Positions 1 through 64,000 of a DNA stretch of 64,000 nucleotides are shown one piece after another. The translations under genes and the position numbers were made by a program. The stretch's first letter is position 1. Every line of letters starts with the position of its first letter. The stretch spans positions 1-64,000 of the forward strand of contig NZ_VTWS01000006.1 in the NCBI RefSeq assembly GCF_008727875.1, read 5' to 3'. Source of the stretch: Larkinella humicola (GTDB lineage Bacteria; Bacteroidota; Bacteroidia; Cytophagales; Spirosomataceae). The notes below the pieces were generated by a model. It saw only the letters and a program-made list of their open reading frames with translations. It was not told the origin of the DNA and ran no database searches.

Positions 1-207
1 TTGCGTACCTCCGGCACGCCTGGAGTGCTCAGAATACCCATTTGCTATTAACATTCGACCCCTCCGGGGTCAATAATCTCATAGTTCATGTTAAATTTTA
101 ATCAACAAACGACTTTAGCAAGCCGATTAAAGCCCCCTTCAGGGACCGGGCCTACGATTTGATTGGGGCTTATTTAAAATCAGTTTTAGAAATAATTTAT
201 ACGGTCT
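1..207. repeat. intergenic palindromic words at left edge
   Basis: No gene is visible here. The stretch holds a perfect short palindrome at 57-71 (GACCCCTCCGGGGTC) and a second set of complementary words at 131-170 (AGCCCCC against GGGGCT, with CAGGGACCGGGCC between). It ends just before the first gene. It resembles the other stop-codon-adjacent palindromes in this window, so it probably marks the 3' end of a gene to the left. No promoter box could be assigned with confidence. Confidence 0.45.
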
Positions 208-225
208 TTGAACCACACAAAATCA

Positions 226-1251
226 ATGAAGTCTGCTGCTGTTGTCAATTATGCTCCCGAGAAAGGCTCGGTTGAAATTCGTGAAATTCCGAAACCGACC
301 ATTGGTGACGACGATGTGTTGCTGGAAGTCGCCAACGTCGGCGTCTGTGGTAGTGATCTCCATCAGTGGACCGCCGACCATAGCTGGCCGGTCAACTATC
401 CCGTTGTGCTTGGTCACGAATTTGGCGGTCATATCGTCGAAGTGGGAAGCCGGGTCGTGGGCTGGAAAGAAGGCGACCGAGTCGTGAGCGAAACGGCCGC
501 CATCATCGATCCCAACAACCCCATGACGCGTCAGGGTCTGTACAATCTGGACCCCACCCGCAAAGGCTTTGGCTACGGCGTCAATGGCGCCATGACCAAA
601 TTCGTGCGCGTGCCGATGCGCATTCTTCACCGCGTGCCGGACTCACTGGCGTTTGAAGAAGCCTGTCTGACCGAACCGTGTTGCGTGGCCTTCAACGCCG
701 TGGTCGAAAATTCGCGGATCAAACCCGGCGACCGCGTCATTGTGCTGGGTCCGGGCACCATCGGCATTTTGTGTGCCGCCATGGCGCGGCTTTGCGGAGC
801 CGAAGTGGCGGTGGTTGGTTTGGAAGCGGATCGTCATCGTCTGGCAATCGCCCAGCAATACGGCTGCGAAGCGATCATCGGCGATGCCACCGAATGGGCT
901 AAAAAACGCGACGGGTTGGGAGCCGATTGCATCATTGATGCCGCCGGAGCCAGTATTACGCTCAAAATCGCGCTGCAACTGGTGCGCCCCAACGGCCACA
1001 TCACCAAAGTGGGCTGGGGACCTCAACCACTCGGTTTTTCACTCGACGCGCTGGTGCAGAAAAACGTCACGCTTCAGGGCAGTTTCAGCCATAACTGGCC
1101 GATCTGGGAACGCGTTCTGGCATTGCTGACGAGTGGTCAGCTCGACGTCAAACCGATCATCGGGGGCGTTTGGCCCATCACTGAATGGCACGAAGCCTTT
1201 GAAAAAATGCACCATGGCGAAGTGATCAAAAGCGTTTTAAAACCAGTTTAA
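226..1251 (+). CDS. zinc-type alcohol/polyol dehydrogenase (MDR family)
   Basis: Medium-chain dehydrogenase of the threonine/sorbitol dehydrogenase type, 341 aa, probably oxidising a sugar alcohol or sugar-derived hydroxyl with NAD(P)+. The N-terminal GroES-like fold carries likely catalytic zinc ligands Cys41 (in GVCGSD) and His64-Glu65 (in GHEFGG). A Rossmann fold follows with GPGTIG. The four closely spaced structural-zinc cysteines usual in the family are absent: the loop after residue 90 has none. An in-frame TTG exists at 208, but ATG 226 gives the normal N-terminus. The next three genes on the same strand are an SDR, a sugar isomerase-like TIM barrel and a beta-helix protein, which suggests a catabolic cluster. 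The exact substrate is unknown. Confidence 0.88.
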   Translation: MKSAAVVNYAPEKGSVEIREIPKPTIGDDDVLLEVANVGVCGSDLHQWTADHSWPVNYPVVLGHEFGGHIVEVGSRVVGWKEGDRVVSETAAIIDPNNPMTRQGLYNLDPTRKGFGYGVNGAMTKFVRVPMRILHRVPDSLAFEEACLTEPCCVAFNAVVENSRIKPGDRVIVLGPGTIGILCAAMARLCGAEVAVVGLEADRHRLAIAQQYGCEAIIGDATEWAKKRDGLGADCIIDAAGASITLKIALQLVRPNGHITKVGWGPQPLGFSLDALVQKNVTLQGSFSHNWPIWERVLALLTSGQLDVKPIIGGVWPITEWHEAFEKMHHGEVIKSVLKPV

Positions 1252-1260
1252 AATAGAATA

Positions 1261-1350
1261 AAGAGATGAGACAAGAGAAATGAGACTAAAAACGTATTCG
1301 TTAAAATCTCTTCAGACTCGCTTAGTCTCTTGTCTTTCTTCTCCTCTCTT
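1261..1350. repeat. imperfect palindrome between dehydrogenase genes
   Basis: Arms 1261-1288 and 1323-1350 are imperfect reverse complements made of AGAGA/GAGAC words. The same word style appears in the long palindrome at 8748-8830. It lies ten bases after a stop codon and ends ten bases before the next ATG. Transcription of this spacer could form a hairpin. Confidence 0.6.
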
Positions 1351-1360
1351 TCCTCTCAGA

Positions 1361-2137
1361 ATGCGCTTACAAGAGAAAGTCATCATCGTTACCGGCAGTT
1401 GTACGGGCATTGGGAAAGCCATTGCGAAACGCTGCGTCGAAGAAGGGGGCCGAGTCGTCATTCACGGTCTGGAGCCGGAACTGGGTCAGGAGGTTGTTGC
1501 TGAACTGGGTGCCGAAAATGCCGTTTTGCACATTGAAAATCTGGCCGTCGAAGGCGTTGCGGAACGGCTGGTTGCCCTCGCCGTGCAGACGTTCGGTCGG
1601 CTGGATGCCGTGGTCAACAACGCGGCCTGGGTCGCGTCTTCCAATATTCACACCACCGATCTGGCGTTTTTCCGGCAAATTCTGGAAGTAAACACACTCG
1701 CTCCGTTTGCCTTGATCCAGGCGGCTTTACCGTATCTGAAACCATCAAAAGGTTGTGTGCTGAACATTGGCTCGGTTAACGGCTGGAGCGGAGAACCGGA
1801 TTTGATGGCCTACAGCGTGTCGAAAGGCGCACTGATGACACTAACCCGCAACCTCGGCGACACGCTTCACCGGGAAAACGGCGTTCGGGTGAACCAGATC
1901 AACCCCGGCTGGGTGCTGACCGAAAATGAGGCCCGGCGCAAACACGAACAAGGCCTGCCCGTCGACTGGTACAAGGACGTCCCCCCGGTTTTTGCGCCCT
2001 CCGGCCGGATTTTGTGGCCCGCCGAAATTGCCGCTGCGGCTGTCTACTGGTTGGCCGACGAGAGCGGCCCCATCAGTGGCCAAATCGTTGATCTGGAACA
2101 ACATCCGCTTATCGGACGAAATCCACCAAAGAATTAA
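1361..2137 (+). CDS. SDR family oxidoreductase
   Basis: Short-chain dehydrogenase/reductase of 258 aa. It has the cofactor motif TGSCTGIG near residue 12, the NNAA motif, a catalytic Ser region (NIGSVNG) and the YSVSK active-site Tyr/Lys. The reading frame is open back to 1280, but that extension lies inside a palindromic spacer and encodes nothing family-like, so ATG 1361 (MRLQEKV) is chosen. It follows the MDR dehydrogenase and precedes a sugar isomerase-like gene. The three probably interconvert sugar intermediates, but the substrate cannot be inferred. Confidence 0.88.
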   Translation: MRLQEKVIIVTGSCTGIGKAIAKRCVEEGGRVVIHGLEPELGQEVVAELGAENAVLHIENLAVEGVAERLVALAVQTFGRLDAVVNNAAWVASSNIHTTDLAFFRQILEVNTLAPFALIQAALPYLKPSKGCVLNIGSVNGWSGEPDLMAYSVSKGALMTLTRNLGDTLHRENGVRVNQINPGWVLTENEARRKHEQGLPVDWYKDVPPVFAPSGRILWPAEIAAAAVYWLADESGPISGQIVDLEQHPLIGRNPPKN

Positions 2138-2140
2138 CCG

Positions 2141-2232
2141 TTTACGGTATTCGGTTTACGGTATTCGGTAGCTGACGCGAGTTAAAAAAATGCGTCAGCT
2201 ACCGAATACCGTAAACTGAATACTGAAAACTC
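2141..2232. repeat. long perfect palindrome, TTTACGGTATTCGG word family
   Basis: Perfect 24-bp arms at 2155-2178 and 2192-2215 surround a 13-base A-rich loop. A direct copy of the outer word TTTACGGTATTCGG lies at 2141-2154 and a degenerate mirror (CTGAATACTGAAAAC) follows to 2232. The element begins four bases after the SDR stop codon. A relative with the same words sits at 42149-42227, so this is a dispersed family rather than a one-off terminator. There is no T-run. Confidence 0.85.
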
Positions 2233-2247
2233 TAAACCACTATTAAA

Positions 2248-3144
2248 ATGCCAAAACTCGCTGCTTTTCCCAAAGCTTTTATGCAAGCCCTCTGCAAAGA
2301 CGGCACGATGACGGTTTCTGAATGGATTGAACTCGCCGTCCAGCTCGACATCGACGGTCTGGAATGGTACGCCGGATTTCTGGAAATGGCCGACGAAGCC
2401 AACTGGTCACGGTTTCGCCAGCAGGTCGAATCGCACGGCAAAGTGATTCCGATGATGTGCTGCTCCCCGGATTTTACGCACCCCGATGCGGCTTTCCGCG
2501 CCAACGAAATTGCCAAACAGAAACGCTGGATCGATATGACCTACGCCCTGGGCGGTTCGTATTGCCGTGTTCTCTCCGGCCAGCGTCGGCCCGAACTCAC
2601 CATCGATGAGGGCGTTAAACTGGCGGCTGAGTGCATCGAAGCCTGTTTGCCCTACGCCCGCGAACGCGGCATTACGCTCATCATCGAGAACCACTACAAA
2701 GACGATTTCTGGGAATACCCGGAATTTGCGCAGAAAATGGACGTGTTCTGCCAGTTGGTCGACGCCATTCATGACCCAAACTTTGGTGTGAACTACGATC
2801 CGAGCAATACGTTTCTGGCGGGGGAAGAACCGCTGGAGTTGCTGGCCCGCGTGGCTGATCGCGTGGTGACGATGCACGCCAGCGACCGGTTTTTGCTTTC
2901 CGGTACCATCGAAGACCTGCGCAACGAAGAAGGCGGTGCCGTGGGCTACGCCAAACGGTTGAGCCACGGCGAAATCGGCAAGGGCCTGAATGATTATGAT
3001 GCTATTTTTACGATCTTGAAGGGCGTTGGCTTCGACGGCTGGATTAGCATCGAAGACGGAGTCGATGGCATGGCGCAACTGGAGCGCAGTGTGGCGTTTC
3101 TCCGCCGGAAAATGGCGCAGTACTGGCCGGAATCGGTGGATTGA
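2248..3144 (+). CDS. sugar phosphate isomerase/epimerase-like TIM barrel protein
   Basis: Protein of 298 aa of the xylose isomerase-like TIM barrel superfamily (AP endonuclease 2 fold), a group that isomerises or epimerises sugars and inositol derivatives with a divalent metal. Likely metal-site segments are present: the Glu of LIIENHYKD, the Asp of VNYDPSN, TMHASD with its His and Asp, and the final Glu of WISIEDG. No signal peptide is visible, so it should be cytoplasmic. It lies downstream of two dehydrogenases on the same strand, fitting a sugar or polyol degradation route. Confidence 0.85.
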   Translation: MPKLAAFPKAFMQALCKDGTMTVSEWIELAVQLDIDGLEWYAGFLEMADEANWSRFRQQVESHGKVIPMMCCSPDFTHPDAAFRANEIAKQKRWIDMTYALGGSYCRVLSGQRRPELTIDEGVKLAAECIEACLPYARERGITLIIENHYKDDFWEYPEFAQKMDVFCQLVDAIHDPNFGVNYDPSNTFLAGEEPLELLARVADRVVTMHASDRFLLSGTIEDLRNEEGGAVGYAKRLSHGEIGKGLNDYDAIFTILKGVGFDGWISIEDGVDGMAQLERSVAFLRRKMAQYWPESVD

Positions 3145-3187
3145 TGTCTAAAATCTGGCAGCGGTTTTTACTACAAATCAATACTTT

Positions 3188-5527
3188 ATGACCAAATGGA
3201 TCTGGCTCTCTCTTTCCTTGATTACGCTAACGGTTCGGGCGCAAAGCCGGTTTTACGTCGCTCCGTCGGGGAAAGATTCCAATCCCGGCACGATCGCGTT
3301 GCCGTTGGCCACGGTATCGAAAGCGTTGGAAAAAGTAAAAACCGCTCCCCACAATTCTGTTCAGATTTTTCTGCGGAAAGGCAACTATTATTTAGCCGAA
3401 ACGGTGGTCATCAGGCCGGAAACGATGAACGGAAAAAACCTGACGATCATCGCTTTTCCGAATGAAAAGGTTCAAATTAGCGGTGGCCGGAAATTGGCGC
3501 TACGATGGCAGAAAACCGGTGCAACGACCTGGACCGCGCGCGTCGACGGCCCAGCTTTCGAACAATTGTTTCTCAACGGGAAAAAGCAGATTCTGGCGCG
3601 GTATCCGAATGATGACGCCAAAGCAAGGGTCTTCAACGGCACGGCTGCCGACGCCCTGAGTACACAACGGATCAGCCGGTGGAAGTCGCCCGAAGGCGGT
3701 TTTATTCATGCGCTCCACCAGGGCGAATGGGGGGATTTTCATTACCGGATTACCGGAAAATCGGGCGGGCAACTGCAACAGGAAGGCGGTTGGCAGAATA
3801 ACCGCCCCGCTCCGCTGCACAAAACCGAGCGGTTTGTCGAGAATATTTTCGAAGAACTGGACGCGCCGGGCGAATGGTTTTACGACAAAAAAACCCAACT
3901 CCTCCACCTGATTCCGCTCCCGGGCGTTAATCCCAAAACCGCCACCGTAGAAGTTTCCCACCTGAAAAGCCTGATCGAATTAAGAGGAACACTGGAAAAA
4001 CCGCTGCAACAGGTTCGCATTCAGGGTATTCGGTTTGTGAATGCGGAACGGACGTTCATGGAACCGTATGAGCCGCTGCTCCGAAGCGACTGGATGCTGT
4101 ACCGGGGGGCTGCGGTGTATCTGGAGAATACCGAAAACTGCCGGATCGAAGCCTGCGAGTTTACCGATCTGGGCGGCAATGCACTGATGGTCAGTCGTTA
4201 TAACCGAAAATCGGCTGTTGAAGGCTGTCATTTTCACCACATTGGAGCCAGTGCCATCAGTTTCGTGGGCGATTCATCGGCGGTGCGCGCTCCTGCTTTT
4301 CGGTATGAAAAGTTTATCCCGTACGGCCAGATGGATTTGACACCGGGGCCGAAAAATAACCGGTTTCCGTCCGAATGCGTGGCGGCTGATAACCTCATTC
4401 ACGACATCGGGCAAATCGAAAAACAATCGGCGGGGGTGGAAATTGCGATGGCGTCCGGGATCATTGTTCGGCACAACACGATTTATCAGGTTCCCCGCGC
4501 CGGGATCAACATCGGCGATGGCACCTGGGGCGGTCATTTGCTGGAGTTTAATGACGTGTTCGATACGGTTCTGGAAACGGGCGATCACGGTGCCTTCAAC
4601 TCCTGGGGCCGCGACCGGTTCTGGCACCCCAACCGGCAGACCATGGACAGTCTGGTGGCCGTTCACCCGGAATTGATTTTACTCGATGCCCAGAAAACCA
4701 CGATCATCCGCAACAACCGGTTTCGCTGCGACCACGGCTGGGACATCGACCTGGACGACGGCAGCAGCAATTACCACATTTACAACAATGTTCTGCTAAA
4801 CGGCGGGCTGAAATTTCGGGAAGGTTTTTACCGCATCGCCGAAAACAATATCCTGATTAACAATTCGTTTCACCCGCACGTCTGGTTCGCCAGCAGCGGT
4901 GACGTCTTCCGGAAAAACATCGTCATGCGGCCCTACGCGCCCATTGGCATCAAAGACTGGGGCAAGGACGTGGATGCGAATCTTTTTCTGGATCAGTCGG
5001 CATTACAAAAGGCGCAAAAGGACGGGACTGACCTTCACAGCGCTTCTGGTGATCCGGGTTTTGTTCAGCCTGAAAAAGGGAATTATCAGGTCAGCGCCAC
5101 CAGTCCGGCTATAAAAACCGGCTTTCAGAATTTTCCGATGAACCAGTTTGGGGTTCAAAAACCGGCTTTGCGTGCTTTGGCCCGTTCTCCTAAACCCCCT
5201 ATTTTATTAGACAGCCGGTTTGAAGAATCGGTGCAGGAAATGACCTGGCTGGGGGCTTCCCTCCGCAACGTGCGCGGCTTGGGCGACCGTTCGGCCTTCG
5301 GTTTGCCGGACGAAAAAGGCGTTATTGTGGTGGCGATTCCCACAGGCAGTCTGCTCGGAACCTCGGGGCTGAAACCCGGCGACGTGATCCGAACGGCGAA
5401 TCAGGAAGAGACGCCCAACGTCGGTCGGCTGGTGGCCATTCAGCAACAGGTCAACTGGACGGGACAAATGGCGATAACCGTAATCCGTAACCAACAGATT
5501 GTCAAATTATTGATTCCAACAAAATAG
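3188..5527 (+). CDS. secreted right-handed beta-helix protein with C-terminal PDZ domain
   Basis: Protein of 779 aa with an N-terminal signal peptide ending near VRAQS. Residues from about 20 open like surface polysaccharide-active beta-helix proteins (FYVAPSGKDSNPGTIALP). The middle holds many N-rich repeats of a parallel beta-helix (pectate lyase-like). The last 100 residues look like a PDZ domain (GVIVVAIPTGSLLGTSGLKPGDVI). Such proteins act in the periplasm or outside the cell on polysaccharides; a lyase, epimerase or binding role is possible. The PDZ tail on a beta-helix is unusual and may anchor it to a partner. It ends the first catabolic cluster. Confidence 0.82.
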   Translation: MTKWIWLSLSLITLTVRAQSRFYVAPSGKDSNPGTIALPLATVSKALEKVKTAPHNSVQIFLRKGNYYLAETVVIRPETMNGKNLTIIAFPNEKVQISGGRKLALRWQKTGATTWTARVDGPAFEQLFLNGKKQILARYPNDDAKARVFNGTAADALSTQRISRWKSPEGGFIHALHQGEWGDFHYRITGKSGGQLQQEGGWQNNRPAPLHKTERFVENIFEELDAPGEWFYDKKTQLLHLIPLPGVNPKTATVEVSHLKSLIELRGTLEKPLQQVRIQGIRFVNAERTFMEPYEPLLRSDWMLYRGAAVYLENTENCRIEACEFTDLGGNALMVSRYNRKSAVEGCHFHHIGASAISFVGDSSAVRAPAFRYEKFIPYGQMDLTPGPKNNRFPSECVAADNLIHDIGQIEKQSAGVEIAMASGIIVRHNTIYQVPRAGINIGDGTWGGHLLEFNDVFDTVLETGDHGAFNSWGRDRFWHPNRQTMDSLVAVHPELILLDAQKTTIIRNNRFRCDHGWDIDLDDGSSNYHIYNNVLLNGGLKFREGFYRIAENNILINNSFHPHVWFASSGDVFRKNIVMRPYAPIGIKDWGKDVDANLFLDQSALQKAQKDGTDLHSASGDPGFVQPEKGNYQVSATSPAIKTGFQNFPMNQFGVQKPALRALARSPKPPILLDSRFEESVQEMTWLGASLRNVRGLGDRSAFGLPDEKGVIVVAIPTGSLLGTSGLKPGDVIRTANQEETPNVGRLVAIQQQVNWTGQMAITVIRNQQIVKLLIPTK

Positions 5528-5731
5528 CCCAAAGGGCTTTCATACCCTAGCCTCGCACACCGGGCGGGGACGTGTGGAAAAACGGATAATTATTCAAATT
5601 TGTCCAACCCTGAAAGGGTGGCATAATCATGGCCGGAAAATGATTCAACCCTTTCAGGGTTGGCGTTTGATCAATTGTCGCTCCAAATCCCCGCCCGGTG
5701 TGCGGGGCTAGGTATTAAAGCCCTTCGGGCT
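5526..5731. repeat. nested palindromic module filling a convergent gene gap
   Basis: The gap between two convergent genes is almost exactly one element. Outer arms of about 44-45 bases (5526-5570 and 5688-5731) match as reverse complements with three mismatches and one indel; they contain GCACACCGGGCGGGG. Inside are two smaller self-complementary words of opposite orientation, 5604-5620 (CCAACCCTGAAAGGGTG) and 5647-5663 (AACCCTTTCAGGGTTGG). The left arm starts inside the upstream TAG stop, and the right arm ends five bases before the stop of queG. Confidence 0.88.
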
Positions 5732-5736
5732 AGGGA

Positions 5737-6675
5737 CTATTCACCCGTTTTTACAAACGAAATATTCCGTTTTAATCCTTCCAGTTTCGTTCGTTTAACG
5801 GCCGACCGGCGGAAAATCTCCTGAAAAATATCCTGGGTGATTTCTTCCCAATCGCTCCTAGTAAATTCCGCCAAAACCGGATTGGGGTCAAACGCCGGGG
5901 TCGTGTGGGGGCGGGAAAACCGGTTCCAGGGACAAACATCCTGACAAATGTCGCAGCCGAAAATCCAGTTTTCAAATTTCCCTTTTACCTCGTCCGGGAT
6001 GGCGTCTTTAAGTTCGATGGTGAAATAGGAAATGCACTTGCTGCCGTCCACAACGTACGGATCGGTAATGGCATCGGTCGGGCAGGCATCGATGCAGCGG
6101 GTGCAGGTGCCGCAATAATCGGCGATGGGGCCATCGGCCACCAGTTCCAGATCCAGAATCAGTTCACCGATGAAGACAAAACTGCCCGTATCGCGGGTAA
6201 TCAGGTTGGTGTGTTTACCGACCCAGCCCAGGCCGCTGCGTTTGGCCCAGACTTTGTCCATCACCGGGGCCGAATCGACAAAAAACCGCCCATTGACGTC
6301 GCCGATTTCCTCGTGAACAAAGGCCAGTAACTCCGCCAACTTTTCCTTGATAACAAAGTGATAATCTGTGCCGTAGGCGTATTTCGAGATTTTGTACCCG
6401 CCTTCTTCCTGCGCTACGGTTTTTTCGGGGTAGTAGTTCAGCAAAACCGTCACCACCGACTTCGCCCCGTCCACCAGAAGCCGGGGGTCGAGCCGTTTGT
6501 CGAAGTGATTGGCCATGTACCCCATCTTGCCGTGCATCTGCCGGTTGAGCCACGCTTCCAGCCGGGGGGCTTCTTCTTCCAGAAATTCGGCGTTGGAAAC
6601 TCCGCAGAAATCGAAGCCTAGTTCAGTCGCTTTGGCTTTGAGCAAGCGGGTATGTTTTTGGATCACTGAAATCAT
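5737..6675 (-). CDS. queG: epoxyqueuosine reductase
   Basis: Iron-sulfur enzyme of 312 aa that reduces epoxyqueuosine to queuosine in tRNA, using a cobalamin cofactor and two 4Fe-4S clusters. The ferredoxin-like cysteines are visible at 188, 191, 194 and 198 ([12 protein letters not shown]) and 241, 244 and 248 ([10 protein letters not shown]), with Cys214 as the likely remaining ligand. The conserved [10 protein letters not shown] segment holds the presumed catalytic Asp134. The frame is open to 6813, but ATG 6675 (MISVIQKHT) gives the family N-terminus. It is transcribed divergently from grpE-dnaJ. No other queuosine gene is in the window. Confidence 0.95.
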
Positions 6676-6868
6676 AGTCGGGTTGAACCCAAGGCCGCTA
6701 TTCCGGGGTTTTATCCGTACCGAAGCTGACACGTTACCGGGTTTCCTGTCAAAATTAACAGGCCCGGCCCACGAATAAAAATGCCATCTTGTCAGTATTC
6801 TAAAAATTGGCAACTAATTTGCGACTTTATCGGATACTATGTGGTGGCGACGAAATACAACCAAGCGT

Positions 6869-7468
6869 ATGGAAAATAAAGAAACTTTGAATACTGAAGA
6901 GCAGGAAACGACGCAGCAACCTGACAATACCGCCCATGAAGCCAATGTCGTTTCGGAAGCTCCGACTGACAATACGTCGGACGACATCGAATCCGGTGCA
7001 ACGGGCGAACAGGTGATTACCGAATTCGATAAAGTGAGTGTCGAACTGACTGATTTAAAGGATAAATACCTCCGCCTGTATGCCGATTTTGAAAATTTCC
7101 GTCGGCGCACGGCCAAGGAGAAAATCGACCTGATCTCCAACGCCAACGAGGGGTTGCTGGTGGCGTTGCTGCCGGTTCTCGACGATTTCGAACGGGCCTT
7201 GAAATCGGCAGAAAACACATCGGATGTCGAAGCGCTGAAAGCCGGGGTGAAATTGATCTTCAATAAATTTTATAAAGTTCTGGAATCCAAAGGCGTGAAG
7301 CCGATGGACTCGCTGGGCCAGGTTTTCAACCCGGATCTGCACGAGGCCATTACCCAGTTTCCGGCTCCCAGCGATGATCTGAAAGGAAAAATCATGGACG
7401 AAACGGAAAAAGGATACCTTCTGAATGACAAAGTGATCCGGTTTGCGAAAGTGATTTTAGGCTCCTGA
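6869..7468 (+). CDS. grpE: nucleotide exchange factor GrpE
   Basis: Protein of 199 aa that releases ADP from DnaK. It has an acidic disordered N-terminus, then a long coiled-coil helix (FDKVSVELTDLKDKYLRLYA), the signature ENFRRRTAKEK and the C-terminal beta domain (GVKPMDSLGQVFNPDLHEA). An ATG at 6839 is in frame but would add MWWRRNTTKR, unlike the family; ATG 6869 is preferred. dnaJ follows after a 90-base spacer holding a hairpin, so the two are a heat-shock unit with dnaK elsewhere. Confidence 0.96.
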   Translation: MENKETLNTEEQETTQQPDNTAHEANVVSEAPTDNTSDDIESGATGEQVITEFDKVSVELTDLKDKYLRLYADFENFRRRTAKEKIDLISNANEGLLVALLPVLDDFERALKSAENTSDVEALKAGVKLIFNKFYKVLESKGVKPMDSLGQVFNPDLHEAITQFPAPSDDLKGKIMDETEKGYLLNDKVIRFAKVILGS

Positions 7469-7488
7469 ACGATGACGATAGGCTAGAA

Positions 7489-7544
7489 CGAGTAGACTGA
7501 ACAGGACGGCTTTCCGCCCCTCCCCGTTCAGTCTACTCGTTTTT
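7489..7544 (+). terminator. hairpin with T-run between grpE and dnaJ
   Basis: Perfect 14-bp arms at 7489-7502 and 7526-7539 (CGAGTAGACTGAAC and its complement) flank a 23-base loop and are followed directly by five T residues. This is the shape of an intrinsic terminator or attenuator. It would lower dnaJ relative to grpE, or protect the mRNA 3' end. The loop is longer than in typical terminators. Confidence 0.65.
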
Positions 7545-7557
7545 CAACGAACAATAC

Positions 7558-8700
7558 ATGGCTACGAAACGAGATTATTACGAAGTATTAGGGGTCGACA
7601 AAAACGCTTCGCCGGAAGAAGTTAAAAAAGCCTACCGGAAGATGGCGATCAAACACCACCCCGACAAAAATCCGGACGATCCCACCGCCGAAGACAAATT
7701 CAAGGAAGCCGCCGAAGCCTACGATGTGCTGAGCGATCCGCAGAAAAAAGCACGATATGATCAGTTTGGCCATGCCGGCATGAACGGCGCGGGCGGTGGT
7801 GGCCAGTCGATGGACGACATTTTCTCGCAGTTCGGCGATATTTTCGGCGACGACAGCCCCTTTGGCAGTTTCTTCGGCCGGGGTGGTCAGCAGCAGGGTC
7901 GGCGCGTCCGGCGCGGTTCGGATTTGCGGATTAAACTGAAGCTGAACCTGCAGGAAATCGCCAACGGTGTCGAGAAAAAAATTAAGGTAAAACGCCACGT
8001 TTCCTGTACGACCTGTGGTGGCAACGGTTCCAAAAACGGTACCGCCGTCACCACCTGTAACACCTGTAACGGTTCCGGCCAGGTTCGGAAAGTGGTCAAT
8101 ACGATGCTGGGTCAGATGGTTTCGACCAGCACCTGCCCGACCTGTAATGGCGAAGGCAAAATGGTCACCGACCGTTGCGACACCTGTTTCGGCGAAGGTC
8201 GTCTGTTGCAGGAAGACGTTATTCCCATCAAAATTCCGGCTGGCGTGGCCGAAGGCATTCAGCTTTCCGTAACCGGCAAAGGAAACGTTCCTCCGCGCGG
8301 GGGGGTGGCCGGTGATTTGCTGATTGTGGTAGAAGAAGAGGAAGACGACAACCTGAAACGCGACGGCAACAACGTGGTTTTTGATTTGCACGTCAACTTC
8401 GTCGATGCCACGTTAGGAACCTCCGTGGAAGTGCCAACGATCGACGGTCGCGCCCGAATCACCCTCGAACCGGGTACGCAGGGCGGCAAAATCCTCCGTC
8501 TGAAAGGCAAAGGCATCAAGGAGCTGAATGGCTACGGACGTGGGGATCAACTCATCCACATCAACATCTGGACGCCTAAAACACTCAGTTCCGAAGAACG
8601 CAGTATTCTGGAACGACTGCGAAACTCGCCTAACTTCCATCCCAAACCGGGAAAGAACGAAAAAGGGTTCTTCGATAAAATGAAAGACTTTTTCCACTGA
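7558..8700 (+). CDS. dnaJ: molecular chaperone DnaJ
   Basis: Type I Hsp40 of 380 aa that delivers substrates to DnaK. The J domain spans about residues 5-70 with the HPD motif at 34-36, followed by a Gly-rich linker. The zinc domain has four CxxCxGxG repeats (CTTCGGNG, CNTCNGSG, CPTCNGEG, CDTCFGEG). The C-terminal substrate-binding domains complete the usual architecture. Length is normal. Its final codons form the left side of a perfect palindrome that continues past the stop. Confidence 0.98.
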   Translation: MATKRDYYEVLGVDKNASPEEVKKAYRKMAIKHHPDKNPDDPTAEDKFKEAAEAYDVLSDPQKKARYDQFGHAGMNGAGGGGQSMDDIFSQFGDIFGDDSPFGSFFGRGGQQQGRRVRRGSDLRIKLKLNLQEIANGVEKKIKVKRHVSCTTCGGNGSKNGTAVTTCNTCNGSGQVRKVVNTMLGQMVSTSTCPTCNGEGKMVTDRCDTCFGEGRLLQEDVIPIKIPAGVAEGIQLSVTGKGNVPPRGGVAGDLLIVVEEEEDDNLKRDGNNVVFDLHVNFVDATLGTSVEVPTIDGRARITLEPGTQGGKILRLKGKGIKELNGYGRGDQLIHINIWTPKTLSSEERSILERLRNSPNFHPKPGKNEKGFFDKMKDFFH

Positions 8701-8748
8701 CATAAAAAATCCCGGCCAGTCTGGCCGGGATTTTTTATGTCAGTGGAA
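8692..8748 (+). terminator. 57-bp perfect palindrome spanning the dnaJ stop codon
   Basis: Arms of 28 bp (8692-8719 and 8721-8748) are perfect reverse complements around one central base. The core CCCGGCCAG/CTGGCCGGG is followed by a T-run (TTTTTT), so it should terminate transcription in the plus direction, and the mirrored A-run makes it work in the minus direction too. The left arm includes the last codons and the TGA of dnaJ, so the gene's tail is copied in mirror form on the other side. Confidence 0.88.
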
Positions 8749-8830
8749 GACAAGAGAGGTGAGAATAGAGAGTAAAGATTTTACAATTTGATTTTCAAAT
8801 CTTTACTCTCTATTCTCACCTCCCTTGTCT
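8748..8830. repeat. second long palindrome behind dnaJ
   Basis: Arms 8748-8781 and 8797-8830 are 34 bases each with a single mismatch and a 15-base loop. They consist of AGA/GAG words (AGACAAGAGAGGTGAG...). It abuts the dnaJ palindrome on the left and ends six bases before the stop codon of the convergent DUF2723 gene, so the whole convergent gap is two stacked palindromes. The words resemble those at 1261-1350. Confidence 0.85.
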
Positions 8831-8835
8831 CCGGG

Positions 8836-11800
8836 TTATCCCAGCGCGTTCAAATGCTTCTGGAACAGCGCGTCGTATTTTTTCGCCAGCGCTTCGTTTT
8901 TGGTTTCGCGGAACGCGTTCACGATGGTTTGCAGGTTGTACAGATCAAAGTTGGCGTCGTCGCTGCCGCCACCGGTTTGCTTGATGTAGGTCAGACTCTG
9001 GTCGGCCCGGTTTGCGACCACATCGGCAATGGCCTGGGCGGTTTTCAGATCGCCTACTTCCAGCAGAATCCGGATGTAATTGGTCGAAATCTGGTCGTAC
9101 GGAATGCTTTTGTCGGGAATGACCTGCAACGAATGGTTCAGCACTTCTTTGGCCTGGGCATTTTTTCCCTCGCGCATCAACTGATCGGCCAGCCGCAGGA
9201 ACGCAATCCGGGCCGAAATAACCGGTGAACCACGGTACGTATCGTCGTAATACGAATTCGGGTTGTTCATTTCCCGCCAGAAGGTTTTCTTCATCATGTT
9301 GGTGTACATAACGTCGGAATTCACAAAACCGTCCGTTGCACTCGGCACCTGCACCGGCATCAACCGGAATGCATACCCTTCCAACTGCATGTGATCCTTC
9401 AGATTCAGATAATTCGATTGCCCCAGCGTAGTAGAGAAATAGATCGGCCGCTTCCAGTTATTGGTCGCGATGATATCGAGCATCACCAGATCCGGTTTGT
9501 AGATATCCTGTTTGCCATAATTCCAGACCACGGTATCTTTCACCATCGGCAGCAGGTTAGCCGGCACAAAACCGAGTTTCTGAACCTCCGCCTTGTCAAC
9601 CGGCAGGAAGAACGTCGGCGACGGCAGAATGTTGGTCATTTCGCCGGTTGTCAGTGGCACCTGAATCGCCTGGTTGTTCTGTTTCACCAACCCGATGTAT
9701 TCTTTCAGGTTGATGCCATTTTTCACCGCCGGGATTTCGTAAAACGGAATCACATCGTTTTTCCCTTTGTTGAACTGGGCAAATTCCAGCGAAATCGGCA
9801 ACGCTTCAGACTCGTACGTTTTGCGTTTCATTTGCTGAATATACCACTCGGTGCCGAGCAGGCTCAGGTTACAAACCCGTACGTCGGTCCGGAAACCTTC
9901 GACTTCCTGGGCATACCACAAGGGGAACGTGTCATTATCACCACCCACAAACAGAATGGCGTTCGGAGCGCAGGAATTCAGGAGGTTTTTGGCAAAATCA
10001 ACCGAATGGTAGCGGTTCGACCGGTCGTGGTTATCCCAGCTTTTGGCCGCCATCATCACCGGAACCAGCAAACACAGACCAGCGACGAGCCCCACACGCA
10101 TCTTTTCATTCTTCAAGTAGGCCGCCAAACCGTCTACCAGTGCAACCACCCCCAGACCGATCCAGATGGCAAAGAAGTAGAATGAGCCTACGTAAATGTA
10201 ATCCCGTTCACGCGGTTCGGAAGGCGGAGAGTTCAGGAAGATCTGCAACGCAATCCCGGTAAAGAAAAACAGCATCCCCACAATCAGCAGGTCTTTTGGC
10301 CGGCGGAAATATTGAATGACCATCCCGAACAAGCCCAGCAGAAACGGCAGCATGTAGAAGTTATCACGGGCTTTGTTGTCCTTGATCAGATCCGGAACAC
10401 CATCGTCACTCGTCCAGGGCAGCAGATAGCCCGATCCTTCCTGATCACCGGCGCGTCCGGCAAAATTCCACATCAGATACCGCCAGTACATATGCCCCAA
10501 CTGGTATTGAAAGAAGAATTGCAGGTTATCCCCCATCGTCACTTTCCGCGTGGGTTGCCCCTGCGCATCGAGCGGAATGTTTAGCATGCGGGAATACAGT
10601 TGCGGGTGGTTATTCTGGTTGCTGTAAATCCGCGGAAACAGCATTTGCTTGTCGCTGTCGTAGATGTATTCCGGCGCATAATCGAAGATTTTGTACTGGC
10701 CGTCGCGCTTTTCGTATTGTGGAGCGCCTTTTTTCTGATCGACGGGGCGCGAGAAAAACAACGGGCCGTAGCTGAGCGAGCGATTGCCGTATTGCTCGCG
10801 TTTGAGGTACGACACGAAATTGACCACATCGCTCGGGTTATTTTCGTTGATTGGCGTATTGAAATCCGACCGGATCAGCACCTGAATGTAGGACGCGTAA
10901 CCAATCAAAACGAACGCCAGTCCCAGCAAAGCCGTGTTCAAAATGGGCCGGTTTTTGCGCGCCGACCAGATAATTCCGTAGATCAGTGCCCCGATAAAGA
11001 CAATCGTGAAGATGATGATACCGGTTGTAAAGGGCATTCCGAACGTGTTAACGAAAAACCGTTCAACGGCAAAAGCCGCTGTGGGAAGCCCCGGAATGAT
11101 GCCCGAGTTGATGATACCCAGAATGACCATCCCGACACCGAAGGAAATGATACCACCCCAAAGCGTAGTTTTCGGATTCTTCTTGAAATAGTAAATCAAT
11201 GCCATGGCGGGCAGGGTCACCAGGTTCAGCAAGTGGACGCCGATGGAAAGACCGATCAGGTAGGCGATGAAAATCAGCCAGCGATTGGCGGCAGCCTCGT
11301 CTTCGATCAGCTCCCAACGGAAAGCCGCCCAGACGACAATGGCCGTAAAAAAGGAAGAAACCCCGTATACTTCGGCTTCAACGGCCGAAAACCAGAAGGT
11401 ATCTGAAAACGTATAGACCAGGGCACCAACGACACCGGAACCGATCACCGTCCAGATTTCGGTCGGGGTCAGTTCATTGAATTGCTTGTTGATCAGTTTG
11501 CGGCCCAGCATGGTGATCGTCCAGAACAGAAACAGAATGGAGAACGCACTGGCGAGGACCGACATCATGTTGATCCAGTAGGCTACCTGGGTGACATCGC
11601 CGAGGGCCAGCATCGAGAAAACGCGGCCCGTCAGCAGGAAAAACGGCGCTCCCGGCGGGTGAGGCACCTGAAGTTTATAGGCACAGGCAATGAATTCGCC
11701 ACAGTCCCAGAAGCTGGCCGTCCGCTCGACCGTCGACGCATACGTAAACAGCGCGATGGCGAAAAGCACCCAGCCGGTTATGTTGTTGATGCGTTTATAC

Positions 11801-11868
11801 GAAAAACCGGATGCTTGCGGGGGCGTCCCGGAACGCACTGTAGATTCTGTTCCTCTGATGGTCTGCAT
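8836..11868 (-). CDS. DUF2723 membrane protein (GT117-like)
   Basis: Protein of 1010 aa. After about 25 residues comes a polytopic membrane half with about a dozen hydrophobic helices, carrying the DUF2723 hallmark near the first loops (STVERTASFWDCGEFIA). A soluble C-terminal half follows, ending in TPR-like helices (residues about 880-1010). The family is common in Bacteroidota and is related to protein O-mannosyltransferases (glycosyltransferase family 117). A lipid-linked sugar transferase role on exported proteins is likely but not proven. The Asp-Cys-Gly-Glu loop is the candidate catalytic site. It is convergent with dnaJ. Confidence 0.88.
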   Translation of the reverse strand: MQTIRGTESTVRSGTPPQASGFSYKRINNITGWVLFAIALFTYASTVERTASFWDCGEFIACAYKLQVPHPPGAPFFLLTGRVFSMLALGDVTQVAYWINMMSVLASAFSILFLFWTITMLGRKLINKQFNELTPTEIWTVIGSGVVGALVYTFSDTFWFSAVEAEVYGVSSFFTAIVVWAAFRWELIEDEAAANRWLIFIAYLIGLSIGVHLLNLVTLPAMALIYYFKKNPKTTLWGGIISFGVGMVILGIINSGIIPGLPTAAFAVERFFVNTFGMPFTTGIIIFTIVFIGALIYGIIWSARKNRPILNTALLGLAFVLIGYASYIQVLIRSDFNTPINENNPSDVVNFVSYLKREQYGNRSLSYGPLFFSRPVDQKKGAPQYEKRDGQYKIFDYAPEYIYDSDKQMLFPRIYSNQNNHPQLYSRMLNIPLDAQGQPTRKVTMGDNLQFFFQYQLGHMYWRYLMWNFAGRAGDQEGSGYLLPWTSDDGVPDLIKDNKARDNFYMLPFLLGLFGMVIQYFRRPKDLLIVGMLFFFTGIALQIFLNSPPSEPRERDYIYVGSFYFFAIWIGLGVVALVDGLAAYLKNEKMRVGLVAGLCLLVPVMMAAKSWDNHDRSNRYHSVDFAKNLLNSCAPNAILFVGGDNDTFPLWYAQEVEGFRTDVRVCNLSLLGTEWYIQQMKRKTYESEALPISLEFAQFNKGKNDVIPFYEIPAVKNGINLKEYIGLVKQNNQAIQVPLTTGEMTNILPSPTFFLPVDKAEVQKLGFVPANLLPMVKDTVVWNYGKQDIYKPDLVMLDIIATNNWKRPIYFSTTLGQSNYLNLKDHMQLEGYAFRLMPVQVPSATDGFVNSDVMYTNMMKKTFWREMNNPNSYYDDTYRGSPVISARIAFLRLADQLMREGKNAQAKEVLNHSLQVIPDKSIPYDQISTNYIRILLEVGDLKTAQAIADVVANRADQSLTYIKQTGGGSDDANFDLYNLQTIVNAFRETKNEALAKKYDALFQKHLNALG

Positions 11869-11891
11869 TGGGGTAAGCGGTATATTTTCCC

Positions 11892-11899
11892 CAAAATTA
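11892..11899 (-). promoter_or_regulatory. candidate -7 box for the DUF2723 gene
   Basis: On the minus strand this reads TAATTTTG, an exact match to the Bacteroidota -7 consensus TAnnTTTG, 24 bases upstream of the ATG at 11868. No clear TTG element is seen about 20 bases further upstream, so the call rests on the -7 box and its position. Confidence 0.45.
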
Positions 11900-12143
11900 A
11901 CAAAATAAACCCCGCTTGACGCCGGTCAGGCCCGTTAAAGTTTGTTAAAGCCGTTTGGGAGGTCTTCTACCAGCTATTGCCGGTTGCTGCAACTTATGGA
12001 CTAAAACCTACCCGTTATGGGTTTCGGGTAGCGAATGTGTAACCAAATCCGGTATTTCAATGCGCTATTCAATGACAGAGTGGGCAACCGGTTGTTCATT
12101 CTGACGATTGTCAGCCCGTTCACCAACCAACCCAACTACCCTT

Positions 12144-12431
12144 ATGAAATCTCTTTTCAGACTTGGCGTTGCCATTGATTGCATGGCCGTTCTCTACGGT
12201 ATTTACGATGCGCTGGCGGGCACCTTTTTGTGGCCGGAACTCTACGCCGGCAAAGGGCTGCTGGCAATTGCCCTCTGTGGCACCTTCGTGGCCCTGGCGA
12301 TTTACGCGAAAACCCGCGACCAGGTTTCGCTGTCGACGGTCACGGCCCGGCTTCCGGCTTTTCCACTCCTGGGCTTCGGCCTGATGATGTTGCTGATTGC
12401 GGCTTCCAACCGGCTGAGTGCGAATAAGTGA
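12144..12431 (+). CDS. small membrane protein
   Basis: Hypothetical protein of 95 aa with three probable membrane helices: residues about 5-25, 30-50 and 70-90. The frame is open upstream to a TTG at 12108, but ATG 12144 (MKSLFRLGVAID) makes a natural first helix. I do not recognise a family. It is convergent with the M3 peptidase gene, and the gap between them is a palindrome. The 275-base stretch upstream of it shows no other gene. Confidence 0.7.
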   Translation: MKSLFRLGVAIDCMAVLYGIYDALAGTFLWPELYAGKGLLAIALCGTFVALAIYAKTRDQVSLSTVTARLPAFPLLGFGLMMLLIAASNRLSANK

Positions 12432-12433
12432 AG

Positions 12434-12504
12434 TTATTTCGCAGAGGTTATCAGAGTTAAGCGGAGTTTTTCTCTGATAACCTCTGATTAACTCTGCGAA
12501 ATAA
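12434..12504. repeat. nested palindrome between convergent genes
   Basis: Outer arms of 13 bp (12434-12446 TTATTTCGCAGAG and 12492-12504) and inner complementary words GGTTATCAGAG/CTCTGATAACC allow two nested or alternative stems. Repeated words of the form CAGAGGTTA and CAGAGTTA suggest growth by short duplication. It starts two bases after one stop codon and ends six bases before the other gene's stop, so it may act as a bidirectional 3' end. Confidence 0.8.
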
Positions 12505-12510
12505 TCCTTT

Positions 12511-14640
12511 TTAAAGCGTCAGTCCGCTTCGGCGGAGCATGGCTTGCGGAGATGGTTCACGGCCCCGGAATTTCTTGTAAAGCTCCATCGGTTTTTCCGT
12601 CCCCCCTTTTTCCAGGACGTTCTTGCGGAATTTGTCGGCCACTTCCCGGCTCGACAGTCCTTTTTCCTTGAAGAACTCAAACGCATCAGCGTCCAGTACT
12701 TCCGACCATTTGTAGCTGTAATAACCGGCGGAATACCCACCGGCAAAGATGTGTGAGAACGCCGGACTGAAAGCCGTTCCCGGTACTTTCGGAAACAGAT
12801 TTACCAGCGAATCGATGTGGGATTCGACCTGCTCGACGGTTTCCCCTTTCGGCGCACCGCCGTGCCAGTACATATCGACCAGCCCATAGCGCAACTGCGT
12901 CAGGTTGGCCATACCAGCCATGAAGTTCTGGCTCGCCCGGATTTTTTCGATCAAATCATTCGGAATCACTTCGCCCGTCTGGTAATGTTTGGCAAACAGT
13001 TTCAGCGCTTCCGGGTCGTAACACCAGTTTTCCATCACCTGCGAAGGCAGCTCCACAAAATCGCGGTACACGCTCGTTCCCGACAGGCTTTCGTATTTGC
13101 TGTTGGCCAGCATGCCGTGCAAACCGTGCCCAAATTCGTGGAAAAGCGTGGTTACCTCGTTGAAATTCAGCAGTGACGGTTTGGTTTCGGTGGGACGCGT
13201 GAAGTTGCAGACGTTAACAATGTGCGGGCGAATGTTCACGCCATTTTCCACTTTTTGCCCCTGAAGATCGTTCATCCAGGCCCCGCTGCGTTTGCCCGCC
13301 CGCGGGAAGTAATCGCCGTAAAAAACCGCCAGAAACTTGCCGTCCTGATCAAAAACATCGTAGGTTTTTACTTCCGGATTGTACGTCGGCACGTCTTTCC
13401 GCTCCTTGAACGTCAGGCCATACAGCTTGTTGGCAATTGTGAAGGCCCCTTCGATGACGTTTTCCAGTTTGAAATACGGTTTCAGAATTTCATCGTCGAG
13501 CGCGTATTTCTCCTTTTTCAGTTTTTCGGAATAGTAGTTATAATCCCAACGTTCCAGTCGTTCATCCTTAAAACCGTTCTGCTTCGCGTAGGTGGTCAGT
13601 TCGGTCATCTGCTTTTCGGCCACGGGTTTGGCGTAACCGGCCAGTTCGCTCAGAAACTGCTTCACTTTCTCCGGCGAACCCGCCATGCTTTCTTCCAGAA
13701 TGAAATCGGCGTGCGTCTGGTAGCCCAACAGTTTGGCGCGGTCGTAGCGAAGCTGGACCAGTTTGCCGATAATTTGCTGGTTGTCGTTTTTGTCACTGTG
13801 GAAACCGCGTGAGTTATAGGCAATAAACAGCTTTTTCCTCAACTCCCGGTTGTCGGCGTACTGCATAAACGGCTGGTAGCTAGGAGCCTGCAAGGTAAAT
13901 ACCCAGCTGGTTTTCCCTTTCTGCGTTGCCGTGGCTTTGGCGGCTTCCCGCGCAAAGTCCGGCAAACCCGCCAGGTCCTTTTCGTCCGTCACTTCCATCA
14001 GGTATTCGTTCGTTTCGTTCAGCACATTTTCGCCAAACTGCAACGAAAACTGCGACAGGTCTTTGTTGATGGCCCGGAATTTGTCCTTATCGGCGGCTTT
14101 CAGATTGGCCCCGTTGCGGGCAAAACCTTTGTATGATTTTTCGAGCAGCATCCGGTCTTCGCCTTGCAGTTTCAGCTGATCCCGCTGGTCGTAAACGGTT
14201 TTGATGCGCTTGAACAGTTTCTCATTCAGGGAAATATCGTTGCCGTATTCCGTTAGCAAGGGCGAGGCTTCCCGCACAATTTTCTGCAATTCGGGGCTGG
14301 TTTCCGCGCTGTTCAGATTGAACAGCACCGACGACACCCGGTTCACCATATGACCGGCATTTTCGAGCGCGACCACGGTATTTTCAAACGTCGGCGCGGC
14401 CGGATTCGCCACAATGGCGTCGATTTCCTTCCGGCCCATCGCCATGGCTTCTTTCAGAGCGGGCAGGTAATGGTCATTTTTAATCAGATCAAACGGCACC
14501 GTCTCGTGCGGTGTTTTGAACGGTTGCAATAGCGGATTTTCACTCATTTTGGCTTTTTCGGGAGAAGGCTGTGCTAAAAGTGCCGGGGTCAAAGCCGCCA
14601 GCAGCACCGCCGTTTGGGTCATTTTTCGAAGTGTAAACAT
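12511..14640 (-). CDS. M3 family oligopeptidase, peptidyl-dipeptidase Dcp type
   Basis: Zinc metallopeptidase of 709 aa with a signal peptide (MFTLRKMTQTAVLLAALTPA, cut near LLAQ). It carries the M3 catalytic motif HEFGHGLHG, with the downstream Glu in the YESLSGT...RDFVELPSQVMENW region typical of thimet/Dcp peptidases. It should cleave small peptides in the periplasm. Length fits the bacterial Dcp group. An upstream frame extension to 14709 has no family similarity, so ATG 14640 is used. FkbM lies upstream on the same strand with a 97-base gap. Confidence 0.93.
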   Translation of the reverse strand: MFTLRKMTQTAVLLAALTPALLAQPSPEKAKMSENPLLQPFKTPHETVPFDLIKNDHYLPALKEAMAMGRKEIDAIVANPAAPTFENTVVALENAGHMVNRVSSVLFNLNSAETSPELQKIVREASPLLTEYGNDISLNEKLFKRIKTVYDQRDQLKLQGEDRMLLEKSYKGFARNGANLKAADKDKFRAINKDLSQFSLQFGENVLNETNEYLMEVTDEKDLAGLPDFAREAAKATATQKGKTSWVFTLQAPSYQPFMQYADNRELRKKLFIAYNSRGFHSDKNDNQQIIGKLVQLRYDRAKLLGYQTHADFILEESMAGSPEKVKQFLSELAGYAKPVAEKQMTELTTYAKQNGFKDERLERWDYNYYSEKLKKEKYALDDEILKPYFKLENVIEGAFTIANKLYGLTFKERKDVPTYNPEVKTYDVFDQDGKFLAVFYGDYFPRAGKRSGAWMNDLQGQKVENGVNIRPHIVNVCNFTRPTETKPSLLNFNEVTTLFHEFGHGLHGMLANSKYESLSGTSVYRDFVELPSQVMENWCYDPEALKLFAKHYQTGEVIPNDLIEKIRASQNFMAGMANLTQLRYGLVDMYWHGGAPKGETVEQVESHIDSLVNLFPKVPGTAFSPAFSHIFAGGYSAGYYSYKWSEVLDADAFEFFKEKGLSSREVADKFRKNVLEKGGTEKPMELYKKFRGREPSPQAMLRRSGLTL

Positions 14641-14736
14641 TTTGATTTGCTGATGGAGTTTCTCGCAGTTTACAAAAGTACGGAAATTTAGAAAAGGAAT
14701 TCCGGACAAGCGGGATTTGTGCTTGAGCAGTGGTAA

Positions 14737-15489
14737 TCAGGCGGTCACGTCCTGCCGAACGTAAACATCGTACTCCCCCGCCGACGTTTTTCGGTACGAA
14801 TAAGCCGACGTAGCCGCCAGAAAACTGGCCGAACTGCCCGGTTTCATCCACTCGTGGAGTTCAACCACCAGCACCTGAACGGTGGGAAGCCACAACTCGG
14901 TATTAGTCCGAAACACTTCTGATTCGCTGCCTTCAATATCCAGCTTGACAACGTCGAACGGTTTGCCGCCATTCTGCTGAATCAGACCCTCGATGGATTC
15001 GGCCCGCACCGAACCGGGCGTCGGGGTGTCGGTTTCTTCCACCGTAAACCCCCATTCTCCTCCCCCCGCATCCCGAATTTCCAGGTGCGTCGGGCGCGAC
15101 CACAAACCAGCTTTCACGGCGCGAATCGTTTCATAAGCCGCAATGTTCTGCTGAAGGATTTTAAAGTTTTCGCTTTCCGGTTCCACCGAAAGAATCTGCA
15201 TTTGCGGGTAGCGATTGGCAAAATACACGGCCGCCAGACCGATGTTGCCCCCGCCATCGAGAAAATTGGTCGGCGCAAACCCCAATTCGACAGCGTCGTA
15301 TTCGCCATACACAAAAATGTTGTTGAACACGTTACGGTCTGAGGTCCCCAACCGAACAAAAATCGGGTGTTTCACCTGCGGAATCCGAATCCGAACGACG
15401 CGCTTTCGCTTCGATTTGAGCAGGAAATAGAGCGCAAGCCCTTTAAAAAAACCAAATCGATTGAGATAGAGAGGTAGTTTGCTTTTCAT
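14737..15489 (-). CDS. FkbM family methyltransferase
   Basis: SAM-dependent methyltransferase of 250 aa. Motif I is visible as FLDGGGNIGLAA around residue 77, followed by the acidic end of strand 2 (LSVEPES) and the FkbM signature DVVKLDIEGSE near residue 180. Such enzymes O-methylate sugars, polyketides or lipids; the substrate here is unknown. The hydrophobic basic N-terminus (about 35 residues) precedes the domain. It is divergent from the 566-aa protein that follows. Confidence 0.88.
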   Translation of the reverse strand: MKSKLPLYLNRFGFFKGLALYFLLKSKRKRVVRIRIPQVKHPIFVRLGTSDRNVFNNIFVYGEYDAVELGFAPTNFLDGGGNIGLAAVYFANRYPQMQILSVEPESENFKILQQNIAAYETIRAVKAGLWSRPTHLEIRDAGGGEWGFTVEETDTPTPGSVRAESIEGLIQQNGGKPFDVVKLDIEGSESEVFRTNTELWLPTVQVLVVELHEWMKPGSSASFLAATSAYSYRKTSAGEYDVYVRQDVTA

Positions 15490-15609
15490 TGTGCGATAAA
15501 AGCGCCAGGGTAATGGCTCTGTTCAGCAAATAAAATGAATTATTCAAAAGTGGAATGAAAGACAAGTCAAATTCAAACATTTATCTTGCAGCTACTTATC
15601 TACTTCACG

Positions 15610-17310
15610 ATGAACACCGAGTATTCGCCCCCCCTGACCCGCGCTCAGGAATCCCGTCTGGCCATTGAAAAACTCTATATCACAATGCGGCACCTGTTCA
15701 ACCGGGGGTTTTACAAACCGTCCGGCGTATCGGGTGAAGAAATCCGGCAGGCTCTGCTAACCCTCCGGCCCGAGATTTACGGTTCAGTCAACGACCCGCA
15801 ACGGGTTGAATTAGACGGCCTTGTATACGTTATGGACCGCTTGCCAAAGGGCATCGAAGCCTGCCGGGTCATCACGCTGGTGTCGCGTGAAGGGTTCGAG
15901 CATTCGCGGTTTCCGGTGCTCGTGCCGGCCAAACGCCGACGGAACTGCTACCGCGTCGATGACGAGCAAATGGTGATCGAGGTCACGAACGGCCGCAGCG
16001 AAATCTACGACATTCTGACTCACCTCACCTTTCTGTTTATGGAAGCCGACAAAATCCGGCGGAATGTGTTCGTCGACCGGGGCAATAAACTCCGCGAATG
16101 GGAAAAACTGGAGGCCATTATCCAGTCTGGCGGAACCGTCAAGGAAGACGAACAGGAACTGGCTCTGATGTACCTGAGTTCGATTCTGGGCCGGACGTTT
16201 GAAGAAACGCAGCAGGCCTACCACCGGTTTGCGGAAAACGCCGGAACCAACAACGGTTTGTTCCAGATTGTCTATGGACTGGGCTGCGTGTCGGTACGGG
16301 AAATTCAGGAGAAAAAAGTCGACCGTGAAATCAACTTCACGCCCATGCTGCGGGAGCGCGTCGGACAGCACCTGTACGGTGAACGCTGGGCCACCCGCAT
16401 CAAACATTACATTCAGACCAACGGCTGGCAAAACCGCCCGATCCACGTCATCAGCGCCAATCCGCACAGCGTTGTCAACTGCCTGTATGCCCCGGCCGCG
16501 CTGGCCGAAGTGACGTCCTGGGACAACCTCTATGAGCTGGCCTACAAACTTAGCCAGCCTGCGCAACAGGAACTCCGCCAGCAGGTGATCGAATTTGCCG
16601 AAGCCCACGGCTTGCACGAACTGGAGGATTTGGGGGGCACGAATCTGCTGGTGCAAGTGATCGATACTGCCCAACTCGATGCTACGAAATTGTCGCCGGA
16701 GATTGCTCACAACCCGGTTTTGATTCAGGAAACCCAGCCGCTGCTGCTGGTGATGGACTACGCGTTTGGCGAACAGGCTTTTGAAACGATGGACGAATTG
16801 CTGAAACCGTATGACCACGGCGACGAGTCGTTCGCGCTGAATGTGGCCTCGATCTCGATCATGGGCAAAGCCGGTATTCTGACCGGCGACAAAGGCGACC
16901 TGATGATTCCGACTTCGCACATTTTTGAGGGAACCGCCGACAACTACCCGCTGGAAAACGATTTTTCCATTGCTGATTTTGCCGGTTTTGGCATCGATGC
17001 CTACGAGGGCGCGATGATTACGGTGTTGGGAACGTCGTTGCAGAACAAAGACATTCTGTCGTATTTCAAAAACTCGTCCTGGAAAGCCGTCGGGCTCGAA
17101 ATGGAGGGCGCGCATTACCAGAAAGCGATTCAGTCACACGCCAAAATCCGGGGCAGCGTACAGCCCAGCATGAAGGTGCGGTATGCCTATTACGCGTCGG
17201 ACAACCCGTTGCTCACGGGGGCGACGCTGGCCTCCGGGAGTTTGGGGACGCTGGGCGTAAAACCGACGTATTTGATTACAATAAAGTGTTTGGAGAAGAT
17301 TTTGGGATAG
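15610..17310 (+). CDS. large uncharacterised cytoplasmic protein, DUF6909-like
   Basis: Protein of 566 aa with no signal peptide and no membrane helix. I associate it with the Bacteroidota family DUF6909 from its opening (RLAIEKLYITMRHLFNRG), from memory only. The last 170 residues resemble a nucleoside phosphorylase/AMP nucleosidase fold: a Gly-rich SIMGKAGIL, a DLMIPTSHIFE segment, and VGLEMEGAHY, which parallels the EMExA motif of purine nucleoside phosphorylases. A nucleoside or nucleotide-cleaving role is inference. A TTG at 15586 is in frame; ATG 15610 is chosen. Confidence 0.75.
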   Translation: MNTEYSPPLTRAQESRLAIEKLYITMRHLFNRGFYKPSGVSGEEIRQALLTLRPEIYGSVNDPQRVELDGLVYVMDRLPKGIEACRVITLVSREGFEHSRFPVLVPAKRRRNCYRVDDEQMVIEVTNGRSEIYDILTHLTFLFMEADKIRRNVFVDRGNKLREWEKLEAIIQSGGTVKEDEQELALMYLSSILGRTFEETQQAYHRFAENAGTNNGLFQIVYGLGCVSVREIQEKKVDREINFTPMLRERVGQHLYGERWATRIKHYIQTNGWQNRPIHVISANPHSVVNCLYAPAALAEVTSWDNLYELAYKLSQPAQQELRQQVIEFAEAHGLHELEDLGGTNLLVQVIDTAQLDATKLSPEIAHNPVLIQETQPLLLVMDYAFGEQAFETMDELLKPYDHGDESFALNVASISIMGKAGILTGDKGDLMIPTSHIFEGTADNYPLENDFSIADFAGFGIDAYEGAMITVLGTSLQNKDILSYFKNSSWKAVGLEMEGAHYQKAIQSHAKIRGSVQPSMKVRYAYYASDNPLLTGATLASGSLGTLGVKPTYLITIKCLEKILG

Positions 17311-17383
17311 GAACACAGATTGAACGGGTCAAAATGGATTTTAATCTGTGATAATCCGTTTAAATCCGTTCAATCCGCGTTCC
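17310..17383. repeat. imperfect palindrome of ATTGAACGGATT words
   Basis: Arms 17310-17340 and 17353-17383 are reverse complements over 31 bases with several substitutions; the words are GGAACnCnGATTGAACGG and AATGGATT. The left arm begins on the last base of the preceding TAG stop codon. The loop is ATCTGTGATT-like. It matches the pattern of stop-codon-anchored palindromes elsewhere in the window. Confidence 0.75.
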
Positions 17384-17410
17384 TTTCCCAAAACGAAAAA
17401 ACAGGAAGAA

Positions 17411-17914
17411 ATGAAACCAAACCCCTTTCAAACCTATTTCCTAACCTGTTTTCTTCTGCTCATCCCCATTCTGCTCTGGAATCTGGCCTTTTCGAATCAA
17501 CTGCCGCCCGTTTTTCAACCTGCGGTATTTTGGAAGGATATCCCTCCGTTTTTAGCTTTCGGCGAAAACGGCCTGAGGTTTCTAGTCTTTGGATTGGCTT
17601 ACCTGATGCCATTTTCGCTGGTGTCAAGGACCCGGAAAACCGGTTTTATTGTGTATGGGGCCGGCCTGTTCCTCTACTTTTCCTCGTGGCTCGTCCTGCT
17701 CTATGCACCCGATAGTCCGTGGAGCCACAGCCTTTGGGGCTTTCTGGCTCCCGCTTACACGCCATTTGTCTGGTTAATGGGCATCGGACTGATTGGCCGC
17801 TCGTTTTCTTTCAATCTGACCTATCGACCTTGGATTTTCGGAGCGGTTTCAGTACTTTTTCTCGTATTTCATCTCTCACACTCCTTCCTGGTCTATAAAA
17901 GACTTCATGGATAG
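17411..17914 (+). CDS. small integral membrane protein
   Basis: Hypothetical protein of 167 aa with about five hydrophobic helices spread from residue 10 to 160. ATG 17411 follows a purine-rich AGGAAG ribosome site. I do not recognise a family. The next gene (DUF1801) starts 17 bases downstream and a third (DUF6157) follows, so the three are probably co-transcribed. No catalytic motif is visible. Confidence 0.72.
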   Translation: MKPNPFQTYFLTCFLLLIPILLWNLAFSNQLPPVFQPAVFWKDIPPFLAFGENGLRFLVFGLAYLMPFSLVSRTRKTGFIVYGAGLFLYFSSWLVLLYAPDSPWSHSLWGFLAPAYTPFVWLMGIGLIGRSFSFNLTYRPWIFGAVSVLFLVFHLSHSFLVYKRLHG

Positions 17915-17931
17915 AAAACCCTTTTCCGCGT

Positions 17932-18297
17932 ATGAACAAACCCGCCAGCATCGACGCCTACATCGCCGGATTTCCAGCCGAAACGCAGGAACTGCTGCAA
18001 CAAATTCGGGAAAGTGTTCAGAAAGCGGCCCCCGATGCGGAAGAAACCATTAGCTACAACATGCCGACGTTCAGGCTGAACGGTTATCTGATTCATTTTG
18101 CGGCCCATAAAAACCACATCGGGATGTACCCGGCCCCCAAAGGCAACGACGCTTTTCAGGAAGCCATCGCGCCCTATAAAGGATCGAAAAGCACGGTTCA
18201 GTTTGCGTATAATAAACCACTGCCGCTGGCCCTGATCACCGATCTCATCCAATTCAGAATTGCAGAAACCGGCGGAAAACTGTTGCAAAACCCGTAA
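17932..18297 (+). CDS. DUF1801 (YdhG-like) protein
   Basis: Protein of 121 aa of the DUF1801 family, a small alpha/beta fold of unproved function found in many environmental bacteria and related to iron-binding frataxin-like folds. Recognisable segments are IDAYIAGFPAET, ETISYNMPTF and the C-terminal SKSTVQFAYNKPLP. It is cytoplasmic. It sits between a membrane protein and a DUF6157 gene with short spacers, suggesting an operon of accessory proteins. Confidence 0.85.
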   Translation: MNKPASIDAYIAGFPAETQELLQQIRESVQKAAPDAEETISYNMPTFRLNGYLIHFAAHKNHIGMYPAPKGNDAFQEAIAPYKGSKSTVQFAYNKPLPLALITDLIQFRIAETGGKLLQNP

Positions 18298-18318
18298 AAG
18301 CTCCAATCAACGTTCCTT

Positions 18319-18732
18319 ATGAAAATTCATACCACCAATTTCACCAACACGCTCATTGCCATTGCCGACGACTGCCCCGCAAGCCGGGGAGAAATTCCAC
18401 CGCAGAAAGGTGACGCCAAATCGGTGGCTACGATGCAGTTTGAGATGCTGAGCCGAAATCCATATCAATACACGTCGGATGATGTCTTGTTTCAGGTATA
18501 TGTCCAACGGAACGACCTCACGGAAAGTGAACGGCCAGCCGCCCGCCAGCAGTTCTTTTCCAAAGGACAGCCGTGTTTTCGGGCTTCTCCCCTGACCAAA
18601 CGCTACGGCTGGGGCGTTCACAGCGACGAAAACGGGCGAATTGCGTTGCTGGGTTGCGACACAGAAGACTATGAGAAATTATCCCGTGACAAGAATCTTC
18701 AGGTTGTAAAAGCCATGAAATCAAGCCGTTAA
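18319..18732 (+). CDS. DUF6157 family protein
   Basis: Protein of 137 aa. The sequence fits DUF6157: it starts MKIHTTNFTNTLI, continues with EDDCPxxRGE-like IADDCPASRGEIPP, QFEMLSRNPYQYTSDDV, and ends with the HSDxxGRIAL segment. Function is unknown; it is short, soluble and has no signal peptide. It starts 21 bases after the DUF1801 stop. Confidence 0.82.
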   Translation: MKIHTTNFTNTLIAIADDCPASRGEIPPQKGDAKSVATMQFEMLSRNPYQYTSDDVLFQVYVQRNDLTESERPAARQQFFSKGQPCFRASPLTKRYGWGVHSDENGRIALLGCDTEDYEKLSRDKNLQVVKAMKSSR

Positions 18733-18767
18733 TTTCTGCAACTGGTCGTCCGATTAAAATCAAAAAA

Positions 18768-18794
18768 CAAATCCCGGCAAGCTGTCGGGATTTG
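18768..18794 (-). terminator. terminator hairpin facing the minus strand
   Basis: Arms CAAATCCCGGCA and TGTCGGGATTTG pair with one G-U around a three-base loop. On the minus strand the hairpin is followed by TTTTTTGATTTT, so it should stop minus-strand transcription coming from 18945-19340. For the plus strand there is no T-run, but it could still stabilise the DUF6157 mRNA 3' end. Confidence 0.65.
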
Positions 18795-18801
18795 TGGCGT
18801 T

Positions 18802-18930
18802 AACTCTAAATCGTTGAAACAGAATCTATCGGAAGTCCTTAGTCTGTTTGGATTACCCAATGAACATGAGAATACGAAAGAGTTGCAAAGCTACTTCGAA
18901 TCCTGTTGCGTCCGGGTTATCAAATCATGA
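18802..18930 (+). pseudogene. possible remnant of a coding sequence
   Basis: Frame starting at 18802 is open for 42 codons to TGA at 18928 and reads like protein (KQNLSEVLSLFGLPNEHE, then a Cys pair CCVRV), with no ATG near its start. The frame is also open through the hairpin to its left. It may be the tail of a gene broken by deletion, or chance. No family is recognised. Confidence 0.25.
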
Positions 18931-18944
18931 AGGATTTCCGCCAA

Positions 18945-19340
18945 TTACTTCAAACTCACTTCACGGTGCGCTACTTCAACGGGGGTGCTGGTTTGCACTT
19001 TCACGGTTTTGACGTCGGTTTTGACCCCGTCGGAAACTTCTACTTTGTAAATCCCGTCTTCCAGGTTGTTGAGGTCAAACCGGATGATCGACGATTCGTT
19101 GTCTTTGCCCAGTTTTAAAACTGTCAGCGTTTGACCGGCTTCGTTCACCAACCGGATATCGACTTTACTGTCTTTCGGTTTGCTGACGTTCACACTCACC
19201 TTCATGCTGTTGATCATCGGATAAACCGCCGATTGAAACGTGGATTTGGGGTCGGCATTTTCTTTGTTGTCAGCGGCAAACGCGACTGAAGACGTACTAA
19301 GAACCAAAGCAAGCAGTGCGGAAGTGAATAAGGCTTTCAT
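18945..19340 (-). CDS. secreted beta-sandwich-like protein
   Basis: Hypothetical exported protein of 131 aa. The signal peptide is clear (MKALFTSALLALVLSTSSVA, cut near AFAA). The rest predicts a small beta-sandwich: VSVNVSKPKDSKVDIRLV, LTVLKLG and DGIYKVEVSDG resemble the sorting-domain-like or Ig-like modules found in many Bacteroidota secreted proteins (DUF3244-like). It ends in LK without a membrane anchor. Function unknown, probably periplasmic. Confidence 0.75.
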   Translation of the reverse strand: MKALFTSALLALVLSTSSVAFAADNKENADPKSTFQSAVYPMINSMKVSVNVSKPKDSKVDIRLVNEAGQTLTVLKLGKDNESSIIRFDLNNLEDGIYKVEVSDGVKTDVKTVKVQTSTPVEVAHREVSLK

Positions 19341-19425
19341 CGTATGGGTTGTTTAAGGATGTTGTTAGTGTTTGTTGTTACTGCCGTTTTCCGGCCGGTG
19401 CGACGTTGCCGCCGTTTTGATGATT

Positions 19426-19433
19426 CAAAGGTA
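19426..19433 (-). promoter_or_regulatory. candidate -7 box for the secreted protein gene
   Basis: Minus-strand TACCTTTG matches TAnnTTTG exactly and lies 86 bases upstream of the ATG at 19340. No convincing upstream TTG element is seen. The spacer between the box and the gene contains no other feature. Confidence 0.45.
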
Positions 19434-19521
19434 ATTACTCCGTAAGGTACCTTGCTATACATAGTACTTTGGCGGTATAAATACCGGGATGAATGGTTGG
19501 TGGCCGGGATGAACAAAAGAA

Positions 19522-19563
19522 ATCGCCCGCACCAACAACCAGCGGGTTGTCAATACGGGCGAT
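19522..19563 (-). terminator. two-stem terminator behind the NTF2-like gene
   Basis: Outer arms ATCGCCCG (19522-19529) and CGGGCGAT (19556-19563) enclose an inner stem ACAACC/GGTTGT. On the minus strand the hairpin is followed by TTCTTTTGTTC, which fits the 3' end of the 19598-20050 gene. Confidence 0.6.
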
Positions 19564-19597
19564 GAAACCCAAAGAAACACGTAAGAAATACTGATTC

Positions 19598-20050
19598 TTA
19601 CTTCACCCGAACCGGCAGGTCTTCCAGTTGGGCATAACTAAGCTTCCAGGTGTTGTCGGCTCCTTTTTTCCAGAGCAGCAGGTAGTTTCCTTCACCTGTT
19701 CCGTGCGGTTCGTCCGGGTTGGCGGGCAACACGTCGACGGAGAACGTTCCGGCTTCGTAAGCGGTTTGCTGATCGGTTGACGAACTGACGGTAAACGTTT
19801 TCAGGTCGTCCAGCGAAGGCAAGGTGGCCCGAACCCATTTCGTGGCGACTTCGGACTTGCCCTGCAAATGGCTGTTTCCTTGAACAAACTGGACGTCGTC
19901 GGCCAGAAAACCGACAATTTTGTCAGCCTCTTTCGTATTCCAGGCCGAGATAAACTGCTTATTCAGTTCCTGTACATTGACAGGTTCACTGGCGGGCGAG
20001 CAAGCCGTAGTCAGTGCTGCCAGCATAGCTATTGCGATGAATGCTTTCAT
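19598..20050 (-). CDS. NTF2-like (DUF4440/SnoaL-type) lipoprotein
   Basis: Protein of 150 aa with a lipoprotein signal (MKAFIAIAMLAALTTAC, lipobox TTAC). The mature part is an NTF2-like cone fold: the opening helix LNKQFISAWNTKEADKIVGF, then FLADDVQFVQG, KSEVATKWV and the closing strands WKLSYAQLEDLPV. Such domains are ligand-binding or catalytic, and DUF4440 lipoproteins are frequent in Bacteroidota with unknown role. It lies 44 bases downstream of the glycine-zipper gene on the same strand. Confidence 0.82.
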   Translation of the reverse strand: MKAFIAIAMLAALTTACSPASEPVNVQELNKQFISAWNTKEADKIVGFLADDVQFVQGNSHLQGKSEVATKWVRATLPSLDDLKTFTVSSSTDQQTAYEAGTFSVDVLPANPDEPHGTGEGNYLLLWKKGADNTWKLSYAQLEDLPVRVK

Positions 20051-20094
20051 GGTGTTTGCGATTTTAAGGTGAGATGAACGAATACGGATCGATG

Positions 20095-20625
20095 TTACCA
20101 GCTTTTCTGGCGGTATTCCGTCGCTCCATACGGCGCCGTCTGATCCCCGTAATACGGATTAGGCAGATAGCCCTGGTTCAGGACATACAGGGCCGGATTG
20201 TTCTCGGTTTCCGACTTCTGCACCGGTTGAACGGCACTAAAGGTCGGTTTTGTAGCCGATACTGCAGGTCTGGCTGCCAAAGCGGTGCGTTTTGTAATCG
20301 AAGGAGCGGCTCCCTTGCTGGTGGCCAGCGGCTGCTGCTCTGCCGCCCGACGACCGGCTTCCTGCCAGGCCGCCTTCTTACGCTTGTTGTCGATGTGTTT
20401 GCCGACAGCATACCCGGCAGCACCACCCACTACCCCACCGATGACTCCACCCACCACACGGTTCCGTTTGTTGATAATGGCTCCGGCGGCCGCGCCGGTT
20501 CCGGCTCCAATGGCCGTTCCTTTGGCTTGGGGGCTCCAGCTTTTCAGAATTTGAGCCTCCATCGAATGCCCCGCCATCAGGATCACCAGCAGGATCAAGA
20601 TAAAACTATTATGATTCGTTTTCAT
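20095..20625 (-). CDS. glycine-zipper (YMGG-like) envelope protein
   Basis: Protein of 176 aa with a signal peptide (ending near GHSMEAQ) and a glycine-zipper segment at about residues 37-77 (AIGAGTGAAAGAII, VVGGVIGGVVGGAAGYAVG). Such segments insert into or span the outer membrane in small envelope proteins. The C-terminal half is low-complexity and Ala/Thr/Lys-rich. It is probably an envelope-stress or structural protein. Confidence 0.8.
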   Translation of the reverse strand: MKTNHNSFILILLVILMAGHSMEAQILKSWSPQAKGTAIGAGTGAAAGAIINKRNRVVGGVIGGVVGGAAGYAVGKHIDNKRKKAAWQEAGRRAAEQQPLATSKGAAPSITKRTALAARPAVSATKPTFSAVQPVQKSETENNPALYVLNQGYLPNPYYGDQTAPYGATEYRQKSW

Positions 20626-20777
20626 AGCGTTTCATGTTAAGTTGAATGAACTATAGACACACTCAAGTGACAATAGTTTAAAAAACGGTAACAATAAAGA
20701 AATGTTTGATGCGCAAAAAGTCGCAATCGACCCGGTCAATGTCGCAGTCATACACCCCTGAAAATCCGGATCGGCGG

Positions 20778-20785
20778 TACCTTTG
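20778..20785 (+). promoter_or_regulatory. candidate -7 box for the VOC gene
   Basis: TACCTTTG matches TAnnTTTG exactly, 29 bases upstream of the ATG at 20814. A partner TTG is not clear. It supports choosing the internal ATG 20814, since an upstream start at 20706 would lie before this promoter. Confidence 0.5.
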
Positions 20786-20813
20786 TCAGGTAAACTTTAA
20801 ACCACAAATACAC

Positions 20814-21245
20814 ATGGCCACTCAAATTTTTGTAAACCTGCCCGTTAAAGACCTGGACAAATCCATCGCGTTTTTTACCCAATTGGGCTACCGCTTCAAT
20901 CCCCAGTTTACGGACGAAAAAGCTACCTGCATGATCATCAGCGAAGCTATTTTTGTGATGCTGCTGGTGGAACCGTTCTTCCAGTCATTCACCAAAAAAG
21001 CAATTGCCGATTCGACCAAAACCACTGAATCGATCATCTGCCTTTCTGCCGAAAGCCGGGAGGCTGTCGATGAACTGGTCAGCAAAGCGGTGGCGGCTGG
21101 TGGAAAAACGCCGAATGAAAAACAGGATCAGGGCTTTATGTACGGACACGGTTTTGAGGACCTGGACGGACACCTGTGGGAAGTAATGTGGATGGACCCC
21201 AGCGCCATCGGGCAAGACCAACCGGCGGCCGAAGCCAGTAAGTAA
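20814..21245 (+). CDS. VOC family (glyoxalase/bleomycin resistance-like) protein
   Basis: Protein of 143 aa with the vicinal oxygen chelate fold: MATQIFVNLPVKDLDKSIAF opens the first beta-alpha-beta module and the C-terminal DLDGHLWEVMWMD ends the second, with a Glu in the usual metal-binding position. The subgroup resembles PhnB/lactoylglutathione lyase relatives with unknown substrate. The ATG at 20814 is chosen over an upstream in-frame start because only it gives the family N-terminus. Confidence 0.88.
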   Translation: MATQIFVNLPVKDLDKSIAFFTQLGYRFNPQFTDEKATCMIISEAIFVMLLVEPFFQSFTKKAIADSTKTTESIICLSAESREAVDELVSKAVAAGGKTPNEKQDQGFMYGHGFEDLDGHLWEVMWMDPSAIGQDQPAAEASK

Positions 21246-21262
21246 CCAATACATCAATTTGT

Positions 21263-21311
21263 AACGCATAAAAAAACCGTAGCGAGCCACGCTACGGTTT
21301 TTTTATGCGTT
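21263..21311. terminator. bidirectional terminator
   Basis: Perfect 22-bp arms (21263-21284 and 21290-21311) with a five-base loop; the stem base is A7/T7, so both strands end in a T-run after a GC-rich CCGTAGCG stem. It sits between the convergent VOC and MFS genes and should stop both transcripts. Confidence 0.92.
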
Positions 21312-21326
21312 TGATAGAATCCTATC

Positions 21327-22562
21327 TTATAACGCCACCTCCGAAAGTGATTCTTCAAAACCGGCTTTCTTCGCCCGGTAATGAATCACCCGTTGTCCTG
21401 TCATGAAAATAACCAAACCACTGAACACGCAGACCAGCATCGTACCTACCATCGGGATGGCGGTGTGGTTATGGAAAACACTGACGGCCGCGGAAACCAG
21501 CGCACCAAAGCCCATCCGGAAGCTGCCCATCAGTGCGGCCGCGCTGCCTGCATGACGGGAAAAAGGAGCCAGCGAAAGTGCCGAGGCATTGGGGCCGGTC
21601 AATCCCTGTCCAGCGAGGAACAAAAACAACATGGCGATCAATCCGTAAGGGCCAAACCAGCCCGCCCAGGTTCCCCAAACCATCAACAACCCCACGGTGG
21701 ATTGGTAAATCAGTGTGGCATGAATGATCTGCTCGCTCCGAAACCGCTTCAGCAGAACGTGGTTCAGTTGCGTCGGAGCAATCATGCTAATGGCTAAAAA
21801 GGCAAACATCCAGCCGTATTGCTGCTCACTGATCCGGTAGATGTTCATAAAGACATCGGGTGAGCCGGAAATATAAGCGAAAGGAGCCGACGTGGCAATC
21901 CCGCCCACCAGCGTGTAAGTCAAAAACTGGGGATGTTTTGCCACCGTCAGAAAGCTAGTCAGAACGGCTTTGGGGCGGAGCGACAAGGACGGGTCGGCCT
22001 GTTTTCCATCGGGTAAAACGAAATAAATGGCGACCAGAATCAGAGCCGTGATGCCCGCCAGAATCAGGAAAATGGAATGCCAGCCCAGGGCGACCGTCGC
22101 ATAACCGCCCACCGTGGGCGCAATCATCGGCGAAATGGCCAGCACCAGCGTCAGCAACGAAAAAACCTGGGCAATCTGCGATACCGGAAACAAGTCACGC
22201 ACCAGCGCCTGGGCTGCCACCAACCCGACACAGCCCCCAACAGCCTGCAAAAGCCGCATCAAAATCAGGGTTTCGATCGACGTTGTCTGCGCACAGCCAA
22301 TCGAGGCCAGTAAATACAGCACCAGCCCCGCATACAAGGGGCGTTTCCGGCCATAGCGATCCAGCAACGGTCCATACAGGAGTTGCCCCACCGAAATACC
22401 AATCAGGTAAGCCGTCAGGGAAAGCTGCACCTGTTCAATGGTGGTGTTGAGGCTTTTCGCAATGGCCGGAAAACCCGGCAGATACATGTCGATGGAAAAT
22501 GGACTGATTGTAGTGAGCGTTCCTAAAATCAGGATCACAATAAAATGCTGTCGGCGCGTCAT
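21327..22562 (-). CDS. Bcr/CflA-type multidrug efflux MFS transporter
   Basis: Major facilitator protein of 411 aa with 12 predicted membrane helices. The opening ISPFSIDMYLPGFPAIA is the hallmark of the Bcr/CflA drug:H+ antiporter subfamily, and GQLLYGPLLDRYGRKRPLYA is the conserved loop 2-3 motif A. It probably exports small toxic compounds such as bicyclomycin-like or phenicol drugs. It stands alone between a terminator and an outer membrane protein gene. Confidence 0.92.
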   Translation of the reverse strand: MTRRQHFIVILILGTLTTISPFSIDMYLPGFPAIAKSLNTTIEQVQLSLTAYLIGISVGQLLYGPLLDRYGRKRPLYAGLVLYLLASIGCAQTTSIETLILMRLLQAVGGCVGLVAAQALVRDLFPVSQIAQVFSLLTLVLAISPMIAPTVGGYATVALGWHSIFLILAGITALILVAIYFVLPDGKQADPSLSLRPKAVLTSFLTVAKHPQFLTYTLVGGIATSAPFAYISGSPDVFMNIYRISEQQYGWMFAFLAISMIAPTQLNHVLLKRFRSEQIIHATLIYQSTVGLLMVWGTWAGWFGPYGLIAMLFLFLAGQGLTGPNASALSLAPFSRHAGSAAALMGSFRMGFGALVSAAVSVFHNHTAIPMVGTMLVCVFSGLVIFMTGQRVIHYRAKKAGFEESLSEVAL

Positions 22563-22679
22563 GAACTGCGGAAGAGGTTCTTACTAAAGTACGCTCAACC
22601 ACGGATGATTGTTCCCATTTTTGCATTTTTTTTAGAAAACCGCCCGAAAACACCCTCTATCCAGGATCATTCGGGTAAA

Positions 22680-23684
22680 TCAGAACTTGAACCCGAGGCT
22701 GGCACTGACCATCCGAAGCTTGGCATTCTCGGCTTTATACACGTCTTTGATGCCATGATGGTAGGACACATCGAGGGTAACCGGCCCCAGATCGAAGCCG
22801 ACACCACCCAGTAGATTGACGACGGTTTTGTTGTAATCGTCGTCGGTCAGGTTGAAATCATTTTTATCAGCATTCAGCAAATACGACAATTCGGCCCCCG
22901 CCTGAATCCGGATTCCCGTCCGCTTGGATGGAGACATGGCCGGCCGAAACCCGATCTGGAGCGGAATCTGAACGTAGTGGGTATTGATGGTGCTGCTGAT
23001 CTGGTCCAACGAGGTGCCTTTATCATCCTTGCTGTAGCGTTTCGACGACACCCCCACGTATTCGACTCCCACCTGCCCGAAGAGTCGCCCACCACCACGA
23101 ACGTAGACGCCGAGTTGGTAGCCCACGCGGGCTTTGGATTCCAGGCTATCCTGATCCGTCGAATACTTGGAAAAATTAGGTCCGGCGTAAATGCCAATCG
23201 AAACATTGTCGCGTTTGAGTACTTTTCCCGGTTTCGACGGGCGGTTTGGCGAAGCGGCTGTTGTGGCGCCTTTCAATTGGCCCAGATCCGTTTGAATGCT
23301 GTCGATCTTGGCGTTCTGGGTTTCAATCATCTTCCGCAAGACCCGCATATCGTCGGGGTTCGGTGCTGCGTCCGCTGGCGAAAAAACCGCTGAACCCGGA
23401 ACCATCTGCCCGTTGCGGGATGGACTGCCCAACGATTGTGATTCATAAACCGGTGGTTCAGCAGAAAGCGACGCCGTCGACGCCGAAACGGGCGCTGGGG
23501 TAGAAAACGAAGTCGTCAGGCGTTTTTCCGTTACCCGTTTTTCGTAAATAACGGATTCGGTGCGTTCGATCACCGGCGATTCAGGTCGCAGGTCGGCTTT
23601 TTCGGTTGAAACAGTCGGCTGTTGTGCCCACGAAGGAGCTTGTGCGGCAAAGGCAAGGGTGGCTACAAAGAGAATCCGATGCAT
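22680..23684 (-). CDS. outer membrane beta-barrel protein
   Basis: Protein of 334 aa. A signal peptide (cut near PSWAQQ) is followed by a low-complexity Thr/Ser/Pro-rich region and a short coiled segment (RVLRKMIETQNAKIDSIQTD). From about residue 165 comes an eight-strand-like barrel (VSIGIYAGPNFSKYS to SASLGFKF) that ends in Phe, as outer membrane barrels do. This is the PorT/OMP_b-brl type. Function unknown, probably a structural or small-pore protein. Confidence 0.82.
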   Translation of the reverse strand: MHRILFVATLAFAAQAPSWAQQPTVSTEKADLRPESPVIERTESVIYEKRVTEKRLTTSFSTPAPVSASTASLSAEPPVYESQSLGSPSRNGQMVPGSAVFSPADAAPNPDDMRVLRKMIETQNAKIDSIQTDLGQLKGATTAASPNRPSKPGKVLKRDNVSIGIYAGPNFSKYSTDQDSLESKARVGYQLGVYVRGGGRLFGQVGVEYVGVSSKRYSKDDKGTSLDQISSTINTHYVQIPLQIGFRPAMSPSKRTGIRIQAGAELSYLLNADKNDFNLTDDDYNKTVVNLLGGVGFDLGPVTLDVSYHHGIKDVYKAENAKLRMVSASLGFKF

Positions 23685-23735
23685 CGGTCTTGGTCGTGAA
23701 AGTGAGAAATCATTTCCTATTGGAAGGATTTCGGA

Positions 23736-23927
23736 TCAAAAAGTCACTTTCGGGAAAAGAAGATGGTTTTTCGGATCAATAGGATCTAATAAATTCTTGA
23801 AATAAGTAAATAAAACAGCCAATTCTCCCCATTCCAAAACAAACTCCATTGCCGATCTTCCTGCAATGGCACCATTCGCAAGCGGTATTGTCCCTGTATC
23901 GAAATAAACGAATGGACTCGCGATCAT
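23736..23927 (-). CDS. doubtful short ORF behind the SGNH gene
   Basis: Frame of 63 codons starting eight bases after the SGNH stop, reading MIASPFVYFDTGTIPLANG and ending LLFPKVTF. It could be translationally coupled, but no family, signal or ribosome site supports it. The stretch 23685-23935 otherwise shows nothing else. Confidence 0.2.
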   Translation of the reverse strand: MIASPFVYFDTGTIPLANGAIAGRSAMEFVLEWGELAVLFTYFKNLLDPIDPKNHLLFPKVTF

Positions 23928-23935
23928 TGAGGGAT

Positions 23936-24616
23936 TTATTGGTTGGTCAGGACGTTCATACTCTGAAAAATTCGCTCGGCCACTTTCTGATTGCCCTTTA
24001 CATTGAGGTGTAACGGGTCGAACCGCAACGATCTCGGCACCACATCGTCTGTATGGTCAACAATATCCAGGTAGCTTGACCGGTCATACTGAGACAGCAA
24101 GTACGCGTGAATATTGACGTAATGGTCGCCATAAATCGTGTATAATTCCCCATTCAGTTTCATGATGGCGTCGTGGCCTGCCCCAAAAACATCTTCATTC
24201 TGGCCGAAACTGCCGTTTACGATACTCAACACCAGATACCGGTCGTGCCCTAGCGCTTTGACCATCGACGCGATGTCGGCTTTGATTTGCTCAGGCTCCA
24301 GGTAGTTGTTTCGACCGGCCCAGATGATCGTATTATACGAATGTTTATCGGTCGCAGCCAGCATCCGTTTGGCAATCTGGTAGCTTTTTTCTCCGGAGAT
24401 CCCCTCGTTCACAAACGTGTACTGCGGGGCCAGTTTCTGTAGTTCAATCAGATACGAGCTGCCGTTGCTGCCTTCTGTCATGCTATCACCCCAGCCCACA
24501 ATGACATTCGAGCCTTTGTCTTTGGGCGACAACCCATCGAATAGCGTGCAACCTAAAACCGTGTAAACGACGAAAAAGAAGCTCAGTCGGGAAAAAATGC
24601 GAAACAGAAAGGCCAT
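23936..24616 (-). CDS. SGNH/GDSL hydrolase-like lipoprotein
   Basis: Lipoprotein of 226 aa: signal and lipobox MAFLFRIFSRLSFFFVVYTV followed by LGC. The SGNH blocks are all visible: block I GWGDSMTEG (nucleophile Ser), block II around NEGISGE, block III AGRNN and block V DPLHLN (Asp-x-x-His). It should be an esterase or lipase acting on lipids or acylated carbohydrates in the periplasm. No partner gene is adjacent. Confidence 0.88.
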   Translation of the reverse strand: MAFLFRIFSRLSFFFVVYTVLGCTLFDGLSPKDKGSNVIVGWGDSMTEGSNGSSYLIELQKLAPQYTFVNEGISGEKSYQIAKRMLAATDKHSYNTIIWAGRNNYLEPEQIKADIASMVKALGHDRYLVLSIVNGSFGQNEDVFGAGHDAIMKLNGELYTIYGDHYVNIHAYLLSQYDRSSYLDIVDHTDDVVPRSLRFDPLHLNVKGNQKVAERIFQSMNVLTNQ

Positions 24617-24619
24617 AGA

Positions 24620-24724
24620 ATGCGGGAACCAAGGCTGGAAAAAATCAAAAATCAGGAACCGCCACCCCTCGCGCTCCCAACCGACCTCAACGGCTGGGAC
24701 GCGGTGTTTTCGGTCGAATACTAA
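24620..24724 (+). CDS. possible 34-aa peptide gene
   Basis: ATG 24620 to TAA 24724 encodes 34 residues (opens MREPRLEKIKNQEPPP, ends WDAVFSVEY) in the gap between two divergent/co-directional minus-strand genes. Codon use looks like the surrounding genes. It could be a micro-protein or the remnant tail of a larger gene. No ribosome site was seen. Confidence 0.2.
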   Translation: MREPRLEKIKNQEPPPLALPTDLNGWDAVFSVEY

Positions 24725-24782
24725 ACGGCGGATTCAATCCCGAAATTGTATTGTACTTAGAATTGCCCAAAAACGCAGGAGT

Positions 24783-25223
24783 TTACAGCGTGCTGTTGGG
24801 GTGCAGGCAATTCTTCCAGTATTCAACGAGAAGCTTCATTTGTTGCTGAAAACCGGCATAATCCGTTGCTTTCTGGAAAAAGCCCTGTACTTCCTGTTCA
24901 TAGGCTTCGCGGATGATGTCGGGATTGGCTGCGGTCGTTAGGTACACAAATGGAATGGATTTCTGGCGCAGGGCCTCGTTCTGATTGATCCGTCGGCGCA
25001 GTTCCAGCCCGTTCATAATGGGCATGTTGATGTCACACAAAATCAGAAAAGGCTGTTCATCGGTCGTTTCCAGATACTGCAGGGCCAATTGACCGTTGGG
25101 AAAAAACCGGATTTCATTGGGAACATTCAACTGCTTTACAATTTGCCCCAGCAGGAATTGGTCGTCTTCATCATCTTCGATGGAAATAATGGGGCCTTTC
25201 AATGACAGGTTACGTTGAGCCAT
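24783..25223 (-). CDS. stand-alone response regulator receiver (CheY-like)
   Basis: Protein of 146 aa consisting of one receiver domain. The acidic pocket (SIEDDEDD) and phospho-acceptor Asp64 in LCDINMPIMNG are intact, with the Thr/Lys switch (VYLTTAANPD... FFQKATD) downstream. No output domain is present, so it probably relays phosphate in a phosphorelay or acts by protein-protein contact. A second regulator lies upstream but with its own promoter region between. No histidine kinase is adjacent. Confidence 0.92.
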   Translation of the reverse strand: MAQRNLSLKGPIISIEDDEDDQFLLGQIVKQLNVPNEIRFFPNGQLALQYLETTDEQPFLILCDINMPIMNGLELRRRINQNEALRQKSIPFVYLTTAANPDIIREAYEQEVQGFFQKATDYAGFQQQMKLLVEYWKNCLHPNSTL

Positions 25224-25244
25224 ACGGGGTCAGTTGCATACGGT

Positions 25245-25287
25245 TGTTTACAAATATACATCAACATTTGTACGATTTTTGTAAACA
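25245..25287. promoter_or_regulatory. inverted repeat upstream of the CheY-like gene
   Basis: Arms TGTTTACAAA (25245-25254) and TTTGTAAACA (25278-25287) are perfect complements 23 bases apart, overlapping the candidate -7 box on the minus strand. The position fits an operator or a regulatory hairpin in the leader. Confidence 0.35.
25251..25258 (-). promoter_or_regulatory. candidate -7 box for the CheY-like gene
   Basis: Minus-strand TATATTTG matches TAnnTTTG exactly and lies 28 bases upstream of the ATG at 25223. It overlaps one arm of the inverted repeat 25245-25287. Confidence 0.5.
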
Positions 25288-25379
25288 GGACCGACCAACT
25301 GAAGGAAGCCGCGCCCACAGCCTCCCCGTATTGCACCGCCAATTTTAAAAATCCGGCTTTTACAAGCGGCTTTTCCCGA

Positions 25380-26009
25380 CTAAATCAACCGATACAGTTC
25401 TGCCAAATCCTTGAGCATGATAACGTTATCGACCCGCAATTTGTCATAGATCCGGGCTTTGTGTGTCCCAACTGTGGACGTGTGAATATTGAGATAATCA
25501 GCAATGGTGCTCACCGACGTTCCTTTGAACAGATGCTGGGCAATTTCAAACTCCCGGTTCGACAGAAGTTGGAAGGGATCCAGTTCATCCGCCAGATGCC
25601 GGTCTTCCAGCGTCTGGTCCTGCAACGAGGGATCCATGTATTTTCGACCTGCCAGGATAATCCGCACGGCCGTCAGAATTTCCGGGTCGCCCGCTTCCTT
25701 GCTCAAATACCCCTTTACTCCCATTTGCAGATACCGCTTCAGAAAAGCATATTTGGTAACCGTCGTGAAGAGGAGGATGGGCAACTCAGGCACCATCTTG
25801 CGGAGATTTTCCAGAAAACTAAACGTATCGGTGTTCGGCAGATTCAGTTCCATGATCACCAGATCATAATCCGTGTCCATGATTTTCCGGAAAGCCACCC
25901 CGCCGTTCTGGGCCTCGTCGATCTGGATCGTGCCGTAGTAGTCTTTCAACAACAGACGGATGCCCGAGCGCACAATAGAATGACCATCGACAACTAGTAA
26001 TTTACGCAT
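25380..26009 (-). CDS. LuxR-type response regulator with altered receiver
   Basis: NarL/FixJ-like regulator of 209 aa: receiver domain (about 1-120) and a C-terminal LuxR HTH (about 145-209, LLSNREFEIAQHLFKG... STVGTHKARIYDKL). The receiver is unusual. The phospho-acceptor position reads IMELNLP, Glu54 instead of Asp, and the acidic pair reads VVDGH instead of VVDDH. The switch Lys (LSKEAG) remains. A Glu here can mimic permanent phosphorylation, so it may act without a kinase. It is downstream of the WbpM-like gene with a 45-base gap, which suggests linked expression. Confidence 0.9.
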   Translation of the reverse strand: MRKLLVVDGHSIVRSGIRLLLKDYYGTIQIDEAQNGGVAFRKIMDTDYDLVIMELNLPNTDTFSFLENLRKMVPELPILLFTTVTKYAFLKRYLQMGVKGYLSKEAGDPEILTAVRIILAGRKYMDPSLQDQTLEDRHLADELDPFQLLSNREFEIAQHLFKGTSVSTIADYLNIHTSTVGTHKARIYDKLRVDNVIMLKDLAELYRLI

Positions 26010-26054
26010 GATTCGGTTGGTGTTTGTTCCGTAGCTACCGCCACGGGATTCCTT

Positions 26055-27977
26055 TCAATAATCCAGTGTGCTGAATTCGGAATTGTTGCTGATGAACTCG
26101 GGAATGATTCGTTTGATGCTACTCACCAAAGCCCGGTCATTGCCTTCCGTGAGCTGGTGACGGAGTTGTTCCAGACAAAACCGGATTTCCTCCGCATGCA
26201 GGGCCGCCACCCGGGCAATCATAATTTTGGGATGATGGGTGGGCAGTGTGCGTTCGTTCGTATGCAGCAATTCTTCATACAGTTTCTCGCCCGGTCGCAA
26301 CCCGGTAAAAACGATCTTGATGTCCGGCCCGCCCGGCTCGCGCGACAACCGGATCATCTTCCGGGCCAGATCCACAATTCGGACCGGTTCGCCCATGTCG
26401 AAAACAAAGACCTCCCCACCCTGCCCCATCGCCCCGGCTTCGAGCACCAGTTGACAGGATTCCGGAATGGTCATGAAATACCGCCGAACCTCGGGGTGGG
26501 TTACCGTTACCGGCCCGCCCCCCTGGATCTGCTGCCGAAAAACCGTTACTACCGAGCCGTTGGAACCCAGTACGTTACCAAACCGGGTGATCATAAACCG
26601 GGTCCGGCGCAACAGCGGGTCTGAATGGTTCAGACTCTGGACATACAGCTCGGCCAGCCGCTTGGTCGCTCCCATCACGTTGGTCGGATTGACGGCCTTG
26701 TCAGTCGAGATCATTACAAACCGCTGCACCCCGTATTCCAGGGCCAGATCGGCCATCACCTGCGTGCCGAGCACATTGACCCGCACGGCCTCAAACGGAT
26801 GTTCTTCCATTAGTGGAACGTGTTTGTAGGCTGCGGCATGAAAAACCAGGGTCGGCCGGGTATCCCGAAACACGTGCTGCATTCGCGTCTGGTTGGACAC
26901 ATCGGCGATTTTGATCACCAGCCGGATTTCGTTCAGGGCGGTTTTAAAGTGCTGGCGGAGTTGAAATTCCAGGTCGAACAAAGCCGATTCAGCCTGGTCG
27001 ACCAGCACAATCATACGCGGATGATGACCCAGCAGCTGACGCACCAGTTCGCTCCCGATGGAACCGGCCGCACCCGTCACCATCACCACCTGATCAGCGA
27101 GCTGTGCCCGCAAAGCGTCGTTGAAAAGCTGAATGGGGGCTCTTTCAAGCAGATCCTCGATGCGAATGTCGCGGATTTGGAGCGTATCGAGCCGACCGTC
27201 CATCCACTGCCGAACGCCCGGAACGGTTTTGAGCGGAATGTCGTATTGCAGAAAAAAGTCGGTGATCTGCGCCCGTTGGTGGGGTGTACTGGACTCCATC
27301 GCCAAAATCACCTGGGGCAGCACGGTTTGCCCTTTAATAAAGCGTTGGTAGGCCTGCTGGCGCGACAGCACCTCAACACCTTCCAGCACCTTATCGCGTT
27401 TGGCGGGATCGTCATCCACAAACGCCAGCATCTGATACCAGTGGTCGGGGTCCTGCTCCAGGGCTTTGCGGGTGAGCAATCCGGTTTGGCCAGCCCCATA
27501 AATCAGAACAGGCTGGCGACGACCGCCACCCACCAGGAGCAGATGCCAGTACAATGCCTTTGCACCAAACCGGCTGGCGGCCAGTATAACCAGACAGCAG
27601 CAATAGTCGATGAGGAGAATGGAAACCGGTACGGAAACTGTCCACGGTCCACTTCCCAAAGCCAGCAGGCCCGAAACCAGCGCCGTTAGCGCCGTACTCA
27701 TCGTAACCGCCAACCCCAACAGCCGCAGGTCTTCCAGGCTGGTGTGCCGGATAATGCCCCGGTAGGAACCCACCAGAACAAAGCAGGTTAAGCGACAGAG
27801 GGTCGTGATCAGCAAACCGCCCAGCAGCGTATTCCCGTTCATGACGCTGAAATCAAAATTAAACCGCAGCCCATAAGCCAGGGCAAAGGCAATACCGGTT
27901 ATGATCGTGTCGCTCAGCAGAATGAGGTAGCTGGACAGAAAACGGTTGGTATGCGTTCGAAGGTAGTTCTCGATCAT
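26055..27977 (-). CDS. membrane nucleotide-sugar epimerase/dehydratase (WbpM/CapD type)
   Basis: Protein of 640 aa with four N-terminal membrane helices (about residues 10-115). It continues with a CoA-binding-like Rossmann domain (YGAGQTGLL) and a second catalytic Rossmann domain (VTGAAGSIGSELVRQL). The dehydratase signature ISTDKAVNPTNVMGATKR is intact. The family converts UDP-GlcNAc to 4-keto-6-deoxy sugars for capsule, LPS or glycoprotein synthesis at the inner membrane. The frame extends to 28052, but ATG 27977 (MIENYLRTH) is the natural start. Confidence 0.92.
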   Translation of the reverse strand: MIENYLRTHTNRFLSSYLILLSDTIITGIAFALAYGLRFNFDFSVMNGNTLLGGLLITTLCRLTCFVLVGSYRGIIRHTSLEDLRLLGLAVTMSTALTALVSGLLALGSGPWTVSVPVSILLIDYCCCLVILAASRFGAKALYWHLLLVGGGRRQPVLIYGAGQTGLLTRKALEQDPDHWYQMLAFVDDDPAKRDKVLEGVEVLSRQQAYQRFIKGQTVLPQVILAMESSTPHQRAQITDFFLQYDIPLKTVPGVRQWMDGRLDTLQIRDIRIEDLLERAPIQLFNDALRAQLADQVVMVTGAAGSIGSELVRQLLGHHPRMIVLVDQAESALFDLEFQLRQHFKTALNEIRLVIKIADVSNQTRMQHVFRDTRPTLVFHAAAYKHVPLMEEHPFEAVRVNVLGTQVMADLALEYGVQRFVMISTDKAVNPTNVMGATKRLAELYVQSLNHSDPLLRRTRFMITRFGNVLGSNGSVVTVFRQQIQGGGPVTVTHPEVRRYFMTIPESCQLVLEAGAMGQGGEVFVFDMGEPVRIVDLARKMIRLSREPGGPDIKIVFTGLRPGEKLYEELLHTNERTLPTHHPKIMIARVAALHAEEIRFCLEQLRHQLTEGNDRALVSSIKRIIPEFISNNSEFSTLDY

Positions 27978-28088
27978 TCGTGATACGCAGTATAAGGGAG
28001 CAGAAAAGTCGGAATGACCGCACAAAGCCGTGCCAGGGTGAACCGAAATCACCGGTAAATGGCTCCAAAATGGACTATTGAGAATCGG

Positions 28089-28126
28089 TGACTGGCCCGG
28101 AATGAGGGTTGAAAACCAGCCAGTCA
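28089..28126 (-). terminator. weak hairpin behind the ice-binding-like gene
   Basis: Arms TGACTGGC (28089-28096) and GCCAGTCA (28119-28126) pair around a 22-base loop. It lies 14 bases past the minus-strand stop at 28140. There is no T-run, so this may be an mRNA-stabilising hairpin rather than a terminator. Confidence 0.4.
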
Positions 28127-28139
28127 GGTATACAAACGG

Positions 28140-29366
28140 CTACTCCACGATAAAACGGTGCTGGCGTGTTTGCCCCCGTTCCTGCACCTTGAGAATGTAG
28201 ACACCCGACGACAGGCCCGTCGATTTCAGCAGCAGATTTCCCGATTGAATACCGGTTTTCTGGAGAGACAACACACGACCATCGGCACTGTAGAATCCAA
28301 GGGTGGCGGTTTCCGGCTCGTCCAGCCGCAGCACGAAGCGTTCTCCGTGTGCCACCGGATTGGGATATACGCCGTAGGCATCATCCCGCAACACCACCGA
28401 AACCGCCCGGTATACCGTCGATCGTCCGTTCAAATCCGTCTGCGTCAGACGGTAATAGCTGGTGCCGGAAAAGGGCGTCTGATCCGTCAGCCGGTAGGTT
28501 TTTAAAGAGGTACTGTTCGCCGAGACGTCACTTACTTCACCCACTTTCTCGAACCGTTGCAGATCTTTACTCCGTTCAATCAAAAAGCCTTTGTTATTGA
28601 TTTCCAGCGACGTCGTCAGGGCCAGCTCAACCGTCCGATTGGCTTGGGCTTTCGCCGTGAAGCTGACCAGCGTTACCGGCAACGGGGCTGCCGCCGGAAC
28701 AATAACCGTGCTGGCATTGATGGTAATGGCCCCCGCTGTTGAAAGGGCTCTTCCTTCCAGCGTAGTCGTATTCAGAACGATGGCGTCCAGTGCAACGATG
28801 GTTCCTCTAAACGTCGAACCGGTTCCCAGGGTGGCAGCTCCGTTGATTTGAAAAAACACATTTTCAGCCGTGGCTCCATTCGTTAACAGAATGTTTGAAT
28901 TGGTACCTGTAGTTAAGGCACTGTTCAATTTGATGATAAAAATACCGGCTCCGCTTAAAGTCAGCGTCCCGTTCAGAGTAGTTGGCAACGCGGAAGTCTG
29001 GCAGGAAACACCCGGATTCAGCGTCTGTCCTCCTAACTCCACCCCGATGGCCGTCGGATTACAGGGAGCGGCAAGCAGCGAGCTGTAAGCCAACGCGACA
29101 TCAGCCGCTGCCTGGATCGATTCCGGGCTTCCTTGAGTGCGCGTACTGCCCGTCACAGTAGCTGACTCAAAGCCAGTGATGGCCCCAACATTGGTTCCAA
29201 TGTCACCCGTAATCCGGGAAGCTCCGTCGTTGAAAAGCGCCCCGTTGGCGGTAAATAAAGCAAAGGTAGATGTCGTTCCGAGGGGGGGGGCGCTCTGTCC
29301 GAAACCGATGAACGGTAAAGCGAACAAGGCACTGTAGACCAGGCTACTAAGTAGTTTTTGTTTCAT
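28140..29366 (-). CDS. ice-binding-like (DUF3494) secreted protein with T9SS sorting domain
   Basis: Protein of 408 aa. A signal peptide (MKQKLLSSLVYSALFALP) leads into a DUF3494/ice-binding domain over about residues 25-235: ALFTANGALFNDGASRITGD, then IGVELGGQTLNPGVS and GAGIFIIKLNSAL are the repetitive beta-solenoid strands. A FN3-like linker follows, and a C-terminal Por sorting domain (GVYPNPVAHGERF to FIVE). It should be exported by the type IX system to the surface. Ice-binding proteins of this fold also act as adhesins, so cold adaptation is not certain. Confidence 0.9.
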   Translation of the reverse strand: MKQKLLSSLVYSALFALPFIGFGQSAPPLGTTSTFALFTANGALFNDGASRITGDIGTNVGAITGFESATVTGSTRTQGSPESIQAAADVALAYSSLLAAPCNPTAIGVELGGQTLNPGVSCQTSALPTTLNGTLTLSGAGIFIIKLNSALTTGTNSNILLTNGATAENVFFQINGAATLGTGSTFRGTIVALDAIVLNTTTLEGRALSTAGAITINASTVIVPAAAPLPVTLVSFTAKAQANRTVELALTTSLEINNKGFLIERSKDLQRFEKVGEVSDVSANSTSLKTYRLTDQTPFSGTSYYRLTQTDLNGRSTVYRAVSVVLRDDAYGVYPNPVAHGERFVLRLDEPETATLGFYSADGRVLSLQKTGIQSGNLLLKSTGLSSGVYILKVQERGQTRQHRFIVE

Positions 29367-29463
29367 AGTCGTTGAATGATCAGGCTGGTTTTGTTTTGCA
29401 ATGCTAAGATGGGCTTTTGCGAACTCGTATATGTTACACAATTCCTCAGAAAGGTTACATTAT

Positions 29464-30024
29464 TCACAGATTCTCCAGCGCGGTGCGTCCATTTTGTTTA
29501 AGTTGTTTGTAACAGGAGGGCGTTACACCGGTCACCTTTTTGAACTGGTTGGACAAATGAGCGACACTGCTGTAATTGAGTTTGTAGGAGATCTGGGTCA
29601 GATTGAGTTCGTCATACCGCAGCAATTCTTTCGCCCGTTCAATCTTGTGAGCAATGATGTATTTTTCAATGGTCGTCCCTTCCGCTTCCGAAAACAGATT
29701 GGCGAGGTAGGTGTAATCATACTGCAGTTTCGAACTGATGTAGTCCGAATTCTTCATTTTGGGCAGCTCATCGGTGTAGTGTACCAGCTCCACAATGACG
29801 TTTTTCACTTTTTCGATCAGCACATGTTTTTTGTCGTCAATCAGTTCGAGCCCGGCTTCCAATAAACCGGTACGCAACTGGTTCAATTGCCCGACAGAAA
29901 TACCCCCTTGTACGTCTACTTCACCGAGATCGATCACCTCGCAATCCAGGCCTGCTTTTTTAAAAATTGCCTGTACAATCATTTTGCAACGAACACTAAC
30001 CATATACCGGATAAAAACTTTCAC
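29464..30024 (-). CDS. AraC family regulator, short form
   Basis: Transcription factor of 186 aa. The C-terminal AraC HTH is clear: YIIAHKIERAKELLRYDELN, then LTQISYKLNYSSVAHLSNQF and KKVTGVTPSCYK. The N-terminal 90 residues form the small ligand-free domain of a subfamily that begins MKVFIRYMV-like. This favours a GTG start at 30024; a further GTG at 30060 is also open. It probably regulates an adjacent gene. Ligand unknown. Confidence 0.88.
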   Translation of the reverse strand: MKVFIRYMVSVRCKMIVQAIFKKAGLDCEVIDLGEVDVQGGISVGQLNQLRTGLLEAGLELIDDKKHVLIEKVKNVIVELVHYTDELPKMKNSDYISSKLQYDYTYLANLFSEAEGTTIEKYIIAHKIERAKELLRYDELNLTQISYKLNYSSVAHLSNQFKKVTGVTPSCYKQLKQNGRTALENL

Positions 30025-30060
30025 CTTGTTTTTGCTGAACAGCGTATGAAGGAAACTCAC

Positions 30061-30449
30061 TAAGAGAAGGGGGCCGGGTCACCAGCAAGGTGACAAGAGT
30101 AGAAGCAGCAGAAGGGCAAAAAGAGGGAATCTTTACTAAACGGTCCTTGGTTTTGTATATGCAAAAACCGTTCCAGAAATATCGATTTATCAGACAGAGA
30201 AGATTTAATATTCAGGTTGGTCAGAATTTGTAACGATGCGGGTCAAGACGGTGCGGGTCAGGATTGCATATCTTGACCCACTCTGTCGCGGATCGCCGGG
30301 CGACTCCATTGTAATCCGCACTCAATCTGCTGGAAACTTCAAAGTCAGGCTTGCCAGTATCTAAAATCACCGGGCGACTTCTTTGCAATCCACTGCGGAT
30401 TAAAATCCGCGACAGAGACGATCTCGGTTGCAAATCGCGATCAGCCACA
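30061..30449. other. gene-free 389-base spacer
   Basis: No open frame of note. The first 170 bases show no recognisable element; positions 30240-30417 hold the palindromic repeat described separately. The regulator's start lies at the left and the stop of the isomerase-like gene at the right, so both genes are transcribed leftward across or from this spacer. Confidence 0.6.
30240..30417. repeat. compound palindrome with direct-repeated core
   Basis: Outer arms CTCTGTCGCGGAT (30281-30293) and ATCCGCGACAGAG (30405-30417) are perfect. Between them a core CCGGGCGACTnCnTTGnAATCC occurs twice in the same direction. To the left, GGGTCAAGA (30240-30248) pairs with TCTTGACCC (30271-30279), forming a separate stem. 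It lies downstream of the 30450 stop codon on the minus strand. Confidence 0.78.
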
Positions 30450-31973
30450 CTAGCATACCCGAATTACCTCCACCTTCAGCAACGCCCCCAGTTTTGCCAG
30501 CTTGGAAGCAATATGTCCCACTCCCACCGCACAATGGTGCGCCGGACCGTGGCTGTTCCAGGTGTGCACGAAGTTCCGGGCACCCGGCGAAAACCGGTAG
30601 CGGCTGTTGGTGTTGCCAATGTGCAGAATCGGTCCCGGCACGGATTCGCCTTCGGCCACCAGCAGGCTGATTTTCCCGTTTCCGTTTTCCACCACCGACA
30701 GGAGTGTTACCGGCCCGTTTTTCACCGACATTTCCACCGAAAGGCCCCGACCCACTTTGCCGTGATATACATAGAGCGGACGGACCTTGGTTTTTCCCTC
30801 GGCAATGCGGATGTGTCCGGGACCGTCGTGGCCCATCAGCACCACATCGGCGGCAAAATCCATCGCGTAGTATTCCGTGAAAGATCCGCCAACGCCGAAG
30901 CTGTCCATGATTTTCATGGCCTGGGCATTCTTGACTTCGTATTCCCCCGCTACCGGAATACCGCGCGCCGTCAACAGCGAATTCCCCAGAATCACCGAAC
31001 TCATCGTGTCTTCATTCGCCGGATTGCCGCTGCCTTTGTGGTAATACGCCAGTGATCCCAAACCGTGGGTTGCCACCAACTGATCCAGCGCCACGGAGGT
31101 TCGGGCAGCGCGAGCGAGTTCCTCGGGTAAACAATCGGCCTGAACGTCGAAGGTTTCGGCAAAAACCGCCGTCCGTTCCTTCACCTGTTCCGGCGAAACC
31201 GCTTCCCGCAGGGCAGACAACTCATCAACTTCCACGATTTTCATATGGCCGCCGAAGGTTGCGTTTTGCAGCGTCAGATCGGAATAAATGTCGAGCATGC
31301 CACTGTAATAATTGCCCATCAAACCCAGGCAGTTGTGCGCCATGACGTGTGCCACCCGCCCGGCTTCGATCCACTCGTCAATTTCCTGCCAGCCCTCGGG
31401 GTCGTTTTCGAGCATACCAGTAACCTGGTGAAACGGAATACCGGCCCGCCGGAACACGTTGGCCATTTCGGGAACGGGGCAGGCCGAGCAGTAGGCCAGC
31501 CATTCGCCCGTCATCCGCGTTCGGTCGTTCAACTGGTTGAACCATTCGTAGTTAATGGCCGGTTCGGGTGCTAAATTCAGGACGATCACCGGCACTTTGG
31601 CCCGCTGCACCACCGGCAAAACCGTCGCCGACAGGGCATACGTGGTGACGTAAATGAACAACAGATCGATGTCGGCCTGCCGAAACTGGTGACCGGCCAC
31701 CAGGGCTTTTTCCGGCGAATCGACCAGGCCGAGGTTGACCACTTCGACACCCGGGCGACGGAACCGCGACTCGACGCGCTGCAGGTAACCTTTCAACCGG
31801 GCTTCCAGCCCGTCGAATTGCGCCCAGTAAGTATCCAGCCCAATTCCGAATAAACCGACTTTAAACGGAAACAATGGGGTGTTCAACGTGGATACGGTTC
31901 CTTCAGCGGATTGACCGGTTTCGACTCCCTGATTCGTTTTCATAGACCATTTATAATTGACGTACTGGCTCAT
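30450..31973 (-). CDS. L-fucose/L-arabinose isomerase-like protein
   Basis: Protein of 507 aa related to the fucose/arabinose isomerase superfamily, which interconverts aldose and ketose sugars with Mn2+. Visible landmarks are the N-terminal domain from FKVGLFGIGLDTYWAQF, a central LGLMGNYYSGMLDIYSD, and the C-terminal VLMGHDGPGHIRI and HTWNSHGPAHHC, where Glu/Asp/His metal ligands are expected. Starts at 31973 and 31943 are both ATG; I cannot decide between them. It stands alone beside the ECF sigma operon and may process the imported sugar. Confidence 0.85.
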   Translation of the reverse strand: MSQYVNYKWSMKTNQGVETGQSAEGTVSTLNTPLFPFKVGLFGIGLDTYWAQFDGLEARLKGYLQRVESRFRRPGVEVVNLGLVDSPEKALVAGHQFRQADIDLLFIYVTTYALSATVLPVVQRAKVPVIVLNLAPEPAINYEWFNQLNDRTRMTGEWLAYCSACPVPEMANVFRRAGIPFHQVTGMLENDPEGWQEIDEWIEAGRVAHVMAHNCLGLMGNYYSGMLDIYSDLTLQNATFGGHMKIVEVDELSALREAVSPEQVKERTAVFAETFDVQADCLPEELARAARTSVALDQLVATHGLGSLAYYHKGSGNPANEDTMSSVILGNSLLTARGIPVAGEYEVKNAQAMKIMDSFGVGGSFTEYYAMDFAADVVLMGHDGPGHIRIAEGKTKVRPLYVYHGKVGRGLSVEMSVKNGPVTLLSVVENGNGKISLLVAEGESVPGPILHIGNTNSRYRFSPGARNFVHTWNSHGPAHHCAVGVGHIASKLAKLGALLKVEVIRVC

Positions 31974-32147
31974 TTTCTAAAATAGAATTGGCAAGTAAAC
32001 AGGGAATCGACACTTTCTTCAAACTATTTTTCAAATCTGCCAAATAAATATAAAATTACGGTAAGTGTTTTTTCGTCCCTGAAACGTCTCCCTGTATCGA
32101 AGCAGTGATTTCGCCTTTCTGACTAGTATTTTCACCATTTACCGAAC

Positions 32148-32843
32148 ATGGGAGAGGTTAGACGTTTAGTACCGGACCCAAATGGCAATCAGGCAAACCC
32201 ATTTTCACTCGGGGATCGTCCGCTCAGTGATCATCCTCCGGCCCATTTTCAGCGACCGGCGGTGGCACTGGATGCCGAACGGCTGATTCATAAGGCGTTT
32301 GAACAGAACCCGGATTCGGGCATCGCGCTGCTGTTTCAGCACTATTACCAGTCGCTGTGCAGCCACGTCGTCCGGTTTGTATCGTCCAAAGAAATTGCCG
32401 AAGACATCGTTTCTGACATTTTCTATGAGTTCCACGTCGGCCGGGTTTACCTCACCATTACCACCTCCTACCGCGCCTTCCTGTTTACCGCCGTACGCAA
32501 CCGGGCTTTCGACTACGTCCGGGCCGAGATGAAACGCAGCACCTCGCTCGACCAGGCCGAGCGGCTTTCGTTCCCCAGCGAGCAGCAACCCGACTCCGTT
32601 ACGCAGTTCGAAGAACTGTATCACGACGTGGAGAAAGCCATCGACGCCATGCCGATGAAACAGCGACAGGTCTACGTCATGCACCGGTTTGAAGGCCGGA
32701 AATACACCGAGATTGCCCAGGAACTCAACCTTTCCCTGCGAACCGTCGAAGTCCACATGTACCGGGCTATCCGCCACGTCCGGGCTTTCCTGAAAGACAA
32801 ATGGCTGATTTTGCTCCTCAGCTTCTGCCAGTATCCGCAATAA
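32148..32843 (+). CDS. RNA polymerase sigma-70 factor, ECF family (FecI-like)
   Basis: ECF sigma factor of 231 aa: a ~40-residue N-terminal extension, then region 2 (LFQHYYQSLCSHVVRFVSSK... DIVSDIFYEF) and region 4 (AMPMKQRQVYVMHRFEGRKY followed by the HTH). The Bacteroidota FecI-like subgroup pairs with FecR and a TonB-dependent receptor, exactly the two genes downstream, so it should drive the SusC/SusD operon once FecR releases it. It starts divergently from the isomerase gene. Confidence 0.93.
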   Translation: MGEVRRLVPDPNGNQANPFSLGDRPLSDHPPAHFQRPAVALDAERLIHKAFEQNPDSGIALLFQHYYQSLCSHVVRFVSSKEIAEDIVSDIFYEFHVGRVYLTITTSYRAFLFTAVRNRAFDYVRAEMKRSTSLDQAERLSFPSEQQPDSVTQFEELYHDVEKAIDAMPMKQRQVYVMHRFEGRKYTEIAQELNLSLRTVEVHMYRAIRHVRAFLKDKWLILLLSFCQYPQ

Positions 32844-32912
32844 AACCACAACAACTTCCTGAAACATGGTTTTGGCGTGGCGGTTTTTGCCAGCCCGAAA
32901 CCGGTCTGACTT

Positions 32913-33917
32913 ATGAAAACACAGGTAACGAAAGAACTCTTGTTCAACTACTTCGCAGGTCGCACGACGGCTTTCCAGAAGCAGTTGATCGACGAATGGG
33001 CCAAAGATACAGACAACCGGGAACAGTTTTTCCAGTGGCTGGAAATCTGGGAAAGCCAGCATCCGCAGTATGTGGCCGATGTCCAAACCGCCCTCGACCG
33101 TCACCAGATGCGGATGGCTCAGGACCCGCAGGAGGACGAACCGGCTGGTGCCGATCGGCCCATTCCCATCATCCATCAGCCCTGGTTTCGGTGGGTTGCT
33201 GCGGCCTCGGTGACTTTGCTGGTCGTAAGTAGCTGGGTGTATCGGGACGACATCATGAACGAAAAATACACCACAACTTACGGCGAAACCCGGCAACTGA
33301 CCCTGGCCGATGGCAGTGAGGTGACGCTGAATGCCAACTCGACGTTGAAAGTGCCCCGGTTTGGATTTGGGTCTCAGACGCGGGATGTGGCCCTGTCGGG
33401 CGAGGCCACGTTTTCAGTTACCCACACGACGGACGATCAGCGGTTTGTGGTCAAGACAAACCGCAACTTCGAGGTGGTCGTACTCGGCACCGAATTTTCG
33501 GTGTACAACCGGGAACGGGGCGGTAAAGTCGTCTTGAACAAAGGGAAAGTGCAGCTCCGGTACCAGGAGGGCAAGGCTCCCCGGCAGTTGATGATGAAAC
33601 CCGGCGATCTGGTGACTCTGAACCGGCGCGATGGACAGGTCCAACTCCAGAAACTGAGTCAGCCCGAAAACGCATCGGCCTGGCGCGAAAACCGCTTTGT
33701 GTTTGAAGAAACCACGCTGGAGGAAATCACCCATCTGTTCAGGGAAAACTACGGTCTGGTGCTGGAAATCACCGATCCCAAACTGGCCAAATGGACCGTT
33801 TCCGGCTCGTTTACAGCCCGCAACGCCGAAGAACTCCTGGAGTCGCTGATGGAAGGGTCGGCCCTGACCTACAAACGCACCGGCAACCACATTGTTATTC
33901 CGAATCCTGCTCACTAA
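32913..33917 (+). CDS. FecR-type anti-sigma regulator
   Basis: Protein of 334 aa with a cytoplasmic sigma-binding N-terminus (about 1-85), one membrane helix (about 91-109, RWVAAASVTLLVVSSWV) and a periplasmic FecR domain (ETRQLTLADGSEVTLNANS, then VVVLGTEFSVYN). The C-terminal STN-contacting tail (LLESLMEGSALTYKRTGNHI) is complete. It receives the signal from the STN domain of the downstream SusC. The sigma factor gene lies 69 bases upstream. Confidence 0.95.
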   Translation: MKTQVTKELLFNYFAGRTTAFQKQLIDEWAKDTDNREQFFQWLEIWESQHPQYVADVQTALDRHQMRMAQDPQEDEPAGADRPIPIIHQPWFRWVAAASVTLLVVSSWVYRDDIMNEKYTTTYGETRQLTLADGSEVTLNANSTLKVPRFGFGSQTRDVALSGEATFSVTHTTDDQRFVVKTNRNFEVVVLGTEFSVYNRERGGKVVLNKGKVQLRYQEGKAPRQLMMKPGDLVTLNRRDGQVQLQKLSQPENASAWRENRFVFEETTLEEITHLFRENYGLVLEITDPKLAKWTVSGSFTARNAEELLESLMEGSALTYKRTGNHIVIPNPAH

Positions 33918-33972
33918 CCCACCGTACGTCTTCTCATTTCTGCTTACTAACCCATTCTTCTTATTTACCTCC

Positions 33973-36900
33973 ATGAAAAAAAGAATACCACCACTGCTGA
34001 TTCTGCTGCTGGGTGTTATCCAGCCAGGTTTTGCCCAAATGCTCGCGAAGGCCCAGACCTCAGCCCGCCAGCCGCTGTCTGTGAGGCCCGAAAACCGCCA
34101 GTTGAAAGAAACCCTGCGGGAACTGAAAAACCATTATAAAGTAGACATTCTGTTTTTCGACCGGATTGTAGAGGGCTACGTCGTTTCGTCGGACGCTATC
34201 CGCTGGGACGACCGGCTGGAAACCAACCTGGAGACGGTGTTGAAACCGTTTGGGTTAAGCTATAAAAAATCAAAAAACGGGGGCTACGTGATCACCGCCA
34301 AAGAACCGCAGCGGAGGTCGGAAATCGAGCCGAGTCGATTTCCCGAAGCCCCTTTCGCCCGCCAAACCGAAAGCCGACAGGCCACCGAAGCAGCAGCGCT
34401 AGAGGTTCCGGCGGCCCGGGTAACGGAAAAACCGGTGGTTGCTGACATCACCATCCAGGGCCGGGTAACGGATGCCGGAAAAGGCGAAGACCTGCCCGGC
34501 GTGAGCATTGTCCTGAAAGGATCGACGCGCGGAACCACCACCGACGGAACCGGCACCTACAAGCTGGCCATCCCCGGTCCGGAAGCCGTTCTGGTTTTTA
34601 GTTTTGTGGGCTACGAACCGCAGGAAGTGCTGGTAGGGAGCCGTACCGAAATCAACGTCAGCCTGAAACCGGACATCAAAGCGTTGAGCGAAGTCGTCGT
34701 GGTGGGCTACGGGGTTCAAAAGAAAACCTCGGTAACGGCGGCTGTTTCGGCCATGAAAGGCGAAGAAATTGCCTCCGTTCCCGTCACCAACCTGAGCAAC
34801 AGCCTGGGGGGCCGACTGCCGGGCGTCATCGTCAAACAGGCTTCCGGCGAACCCGGTCGCGATGGGTCCAATATCTACATTCGCGGAATTTCCTCCACGG
34901 GCAACAACCAGCCCTTACTAATTGTAGACAACATCCCCCGCAGTTTTCAGCAACTCGATCCCAACACCATCGAAACATTTACGATCCTGAAAGATGCCGC
35001 AGCGGTGGCACCCTACGGGGTGGCGGGGGCCAATGGCGTGGTTCTGGTAACGACCAAACGCGGAAAAACCGGTACGCCGTCGCTGACGTATAATGCTTAC
35101 GTCGGCTTTCAGAATCCGACCGTCATGCCCGATTATTTATACGGCTACGACTTTGCCTCGCTGAAAAATGCAGCCGCTAAATACGCCGGGTTGCCAGAAC
35201 CGTATTCGGCGGAAGCGTTACAGAAATTCAGAGACGGTTCGGACAACGATTCGTACCCGGCCGACCATTATGTCAAGGAAATTGTCAATCGCAACGCCGT
35301 CATCACCACCCACAACATCGAATTGTCGGGCGGAGCCGAACGGATTAAATACTACGCCAGCCTGGGCTACCAGTACCAGGCCGGGATGTGGCCGTCGACC
35401 AGCAATAAACGGTATAACCTGGCGATCAACCTCGACGCACAGGCCACCAAAACCACCAAAATTTCTTTTAACCTGAACGGAAGGGTGCAAAAGTCGCAGT
35501 ATCCGTCGATTGGCACGTCGCGTCTTTTCGAACTAATTGCCTATTCCCACCTGCAAAACGGCCCACTGTTTTTCAGCAACGGCATGAACGGCACCTACGT
35601 CACCGGCAGCATTTACAACAGCGGCTATCAGAAAACCAATACGACGGCTTTGTATTCGCAACTGTCGGTGGAACAGGAGATTCCGTTCATTCCGGGGCTG
35701 GTTGCCAAAGGTACGATTGCCTACGATCCGACGATGGTTCTGGATAAAATCTGGACGACTCCGGTTCACCTGGCCACGATCAATACAACGACGAAAGTGA
35801 TCACCGACGGTATTTTCGGTCAGGCTAAATCGTCGCTGAACCAGACCTACAACCAGACCCAGCAATTGACCTACCAGGCCAGCCTGAACTACGTGCGGTC
35901 GTTTGGCAAAAGCACCGTGGGCGCGCTGGCGGTTTTTGAAGCCAAAGCCAACGACGCGATGCTGCTGGGTGCTACCCGCCGGAACTACAACCTGAGCATC
36001 GACGAACTGGACATGGGGAGTTCGAGTCAGGCCGACATGACGACCACCGGAACTTCCAACTACGGCCGGCAAATGGGTCTGGTTTACCGGGTTACGTACG
36101 ACTACGCCGATAAATACCTCTTCGAAGCCAGCGGTCGCTACGACGGCAGCTATTACTTTGCCCCCGAAAACCGCTACGGTTTCTTCCCGGCCTTTTCGCT
36201 CGGCTGGCGTTTGTCGGAAGAGAATTTCATCAAGAACAATGTGCGCTGGATCGACAACCTGAAACTGCGCGGGTCCTACGGCGAAGTGGGCGCGCTGGCG
36301 GGGAGTGCCTTTCAGTACATGAGTACCTACAGCGTGGTAGGTCCGGCCTATGTGCTTGGTGGCAACGCCGTTCAGGCCCTCCGCGAACGCAATGAACCGA
36401 ACCCGAACATCACCTGGGAACGCGCGAAAAAGACCGACATCGGTTTGGAAGCCACGTTATGGAAAGGCCTGCTGAACCTGGAAATGGATTATTTCTACGA
36501 AAAACGCTCAAACATGCTGGTTAATCCCGATGTCATTGTGCCTTCTGAATACGGCATCGGGCTAAGCCAGGTGAATGCCGGGATCATGCAAAATCAGGGC
36601 ATCGACCTGTCCGTTGGCTCGGCACACCGGTTTCCGTCCGGCCTGCGCATTGCGCTGAACGGTAATTTCACCTACGCCAAAAACAAGCTGTTGCAGGTGT
36701 TTGAAGCCGGGGCAACCTACAACAACCTCAACCGCCGGTTGACCGGAAAACCGCTCGGAACACAGTTTGGCTTTCAATCACTGGGTCTTTTTCAGGTGGC
36801 CGATTTTGACGAAGCCGGTAAGCTAAAACCGGGAATTGCAGTGCAACCCTGGGGGGCCGTTCAACCCGGCGACATCCGGTATCAGGACATGAACAACGAC

Positions 36901-37422
36901 GGCAAAATCAATGACGACGACCTCACCCGGATTGGTGACGCCGTAGCCACGCCCCGAATCATTTACGGGATTGCACCCAACGTCCAGTACAAAGGTTTCA
37001 CGCTCGACCTGCTGTTTCAGGGCGCGGCCAAAACCAACTTCTATTACTCGGGCAGTGCCGCCTGGGCATTCAGCAATGGCATGGGTGCGGTCCGGGAAAC
37101 GCTGGACTACTGGACGCCCGAAAATCCGGATGCGACGTATCCACGCATCACCAACGCCCCGACAACCAACAACACGCAGACGTCCTCCTACTGGATCGGC
37201 GATGCCAGCTACCTGCGGTTGAAGAGCGCGACCCTGTCGTATTCGATTCCGTCGGTGATCACGCAGCGAATAAAAATCCAGAATGCGCGGGTCTACGTAT
37301 CGGGGCAGAACATCCTGACCTGGACGAAGTTGCGGAATTTTGACCCGGAAATTACGCAGGCCAACGCCTGGAGTTATCCGCAGCAAAAAGTGATGTCAGT
37401 TGGCTTGAATGTAACGTTTTAA
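33973..37422 (+). CDS. SusC/RagA TonB-linked outer membrane transporter with STN domain
   Basis: Protein of 1149 aa. The order is signal peptide, STN signalling domain (about 45-115, LKETLRELKNHYKVDILF), a carboxypeptidase-like domain (ITIQGRVTDAGKGEDLPGVS), a TonB plug (SVVVVGYGVQKKTSVT; NSLGGRLPGVIV) and a 22-strand barrel with a terminal Phe. It forms an outer membrane nutrient channel with SusD, and the STN domain couples import to FecR and the ECF sigma. The frame is open from 33892, but ATG 33973 gives the signal peptide. Confidence 0.96.
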   Translation: MKKRIPPLLILLLGVIQPGFAQMLAKAQTSARQPLSVRPENRQLKETLRELKNHYKVDILFFDRIVEGYVVSSDAIRWDDRLETNLETVLKPFGLSYKKSKNGGYVITAKEPQRRSEIEPSRFPEAPFARQTESRQATEAAALEVPAARVTEKPVVADITIQGRVTDAGKGEDLPGVSIVLKGSTRGTTTDGTGTYKLAIPGPEAVLVFSFVGYEPQEVLVGSRTEINVSLKPDIKALSEVVVVGYGVQKKTSVTAAVSAMKGEEIASVPVTNLSNSLGGRLPGVIVKQASGEPGRDGSNIYIRGISSTGNNQPLLIVDNIPRSFQQLDPNTIETFTILKDAAAVAPYGVAGANGVVLVTTKRGKTGTPSLTYNAYVGFQNPTVMPDYLYGYDFASLKNAAAKYAGLPEPYSAEALQKFRDGSDNDSYPADHYVKEIVNRNAVITTHNIELSGGAERIKYYASLGYQYQAGMWPSTSNKRYNLAINLDAQATKTTKISFNLNGRVQKSQYPSIGTSRLFELIAYSHLQNGPLFFSNGMNGTYVTGSIYNSGYQKTNTTALYSQLSVEQEIPFIPGLVAKGTIAYDPTMVLDKIWTTPVHLATINTTTKVITDGIFGQAKSSLNQTYNQTQQLTYQASLNYVRSFGKSTVGALAVFEAKANDAMLLGATRRNYNLSIDELDMGSSSQADMTTTGTSNYGRQMGLVYRVTYDYADKYLFEASGRYDGSYYFAPENRYGFFPAFSLGWRLSEENFIKNNVRWIDNLKLRGSYGEVGALAGSAFQYMSTYSVVGPAYVLGGNAVQALRERNEPNPNITWERAKKTDIGLEATLWKGLLNLEMDYFYEKRSNMLVNPDVIVPSEYGIGLSQVNAGIMQNQGIDLSVGSAHRFPSGLRIALNGNFTYAKNKLLQVFEAGATYNNLNRRLTGKPLGTQFGFQSLGLFQVADFDEAGKLKPGIAVQPWGAVQPGDIRYQDMNNDGKINDDDLTRIGDAVATPRIIYGIAPNVQYKGFTLDLLFQGAAKTNFYYSGSAAWAFSNGMGAVRETLDYWTPENPDATYPRITNAPTTNNTQTSSYWIGDASYLRLKSATLSYSIPSVITQRIKIQNARVYVSGQNILTWTKLRNFDPEITQANAWSYPQQKVMSVGLNVTF

Positions 37423-37443
37423 TCCTGAAAACAACCACCCGCG

Positions 37444-39090
37444 ATGAACCTGTCTAGGCTTATGAAGTTGAATGGCAAAGTAGCTTTGCTGTTCCTGATC
37501 CTGGGAGTTTTCTCCTGCAAAGATTTTCTGGACGTGGCCCCCAAAGACCAGATTTCGGACGATATCGTCTGGACCGATGCCGCCACTGCCGACCTGTTTC
37601 TGAACAACGTGTATTCCGGGTTGCCGGGTCCGTTCAATGGCTTCGATCCGTGGGAAAACTTTACGGACAATGCCATGAACGGCGTCAACGGGTTGCCCAG
37701 CCGGGTTTTGTACTCGCCGTCGGTGTATACGGCCAGCAACGCGCCCAACTGGTGGGGGCAGTACGCCAACATCCGCCGGGCCAATTTATTCATCGAAAAA
37801 GTAACGGCGTCTGCCTTTCCGGATACCTGGAAAAAACCCAAAATCGCGGAGGCCCGGTTTTTACGCGCCTACTACTACCAATTGCTCTGGACGGCCCACG
37901 GCGGGGTTCCAATCATCACCAGTTCGCTGAACCAGAACACGCAGGGCGACGCCATTTTCCGGGCGCGCAACACCGACGAAGAAACCTACAAATTCATTGT
38001 GGACGAGTGTGCCGCCATTGTCGATGACCTGCCGCTCAAGGCCGAAGCGGGCCGGGTTTCCAAAGCCACGGCACTGACGCTGAAAGGCTGGTGCGAGCTA
38101 TTCTGGGCCAGTCCGTTGAAAAATACCGCCAACGACAAAGCCCGCTGGGCATTGGCGGCCGCTACCAACAAGCGTGTCATCGATCTGGGTTCACACAGCC
38201 TGTTTTCCAATTACGAAACGCAATTTTACGAGGACAACAACAACAATGTGGAAGTGCTTTTTGCCAAGCAATACCTCGGTGGTACGGCCCTGGGCAGTGG
38301 CAAAGAAGGCCTTTGGGGTCCCTGGATGGTCGGCGGGGTTCAAAAAGCCTACGGTGGCGTCGATCCGACGCAGGAACTGGTGGACGAATACGCGATGGCC
38401 AACGGTTTACCGATTTCAGACCCGGCTTCGGGCTACGATCCGCAGAATCCGTATGTGAACCGGGAAAAGCGGTTTTATCAGTCCATTGTGTATGATGGAT
38501 CGACTTGGGTTGGCGCCGAAATGGTAATGAAACAGGGCGTCGGTAGTCGGAATGCGACGGATTTGAGTAATACCAATGAAGCGACCAATACCGGTTATTA
38601 TTTGCGGAAGGGATTGAATCCAAAATACACCATCAACGGCAACCATTTGTTGAACAGCGGCAGTTTTATCATTTACCGCTATGCCGAGGTGCTGCTGAGT
38701 TATGCCGAAGCCCAGAACGAAGCCGTCGGGCCGGATGCGTCGGTGTATGCCGCCATCAACCAGGTGCGGACGCGGTCGGAATTACCGAACCTGAAAACCG
38801 GCTTGACGCAGGCCGAGATGCGGGTGGCAATCATGCGGGAACGCCGGGTGGAACTGGCGTTTGAAGAACGGCGCTGGTTCGATCTGATGCGGTTGAAGCT
38901 GGCCGAAAAGAACCTGAACGGAACGTTACACGCCATGAAAATTGAGCTGGTGGGCGGAAAACCGGTGTACACGGTCATTGCAGCACCGGAAGGCGGCAAA
39001 ACGTTTTTTGCCAACAAAAACTATTTGCTGCCGATCCCGCAATCGGCGTTGAACCAGAATACGAAGCTGACCCAAAACCCGAATTACTGA
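37444..39090 (+). CDS. SusD/RagB nutrient-binding lipoprotein
   Basis: Lipoprotein of 548 aa with lipobox GVFSC (Cys25), the surface lid of the SusCD pair. The TPR-rich fold shows at NNVYSGLPGPFNGFDPWENF, and the conserved C-terminal ELAFEERRWFDLMRLKL is intact. It binds the substrate and delivers it to SusC. A second in-frame ATG at 37462 would still keep the signal. The next gene starts four bases after the stop, implying translational coupling. Confidence 0.96.
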   Translation: MNLSRLMKLNGKVALLFLILGVFSCKDFLDVAPKDQISDDIVWTDAATADLFLNNVYSGLPGPFNGFDPWENFTDNAMNGVNGLPSRVLYSPSVYTASNAPNWWGQYANIRRANLFIEKVTASAFPDTWKKPKIAEARFLRAYYYQLLWTAHGGVPIITSSLNQNTQGDAIFRARNTDEETYKFIVDECAAIVDDLPLKAEAGRVSKATALTLKGWCELFWASPLKNTANDKARWALAAATNKRVIDLGSHSLFSNYETQFYEDNNNNVEVLFAKQYLGGTALGSGKEGLWGPWMVGGVQKAYGGVDPTQELVDEYAMANGLPISDPASGYDPQNPYVNREKRFYQSIVYDGSTWVGAEMVMKQGVGSRNATDLSNTNEATNTGYYLRKGLNPKYTINGNHLLNSGSFIIYRYAEVLLSYAEAQNEAVGPDASVYAAINQVRTRSELPNLKTGLTQAEMRVAIMRERRVELAFEERRWFDLMRLKLAEKNLNGTLHAMKIELVGGKPVYTVIAAPEGGKTFFANKNYLLPIPQSALNQNTKLTQNPNY

Positions 39091-39094
39091 CCCA

Positions 39095-42000
39095 ATGGTA
39101 ATTTCATTGACTAAAATACAGCAGTATCTTTTTTACAGTCTGATCGCTGCCAGCCTGGTGATGGTGCCGGGTTGTCAGAAGTCGTCTACCTCTTCGGGAA
39201 CCTCCCCCGAAGAGGCTTTGAAAACGTTCGAACTCGAACCCGGTTTTCAGATCGAACTGGTCGCCAGCGAACCGCTGGTGGCCGACCCGGTTGCGATGGA
39301 AATTGACGAGGATGGGCGGTTTTACGTCGTGGAAATGCACGGCTATCCGCTCGACAAAACCGGTACCGGAAAAATCAAACTGCTCACCGATTCCGATGGC
39401 GACGGTCGCATGGACCAGAGCACGGTTTTTGCCGAGAATCTCGTGTTGCCCACCGGGATCATGCGCTGGAAAAAAGGCGTGCTGGTGACCGACGCGCCGA
39501 ATGTCTACTACCTGGAAGATACCGACGGCGATGGCAAATCCGACGTCCGCGACACGGTTTTGACCGGTTTTGCCCTTTCCAATCCGCAGCACAACGTCAA
39601 CGCGCCCCTGCTGGGTCTTGACAACTGGATTTACCTCGCCCACGAATCGGCGGTGACGGCGCAGGTGTATAAGGAAGAATTTGGCGACCGCGGGAGTGAT
39701 GTTTTCTTCCCCAAAAAGCCTGACGGTATCCGCCTGCCCGACAACGCCAGTGGCCGCAGTGTCCGGTTTCGGCCCGACCGCTACGAACTGGAACCGGTGG
39801 CCGGCAATACGCAGTTTGGTCATACCTTTGACGCCTGGGGAAACCGCCTGCTGGTGAGCAACGCCAACCACGCCTTCCACGAAGTCATCACGACGCCGTA
39901 TCTGAAGCGCAACCCGGATTTGCTGGTTTCCAACGTCACCCAGTCGATTTCGGACCACGGCAATGCCGCCGAAGTGTTTCCGATCACCAAAAATCCGCAG
40001 ATGCAGTTGCTCACGGACATTGGCGTGATCACATCAGCCTGTGGCATTACGGCGTATCTGGGCGGGGCGTTTCCGGCCCTGTACGACAGCGTGACGTTTG
40101 TGGCCGAACCCGTCAGCAATCTGATTCACTTCGATAAAATCCATGAAAAAGGAGCCAGTTTTACGGCCAGCCGCATCCACACCGGCAAAGAATTTCTGGC
40201 TTCGACGGACGCCTGGTTTCGACCCGTCAATATGTACGTCGGACCCGATGGCGCGCTGTATGTCATTGATTATTACCGGCAAATTGTCGAACACCCCGAA
40301 TGGATGGCCGAAGACGTTATCAAATCCGGGGCCTTATACAACGGAACAGATCAGGGCCGCATCTACCGCATCACGCCCAAAGGAACCCAACCCGCCGTCC
40401 TGAACAAAGACCTGCTGGGGAAGGCGTCCAATGCGCAGTTGATCGAAAAACTGGGTGATCGGAATAGCTGGTGGCGCCGGAATGCGCAACGGCTTTTGCT
40501 GGATCGCGCGACGCCCCAGGATGTGGCAGGATTGGAAGTCATGGCGAAAAATCCGTCGTCGCCCCTGGGTCGTCTGCACGCCCTCTGGACGCTCGAAGGG
40601 CTGAAAAAACTTCGCCCCGAACTGATCGCTGTGGCATTGAAAGACCCGGTTCCGGGTGTCCGAACCAACGCGATCAAACTGTCGGAACAACATCTCAAAA
40701 CCACCCCGGCGCTCATTCCCGCGTTGCTGGCGATGCCGTCCGACAGCGATCCGAAAGTCCGCTTTCAACTGCTTTGCACCCTCGGTTTTGTTGAAACCCC
40801 CGAAGCCGCCAACGCCCGGCAGCAACTGCTGTTCACCGACATCGACGACCAGTGGGTTCAGATTGCGGCCCTTTCTGCGCCCGCGTCGCAAAAAGGCGAT
40901 TTGCTCAATGCGGTTTTGACGCGATACAAGCCCGACCAACCGGCGTATAGTTCGCTGGTCGAGCGACTCAGCGCCATGACCGGGGCCAGTCAGCCACCGA
41001 AAACGATTCATTCGCTTCTGGAGAAAGCGCTCACACCGGTTTCGGCAGCAAAAGAAACGTGGCAACCCTCCATCATCAAAGGCATCGCCCAGGGCGTAAA
41101 ACGGCGCAATGCGACGCTCGACTCCAATTTCCTGGCGGAACAACAACTGCTGATCCGGTCTTTTTTCGATCACCCCTCCCCTTCCGTTCGCTCGGCCTGC
41201 CTTCAGTTTTTGCAGGTAACGGGCCTGCCGGACGAAGCCCGGACAACGGCGGCATTTCAACAGGCGGTGCAGACGGCGGCTGATCCGAAACAGTCGGAAG
41301 AGAAGCGGTCGGAAGCCCTCGGTTTTCTGGCCCTGCGCGACGCAACGCCCCAGATTCCGCTCCTGAAAAAAATGATTGCTCCCAACGAGCCGCTGTCGGT
41401 TCAGGTGGCCGCGTTGAAAACCCTGAGCTCGATCCCCGATGCCACGGTCAGTGACTACGTGTTGCAAAAGTGGCCCGTCATGACGCCCGACATCCGCGAA
41501 CCGGCCATCGCTACGTTTTTCAGCGGCCCGGACCCGGTCAGACAGTCCCGGATCAAGCTGCTGCTGGATGCCGTCGAAAAAGGAACCATCGACCAGAACA
41601 GCATCGGCTGGCCCCGCAGCGTCGGTTTGATGGCGAACTCGAACGTCGAATCGCGAAACCGGGCGCGGGTGCTGCTGACGAAACGCGACAAACAGCGGGA
41701 TGAGGTCATCAAACAATACCAGACTTCGCTGGAACTACCGGCTGATGCGGACAAAGGTGCGCTGGTTTTCCAGCAGAATTGTGCCTTGTGTCACCAGATT
41801 GGCAGCGCGGGCGGGATTGCCTTCGGTCCCGATCTGGCCACCATCCGAAACCGGCGTCCGGCTTCCATTCTGGGCGATATTCTGAACCCGAACCTGTCCA
41901 TCGCCGACGGCTACGACCTCTGGACGATCACGCTGAAAAACGGCGAAACCCAGCAGGGATTGATCTCGACCGAAACACCAACGGCCCTCACGCTGCGCAA

Positions 42001-42148
42001 CCAGGGCGGCCAGGAAACCACCATTGCCCGGCAGGACATCGAGACCCTGAAAGCCATGAACATGTCGGCCATGACCGCCGGTCTGGAAAAACAGATCAAC
42101 CCGCAGCAAATGGCGGATCTGCTGGCGTATATCCGGAAGGCGAAATGA
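39095..42148 (+). CDS. PVC-type membrane-bound dehydrogenase with HEAT repeats and cytochrome c domain
   Basis: Lipoprotein of 1017 aa (lipobox MVPGC). A seven-bladed beta-propeller sugar dehydrogenase-like domain covers about 40-430 (FVEDGRFYV-like EDGRFYVVEMHGYPL, HNVNAPLLGLDNWIYL). HEAT-like helices fill the middle. A single-haem cytochrome c lies at the end: C896-A-L-C899-H900 with the Met ligand side downstream. The haem domain belongs to the Planctomycete-type family first described in Verrucomicrobia and Planctomycetes. It should oxidise an imported or extracellular sugar and pass electrons to the haem. It is coupled to SusD. Confidence 0.92.
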   Translation: MVISLTKIQQYLFYSLIAASLVMVPGCQKSSTSSGTSPEEALKTFELEPGFQIELVASEPLVADPVAMEIDEDGRFYVVEMHGYPLDKTGTGKIKLLTDSDGDGRMDQSTVFAENLVLPTGIMRWKKGVLVTDAPNVYYLEDTDGDGKSDVRDTVLTGFALSNPQHNVNAPLLGLDNWIYLAHESAVTAQVYKEEFGDRGSDVFFPKKPDGIRLPDNASGRSVRFRPDRYELEPVAGNTQFGHTFDAWGNRLLVSNANHAFHEVITTPYLKRNPDLLVSNVTQSISDHGNAAEVFPITKNPQMQLLTDIGVITSACGITAYLGGAFPALYDSVTFVAEPVSNLIHFDKIHEKGASFTASRIHTGKEFLASTDAWFRPVNMYVGPDGALYVIDYYRQIVEHPEWMAEDVIKSGALYNGTDQGRIYRITPKGTQPAVLNKDLLGKASNAQLIEKLGDRNSWWRRNAQRLLLDRATPQDVAGLEVMAKNPSSPLGRLHALWTLEGLKKLRPELIAVALKDPVPGVRTNAIKLSEQHLKTTPALIPALLAMPSDSDPKVRFQLLCTLGFVETPEAANARQQLLFTDIDDQWVQIAALSAPASQKGDLLNAVLTRYKPDQPAYSSLVERLSAMTGASQPPKTIHSLLEKALTPVSAAKETWQPSIIKGIAQGVKRRNATLDSNFLAEQQLLIRSFFDHPSPSVRSACLQFLQVTGLPDEARTTAAFQQAVQTAADPKQSEEKRSEALGFLALRDATPQIPLLKKMIAPNEPLSVQVAALKTLSSIPDATVSDYVLQKWPVMTPDIREPAIATFFSGPDPVRQSRIKLLLDAVEKGTIDQNSIGWPRSVGLMANSNVESRNRARVLLTKRDKQRDEVIKQYQTSLELPADADKGALVFQQNCALCHQIGSAGGIAFGPDLATIRNRRPASILGDILNPNLSIADGYDLWTITLKNGETQQGLISTETPTALTLRNQGGQETTIARQDIETLKAMNMSAMTAGLEKQINPQQMADLLAYIRKAK

Positions 42149-42227
42149 GTTTACGGTTTACGGTATTCGGTTTACGGTGGCTGACGCATGCAAACAAAAC
42201 GCGTCAGCCAACTGAAAACCGTAAACC
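42149..42227. repeat. palindrome, second copy of TTTACGGT/GCTGACGC family
   Basis: It begins immediately after the TGA at 42146-42148. Words TTTACGG, GGTATTCGG and TTTACGG precede GGCTGACGC (42179-42187), which pairs with GCGTCAGCC (42201-42209) around a 13-base loop; the far side ends AAAACCGTAAACC. The words are those of the element at 2141-2232. Confidence 0.8.
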
Positions 42228-42255
42228 CAAAAAAACACTTCTTAACCCCTTAACC

Positions 42256-43608
42256 ATGCTTTTTTTTCAAAACCATATACCGACTTTTAAACGCCGGACC
42301 GGCCTTTGGGCGGTAGCTGTTCTATTGCTTTTCCCGATAAGGAGTCAGGCCATCAACCCCAAAGCCACCGGTCTTCGGGCGGCTGTGGTCAAGGTGGACG
42401 TGACGCCGGAAGGTCACCAGATGCTGCTCGGCTACGGTGCCCGGCGCTCGACCGGGGTTCTGGATCGGATTTACCACCGGATCACCGTACTGGACGACGG
42501 CAAAACGCAGTTCGTGCTCGTATCGTCGGATTTTGCCGTGGTTTCGCCTTCCGAATACGACAAAGTGGCCGCTAAGTTGAAGAGCCAGTTGGGCATCGAT
42601 CCGGTGAATTTCTGGTGGACTTTAACGCACACGCATTCGGCACCCGAAGTAGGCCCTCCCGGTTTACCGGCCCTCTTTATGGGCGAACGGTATCAGCATA
42701 AATTCGATTCGGACTACACCGATGTGGTCGAAAAGAAGTTGATTGACGGTGTCGCCGAAGCCCGGAAGAAACTCGAACCGGCCCGGTTGGGGGTGGGCTG
42801 GGGCATGGCGCAGGCCAACATCAACCGTCGGGCCAAGGGCGTCGACGGCAAAGCGTTTCTGGGGATGGACCCGGATGGCCCGGTCGATCGCCGGATCGGG
42901 ATGCTTCGACTGGATAAAGCAGACGGTACCCCGATGGCGTTGATTTCCAATTATGCGATTCACGGAACGGTGATGGGGGGCGAAAACCTGCTGATCAGCG
43001 GGGATGCGCCGGGCGTGGTGGCTCAGTATGTAGAAGAACAACTGGGCATTCCATTGCTGTTCATCAACGGAGCCGCTGGCAATATTGCCCCGATCTACAG
43101 CCAGTATGCGAACCACAAAATCGGGCGACTCCACCAGTTCAAGACCTTACTGGGTGACAAAATCATTGCCGCCAACCAGTCGATCAAGGCGACCACGGCG
43201 GATATCAGCCTGAAAACCGCCAGCCTGGTTGTCGAAACACCCCGGAAGCCCGAACTTGGTTGGGTCGATGATTTGAAAGACTACACCCGCACCACCAAAG
43301 CCGGGGTGAACATGGTCAAATTGCCCGTCCGGTTTTTGCAAATCAACGACGACATCGCCATCTGGAGCGCCCCGCTTGAGTTGTTCTGTGAAATCTCCAA
43401 CGAGGTTCGCGACCGGTCGCCTTTCCCCTATACCTTCTATTTTGGCTACGGCAACGGCTGGCTGGGGTATTTGCTGACGGCCGAAGAAATCACGCACGGT
43501 GGGTATGAGATAACGGTTTCGCCCTACACGCCCGCTGCCGCCAAAGATCTGACGGAATCCGTGGTCAATTACTTGCAGTCACACCCTCCCATCGTTAAAA
43601 AACCATGA
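42256..43608 (+). CDS. neutral/alkaline ceramidase-like N-terminal domain protein
   Basis: Exported protein of 450 aa (signal MLFFQNHIPTFKRRTGLWAV, cut near SQA). It covers the catalytic part of the neutral ceramidase family, with zinc-site histidines in LTHTHSAPEVGP and ISNYAIHGTVMGG, and the FINGAAGNIAP segment. Full ceramidases are longer (about 650 aa), so the C-terminal immunoglobulin-like domain is missing. It would hydrolyse an amide or ester bond in lipids or acylated sugars. It follows the dehydrogenase gene after a palindrome. Confidence 0.82.
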   Translation: MLFFQNHIPTFKRRTGLWAVAVLLLFPIRSQAINPKATGLRAAVVKVDVTPEGHQMLLGYGARRSTGVLDRIYHRITVLDDGKTQFVLVSSDFAVVSPSEYDKVAAKLKSQLGIDPVNFWWTLTHTHSAPEVGPPGLPALFMGERYQHKFDSDYTDVVEKKLIDGVAEARKKLEPARLGVGWGMAQANINRRAKGVDGKAFLGMDPDGPVDRRIGMLRLDKADGTPMALISNYAIHGTVMGGENLLISGDAPGVVAQYVEEQLGIPLLFINGAAGNIAPIYSQYANHKIGRLHQFKTLLGDKIIAANQSIKATTADISLKTASLVVETPRKPELGWVDDLKDYTRTTKAGVNMVKLPVRFLQINDDIAIWSAPLELFCEISNEVRDRSPFPYTFYFGYGNGWLGYLLTAEEITHGGYEITVSPYTPAAAKDLTESVVNYLQSHPPIVKKP

Positions 43609-43621
43609 CCGCGGTTTTTCT

Positions 43622-43629
43622 TACCTTTG
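43622..43629 (+). promoter_or_regulatory. candidate -7 box for the deacetylase gene
   Basis: TACCTTTG matches TAnnTTTG exactly, 20 bases before the ATG at 43649. It lies just past the ceramidase gene, so the deacetylase may have its own promoter inside the cluster. Confidence 0.5.
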
Positions 43630-43648
43630 TCTTTCAGACTTTATTCCG

Positions 43649-44473
43649 ATGAAACTAACCCCGATCCTGCGCGCATCTACCCTATTCTGCGCCCTCCTTA
43701 GCCTTTCGTTTTCGAGCGAAATGCCATCCGTCAAACCATCGGCAGCCCCCATTGTCTGGCCGAATGGCAAGAAAGTAGCCTTGAGCCTCAGTTTCGATGA
43801 TGCCCGATTGAGCAACGTCGACAAGGGGACGGTTTTGCTCGATCAATACGATGTCAAAGCCACGTTTTTCGTGGTGCCATCGGCGGTAAAAAAACGGCTG
43901 GAAGGCTGGAAAAAAGCCGTAGCCAGTGGTCACGAAATGGGCAATCACTCGGTCAATCACCCGTGCAGCGGCAATTTTACGTGGTCGCGGGAAAAGGCGC
44001 TGGAGGACTATACCGGCGAGAAAATGCGGGCGGAACTGATCGAAGCCAACCAACAGGTGCAGGAACTGCTGGGCGTTAAACCGGAGGTGTTTGCCTACCC
44101 CTGTGGGCAGATGTTTATCGGGCGCGGGCGCAGTACGCAGAGCTACGTGCCGATTGTGTCCGATCTGTTCATCAGCGGCCGCGGCTGGCGGAATGAAGCG
44201 CCCAACGATCCTGCTTATTGTGACATGGCCCAGATTTATGGGATGGAAATGGACGGAAAGGATTTCAGTGAAATCAAAGACCTGATCGAAACCGCCCGCA
44301 AAACCGGGCAGTGGCTGGTGCTGGCGGGTCATGAAACGGCCGAATCCGGGGGACAAACCACACGCCTGGCCATGTTGAAGCAACTCTGCGAATACGCCAA
44401 AGACCCCGCCAACGGCGTCTGGATCGCCCCCATCGGCACGGTGGCCAAACACGTTAACAAACAACGGAATTAA
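43649..44473 (+). CDS. polysaccharide deacetylase (NodB domain)
   Basis: Protein of 274 aa with a signal peptide (MKLTPILRASTLFCALLSLS). The NodB motifs are intact: the catalytic Asp pair in LSFDDARLSN, the zinc HxxxH in NHSVNH, and the later FAYPCGQ segment. It should remove acetyl groups from a polysaccharide or peptidoglycan in the periplasm. It follows the ceramidase-like gene and precedes an esterase fusion, a set of deacylating enzymes. Confidence 0.9.
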   Translation: MKLTPILRASTLFCALLSLSFSSEMPSVKPSAAPIVWPNGKKVALSLSFDDARLSNVDKGTVLLDQYDVKATFFVVPSAVKKRLEGWKKAVASGHEMGNHSVNHPCSGNFTWSREKALEDYTGEKMRAELIEANQQVQELLGVKPEVFAYPCGQMFIGRGRSTQSYVPIVSDLFISGRGWRNEAPNDPAYCDMAQIYGMEMDGKDFSEIKDLIETARKTGQWLVLAGHETAESGGQTTRLAMLKQLCEYAKDPANGVWIAPIGTVAKHVNKQRN

Positions 44474-44495
44474 AATAGAGATGGTAATTTTTTGT

Positions 44496-44528
44496 CAGCC
44501 TCCGGCTTCTGGCCGGAGGCTGATTTTT
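44496..44528 (+). terminator. intrinsic terminator behind the deacetylase gene
   Basis: Arms CAGCCTCCGGC and GGCCGGAGGCTG pair almost perfectly around a three- or four-base loop and are followed by ATTTTTTC. It closes the SusCD-to-deacetylase unit, 22 bases after the stop codon. Confidence 0.85.
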
Positions 44529-44588
44529 TCATTAGGAAACCTTCCTCCAAAGCCTGAAAGGCTTCCCTATGGATAACCCCGGGGGTAG

Positions 44589-44713
44589 CCCGGGGACACG
44601 GGGTGACATGGGGTTGTCCGGGGCAACCCGGGGACACGGGATGATATGGGATTGTCCGGGGCAATCCGGACATGGGGTGACATGGGATTACCCGGGGCAA
44701 CCCGGGGATACGG
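44589..44713. repeat. GC-rich tandem repeat, 38-base unit, about 3.3 copies
   Basis: Units start at 44589, 44627, 44665 and 44701. Unit 1 reads CCCGGGGACACGGGGTGACA and continues TGGGGTTGTCCGGGGCAA; unit 2 differs by a few bases, unit 3 is 36 bases, and the last copy is cut after 13. Each unit carries a TTGTCCGGGGCAA-like near-palindrome. The words CCCGGGG and TATGGATAACCCC to the left suggest a dispersed intergenic family. Confidence 0.85.
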
Positions 44714-44802
44714 AAACACGTTGAGACGCCCCGTAAAACCGGTGGAAAAGAGTAGAAATAAACCGATTATCGCTTCCGGATTTGAGTCGATCTTCCGTTC
44801 CT

Positions 44803-46746
44803 ATGCGTTCCCTCCCGATCATCTTTGCCCTCTTTTTAACATTCACTGCTGGTATTCTGCGCGCTCAGCCGGGCGAAAAAACCACCCCTTGGCACAGCTT
44901 TGAAAAAGTAGAATTTAAGCTAAATGACGTACCGGCCCGGTACATCAAACCCCGAAAACCATTGCCCGGCAATCCGTGGGTCTGGCGCGCCCACTTCCCC
45001 GACTGGCACATCGAAATGGACAGCATTCTGCTGGAACGCGGTTTTCACATTGCCTATATCAACACCAACGACTTATACGGCAGCCCCAAAGCGATGATGA
45101 TCTGGGATGCTTTTTACCAGCATCTGGTTTCGGAAAAAGGCTTTGCCCCGAAGGTAGCACTGGAGGGCGTCAGCCGGGGCGGTTTGTACGTCTACGGTTG
45201 GGCCAAACGGAATCCCGCCAAAGTGAGTTGCATCTATGCCGAAGCCCCCGTTTGTGATTTTAAGAGCTGGCCCGGCGGAAAAGGAAAAAGTAAGGGCGAC
45301 GCCAAATCGTGGCAGCAACTGCTCGACGTCTACGGGTTTTCGGAACCACAGGCGCTGGCATTTGACGACAATCCGATGGATCATCTGGAAGGCATGGCGG
45401 CTTATAAAATCCCCATTTTGCACGTCATCAGCCTGAACGACAAGCTGGTTCCGTCCGACGAAAACACGTTTCCGCTCGTGGAACGGTATCAGAAACTCGG
45501 CGGTCCGACCACGGTTTATGCCATGTCGCGGGGCGCGCAAACGCTCGAAGGCCATCACTTCCCGATTGAACATCCCGAATGGTGGGCCGATTTCATCACC
45601 CGGCATTCCGTTCCCGTTCAAAAACCGCTTTCCTCGTCGGCCTACGTCGCCATCCGGGCTGGTTTACCGAATGCCTACCGGGTGATCACGGAGCAGAAAA
45701 AGGCCACGGTGGCGTTTCTGGGCGGTTCCATTACCCACAATCCCGGTTGGCGCGACAAGGTGAGCCGGTATTTGCAGGAGAAATTTCCGCAAACGGCGTT
45801 CACCTTCATCAAAGCCGGGATTCCGTCGCTCGGGAGTTTGCCGCACTCGTTCCGCATCGAGCAGGATGTACTGAGCCAGGGCAAAGTCGATTTGTTGTTC
45901 GTGGAAGCCGCCGTCAACGACCGCACGAACGAAACCGATAGCCTGACGCAACTTCGCGCGCTGGAAGGCATTGTGCGGCACGCCCGAAAAGCCAATCCGG
46001 CCGTCGATGTCATTTTGATGGAATTTGCCGACCCCGACAAGTTCGGTGATTTCCGGCAGGGCAAAAAACCGGTGGAACTCGCCAACCATGAGCGGGTAGC
46101 TGCCCACTACCAACTGCCCTCTATCGACCTGGCCCGGGAAGTGTACGACCGAATCGCAGCGAACGAGTTTTCGTGGGAATACGATTTCAAGGATCTGCAC
46201 CCGTCGCCGTTCGGGCAGGAAGTGTATTTTCAAACCATGAAGCATCTATTGGATACCGCTTTTCAAACCGCTTCATCGACCCCGGCCAAACCGTCATCCG
46301 GGGTATCTCCGCTGGTTCGCGGCAGTTTTAACAACGGCCATTACGTCCCAATCCACGAAGCGTCGCTCCAAAACGGCTGGAAGCTGGTCGAAAACTGGAA
46401 ACCGGCGGATGGCGTTTCGACCCGTCCCGGTTTTGTCGACCGACCCATGCTGGAAGCCACCACGCCGGGAGCCGCCCTTTCGCTCAACTTTACGGGAACC
46501 GCCGTTGGCATCGCCCTGATTTCGGGACCGGATGCGGGAGAAGTGGAATACCGCATCGACCAAGGACCGTACCAGAAAATGGACCTCCAGACCCAGTGGA
46601 GCCAGCAATTGCACCTGCCGTGGTACAAGCTTTTCGCCAGCAACCTGCCCAATAAAAAGCACGTTTTGCAACTTCGAATGGCACCTACCCAAAACCCCAA
46701 AAGCAAAGGAACCGCCTGTCGGATTGTGTATTTTCTGGTGAATTAA
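44803..46746 (+). CDS. bifunctional alpha/beta hydrolase plus SGNH hydrolase
   Basis: Exported protein of 647 aa. The signal peptide begins MRSLPIIFALFLTFTAG. The N-terminal half (about 25-280) is an alpha/beta hydrolase with nucleophile elbow GVSRGG and a late His in EGHHFPIEHP. From about 300 a second enzyme follows, an SGNH hydrolase with VAFLGGSITHNPG (block I), EAAVNDRTN (block III) and DLHPSPFGQ (block V Asp/His). A C-terminal beta domain ends the protein. Two esterase folds on one chain suggest deacylation of differently placed acyl groups on a sugar polymer. An in-frame TTG at 44782 is unlikely. Confidence 0.88.
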   Translation: MRSLPIIFALFLTFTAGILRAQPGEKTTPWHSFEKVEFKLNDVPARYIKPRKPLPGNPWVWRAHFPDWHIEMDSILLERGFHIAYINTNDLYGSPKAMMIWDAFYQHLVSEKGFAPKVALEGVSRGGLYVYGWAKRNPAKVSCIYAEAPVCDFKSWPGGKGKSKGDAKSWQQLLDVYGFSEPQALAFDDNPMDHLEGMAAYKIPILHVISLNDKLVPSDENTFPLVERYQKLGGPTTVYAMSRGAQTLEGHHFPIEHPEWWADFITRHSVPVQKPLSSSAYVAIRAGLPNAYRVITEQKKATVAFLGGSITHNPGWRDKVSRYLQEKFPQTAFTFIKAGIPSLGSLPHSFRIEQDVLSQGKVDLLFVEAAVNDRTNETDSLTQLRALEGIVRHARKANPAVDVILMEFADPDKFGDFRQGKKPVELANHERVAAHYQLPSIDLAREVYDRIAANEFSWEYDFKDLHPSPFGQEVYFQTMKHLLDTAFQTASSTPAKPSSGVSPLVRGSFNNGHYVPIHEASLQNGWKLVENWKPADGVSTRPGFVDRPMLEATTPGAALSLNFTGTAVGIALISGPDAGEVEYRIDQGPYQKMDLQTQWSQQLHLPWYKLFASNLPNKKHVLQLRMAPTQNPKSKGTACRIVYFLVN

Positions 46747-46769
46747 AAACGCTGTCGGACTTCGGGACC

Positions 46770-46806
46770 AAACCGGTCGGGTCTTGAAGACCTGACCGGT
46801 TTTTAG
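46770..46806. terminator. palindrome with T-run between convergent genes
   Basis: Arms AAACCGGTCGGGTCTTG and GAAGACCTGACCGGTTT (46770-46802, sharing the centre) pair with one mismatch, followed by TTTAG. The element separates the esterase fusion from the minus-strand lipoprotein gene. The words GGTCTTGAAGACC resemble a dispersed intergenic hairpin type. Confidence 0.75.
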
Positions 46807-46825
46807 CTTTTTTAAGAGTGTCCAT

Positions 46826-47359
46826 TCACCACGATGTCGGCAGAAACGTACTGACGTTGCTGTCACTTTCCTGAAACCGCACCACCAGATTCGGCTTGCC
46901 ATTGCTGCCGGTTTTCAGTTCGTAATAGTACGTCTGCGTTTTCAATTCCTCGCGATTCATTTTCCGGTTCACATTTTGCTTCGGAAAGCAGGAATAAAAG
47001 CCCCGGTAATGGCCCTCCGTGGGGGTTGTCGTAAACGAGCCATCGGTTTCGCTGAAATCCACGCTTCCTTTTTCGAAGGTAAACGCTTCGGTTTTGCAAC
47101 CCGAATAATCGCGGGTAGTCGCCACGAAATACTTCTCGTAGGTACCATCGGTTTTAAAGTCGAACATGACCGCCAGCTCAAAGGGTTTGCCCTGGTAGGA
47201 ACCGTCGTAGGCCCAGAAGTCCCCCATGGCAAACGAGCCGTACATCCATTTCCCGGCGGCTTTGGTCGGTACATGCCCCCCCGGCAGGACGGTGTCCGTG
47301 TCTTTTTTGCAACTGCCCAGCAGGACCACTGCCAGCAGCGTCATCATTAGTGTTTTCAT
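46826..47359 (-). CDS. hypothetical lipoprotein
   Basis: Lipoprotein of 177 aa with signal MKTLMMTLLAVVLLGSC and then a Lys/Asp-rich linker (KKDTDTV). The body contains alternating beta segments (AAGKWMYGSFAMGDFWAYDG, DGTYEKYF) as in lipocalin-like or DUF-type ligand-binding lipoproteins of Bacteroidota. No catalytic residue stands out. The frame is open far upstream but ATG 47359 alone gives the lipoprotein signal. It is divergent from the Gfo/Idh/MocA gene. Confidence 0.75.
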   Translation of the reverse strand: MKTLMMTLLAVVLLGSCKKDTDTVLPGGHVPTKAAGKWMYGSFAMGDFWAYDGSYQGKPFELAVMFDFKTDGTYEKYFVATTRDYSGCKTEAFTFEKGSVDFSETDGSFTTTPTEGHYRGFYSCFPKQNVNRKMNREELKTQTYYYELKTGSNGKPNLVVRFQESDSNVSTFLPTSW

Positions 47360-47558
47360 TTGTTCAGTTTGATTTGTGTTTACTGGTATCGGAATCAAAA
47401 TTGGCACGTCGTCGGGCTCCGGCCAGTGGTCAGGCGGTTGAAACGGAAAAAGCCGCCCCTGAAGCGACCGAAGGACGGCTTTTCGAAAACCGCCGATAGT
47501 AAATCCGGAGCGGTTTTGGCTTTCTACTTGGAAATCAAGCTCAATTTGCCAGACCCTC

Positions 47559-48896
47559 ATGGAAAAAGAACCTTTTAGTGCGTTATCCCGTCGAAAATTC
47601 ATAGGACAGGCGTCTGCAGCCCTGTCGGCCTTCATGATCGTCCCCCGGTTTGTGCTGGGCGGTCGGCGGGCCGACGGAACGGGCTACCGGGCACCAAGCG
47701 ACATCATTACGCTAGGATTTATCGGAACCGGCAAGCAAAGCCGCGGTCTCTCCCGGAATTTTCTGGCCACCGGCGAAACCCGGATTCTGGCCAGTGCGGA
47801 AGTCTACAAAGCCAAACGGGATCTGTTTATCGAACAGGCCAAAGCCTATTACACCAGCGAAGACGGAAAGGCCAAAGTCAATGGCGCGTATTCGGAAATT
47901 CAGGCCTATAACGACTTCCGGCAACTCCTCGACCGCAAGGACATCGATGCCGTGGTCATTGCCTCTCCCGACCACTGGCATGCGGTCATGGCCGTGAAAG
48001 CCGCCGAAGCCGGGAAGGATATTTACTGCGAAAAACCGCTCGCGCTGACCATCAAAGAAGGCCGGGCGATGGTGAACGCCACCCGCAAACACAAGCGGGT
48101 GTTCCAGACGGGCAGCATGCAACGGTCGTGGCCGGAGTTCCGGCAAACCGCCGAACTGATCCGCAACGGTTACATCGGTGACATCAAAGGCATCAAGGTG
48201 AACGTGGGGCCTCCGCCGAAACGGTATGATTTACCGGCCGAGCCTATTCCCGAAGGACTGGATTGGGCGATGTGGCTGGGACCTAATGAACCGGTTCCGT
48301 TCAATTCCGAACTGGCCCCACCCCTGTCGAAAGACGTGTTCCCCAACTGGCGGAATTACAAGGAGTTTGGTGGCGGTATGGTGACCGACTGGGGAGCGCA
48401 CATGTTCGACATCGTGCAGTGGTCGCTGGATATGGACAACAGCGGCCCCGTGGAGGTGATTCCGCCCGATGGCAAGGAGCACAAATTTCTGACGTATCGC
48501 TACGACAACGGCATTACGATGACCCACGAACCCTGGGAATGGAACAATGCCATTCAGTTTGTCGGCTCGGAAGGCACGTTGAACATCCAGCGGAAGAAGC
48601 TGGAAACCACCCCGGCTACGCTCAAAGACAAGGTGATCGGTCCGGACGAGAAACACGTTTACCACAGCGACAACCACTACAAAGACTTCCTGGACGCTAT
48701 GCGGAAACGCAGCGAACCGATTTGTGATGTCGAGATCGGCCACCGCACGGCGTCGGTTTGCACCATCGGTAACATTGCCTACCAGCTCAAACGCCCGCTG
48801 AAATGGGATCCGAAAAAGGAGAATTTCAAGAAAGACAAAGAAGCCAACGGCCTGTTGGAAAGGTCGTTGAAAAGCGAATGGGCGATTAAAGTCTAA
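47559..48896 (+). CDS. Tat-exported Gfo/Idh/MocA family oxidoreductase
   Basis: Protein of 445 aa with a twin-arginine signal (SRRKFIGQASAALSAFM). The Rossmann motif TLGFIGTGKQSRGL comes next, then the conserved EKPLALT segment with the catalytic Lys and the C-terminal alpha/beta domain (FGGGMVTDWGAHMFDIVQW). It oxidises or isomerises a sugar or inositol with a tightly bound NAD(P). Tat export of a folded, cofactor-loaded enzyme fits periplasmic sugar processing. The next gene is another periplasmic sugar dehydrogenase. Confidence 0.92.
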   Translation: MEKEPFSALSRRKFIGQASAALSAFMIVPRFVLGGRRADGTGYRAPSDIITLGFIGTGKQSRGLSRNFLATGETRILASAEVYKAKRDLFIEQAKAYYTSEDGKAKVNGAYSEIQAYNDFRQLLDRKDIDAVVIASPDHWHAVMAVKAAEAGKDIYCEKPLALTIKEGRAMVNATRKHKRVFQTGSMQRSWPEFRQTAELIRNGYIGDIKGIKVNVGPPPKRYDLPAEPIPEGLDWAMWLGPNEPVPFNSELAPPLSKDVFPNWRNYKEFGGGMVTDWGAHMFDIVQWSLDMDNSGPVEVIPPDGKEHKFLTYRYDNGITMTHEPWEWNNAIQFVGSEGTLNIQRKKLETTPATLKDKVIGPDEKHVYHSDNHYKDFLDAMRKRSEPICDVEIGHRTASVCTIGNIAYQLKRPLKWDPKKENFKKDKEANGLLERSLKSEWAIKV

Positions 48897-48911
48897 CCGA
48901 AGGCCCAGCCT

Positions 48912-49011
48912 GAAACCGTCAAAACGGTTTCCAAAATGTTCGACCATTTATGTTAGCCCACGGTTTAAACCGTGAGTTAATTATACATGTCCCAAACGGT
49001 TTTAACCGTTT
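48912..49011. repeat. three ACGGTTT palindromes in one spacer
   Basis: GAAACCGTCAAAACGGTTTC (48912-48931), CACGGTTTAAACCGTG (48959-48974) and AAACGGTTTTAACCGTTT (48994-49011) are three separate short palindromes built from one word, ACGGTTT. The first starts 15 bases after the stop of the oxidoreductase gene. They could be binding sites or folded hairpins. Confidence 0.75.
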
Positions 49012-49046
49012 TGATTTGCTCAACCGAATTTACTATTCCAAACACA

Positions 49047-52000
49047 ATGCCAATCTCTATCAGAACAAGTACCATCGGTGCCACGCTCCTCGTCATGGCG
49101 TCGGTAGCCGGGAGTTTTTACGGCTGCAAGACGCCCCAGAAAGCGTCGACGCAGGCTCCGTCGTCGACCTCCGAACCTGTTGCGACGGCTCCGGCACCCA
49201 AGCCGAAAGTGCCGCGCATTCTGGTTTTTTCGCGCACCAAAGGCTATTACCACGAGTCGATTCCGACCGGGATTGCCGCCATTCAGAAGCTGGGCCAGGA
49301 GAACGGTTTTCGGGTCGACACGACCAAAAATGCCGATTTTTTTGTGGAAGACAGCCTGAAACACTACACCGCCGTCGTGTTTCTGAGCACCACCGGCAAC
49401 GTGCTGAACCCCGATCAACAGGTGGCGTTTGAACGCTACATTCAGGCCGGGGGCAATTTCATGGGCATTCACGCGTCGGCAGATACCGAATACAACTGGC
49501 CGTGGTACAACAAACTCGCCGGGGCGTATTTCCTGCACCACCCCAAGCAGCAGAAAGTCGCCATCGACGTAATTGACAAAAACCACCCGTCGACCAGTTT
49601 TCTGCCCGACCGCTGGGAGCGGTTTGATGAATTGTACAGCTACCGGAACATCAATCCCGACATCAAAGTACTGGCGAAACTGGACGAAACGACGTACGAA
49701 GGCGGCCGCAACGGCGACAATCACCCGTTTGTCTGGTACCATGAATTTGACGGAGGCCGCGCGTTTTACACCGGCGGTGGTCACACGAACGAAAGCTACA
49801 GCGAGCCGCTGTTCCAGCAACATTTGCTCGGCGGCTTGAAATACGTGATCGGCGAGAACAAGGACCTCGACTACTCGAAATCGTACGCGGTGAAGACGCC
49901 GGACGAAACCCGGTTTGTGAAAACCGTTCTGTCGAACGACCTCAACGAACCGATGGAACTGGCCGTGGCACCGGATGGCCGGGTGTTTATGGCCGAACGG
50001 AAGGGCAAGTTTTACATGTATGACCCCAAAACCAGAAGCACGAAACTGGTTTATGATTTTCCGGTTAAAGCCGTCGAGAAGTACCTGAACGGTTTATTGG
50101 GCATGACCATCGACCCAAATTTTGCCAAAAACCATTACCTCTATTTCTTCTACACGATTCAGACCGGCGAGGAAACGAAGCAGCGGATCGGGCGGTTTGT
50201 GATGAACGACGACGGCACGCTCGACATCAAATCGGAAAAATCGATCATCGAATTTCCAATCGATCTGGAAGTGAGCGCCCACACCGGCGGTTCGATGGCC
50301 TGGGATAAACACGGCAATCTGTTCATTTCGACGGGCGACAATACCGTGCCGTTCGAGTCGAGCGGTTTTTCACCCACCGACTGGCAGGCAGGGCGGCTGA
50401 CGTTCGATGCGGCCCGTTCGGCGGGAAATACCAACGATTTGCGCGGTAAAATTCTACGGATTCACGTTGAACCCGACGGTTCGTATACGATTCCCGACGG
50501 CAACCTGTTCCCGAAAGGCATGGCGCAAACCCGGCCCGAAATCTACGTCATGGGTTGCCGGAATCCGTACCGGATTTCGGTCGACCCCGAAACGTCGATT
50601 GTGTACTGGGGTGAAATTGGCCCGGATTCCGGCACCGATGGACCGCAGGGACCGCGTGGCTACGACGAGTTTAACCAGGCGAAGAAAGCCGGAAATTACG
50701 GCTGGCCGTTTTTTGTCGGCGACAGCAAACCGTACAAAGCCTACGATTTTGCGACCAAGGCCGTGGGTGACGAGTTCGATCCAAACGCGCCGGTCAACAA
50801 TTCGCCCAACAACACCGGGTTGAAAAACCTGCCGCCCGTCACGAAGGCGATGGTCTGGTATCCCTACAACAAATCGACCGAATTTCCGGAACTGGGAACG
50901 GGCGGGCGGTGTGCGATGGGTGGCCCGGTATATCACTTCGACGCCAACCTGCAATCCGATGTGAAACTGCCGCAGTATTACGACAAGGCGCTGTTCATGT
51001 ACGACTGGATGCGGAACTGGGTGTATGCGGTTCGGATGGACGACAACCAGAACTACAAACGCCTGGAAGCCTTCATGCCGGTGCGGGGCGATTTCCGTCG
51101 CCCGGTCGATCTGGAGATTGGGCCGAAAGGTGAGATGTACATGCTGGAATACGGTTCGGTGTATGGCATCGACAACGACGATGCGCGGCTGGTCAAAATC
51201 GAGTTCAACCCCGGAAACCGTACGCCCGTTGCCAAAGTGACGGCGCGGGACACGATTGGGCTGGCTCCGTTTAAAGTGGCCTTCAACAGCCGCCAGAGCT
51301 ACGATTTCGACGAGGACGACAAACTGACCTACGAATGGAAATTTGACGGCAATCAGGTGGCTTCGACCGAAGCCAATCCGACGTTTACGTTTCAGAAAAA
51401 TGGCATTTACCCGGTGACGCTGAAAGTGACAGATCCGAACGGAGCCAGTTCGCTGGATACGCTGGAAATCAAAGTCGGGAACACGCTACCGCAGGTGGCC
51501 ATTGCGACCACCGACAACAGCACGTTCTTTTTTGCCGACCAGACGCCGTTCAACTACGCGGTCAATGTGAAGGACAACGAGGACAAAGCGATCGATAAGA
51601 AGAAGGTAAAAGTTGCGCTGAACTACATTCCGAAAGTTTCTGGAAATGATCAGGTGATGGGTCACCAGCAGATTACGAGCACCTTCAATCTGGGCAAAAA
51701 CCTGATGCAGGCCAGCGATTGCAAGGCGTGTCACCAGATCAACGGCAAGTCGGTCGGCCCGGCGTTTGTTGAAGTTTCGAAAAAATACCGGGGTGACAAG
51801 GGTGCGGCCACGCGGCTGGCTAACAAGGTGATCACCGGCGGTGGTGGCGTCTGGGGCGAACACGCCATGAACGCCCACCCGCAGTTGTCGAAGGAAGACG
51901 CCACCGAAATCGTGAAATACGTGCTGGCGTTGGGGAACGAGCAACCGGACGTGACGCTGCCGCAGCAGGGCACGACGGTTTTGAAAGAGCACGTTGGCAA

Positions 52001-52466
52001 GGACCAGACGGGGCGCTACATTCTGTCGGCGTCCTACACCGACAAAGGCGGGGCCATCACGCCCCTTACCAGCAGCGAGAGCCTGATTCTGCGCCCCTCC
52101 AAAGTGCTGGCCGGTGACGCGGATGAGGTGTATAACATGAACCGTCAGCGCGGACGGCTGGGAGCTACCAAAAACAAAGCGTATTTCGTGCTGAAAGGCG
52201 TGGACCTGAAAGGCATCCAGAAGCTGACGTACCAGGTGGCCTCGAAAGACCACGACGGCACGATTGAAGTCCACACCGGTTCGGCGAAAGGCCCGGTCAT
52301 CAGCACGGTGGCGTATACGGCCACGGGAGCCTGGAACAAAACCGCCGAGCTAAGCGCCCCGATTCAGGACCCCGGCAGCAAGCAGGATTTGTATTTCGTG
52401 TTTGTGAACGCGGATCCGAAAGCCGAGAATATTGGCGGGGTAAGTTGGGTGGAGTTTGGGAAGTAA
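49047..52466 (+). CDS. ThuA-like plus sugar dehydrogenase plus PKD plus cytochrome c lipoprotein
   Basis: Lipoprotein of 1139 aa (signal and lipobox ending FYGC). The domains in order are: a ThuA/trehalose-utilisation-like domain (about 60-270, ILVFSRTKGYYHESI, MGIHASADTEYNWPWY); a Glucose/Sorbosone dehydrogenase beta-propeller (about 290-730); a PKD-like domain (EWKFDGNQVASTEANPTFTF); a single-haem cytochrome c with C892-K-A-C895-H896; and a CBM6-like end. It should oxidise a sugar outside the inner membrane and feed electrons to the haem. It partners the Tat-exported oxidoreductase upstream. Confidence 0.9.
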   Translation: MPISIRTSTIGATLLVMASVAGSFYGCKTPQKASTQAPSSTSEPVATAPAPKPKVPRILVFSRTKGYYHESIPTGIAAIQKLGQENGFRVDTTKNADFFVEDSLKHYTAVVFLSTTGNVLNPDQQVAFERYIQAGGNFMGIHASADTEYNWPWYNKLAGAYFLHHPKQQKVAIDVIDKNHPSTSFLPDRWERFDELYSYRNINPDIKVLAKLDETTYEGGRNGDNHPFVWYHEFDGGRAFYTGGGHTNESYSEPLFQQHLLGGLKYVIGENKDLDYSKSYAVKTPDETRFVKTVLSNDLNEPMELAVAPDGRVFMAERKGKFYMYDPKTRSTKLVYDFPVKAVEKYLNGLLGMTIDPNFAKNHYLYFFYTIQTGEETKQRIGRFVMNDDGTLDIKSEKSIIEFPIDLEVSAHTGGSMAWDKHGNLFISTGDNTVPFESSGFSPTDWQAGRLTFDAARSAGNTNDLRGKILRIHVEPDGSYTIPDGNLFPKGMAQTRPEIYVMGCRNPYRISVDPETSIVYWGEIGPDSGTDGPQGPRGYDEFNQAKKAGNYGWPFFVGDSKPYKAYDFATKAVGDEFDPNAPVNNSPNNTGLKNLPPVTKAMVWYPYNKSTEFPELGTGGRCAMGGPVYHFDANLQSDVKLPQYYDKALFMYDWMRNWVYAVRMDDNQNYKRLEAFMPVRGDFRRPVDLEIGPKGEMYMLEYGSVYGIDNDDARLVKIEFNPGNRTPVAKVTARDTIGLAPFKVAFNSRQSYDFDEDDKLTYEWKFDGNQVASTEANPTFTFQKNGIYPVTLKVTDPNGASSLDTLEIKVGNTLPQVAIATTDNSTFFFADQTPFNYAVNVKDNEDKAIDKKKVKVALNYIPKVSGNDQVMGHQQITSTFNLGKNLMQASDCKACHQINGKSVGPAFVEVSKKYRGDKGAATRLANKVITGGGGVWGEHAMNAHPQLSKEDATEIVKYVLALGNEQPDVTLPQQGTTVLKEHVGKDQTGRYILSASYTDKGGAITPLTSSESLILRPSKVLAGDADEVYNMNRQRGRLGATKNKAYFVLKGVDLKGIQKLTYQVASKDHDGTIEVHTGSAKGPVISTVAYTATGAWNKTAELSAPIQDPGSKQDLYFVFVNADPKAENIGGVSWVEFGK

Positions 52467-52494
52467 GATTTTAGATACGGTTTTTAGTGAAGGG

Positions 52495-52532
52495 AGCCAC
52501 CGTGGTTTTTTAGGAACTGCGGTGGCTTTTTG
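52495..52532 (+). terminator. intrinsic terminator behind the ThuA fusion gene
   Basis: Arms AGCCACCG (52495-52502) and CGGTGGCT (52520-52527) pair around a 17-base loop and are followed by a T-run (TTTTT). It separates the periplasmic oxidation locus from the AT-rich gene. Confidence 0.78.
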
Positions 52533-52603
52533 GTTTACCAGCAGCAAAACGCCAAAAATATTTCATGGAATATTTTATCTTTACTAAAAAATAACAAATT
52601 CTA

Positions 52604-53992
52604 ATGAGCACAGATTTACTACAACTTCCAACTCGACATTTACTAGATAAAATCGGTGCGGGTAATCATAAACCTGGATCTGGTAGTGCAGCTGCTCTTA
52701 ATGGAATTTTAAGCTCTGAACTATTAGAGACTGTTATTGAACTTACGCTTGAAAGAGAAAAAACATATATACATTGTAAAACAGAGTTTGAAGCAATAAA
52801 AAACAAAATTATTAATATCATAGGGCCAAGATTAGAAGTATTGTTTGAAGAAGATTCTTTACAGTTTGATAAGACGATTCAAAAGAGAAAGGAACGAAAC
52901 AAAGAGAGAAATCAAAAAATAAAAAACGATCTTCAGGAAGAATCACTGCAAGAACTGAAAAGATCAACGGAAATTCCGATTGAAATTGCAAATCTTTGTA
53001 TCCAGCTCGCAAAATATTCCGTTGTAGTATTTGATAAAGGATTTAAATCAGCTAGGGGTGATTCAGGCGTAGCTTTAGGTAGTTCTCTTTCAGGTCTTTC
53101 AGGCTGTATTGCTATCATAAGCCTAAATCTACAATCGTTCCCAAAAAATGCTTGGACTAATTCAATTGAAATTCAAAAAAAGGAGCTAAAGAATGAGTTT
53201 AATAATCTCAGCAAAGAGAATGTTAGATTAATGGATACCCTTGATGAGGAAGCAGATATAAAGGGGGATTTTCTAGTAGAATTTACTGAAATTAGGAAAT
53301 CACTATTTGGAAAATCTAATGTTTCCCACACTGATATTGAAAATTTAGCAAGACGAATTCAAAATGCATTATGGGGTTATAAAGAACTAATATGGAGTGT
53401 TAACCCTCCAGATAATCTACTTGGCGTGCTGAAACCACAAAAAGTTATAGAGTTATTAAGATATGCATTTCACAAAGCACATACCTTAGGAGTTAATGAA
53501 CAGGGTGAAGAAATCGCTGGCATAATTAATAACGAGGATTATACTATTACAATCTCAGATATGTATAAGCCAGATGTTATTAAATTCACTACGGCTCATG
53601 AGCTTGGACATGCCTTGCTACATGACAAAATAGAACTTCACCGTGATTTACCATTAGATGGGTCGGACATAGAACGATATAGACCAATTGAAGAAATACA
53701 AGCAGATAAATTTGCAGCTGTATTTTTGATGCCCAAAAAGATAGTAGTCCAACTGTTTTATGAACGATTTCAAATTAAGAGGTTTACGATTAATGAGAAC
53801 ACTGCACGTTTACTTGATAGTACGGCTCATGAACTTCGCAAGAAGGTTAAAAACAAACGTGACCTTTCTCGAATGATTGCAAAGTGTGGATATTATAATT
53901 CTAGACCTTTTGATTCATTGTCAAAAATTTTTCAAGTTTCAATCGAAGCAATGGCTATTAGATTAGAGGAGCTAGAATTAATAGAATATTAA
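52604..53992 (+). CDS. cyclodeaminase-like domain fused to ImmA/IrrE-type zinc peptidase
   Basis: Protein of 462 aa in a gene much richer in A+T than all its neighbours. Residues about 1-205 match the formiminotransferase-cyclodeaminase C-terminal helical fold: KPGSGSAAALNGILSSELLE, a long charged helix pair, then IPIEIANLCIQLA and DSGVALGSSLSGLSGC. Residues about 290-400 are an ImmA/IrrE (COG2856) metallopeptidase with zinc site H332-E-L-G-H336 and a probable third ligand Glu364 in EIQAD. ImmA-type peptidases usually cleave a repressor or control a stress response; the cyclodeaminase part may sense a folate-like ligand or only scaffold. No HTH domain is present. Confidence 0.85.
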   Translation: MSTDLLQLPTRHLLDKIGAGNHKPGSGSAAALNGILSSELLETVIELTLEREKTYIHCKTEFEAIKNKIINIIGPRLEVLFEEDSLQFDKTIQKRKERNKERNQKIKNDLQEESLQELKRSTEIPIEIANLCIQLAKYSVVVFDKGFKSARGDSGVALGSSLSGLSGCIAIISLNLQSFPKNAWTNSIEIQKKELKNEFNNLSKENVRLMDTLDEEADIKGDFLVEFTEIRKSLFGKSNVSHTDIENLARRIQNALWGYKELIWSVNPPDNLLGVLKPQKVIELLRYAFHKAHTLGVNEQGEEIAGIINNEDYTITISDMYKPDVIKFTTAHELGHALLHDKIELHRDLPLDGSDIERYRPIEEIQADKFAAVFLMPKKIVVQLFYERFQIKRFTINENTARLLDSTAHELRKKVKNKRDLSRMIAKCGYYNSRPFDSLSKIFQVSIEAMAIRLEELELIEY

Positions 53993-54230
53993 TTCTAGAG
54001 AGACCCTTTGTCACTTGCGTTTCTATTCAAAGACTTTCTGTCCCTAACCAGTAATTGACCAATCTCCCCATTAAAACCGGCGGCTTCGGGCCAGAGACCG
54101 TATCGATGTAGTCCCAACGTACCACACGCAAGCAAAAACAGCATGCTACCGCCGTGGTGTAAGATTGCGGTAAGCTTATGGTAGCGAAACGTGTATTTTT
54201 TGGTTATTTTTGCTGAAAAGGAATAAAGAC

Positions 54231-54437
54231 ATGACCACCGACGTGCAGTATCAGACCGGAAAGATGGTCAAAGACCCGAGGGCCATGACCCCGCAGGAGC
54301 GGAGCCGCTGGCAAAAACAATGCGCTGAAAATGCGCGGGATTACCTGTTTTCCATTGGTCAGCCGCTGGTCTACAAGCGTCCGGACGGCCATGTGGTCGC
54401 TGAACACAAAGACGGCCGCATTCTGGTGATCCAATGA
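54231..54437 (+). CDS. small protein upstream of zeta-like kinase, candidate antitoxin
   Basis: Protein of 68 aa from ATG 54231, preceded by a purine-rich AAAAGGAATAAAGAC. It reads TDVQYQTGKMVKDPRAM, then a helix (TPQERSRWQKQCAENARDYL) and a beta end (AEHKDGRILVIQ). The kinase gene starts four bases before its stop (ATGA overlap), so the two are translated as a unit. The position and size fit an antitoxin. No HTH is seen, and no family is recognised. Confidence 0.72.
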   Translation: MTTDVQYQTGKMVKDPRAMTPQERSRWQKQCAENARDYLFSIGQPLVYKRPDGHVVAEHKDGRILVIQ

Positions 54438-54982
54438 CAATTTATCTGATCGCCGGCCCTCCCGGCATCGGCAAGAGTACCAACGCCCGGGAATTGATCC
54501 CGGAAGGCGTTCCAATCGTTGATCAGGATCTAGCTGCCTACCAATACAAAAAAAGAGGATTCACCGATTATCAGGACATTGCATCCCTGACAACCCATCA
54601 AAAAATCCGGGAATGCTTGTTTAATAAGGAAGATTTCGCCCTGGAATTGAATTTAGGGTTTCCCTCGCATTACGCTTATCTAAAGTCGATTGCCAACTTC
54701 GACCGGTCGAACCAGGTAAACCTGTTGCTGTTTTTTACGGACGATCTTCATCTCTGTATCAACCGGGCGAAAGCCCGGTTTTTGAACGGTGGACACGAAG
54801 TTAAAACCGAGGTCATTGAAGAAATGTATGTCAGTACCATGCCACTGTTTGAAGAGAATAAATCGCTGTTTCAGCAAGTGCGCCTGGTGGACGTTTCATA
54901 TACAGAAATCATCGAACTGACCAGAGAAAGCAGCATTTTACCGGATTGGGTGATAAAAAATAATCTACAGATTTATTTATAA
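54434..54982 (+). CDS. zeta-toxin-like P-loop kinase
   Basis: Protein of 182 aa with Walker A GPPGIGKST at residues 8-16 and the zeta-like VDQDL with its Asp after strand 2. Later segments ELNLGFPSHYAYLKSI and RAKARFLNGGHEV match the substrate region and the Arg lid of the zeta/AAA_33 kinases. Zeta toxins phosphorylate UDP-GlcNAc and block cell-wall synthesis; whether this one has that substrate is unknown. The overlap with the upstream small gene supports a toxin-antitoxin pair. It is shorter than classical zeta toxins (about 270 aa). Confidence 0.8.
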   Translation: MTIYLIAGPPGIGKSTNARELIPEGVPIVDQDLAAYQYKKRGFTDYQDIASLTTHQKIRECLFNKEDFALELNLGFPSHYAYLKSIANFDRSNQVNLLLFFTDDLHLCINRAKARFLNGGHEVKTEVIEEMYVSTMPLFEENKSLFQQVRLVDVSYTEIIELTRESSILPDWVIKNNLQIYL

Positions 54983-55087
54983 TCGAGACCCAGAATATAG
55001 CTCTTTTTGGTTGTTGCTTCTGCTTGCGTGGTTGCGGGACAAAAGGCCGATGATGAGGCCTAAATCGCCCCTTTACAATACACTGAG

Positions 55088-55351
55088 ATGGAAAAAACGA
55101 AAATTGATCTCACTGCGGAACTGGAAGAAATCAAGCGAGGCCAGCAACAAACGCTGGATTTTCTGAAATCGCACGGCCAGGAACTGGATCTGGGCGAATG
55201 GCTGTCGGTGCGGGACTACGCCAAAAAATACGGTGTTTCGATTCAGGTGGTGGTCAACTGGATCAACCGGGGTATTATTCCGGCTGACTGCGTGGAAGAC
55301 CTGCTGATGTTCAACAACATTCGCATGGTTCAGGACAAGGTGTATAAATGA
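55088..55351 (+). CDS. excisionase-like HTH protein
   Basis: Protein of 87 aa with a MerR/excisionase-type helix-turn-helix in its second half: LSVRDYAKKYGVSIQVVVNW, then INRGIIPADCV. The N-terminal 30 residues form a charged helix. Such proteins bind DNA and are often found beside mobile elements or toxin-antitoxin genes, but no integrase is in the window. It sits about 100 bases after the kinase gene and may regulate the islet. Confidence 0.78.
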   Translation: MEKTKIDLTAELEEIKRGQQQTLDFLKSHGQELDLGEWLSVRDYAKKYGVSIQVVVNWINRGIIPADCVEDLLMFNNIRMVQDKVYK

Positions 55352-55384
55352 GACGCTGCCGGGCTTTCGATCAAACGCTAGAGC

Positions 55385-55426
55385 CGTTTCTGCCTTCTTC
55401 AGCAAGGGAATAAGAAGACAGAAACG
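55385..55426 (+). terminator. hairpin behind the HTH gene
   Basis: Arms CGTTTCTGCCTTCTT (55385-55399) and AAGAAGACAGAAACG (55412-55426) pair with one mismatch around a 12-base loop. It lies between the HTH gene and the convergent DJ-1 gene. No T-run follows, so termination strength is uncertain. Confidence 0.6.
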
Positions 55427-55447
55427 ACAAAGCTTCAAATTCGGCCT

Positions 55448-56017
55448 TTATTCTTCCACGAGTTCCTCTTTTTTGAGACAGGCAAAGACCTCGCGATAGA
55501 ACTCGGGGTGTGATTGCCAGGTCTGTGCGGTGACCATATTTCCGTCACGGACGGCCTGTTGGGTCGAATAGGTGCCACCACCCATCTCAATTTCGGTCCG
55601 CACATGTTCATAAGCGGTTAGTTTCCGGTTGTTCGCCAGGCCCGCGGTGACCAGAATCTGGATGCCGTGGCAGATGGCAAAGACCCACTTGCCCTGCCGG
55701 TCAAACGCCCGGACGACCTCCAACAGCCCGGCATGGTTGCGCAGGTATTCGGGGGCGCGACCGCCCAGCAGCAGAATGGCGTCATAGTCGTCGACCACCA
55801 CCTCGTCGATCGTCAGATCGGAAACCAGACAATAGCCGGGCCGCTCGATATAGGTATCCCAACCGGGTTCAAAATCGTGCATCACCAGGTTCAGCCGGCG
55901 TTTGCTGGGCGCGGCAATCACCGCGATGTCGCCTTCTTCCTGAAAGCGGTGAACGGCATAGAGGGTTTCGTAACTTTCGCCACCATCACCGGTGACAATC
56001 AGGATTTTGCGATTCAT
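55448..56017 (-). CDS. DJ-1/PfpI family protein
   Basis: Protein of 189 aa of the DJ-1/PfpI superfamily, with the nucleophile elbow VFAICHGIQIL (Cys-His) and the opening ILIVTGDGGESYETLY. Members act as chaperones, glyoxalase-like or protease-like stress proteins. The catalytic Glu near the N-terminus is expected in the GESYET region. It stands alone, convergent with the HTH gene, at the edge of the accessory islet. Confidence 0.9.
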   Translation of the reverse strand: MNRKILIVTGDGGESYETLYAVHRFQEEGDIAVIAAPSKRRLNLVMHDFEPGWDTYIERPGYCLVSDLTIDEVVVDDYDAILLLGGRAPEYLRNHAGLLEVVRAFDRQGKWVFAICHGIQILVTAGLANNRKLTAYEHVRTEIEMGGGTYSTQQAVRDGNMVTAQTWQSHPEFYREVFACLKKEELVEE

Positions 56018-56423
56018 GGCGTAACGAATTTAAAACATGGGGTAATAATAGAGCCATTTTACCCCGCTAAACCACCAAAAGCAAACAATCCGGCCGTCCT
56101 ACCTATCCGTTAAAATCTGATTACGTTCCGGATATTCCGCGCCCGCAATTCGTAAGATTCAACAGAAGTCAACCTTTCAAAAAACCGTTCTTGTGGGTCG
56201 CGTAGCGACCAGATGTTTGTAGAAAAGAAGGCATTTCTCCCCCTTCCAGGATCGCGTAACGCGTAGCGATCCAGCAAAAAGCAAAGTCCGATCGCTACGC
56301 GATCCAAAAGGCCGGAACTTGGCTATTAGGCTACAAACATTTTGTCGCTACGCGACTAAAAAACGGGCAGAGTGATCGGTACATACGCATGAGTGAAGGC
56401 GTCCCCAAACGTGAAGACCGGTG
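56018..56423. other. gene-free 406-base spacer with nested palindromes
   Basis: The only clear content is the nested repeat at 56198-56357. The first 180 bases contain no recognisable gene or element. The spacer lies between the start of the DJ-1 gene and the stop of the DUF3784-like gene, both on the minus strand. Confidence 0.65.
56198..56357. repeat. nested palindromes of GTCGCGTAGCGAC words
   Basis: Outer arms 56198-56223 and 56332-56357 pair over 26 bases with few changes (GTCGCGTAGCGAC and GATGTTTGTAG words). Inside, 56250-56273 is itself an almost perfect palindrome (GGATCGCGTAACGCG/TAGCGATCC) and 56291-56306 (GATCGCTACGCGATCC) is its mirror mate. It is a two-level structure, like the one at 5526-5731. 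Confidence 0.85.
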
Positions 56424-56732
56424 TCATTTGTAAAATTTTTGGCTTCCTGCTAATGTTGCAATACCACTCATCAGGGTTGAAATCATAAAAATCAGATAAA
56501 GAACTATCTCATTTTTTTCTGAACTATAAAAATAAGCTATGACTCCCAGCACCCAGGCTCCTACCCCCGTCACCATCATACACTTTCCTACCCATCTAGC
56601 CAACCCATCCGGGTCTTTGATTGTATTTTCGTCATACCCAGCGATCACATTGGCAATTTTAAATTTCCAAATCATAAAGCCGAGAAAGAGGAAGAAAACG
56701 CCAATCAGTGCAAAAAAAACGAAAGAGAACAT
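56424..56732 (-). CDS. DUF3784-like small membrane protein
   Basis: Protein of 102 aa with three membrane helices: about 1-22 (FVFFALIGVFFLFLGFMIW), 50-68 and 76-95. The middle loop IAGYDENTIKDPDGLARWVGK resembles DUF3784 membrane proteins. Function unknown. It lies beside the DJ-1 gene in the same direction but a palindromic spacer separates them. Confidence 0.72.
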   Translation of the reverse strand: MFSFVFFALIGVFFLFLGFMIWKFKIANVIAGYDENTIKDPDGLARWVGKCMMVTGVGAWVLGVIAYFYSSEKNEIVLYLIFMISTLMSGIATLAGSQKFYK

Positions 56733-56795
56733 AGCACATTCAGAATTTATCTTGACCTTAAATTAACGTTCTATTACCCTTAACGATTGTATGAG

Positions 56796-56803
56796 CAAAA
56801 ATA
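56796..56803 (-). promoter_or_regulatory. candidate -7 box for the DUF3784-like gene
   Basis: Minus-strand TATTTTTG matches TAnnTTTG exactly, 64 bases upstream of the ATG at 56732. The flanking 56733-56978 spacer is AT-rich and otherwise empty. Confidence 0.45.
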
Positions 56804-56978
56804 AGCACTTTTTTTGATTGCATAGAAAACTGTTCTGTTTACCCAATGATCGATCATTCGTCATGCATGCAGCCAGCCAAAAAACCGCCGATCCGTCCTT
56901 TAAAAGCCCAAAAAACTGCAAACAGTAACCCACCCCCCGGTGTTGTATGGGTTCACCTTACACTTGCCACCATACGCC

Positions 56979-57179
56979 ATGAAATATGCGGTTTCCTACA
57001 ACATTGAACAATCCGCTTTTGAACTTCGGGTCGACGACCACGCCCCCATCGTCTTCACCAATCATTTTCAGGTGATCGAATACCTGGAACAGGCCGGGCT
57101 GTCGGAACCCGACGGGGATTACGTCTATGATCCCGTCGAAAAGGGTTTTACTTTTTCGGAAGCCTATGCGCTCGATTAA
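56979..57179 (+). CDS. small hypothetical protein
   Basis: Protein of 66 aa from ATG 56979 (MKYAVSYNIEQSAFELRVDD) with charged, probably mixed alpha/beta content; a segment FQVIEYLEQAGLSEPDGDYV looks like a small binding fold. No family is recognised. It stands alone upstream of the histidine kinase operon. Confidence 0.55.
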   Translation: MKYAVSYNIEQSAFELRVDDHAPIVFTNHFQVIEYLEQAGLSEPDGDYVYDPVEKGFTFSEAYALD

Positions 57180-57253
57180 ACACCGGTTATGAATAAATAA
57201 AGAACCAGTCATCTATATTTACGAATCAATGCCTTGGCACAACCAAAATCTGT

Positions 57254-59239
57254 ATGCTGGTCAAACGACTTTTGCTTGTAGTTTCGGTTCTGGTTCTATC
57301 GGAAACAAACGCTTTCGGACAGTCGCTGGCGGACACCTCGGCCATTCTGACGCAACTCAACCAGGCCGAAGCCATTGAAATGCAACAGCCCGAAAAGGCC
57401 CTGCAGGACTACCGGGAAGCCCTGGCAGTCTCTCAGAAAACCGGCTACACCAAAGGATATTTTGAAAGTGTACGACTCATCACCTACCTGCTGGATGTGC
57501 TGGGTCGGCACGACGAATCGGAAAAACTGGCGACCGAAGCCCTGCAAAAAGCCCTGCGGGAGCCGTCCGAACAATACCGGAGTCAATGCCATTTTGCGCT
57601 GGCACAGTCGGCCAAGTGGCAGGGCAAAAACAGGCAGGCCATTCAGCACCTCAAGCTGGCTGCACCCTACATGCTGGCCCATCAGAACCGGAAAAAGGCT
57701 GCGGTTCTGTACCAGAATCTGGGCCTGATCTACGAAGCCGAAAAGCTGTATCCGCAGGCCCTGAACTACTACAACCGGGCGATTCAATATGACCGGATTG
57801 CGAAAAGCACGAATCAGGAACTGGCGGTGGACTACCACAGCCTGGCCTCTGTGTACGTCAAACAAAACCGGTTGAAGGAAGCGCTGGTGTATTACCGGAA
57901 AACAAAAGCCCTTCTCGACACGACCAAAGACCTTTCGCTGCTGATCAATTTGTACAGCAACATCGCGAATCTGCACAACGAAGAAGCCCGGTACGACTCA
58001 GCCTTGTTTTACTACCAGAAAGCCCTGCGGCTGAATCGCCAGTCTAACAACCCCCTCCAGGAGTTGCATTTGCTGGCCGGTCAGGCGGCTACGTATAACG
58101 GCCTGAACCAGTTTGCAAAGGCAAAACCGCTGCTGGATCGGGCGCACGACATGGCGAAAACCAACCGGGTGGGCCTGTCGGAATTTCGAAACATCTACCG
58201 GGAATATGCGAATGCCAGCCACGGTTTAGGGGATTACAAAACCGCCTTTTCGTGGTATCAGCAGTATGTCAAAACCAACGATTCGTTGTCGACGCGGGAG
58301 GCCAAGGAACTGCTGGGCGAATACGAATTGAAACTCCGGCAGGCCGAAGCGGGGCAGCAACTGGCCGAAAAACAACGCCGGATCGAGCAACTGGAACAGG
58401 CGCAGCAACGTCAGAAGCTGTGGCTATTGGTGGCGGGGCTGGTAGGACTGAGCGTGGTGAGCGGTCTGGTGTTCGCCTACTTCTATATGCGCCAGCGTCG
58501 GCGTACGGCAGACAACGCCCTGCTGGCGGCCGAGCGCGCCCACGAACTCGCCGTGGTGCAGTCCGAATTGCAGGGGCAGCAGAAAGAACGGCTGCGAATT
58601 TCCAAAGAAATGCACGATGACCTCGGCGCATCGCTGACGACGATCGGTTTGTTGAGCGAGGTGGTCAAAACGCGGATGAATGCCGCAACGCTCCCTGAAA
58701 TTGCCAAAATTTCGGCAATTTCGGCCGACATGGTGACGGCCATGAACGAAATTATCTGGTCGCTGAACACCAAAAACGACAGTCTCAACGGACTGATTGC
58801 CTACACCCGGGCCTTCGCCAGCGAGTTCATCGAAGATACGGATTTGCGCCTGCGGACGCAGGTAAGCGAGTCGCCCCGGGAGATTGCCATGCGGGGAGTA
58901 GACCGGCGGAATGTGTTTCTAACCGTAAAAGAAGCCCTTCATAATGTGGTGAAACACGCGCAGGCCACGCAGGTCTGGCTCACGATCCGGCCCGAAGCCG
59001 ACCGGCTGGTGATTGAAGTCGCCGACGATGGTCACGGTTTTGCCCCGCATGAACGAAGCCGGTTCCGGAACGGATTGGGGAATATGAAAAACCGCATGGG
59101 CGAATCGGGCGGCACCTGTGACATTTCTTCGTCGCCGACGGGTACCCGTGTGACCATTACGTATCCCTACCCGACGACCAAAAATACTGCAAATGCAGTA
59201 TGGCAGAAAACCCAAAAAAGCGCCAATATTGCCGGATGA
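57254..59239 (+). CDS. TPR-containing sensor histidine kinase (NarL type)
   Basis: Protein of 661 aa. A signal peptide (MLVKRLLLVVSVLVLSETNA) is followed by seven or more TPR units in the periplasm (about 25-365, with repeats such as NLGLIYEAEKLYPQALNYYN). A coiled coil and one membrane helix (LWLLVAGLVGLSVVSGLVF) come next, then the kinase core. The HisKA_3 box is SKEMHDDLGASLTTIG with phospho-His454, and the ATPase has the VADDGHGF and GLGNMKNR motifs. It pairs with the overlapping LuxR regulator and should sense a periplasmic signal by the TPR part. Confidence 0.95.
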   Translation: MLVKRLLLVVSVLVLSETNAFGQSLADTSAILTQLNQAEAIEMQQPEKALQDYREALAVSQKTGYTKGYFESVRLITYLLDVLGRHDESEKLATEALQKALREPSEQYRSQCHFALAQSAKWQGKNRQAIQHLKLAAPYMLAHQNRKKAAVLYQNLGLIYEAEKLYPQALNYYNRAIQYDRIAKSTNQELAVDYHSLASVYVKQNRLKEALVYYRKTKALLDTTKDLSLLINLYSNIANLHNEEARYDSALFYYQKALRLNRQSNNPLQELHLLAGQAATYNGLNQFAKAKPLLDRAHDMAKTNRVGLSEFRNIYREYANASHGLGDYKTAFSWYQQYVKTNDSLSTREAKELLGEYELKLRQAEAGQQLAEKQRRIEQLEQAQQRQKLWLLVAGLVGLSVVSGLVFAYFYMRQRRRTADNALLAAERAHELAVVQSELQGQQKERLRISKEMHDDLGASLTTIGLLSEVVKTRMNAATLPEIAKISAISADMVTAMNEIIWSLNTKNDSLNGLIAYTRAFASEFIEDTDLRLRTQVSESPREIAMRGVDRRNVFLTVKEALHNVVKHAQATQVWLTIRPEADRLVIEVADDGHGFAPHERSRFRNGLGNMKNRMGESGGTCDISSSPTGTRVTITYPYPTTKNTANAVWQKTQKSANIAG

Positions 59240-59871
59240 ACACCCCCATCACCGTCGCCATTGTGGAAGACAAGGAACTGATCCGGCAGTCGCTGGCCAT
59301 TCTGGTCGATGGTGCCGACGGTTTCGCCTGTCAGGCCACCTTTGAAACAGCCGAAGCGGCCCTGGATCATTTGCCGGGGCAGTGTGTCGATGTGGTGTTG
59401 ATGGACATCGACCTGCCGGGCATGAACGGCATCGACTGTGTGCGGCATCTGAAGCAGCTCTGTCCAACCACTCAGTTCATGATGTGTACGATGTATGACG
59501 AAGACGAGACGGTTTTTGAAGCCCTCAAAGCGGGGGCGAATGCCTACATCCTCAAGCGCAGCCCGCCCCATAAACTCCTGGAAGCCATCACCGAACTGCA
59601 CGAAGGCGGATCGCCCATGAGCAGCACCATTGCCCGCAAAATTGCCAGTTCGTTTCACATCAGCCCAACGGCTCCCAACGAACTGGACGTTCTGACACCC
59701 CGTGAACGGGAAATTCTGGATCGGCTGTCGAAAGGTCACAGCCACAAGGAAGTGGCCACCGAGCTGTTTGTCAGCCCCACCACCGTCCGGAAACACATCT
59801 TCAACATCTACGAAAAACTCCAGGTCCACTCCAAAGTTGAAGCGGTCAACAAGTACCTGGGACGGAAATAA
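59236..59871 (+). CDS. LuxR/NarL response regulator
   Basis: Protein of 211 aa: receiver (about 1-120) with acidic Asp-containing opening VAIVEDKELIR and phospho-acceptor Asp57 in LMDIDLPGMNG, then LuxR HTH (TPREREILDRLSKGHSHKEV, TTVRKHIFNIYEKL). ATG 59236 overlaps the kinase stop (ATGA), so the pair is translationally coupled. The longer frame from 59200 would overlap the kinase by 40 bases and is less likely. Targets may include the three small secreted-protein genes behind it. Confidence 0.95.
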   Translation: MNTPITVAIVEDKELIRQSLAILVDGADGFACQATFETAEAALDHLPGQCVDVVLMDIDLPGMNGIDCVRHLKQLCPTTQFMMCTMYDEDETVFEALKAGANAYILKRSPPHKLLEAITELHEGGSPMSSTIARKIASSFHISPTAPNELDVLTPREREILDRLSKGHSHKEVATELFVSPTTVRKHIFNIYEKLQVHSKVEAVNKYLGRK

Positions 59872-59971
59872 AGCGTAAAAAATCATACAAATGCGGTATT
59901 GTCGGCCCCAGTTAGAGCCGATAGTTTTGCCCCGGTGATTGACGGTAATCACCCCAAAACCACGCACGATT

Positions 59972-60424
59972 ATGAAAACGCTCCTTCTGTTCCTTCTGGT
60001 AACACTGACTTTTACGGCCTGCAAAAAAGACGATGACGAAGTCGCGCCCGCCAAACCGGCGGAAGCCGTAGCGGGTACATATAACCTGACGTCTTTCTAT
60101 TACGTTTCGGGAGACGACCGCATCAATCTGCCAACGCTGCCGTATACCCAGAACGGCCAGACCGTATCCGGAACCGCCAGCCTGACCCCCCAAACCACCG
60201 ACGATCAGGTGACCCTCCGACTGACGCTGAAAATAACGGGCAGCGACGATCAGTCCATCGAGCTGAAAAACCTCACCGTGCAGCAAAACGGGTCGGGCTA
60301 TGATCTAACCGCAGGAAACCAGACCATTGCCAGTGCCGACGGCAAAAAAATGAATCTGGCAATTTCCGAAACCGATCCGACCACGAAGGCAACATCCGAG
60401 CTCAAGTTCACGGCCGAAAAGTAA
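59972..60424 (+). CDS. small lipoprotein
   Basis: Lipoprotein of 150 aa (signal MKTLLLFLLVTLTFTAC, then KKDDDEV). The body AGTYNLTSFYYVSGDDRINL with regular beta strands resembles lipocalin-like Bacteroidota lipoproteins. It sits downstream of the LuxR regulator and may be its target. No catalytic residue stands out. Confidence 0.7.
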   Translation: MKTLLLFLLVTLTFTACKKDDDEVAPAKPAEAVAGTYNLTSFYYVSGDDRINLPTLPYTQNGQTVSGTASLTPQTTDDQVTLRLTLKITGSDDQSIELKNLTVQQNGSGYDLTAGNQTIASADGKKMNLAISETDPTTKATSELKFTAEK

Positions 60425-60457
60425 CCTCACTTGTTCCACCCATTTAAGGATCTGATT

Positions 60458-60958
60458 ATGTGCAAGAAACTTGCTTTTATCCTCAGCACGGCCTTCCTGA
60501 TGCTGCTGTGCAGCGATCGTGTGCAGGCCCAGAAAGCCTTTGAGCAGGGCCGGATTGTTGGCACCGCCGGTTTGCTCCTGGAAAACAATGCTACACCCGT
60601 TACGGCAGCCGTTGAATATGGCGTTACGGATGAGATCGGGATCGCTGGTAAAGTGGTTTATCAATCGAACAAGGGCTACAGTGCCTATTCGATTGGCGTG
60701 CTGGGCAACTACCATCTGGCCAAAGCTTTTTCGGTTGTAGGCAATAAACTCGACCCTTTCCTGGGCATTCACATCGCCAAACCCTTTGCGTCGCGGGACG
60801 GGCGAACCGACTCCGGAAACGTTTTTGCCGGTGCCCAACTCGGTGCCCGGTATCTGGTCAACGAACGGATTGGCCCGTATGCGCAGCTTAATCTGGGACT
60901 CGTCAATTCGGCCGGTTCCAGCTTCGAACTCGGTGCCGCCTTTAAATTCGGGAGGTAA
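60458..60958 (+). CDS. small outer membrane beta-barrel protein
   Basis: Protein of 166 aa. The signal peptide (MCKKLAFILSTAFLMLLCSD, cut near VQAQ) is followed by regular alternating strands (TAAVEYGVTDEIGIAGKVVY, GARYLVNERIGPYAQLNLGL) and the end ELGAAFKFGR. It looks like an eight-strand OmpW/PorT-type barrel. It follows the lipoprotein gene by 33 bases and may share its transcript. Confidence 0.72.
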   Translation: MCKKLAFILSTAFLMLLCSDRVQAQKAFEQGRIVGTAGLLLENNATPVTAAVEYGVTDEIGIAGKVVYQSNKGYSAYSIGVLGNYHLAKAFSVVGNKLDPFLGIHIAKPFASRDGRTDSGNVFAGAQLGARYLVNERIGPYAQLNLGLVNSAGSSFELGAAFKFGR

Positions 60959-61012
60959 AACGGCATGGACCGTTCATTTTGTATCTCCCTGTCAACTCAA
61001 AACGCTACGGCT

Positions 61013-61432
61013 ATGAAAATCTGGATTAGTTTTTTGCTCCTCGTTTCCTCACTGGCTCTGGCTCAGTCCGAAGAACCGCTCAAAAAGGGAAATACCGTTT
61101 ATGTCGAATCGTTGTCGAAAAACGAAAATAGCCAGGAAACGCTGAAAGCTTTTGTCGATCAGCTTCAGGAATGGGGCCATTGGAAAGTAGCCGCCAACAA
61201 ATCCTCGGCTGATTTCATCATCAAGTTAAACCTCGAAGCCAGCAGAGGCATCCGGGTTACGTCCTGGGGAGGCACCTCGATGGCCTGTAGTGCCCGGTTC
61301 TACGACAAAGCCGATGTGTTGCTCTGGGAAACGGACACCTACAGAGCCAGCCCCAACGGCACCAACGGGTTTAATGCCAAAAAAGCAGCCGCTCGCAAAC
61401 TGGCGAATGCCATCGAAAAAAAGTACCGGTAA
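61013..61432 (+). CDS. secreted hypothetical protein
   Basis: Protein of 139 aa with a signal peptide (MKIWISFLLLVSSLALAQS). The mature part EEPLKKGNTVYVESLSKNEN and FIIKLNLEASRGIRVTSWGG suggests an alpha/beta periplasmic fold. Function unknown. It follows the barrel gene by 54 bases; the three small genes 59972-61432 are a probable unit. Confidence 0.65.
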   Translation: MKIWISFLLLVSSLALAQSEEPLKKGNTVYVESLSKNENSQETLKAFVDQLQEWGHWKVAANKSSADFIIKLNLEASRGIRVTSWGGTSMACSARFYDKADVLLWETDTYRASPNGTNGFNAKKAAARKLANAIEKKYR

Positions 61433-61763
61433 GTTCACACGACAACCCTTGCCTGAATCGGTCAATGCCTGACCGGGTGCTTCCGGTTAGTACATAAAAC
61501 CGGCCTGTTCCAGGTCGGTTTTTTCTATACCAGACCCAGCTTCCCGGCTCTGCCCACGACTGTTCATACGCGCGAATTACTTGTATTTTCCGTAGTTAAA
61601 CCGGTCACTTTGCGATCTAAATATGTACTTATTTTGTTATCCAGGTGTATCCCAGTTCATGCGATTAATTGAACCCGAGCGGTTTTTCCAGCGGCAGGTT
61701 TTTACGGTTTCATGATGGGGCTGACACGGTTTTACGCTTCTATTTATTACAACAACAGATACC
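61433..61763. other. gene-free 331-base spacer
   Basis: The spacer holds a terminator at 61496-61524 and no other clear feature. A TCACTTTG sequence near 61609 and the word TTGTATTTT before it could be a weak promoter for the 57-aa gene. No repeat or RNA was seen. Confidence 0.55.
61496..61524 (+). terminator. intrinsic terminator behind the small secreted genes
   Basis: Arms AAAACCGGCCTG and CAGGTCGGTTTT pair with one G-T around loop TTC, followed by TT. It should end the unit formed by 59972-61432. Confidence 0.75.
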
Positions 61764-61937
61764 ATGAAAAAGCGCATTGAACTTGAATTAACGGCAAACG
61801 AAGCCCAGATGCTGGCCTTTCTGCTGCACACAGTTACCGACCAGTTCCACGCCAGTAAAGTCCTTCGCGACCGGGCCAAAATCAGCCTGAAAGATTTACG
61901 AACCGCCGAAAGCGTGCGGAGAAAGCTGACGCACTAA
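61764..61937 (+). CDS. 57-aa small helical protein
   Basis: Short gene (ATG 61764, TAA 61937) encoding 57 residues: MKKRIELELTANEAQMLAFL, then LHTVTDQFHASKVLRDRAK and a helical end. It is charged and probably dimeric. No family is recognised, but codon use resembles its neighbours and the start is clear. It lies between two terminator-bounded units. Confidence 0.55.
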   Translation: MKKRIELELTANEAQMLAFLLHTVTDQFHASKVLRDRAKISLKDLRTAESVRRKLTH

Positions 61938-62004
61938 ATAAAACCAGAATCGTACCGGCAAAGCCTTTGACGGCATTCGTTAAAACCGCCTGACGCTTGC
62001 CCTT

Positions 62005-62754
62005 TTAACGTTTGGAAGCTGCGTGCTTCTCCAGCAACCGCAGCGTATGGTCCAGGGATTTCGGATCACTCCATTCTTCATGACCCGGCACTACGATTTT
62101 TGCCGTGCCAAACCGGCTTTTTACCCGTTGAATGGAATTCGCCCATTCCTTCAGGTTGGCGTCGGCGAGGTTGCCCATCCCGAAAGCAGCCACACTTTTG
62201 ACGAAACAGCCGCCGTGCAGAATCTGTTGCTTCGGCAACCAGACCACAATGTTGTCGCTCGTGTGTCCTTCGCCCGGAAAATAACAGCGGATGGGTTCCT
62301 GACCGATGGTAAACGTGGTATCGTTTGGTACGATGGCTTCGGGAGCCTCATAACCCAGTTTTACCGATTTTTGGGCCGTCAAGGGGGTACTGATCACACG
62401 GACCCCGGCTTTCCGGAGTTCGGCAATCCCGCCGACGCGGTCTTCGTGGGCGTGCGTGACAATGCAAAGCCGAACGGGCTGACGCAGGCTGTCGGCCACC
62501 CACTGGAGCAATTGCCGGGTGTTGTCGGTATTGCCATCGCTGTCCCAACCCGAATCCACGAGCACAACACCATCTTTTGTTTTAATAATCAGGCCGTTAG
62601 AGGGAACACTGGTGTTCTGATAAACCCCGTAGGTCGTATGAACGAGAACCTTATCATTCAGGGGCGTTACCTTGAGTTTCGGTTTTTGCGACGATTGAGC
62701 CGAGGTCTGACGCTGGAACAGAAGAGCAAAAACAAGTGCTGTCAGGATGCGCAT
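62005..62754 (-). CDS. subclass B1 metallo-beta-lactamase
   Basis: Exported protein of 249 aa (signal MRILTALVFALLFQRQTSAQ). All B1 zinc ligands are in place: His101, His103 and Asp105 in HAHED, His164 in GEGHTSDN, Cys183 in GGCFVKS with Lys186, and His225 in PGHEE. The enzyme should hydrolyse beta-lactams, including carbapenems, in the periplasm. It is most like chromosomal BlaB/IND-type enzymes of Bacteroidota. The frame is open to 62883, but ATG 62754 gives the signal peptide. It is divergent from the M28 gene. Confidence 0.93.
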   Translation of the reverse strand: MRILTALVFALLFQRQTSAQSSQKPKLKVTPLNDKVLVHTTYGVYQNTSVPSNGLIIKTKDGVVLVDSGWDSDGNTDNTRQLLQWVADSLRQPVRLCIVTHAHEDRVGGIAELRKAGVRVISTPLTAQKSVKLGYEAPEAIVPNDTTFTIGQEPIRCYFPGEGHTSDNIVVWLPKQQILHGGCFVKSVAAFGMGNLADANLKEWANSIQRVKSRFGTAKIVVPGHEEWSDPKSLDHTLRLLEKHAASKR

Positions 62755-62890
62755 GAAGTAGAAAACAGCTTGATGAAGGAATTGATTCGTTGGTGAAAAA
62801 GCAGTGATACCTGATAACAAAGTTGCGAAAATGTTTTCAATTTGAAACCATTGCAATAAGGCTCTGTGCTTCAAAACCGGCAAAATCCGC

Positions 62891-62898
62891 TACTTTTA
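62891..62898 (+). promoter_or_regulatory. candidate -7 box for the M28 gene
   Basis: TACTTTTA differs from TAnnTTTG at the last base, six bases before ATG 62904. The spacing is short, so a leaderless or upstream promoter is possible. Confidence 0.3.
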
Positions 62899-62903
62899 CG
62901 GGC

Positions 62904-63836
62904 ATGAACTACCGATTTTTTGCTTTATTTCTTCTGTTAACCGTTCCGGTTCTTGCGCAGGAGCCATCGGCCAGCCGCATTACCCGACACATCAAAAAAC
63001 TGGCTTCCGACCAAATGAAAGGCCGGGGTACCGGCAGTCGTGAAAATGCCAAAGCCGCGGCCTACATCGCCCGGCACTTCCGGAAATACGGTCTGAAACC
63101 GCTGGGGGAAGACGGTTTTTACCAGCCTTTTACGGCCAAAGTCCGGCGCGTGGTGGTGCCCGACAGCCTCCGCAAAGCCGCCAACGTGATCGGTTTTCTG
63201 GACAACGGCGCGGAGCATACCATCGTGATCGGCGCGCATTACGACCACCTGGGCCTGGGCGATCAGGGCAGTTCGCTGGACGCCAACCCCCAGGGGCAGA
63301 TTCACAACGGGGCCGACGACAATGCTTCGGGCGTGGCCGGTTTGCTGGAACTGGCGCAGTATTACGCAAAAAATTCGGAGAAAGAACCGTACAATTTTCT
63401 GTTCATGGCGTTCGGCGCGGAAGAACTGGGGTTGCTGGGTTCGCGGCATTTCCTGAACCACCCTACCCTGCCCCTGGACCGGATGAACTTCATGGTGTGC
63501 ATGGACATGATTGGCCGGTATAACCCGGAACGCGGCATCGGCATCGGAGGCTACGGAACCGCCGACGCCTGGCCGACGGTTTTTAAAGACGTCACCGCCG
63601 GGGTAAAATTCTTCACCGACCGGGCCGGCAACGGCGGTTCCGATAATGCGGCTTTTTACGCCAAAAAAATTCCCGTGCTGTTTTTCCACACCGGCGGTCA
63701 TCCGGATTACCACAAACCCAGTGACGATGCCGAGAAAATCGACGCCAAAGCCGAAGAGGAAATTCTGCGGCTGGAAATCAAACTGATCGACAAGGCCCTG
63801 AAGCTGCCGAAAATGACATTCACCCCGGTTCAGTAA
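62904..63836 (+). CDS. M28 family zinc aminopeptidase
   Basis: Protein of 310 aa with a signal peptide (MNYRFFALFLLLTVPVLAQE). The M28 peptidase body has the metal and catalytic sites HYDHLGLGD, GADDNASGVAGL, MAFGAEELGLLGS and CMDMIGRYN, with a final His in KIPVLFFHTGGHPDYH. It should release amino acids from periplasmic peptides, as in other Bacteroidota. The frame is open upstream, but ATG 62904 is the only start giving the signal. It is divergent from the beta-lactamase gene. Confidence 0.94.
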   Translation: MNYRFFALFLLLTVPVLAQEPSASRITRHIKKLASDQMKGRGTGSRENAKAAAYIARHFRKYGLKPLGEDGFYQPFTAKVRRVVVPDSLRKAANVIGFLDNGAEHTIVIGAHYDHLGLGDQGSSLDANPQGQIHNGADDNASGVAGLLELAQYYAKNSEKEPYNFLFMAFGAEELGLLGSRHFLNHPTLPLDRMNFMVCMDMIGRYNPERGIGIGGYGTADAWPTVFKDVTAGVKFFTDRAGNGGSDNAAFYAKKIPVLFFHTGGHPDYHKPSDDAEKIDAKAEEEILRLEIKLIDKALKLPKMTFTPVQ

Positions 63837-63944
63837 GCTACCCGTCGAACGATTCTGTCCTGGCAGAGTATGGCCGGAAGCAAAGCGACTTTCTACTGAA
63901 AATGCGCAATTGACAGCGTTGGCCCACGTAGAAAGACCTCCGGC

Positions 63945-64000
63945 ATGACCTTCCCCCAACAAATTCGTTATACGTTTTTCCTTTTTTGCTTCCTTTTCGT
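63945..64000 (+). CDS. 5' end of a gene cut by the window edge
   Basis: ATG 63945 opens MTFPQQIRYTFFLFCFLF, which looks like the start of a signal peptide or membrane helix, and runs off the window after 18 codons. No product can be named. Confidence 0.35.
   Translation, partial: MTFPQQIRYTFFLFCFLF

Follow-up and report, generated by a model that had tools for sequence, protein, structure and literature searches.

What could a zinc peptidase of the ImmA/IrrE type be doing in the same polypeptide as a helical domain of the formiminotransferase-cyclodeaminase C-terminal (FTCD_C) type? The question is raised by a gene in the 64,000-nucleotide stretch of Larkinella humicola DNA analysed here (the window), for which the original prediction, made from the sequence alone, proposed such a fusion in a horizontally acquired defence or stress switch. 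The gene and its parts are:

52604..53992, + strand, FTCD_C-M78 fusion gene, 462 aa (open reading frame list, Pfam, seven other intact homologues)
52634..53170, + strand, FTCD_C-type helical domain, residues 11-189 (Pfam)
53303..53989, + strand, CapP/PprI-like zinc peptidase with an HTH-like tail, residues 234-462
53597..53611, + strand, HELGH zinc/catalytic motif, residues 332-336 (H332, E333, H336 and E364 identical in 8/8 members)

Domain composition and distribution of the family

Both domains are recognized in the single chain by Pfam profiles above their cut-offs: FTCD_C (PF04961) in residues 11-189 (88.6 bits, cut-off 24.5) and Peptidase_M78 (PF06114) in residues 312-391 (39 bits, cut-off 22), with the peptidase motifs HELGH at 332-336 and E364-I-Q-A-D368. 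A sequencing error merging two separate genes is ruled out by intact, full-length two-domain homologues in seven other genomes. In comparison of the window gene with three close homologues, pN (0.17-0.28) is well below pS (0.69-0.83) in all three segments, which indicates purifying selection on both halves. No earlier report of this architecture was found among the titles listed in searches of open-licence literature, nor any text pairing the Pfam names or accessions of the two domains, and the word "cyclodeaminase" is absent from the main text of PMC2701414.

The family is rare and patchily distributed, comprising eight intact genes (the window included) and one broken gene, all from Bacteroidota; these counts are lower bounds, as the genes of G435 and G766 were missed by the alignment-based contig scan, and phyla beyond Bacteroidota were covered solely by pattern scans. 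Among 395 genomes of the class, four (including L. humicola itself) have full-length matches and G081 has an FTCD_C-only relative, while the search of FTCD_C elsewhere in the L. humicola genome found no other match. The contig scan with a single protein as the query returned no members; with an alignment it returned one M78-only protein and six full-length members (identity 39-69%), from Bacteroidia MAG Prado080, Rhodocytophaga aerolata, Flavobacteriales MAG MS006, Kordia algicida, Chitinophagaceae BSSC1 and Flavobacterium terrigena. Among 244 genomes of the class of G435 the gene is present in two, intact in G766 and split over two frames in G435; 248 genomes of the order of G300 gave one match, G300 itself, and 241 genomes of the window's order gave two, L. 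humicola and G1167. In the total, Prado080, MS006 and BSSC1 (taken to be G092, G138 and G300, respectively) and Rhodocytophaga (taken to be G1167) are counted once.

The FTCD_C half

Eight members (G766 included; the duplicate L049 and the broken genes L066 and L067 left out) were aligned with 41 canonical FTCD_C homologues and used for the tree. Six positions found in 41/41 canonical sequences (P24, G25, G27, D84, P125 and N175) are retained in 8/8 members, whereas two others, equally invariant in the canonical set, are replaced throughout: G26 of the PGGG motif by S and N171, the first N of NVxIN, by I. M43 (41/41 canonical) is T in seven members and N in one; N46 (40/41) is E, D or S in seven and is kept in Kordia; D153 (41/41) is retained in seven and is E in BSSC1. 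The members share their own invariants, HKPGSGS (22-28), D84, QFD (87-89), R95, R98, SARG (149-152) and N175, although their FTCD_C domains are only 40-84% identical to each other, which suggests a specific site. In the tree, the fused proteins group with the solo relative from G081 in one clade with support of 99, set off by the longest of the internal branches (2.08); support for the fused proteins by themselves is 76. By alignment and tree, this half belongs to a distinct subfamily that has lost canonical invariants and gained its own. It differs from the cyclodeaminase domain of FchA and FTCD (7vg4, 1o5h, 1tt9) in having PGSGS for PGGGS and I for the first N of NVxIN, in its fusion to a peptidase and in its separate, long-branched clade. 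An ordinary metabolic FTCD_C was considered and rejected as the identity of this domain, given the motif loss, the separate clade and a low score (61.4 bits, cut-off 275) against the FchA methenyl-THF cyclohydrolase equivalog (NCBIfam NF045657).

Two solo genes of the same subfamily were also noted: an intact one of 245 aa (L027:9064-9798), 42% identical to the window domain, with Fic and MazF-like genes close by, as judged by eye, and a broken one (L066:7577-8170) in a Lamassu-like neighbourhood, near an ABC-type ATPase (9400-11788) that matches LmuB (E-value 1.1e-41).

The peptidase half

H332, E333, H336 and E364 are unchanged in 8/8 intact members, giving the HExxH motif with a downstream Glu; E364 is presumably the third zinc ligand. 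The best PADLOC match of the fusion protein is capP (E-value 3.4e-16), followed by RmrA (E-value 1.5e-11) on the peptidase half. The predicted model of residues 234-462 has the peptidase fold of CapP, which is also its closest structure. CapP is a protease triggered by ssDNA that controls CBASS. The C-terminus of the model aligns to residue 185 of CapP (chain of 278 residues) and to residue 180 of PprI, where the HTH ends at 176. Judging from model and alignment, the peptidase half thus keeps a predicted HTH-like tail and lacks the C-terminal GAF-like sensor of PprI/IrrE.

In published work, ssDNA is the input of the PprI and CapP proteases. In the alignment, the position of the ssDNA-binding Arg85 of PprI is V, I or T in 8/8 members, so that the fusion differs from Deinococcus PprI/IrrE in lacking both the GAF-like sensor and the equivalent of this residue. 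The peptidase fold resembles that of CapP, which occurs with CapH in CBASS and other immune operons, but the window locus has neither the adjacent capH nor the immune operon layout, and the protein has an N-terminal FTCD_C domain instead of a C-terminal sensor. With RosmerTA RmrA and HTH-M78 proteins of the spr1629 type it has in common the M78 domain and a defence context, but its N-terminus is FTCD_C and not an XRE HTH, and no shared toxin neighbour was found. A repurposed FTCD_C domain thus seems to have taken over here from the usual input of a CapP/PprI-type protease. As a separate observation, a Chitinophagaceae MAG (L035:3751-10423) carries a CBASS operon (cyclase, E1-E2, JAB, SAVED-peptidase effector) beside an HTH gene and a CapP-like gene.

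A variable cargo slot

The proposed horizontal transfer is supported by comparison with genomes of the same genus, and the gene stands out in base composition. The GC content of the fusion gene is 33.6%, versus 52.8% for the window, and its GC3 is 22%, versus 72% for the upstream gene; only 2 of 627 overlapping windows of 1389 bases are equally AT-rich, and both (starts 52601 and 52701) lie on the fusion gene. The surrounding features are:

52496..52531, + strand, terminator-like hairpin, GCCACCG...CGGTGGC and a T run, 3' of the upstream gene (found by eye; absent from the list of the hairpin scan)
52532..55022, no strand, variable cargo slot with other genes or none in same-genus genomes
54210..54982, + strand, a 75-aa open reading frame (54210-54437, no Pfam match) and a P-loop kinase open reading frame (54434-54982), inside the cargo slot

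In six of the seven same-genus genomes compared, homology to the window ends at 52527-52532 (at 52467 in the seventh), which places the left edge of the slot at the hairpin, and it starts again at 55023 or later. The slot contains a 705-aa gene (27% GC) in G735, two genes (30-33% GC), one with DUF6615, in G731, and a 377-aa gene (29% GC) in G732; it is short and without a comparable cargo gene in G733 and G734, while G730 and G737 diverge from the window across a longer stretch. Since the slot is filled so variously, the fusion gene is exchangeable cargo, situated in a slot behind a terminator. Searches for mobile carriers were negative: tblastn with the fusion protein against plasmids and phages gave no match at 1e-5, nor did two scans of IMG/VR with patterns so narrow that this absence is weak.

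Regarding the other cargo, the G735 gene (L080:8815-10929) has no Pfam or PADLOC match and by eye combines a PIN-like part with C-terminal membrane helices, and the second of the two AT-rich genes at L081:1289-2763 matches DUF6615 with an E-value of 5.1e-13.

Genomic neighborhoods

Catalogued defence genes (PADLOC) lie within 8 kb at five of the nine loci of the family: a Ppl-like PHP-ATPase (Prado080), PDC-M49A (F. terrigena), AbiEi and a Type IIG RM system (Rhodocytophaga), a Type I RM system (BSSC1) and a HamB-type (Hachiman-type) helicase (G435). PrrC and a Cas12f-type match are also found among the neighbors (best 25 of 119 matching families). Toxins of TA systems, scanned for at the family loci only, are PemK (MS006) and PIN (G766, whose neighborhood is truncated by the 5.6-kb length of its contig); at the Kordia locus no PADLOC or TA neighbor was identified. 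The neighbor set comprised the 108 open reading frames within 8 kb of the nine loci that encode 110 aa or more, and the control 146 of 147 (one very long one was dropped) from 12 regions picked arbitrarily along the same contigs in six genomes, which is not a matched random sample. None of the defence classes of the loci (Type I/IIG RM, AbiEi, Ppl, PDC-M49A, Hachiman-type helicase) occurred in the 12 control regions, where the matches were confined to seven families (RtcR-like activators, 2OG, Csa3 and candidate PDC-S31 families), with one or two open reading frames matching PDC-S31, a candidate defence family. Defence-type surroundings are found at several relatives' loci. However, a position in a defence island is also typical of regulators and of genes of mobile elements, which counts against the defence reading.

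An all-against-all comparison of neighbors (at least 60 aa, within 6 kb, nine loci) revealed no conserved partner gene and two related pairs only, PHP-ATPases (Prado080 and F. terrigena) and HTH proteins (BSSC1 and F. terrigena). Neither pair involves the window, and a functional link of the fusion gene to the kinase pair in its slot is not supported. That pair, originally proposed as a candidate TA pair, does consist of overlapping open reading frames (by 4 bases), but it is a weak candidate, with no Pfam match for the 75-aa product and an AAA_33 match of the kinase (E-value 1.3e-4) below the Pfam cut-off.

Possible functions of the fusion protein

We tentatively favor, at somewhat less than even chances, a horizontally transferred protease that would act in defence or stress as a self-contained unit and be gated by a ligand or by oligomerization. 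The N-terminal repurposed FTCD_C domain would take the place of the input; the trigger may be the binding of a small ligand that accompanies phage or metabolic stress, perhaps an anion resembling a folate or a nucleotide, or alternatively a change of oligomer. Either event would open or orient the peptidase, which would then cut a target encoded away from the gene, probably a host or phage protein, and the cleavage could lead to growth arrest or a phage block. Several observations count against this reading: the Kordia locus without an identified PADLOC or TA neighbor, the weak TA candidate as the window gene's sole neighbor of this kind, HTH genes at four loci that would suit a repressor-cleaving regulator as well, and the low pLDDT of the region (residues 1-30) that contains the FTCD_C motif loop. 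Of the switch originally proposed, the domain arrangement favors the combination of sensor or scaffold with protease; we infer FTCD_C as sensor or scaffold, the protease as output and an immune or stress role.

A rather unlikely alternative is a CapP/ImmA-like regulator whose protease, under stress, would cleave an XRE-type repressor, near or far, of a defence operon or mobile element. The HTH_3 (XRE-type) genes within 3.4 kb of four of the nine loci fit this role, but they vary in position and strand, only those of BSSC1 and F. terrigena match each other, and the HTH_17-like gene of the window at 55088 is part of the genus background, as it adjoins other cargo too. The FTCD_C domain might instead be a mere scaffold that holds peptidases together by oligomerization and binds no ligand, as FTCD is an octamer according to the title of entry 1tt9, and the low pLDDT of the motif loop within residues 1-30 in the predicted monomer model (block means 48-66) would fit an interface; with HKPGSGS, QFD, SARG and N175 identical in all members despite the divergence of the domain, we regard this as quite unlikely.

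The two remaining possibilities appear more doubtful. In one, FTCD_C would be the effector, acting on methenyl- or formimino-tetrahydrofolate and draining one-carbon pools (nucleotide starvation), with the protease restraining or releasing it; the score of 61 bits against the FchA cut-off of 275 and the replacement of both G26 and N171 make this improbable. In the other, the peptidase half would neutralize a separately encoded toxin as a RosmerTA-like antitoxin. PMC10440598 describes ImmA-domain proteins in that capacity, and the RmrA match falls on this half, but the fusion protein has no N-terminal HTH and no neighbor common to the loci could serve as the shared toxin, though RosmerTA toxins are diverse; we consider this highly improbable.

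In a more specific form of the reading that we favor, one protein would serve as an immune or stress protease under the control of a metabolite: the fold of a one-carbon enzyme would be recast as a receptor, which would respond to an infection signal resembling a folate or a nucleotide and switch on a CapP-type peptidase. We consider this version unlikely as it stands, and we are not aware of any protease switch responding to a folate- or nucleotide-like pool. The input part of M78 proteases sets what the switch responds to; an input domain derived from a folate enzyme would, if the prediction is true, show that proteases of immunity or stress responses can be coupled to signals of other kinds, perhaps to pools of metabolites. 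With at least eight intact genes and clear catalytic and candidate-site residues, the family is small and testable.
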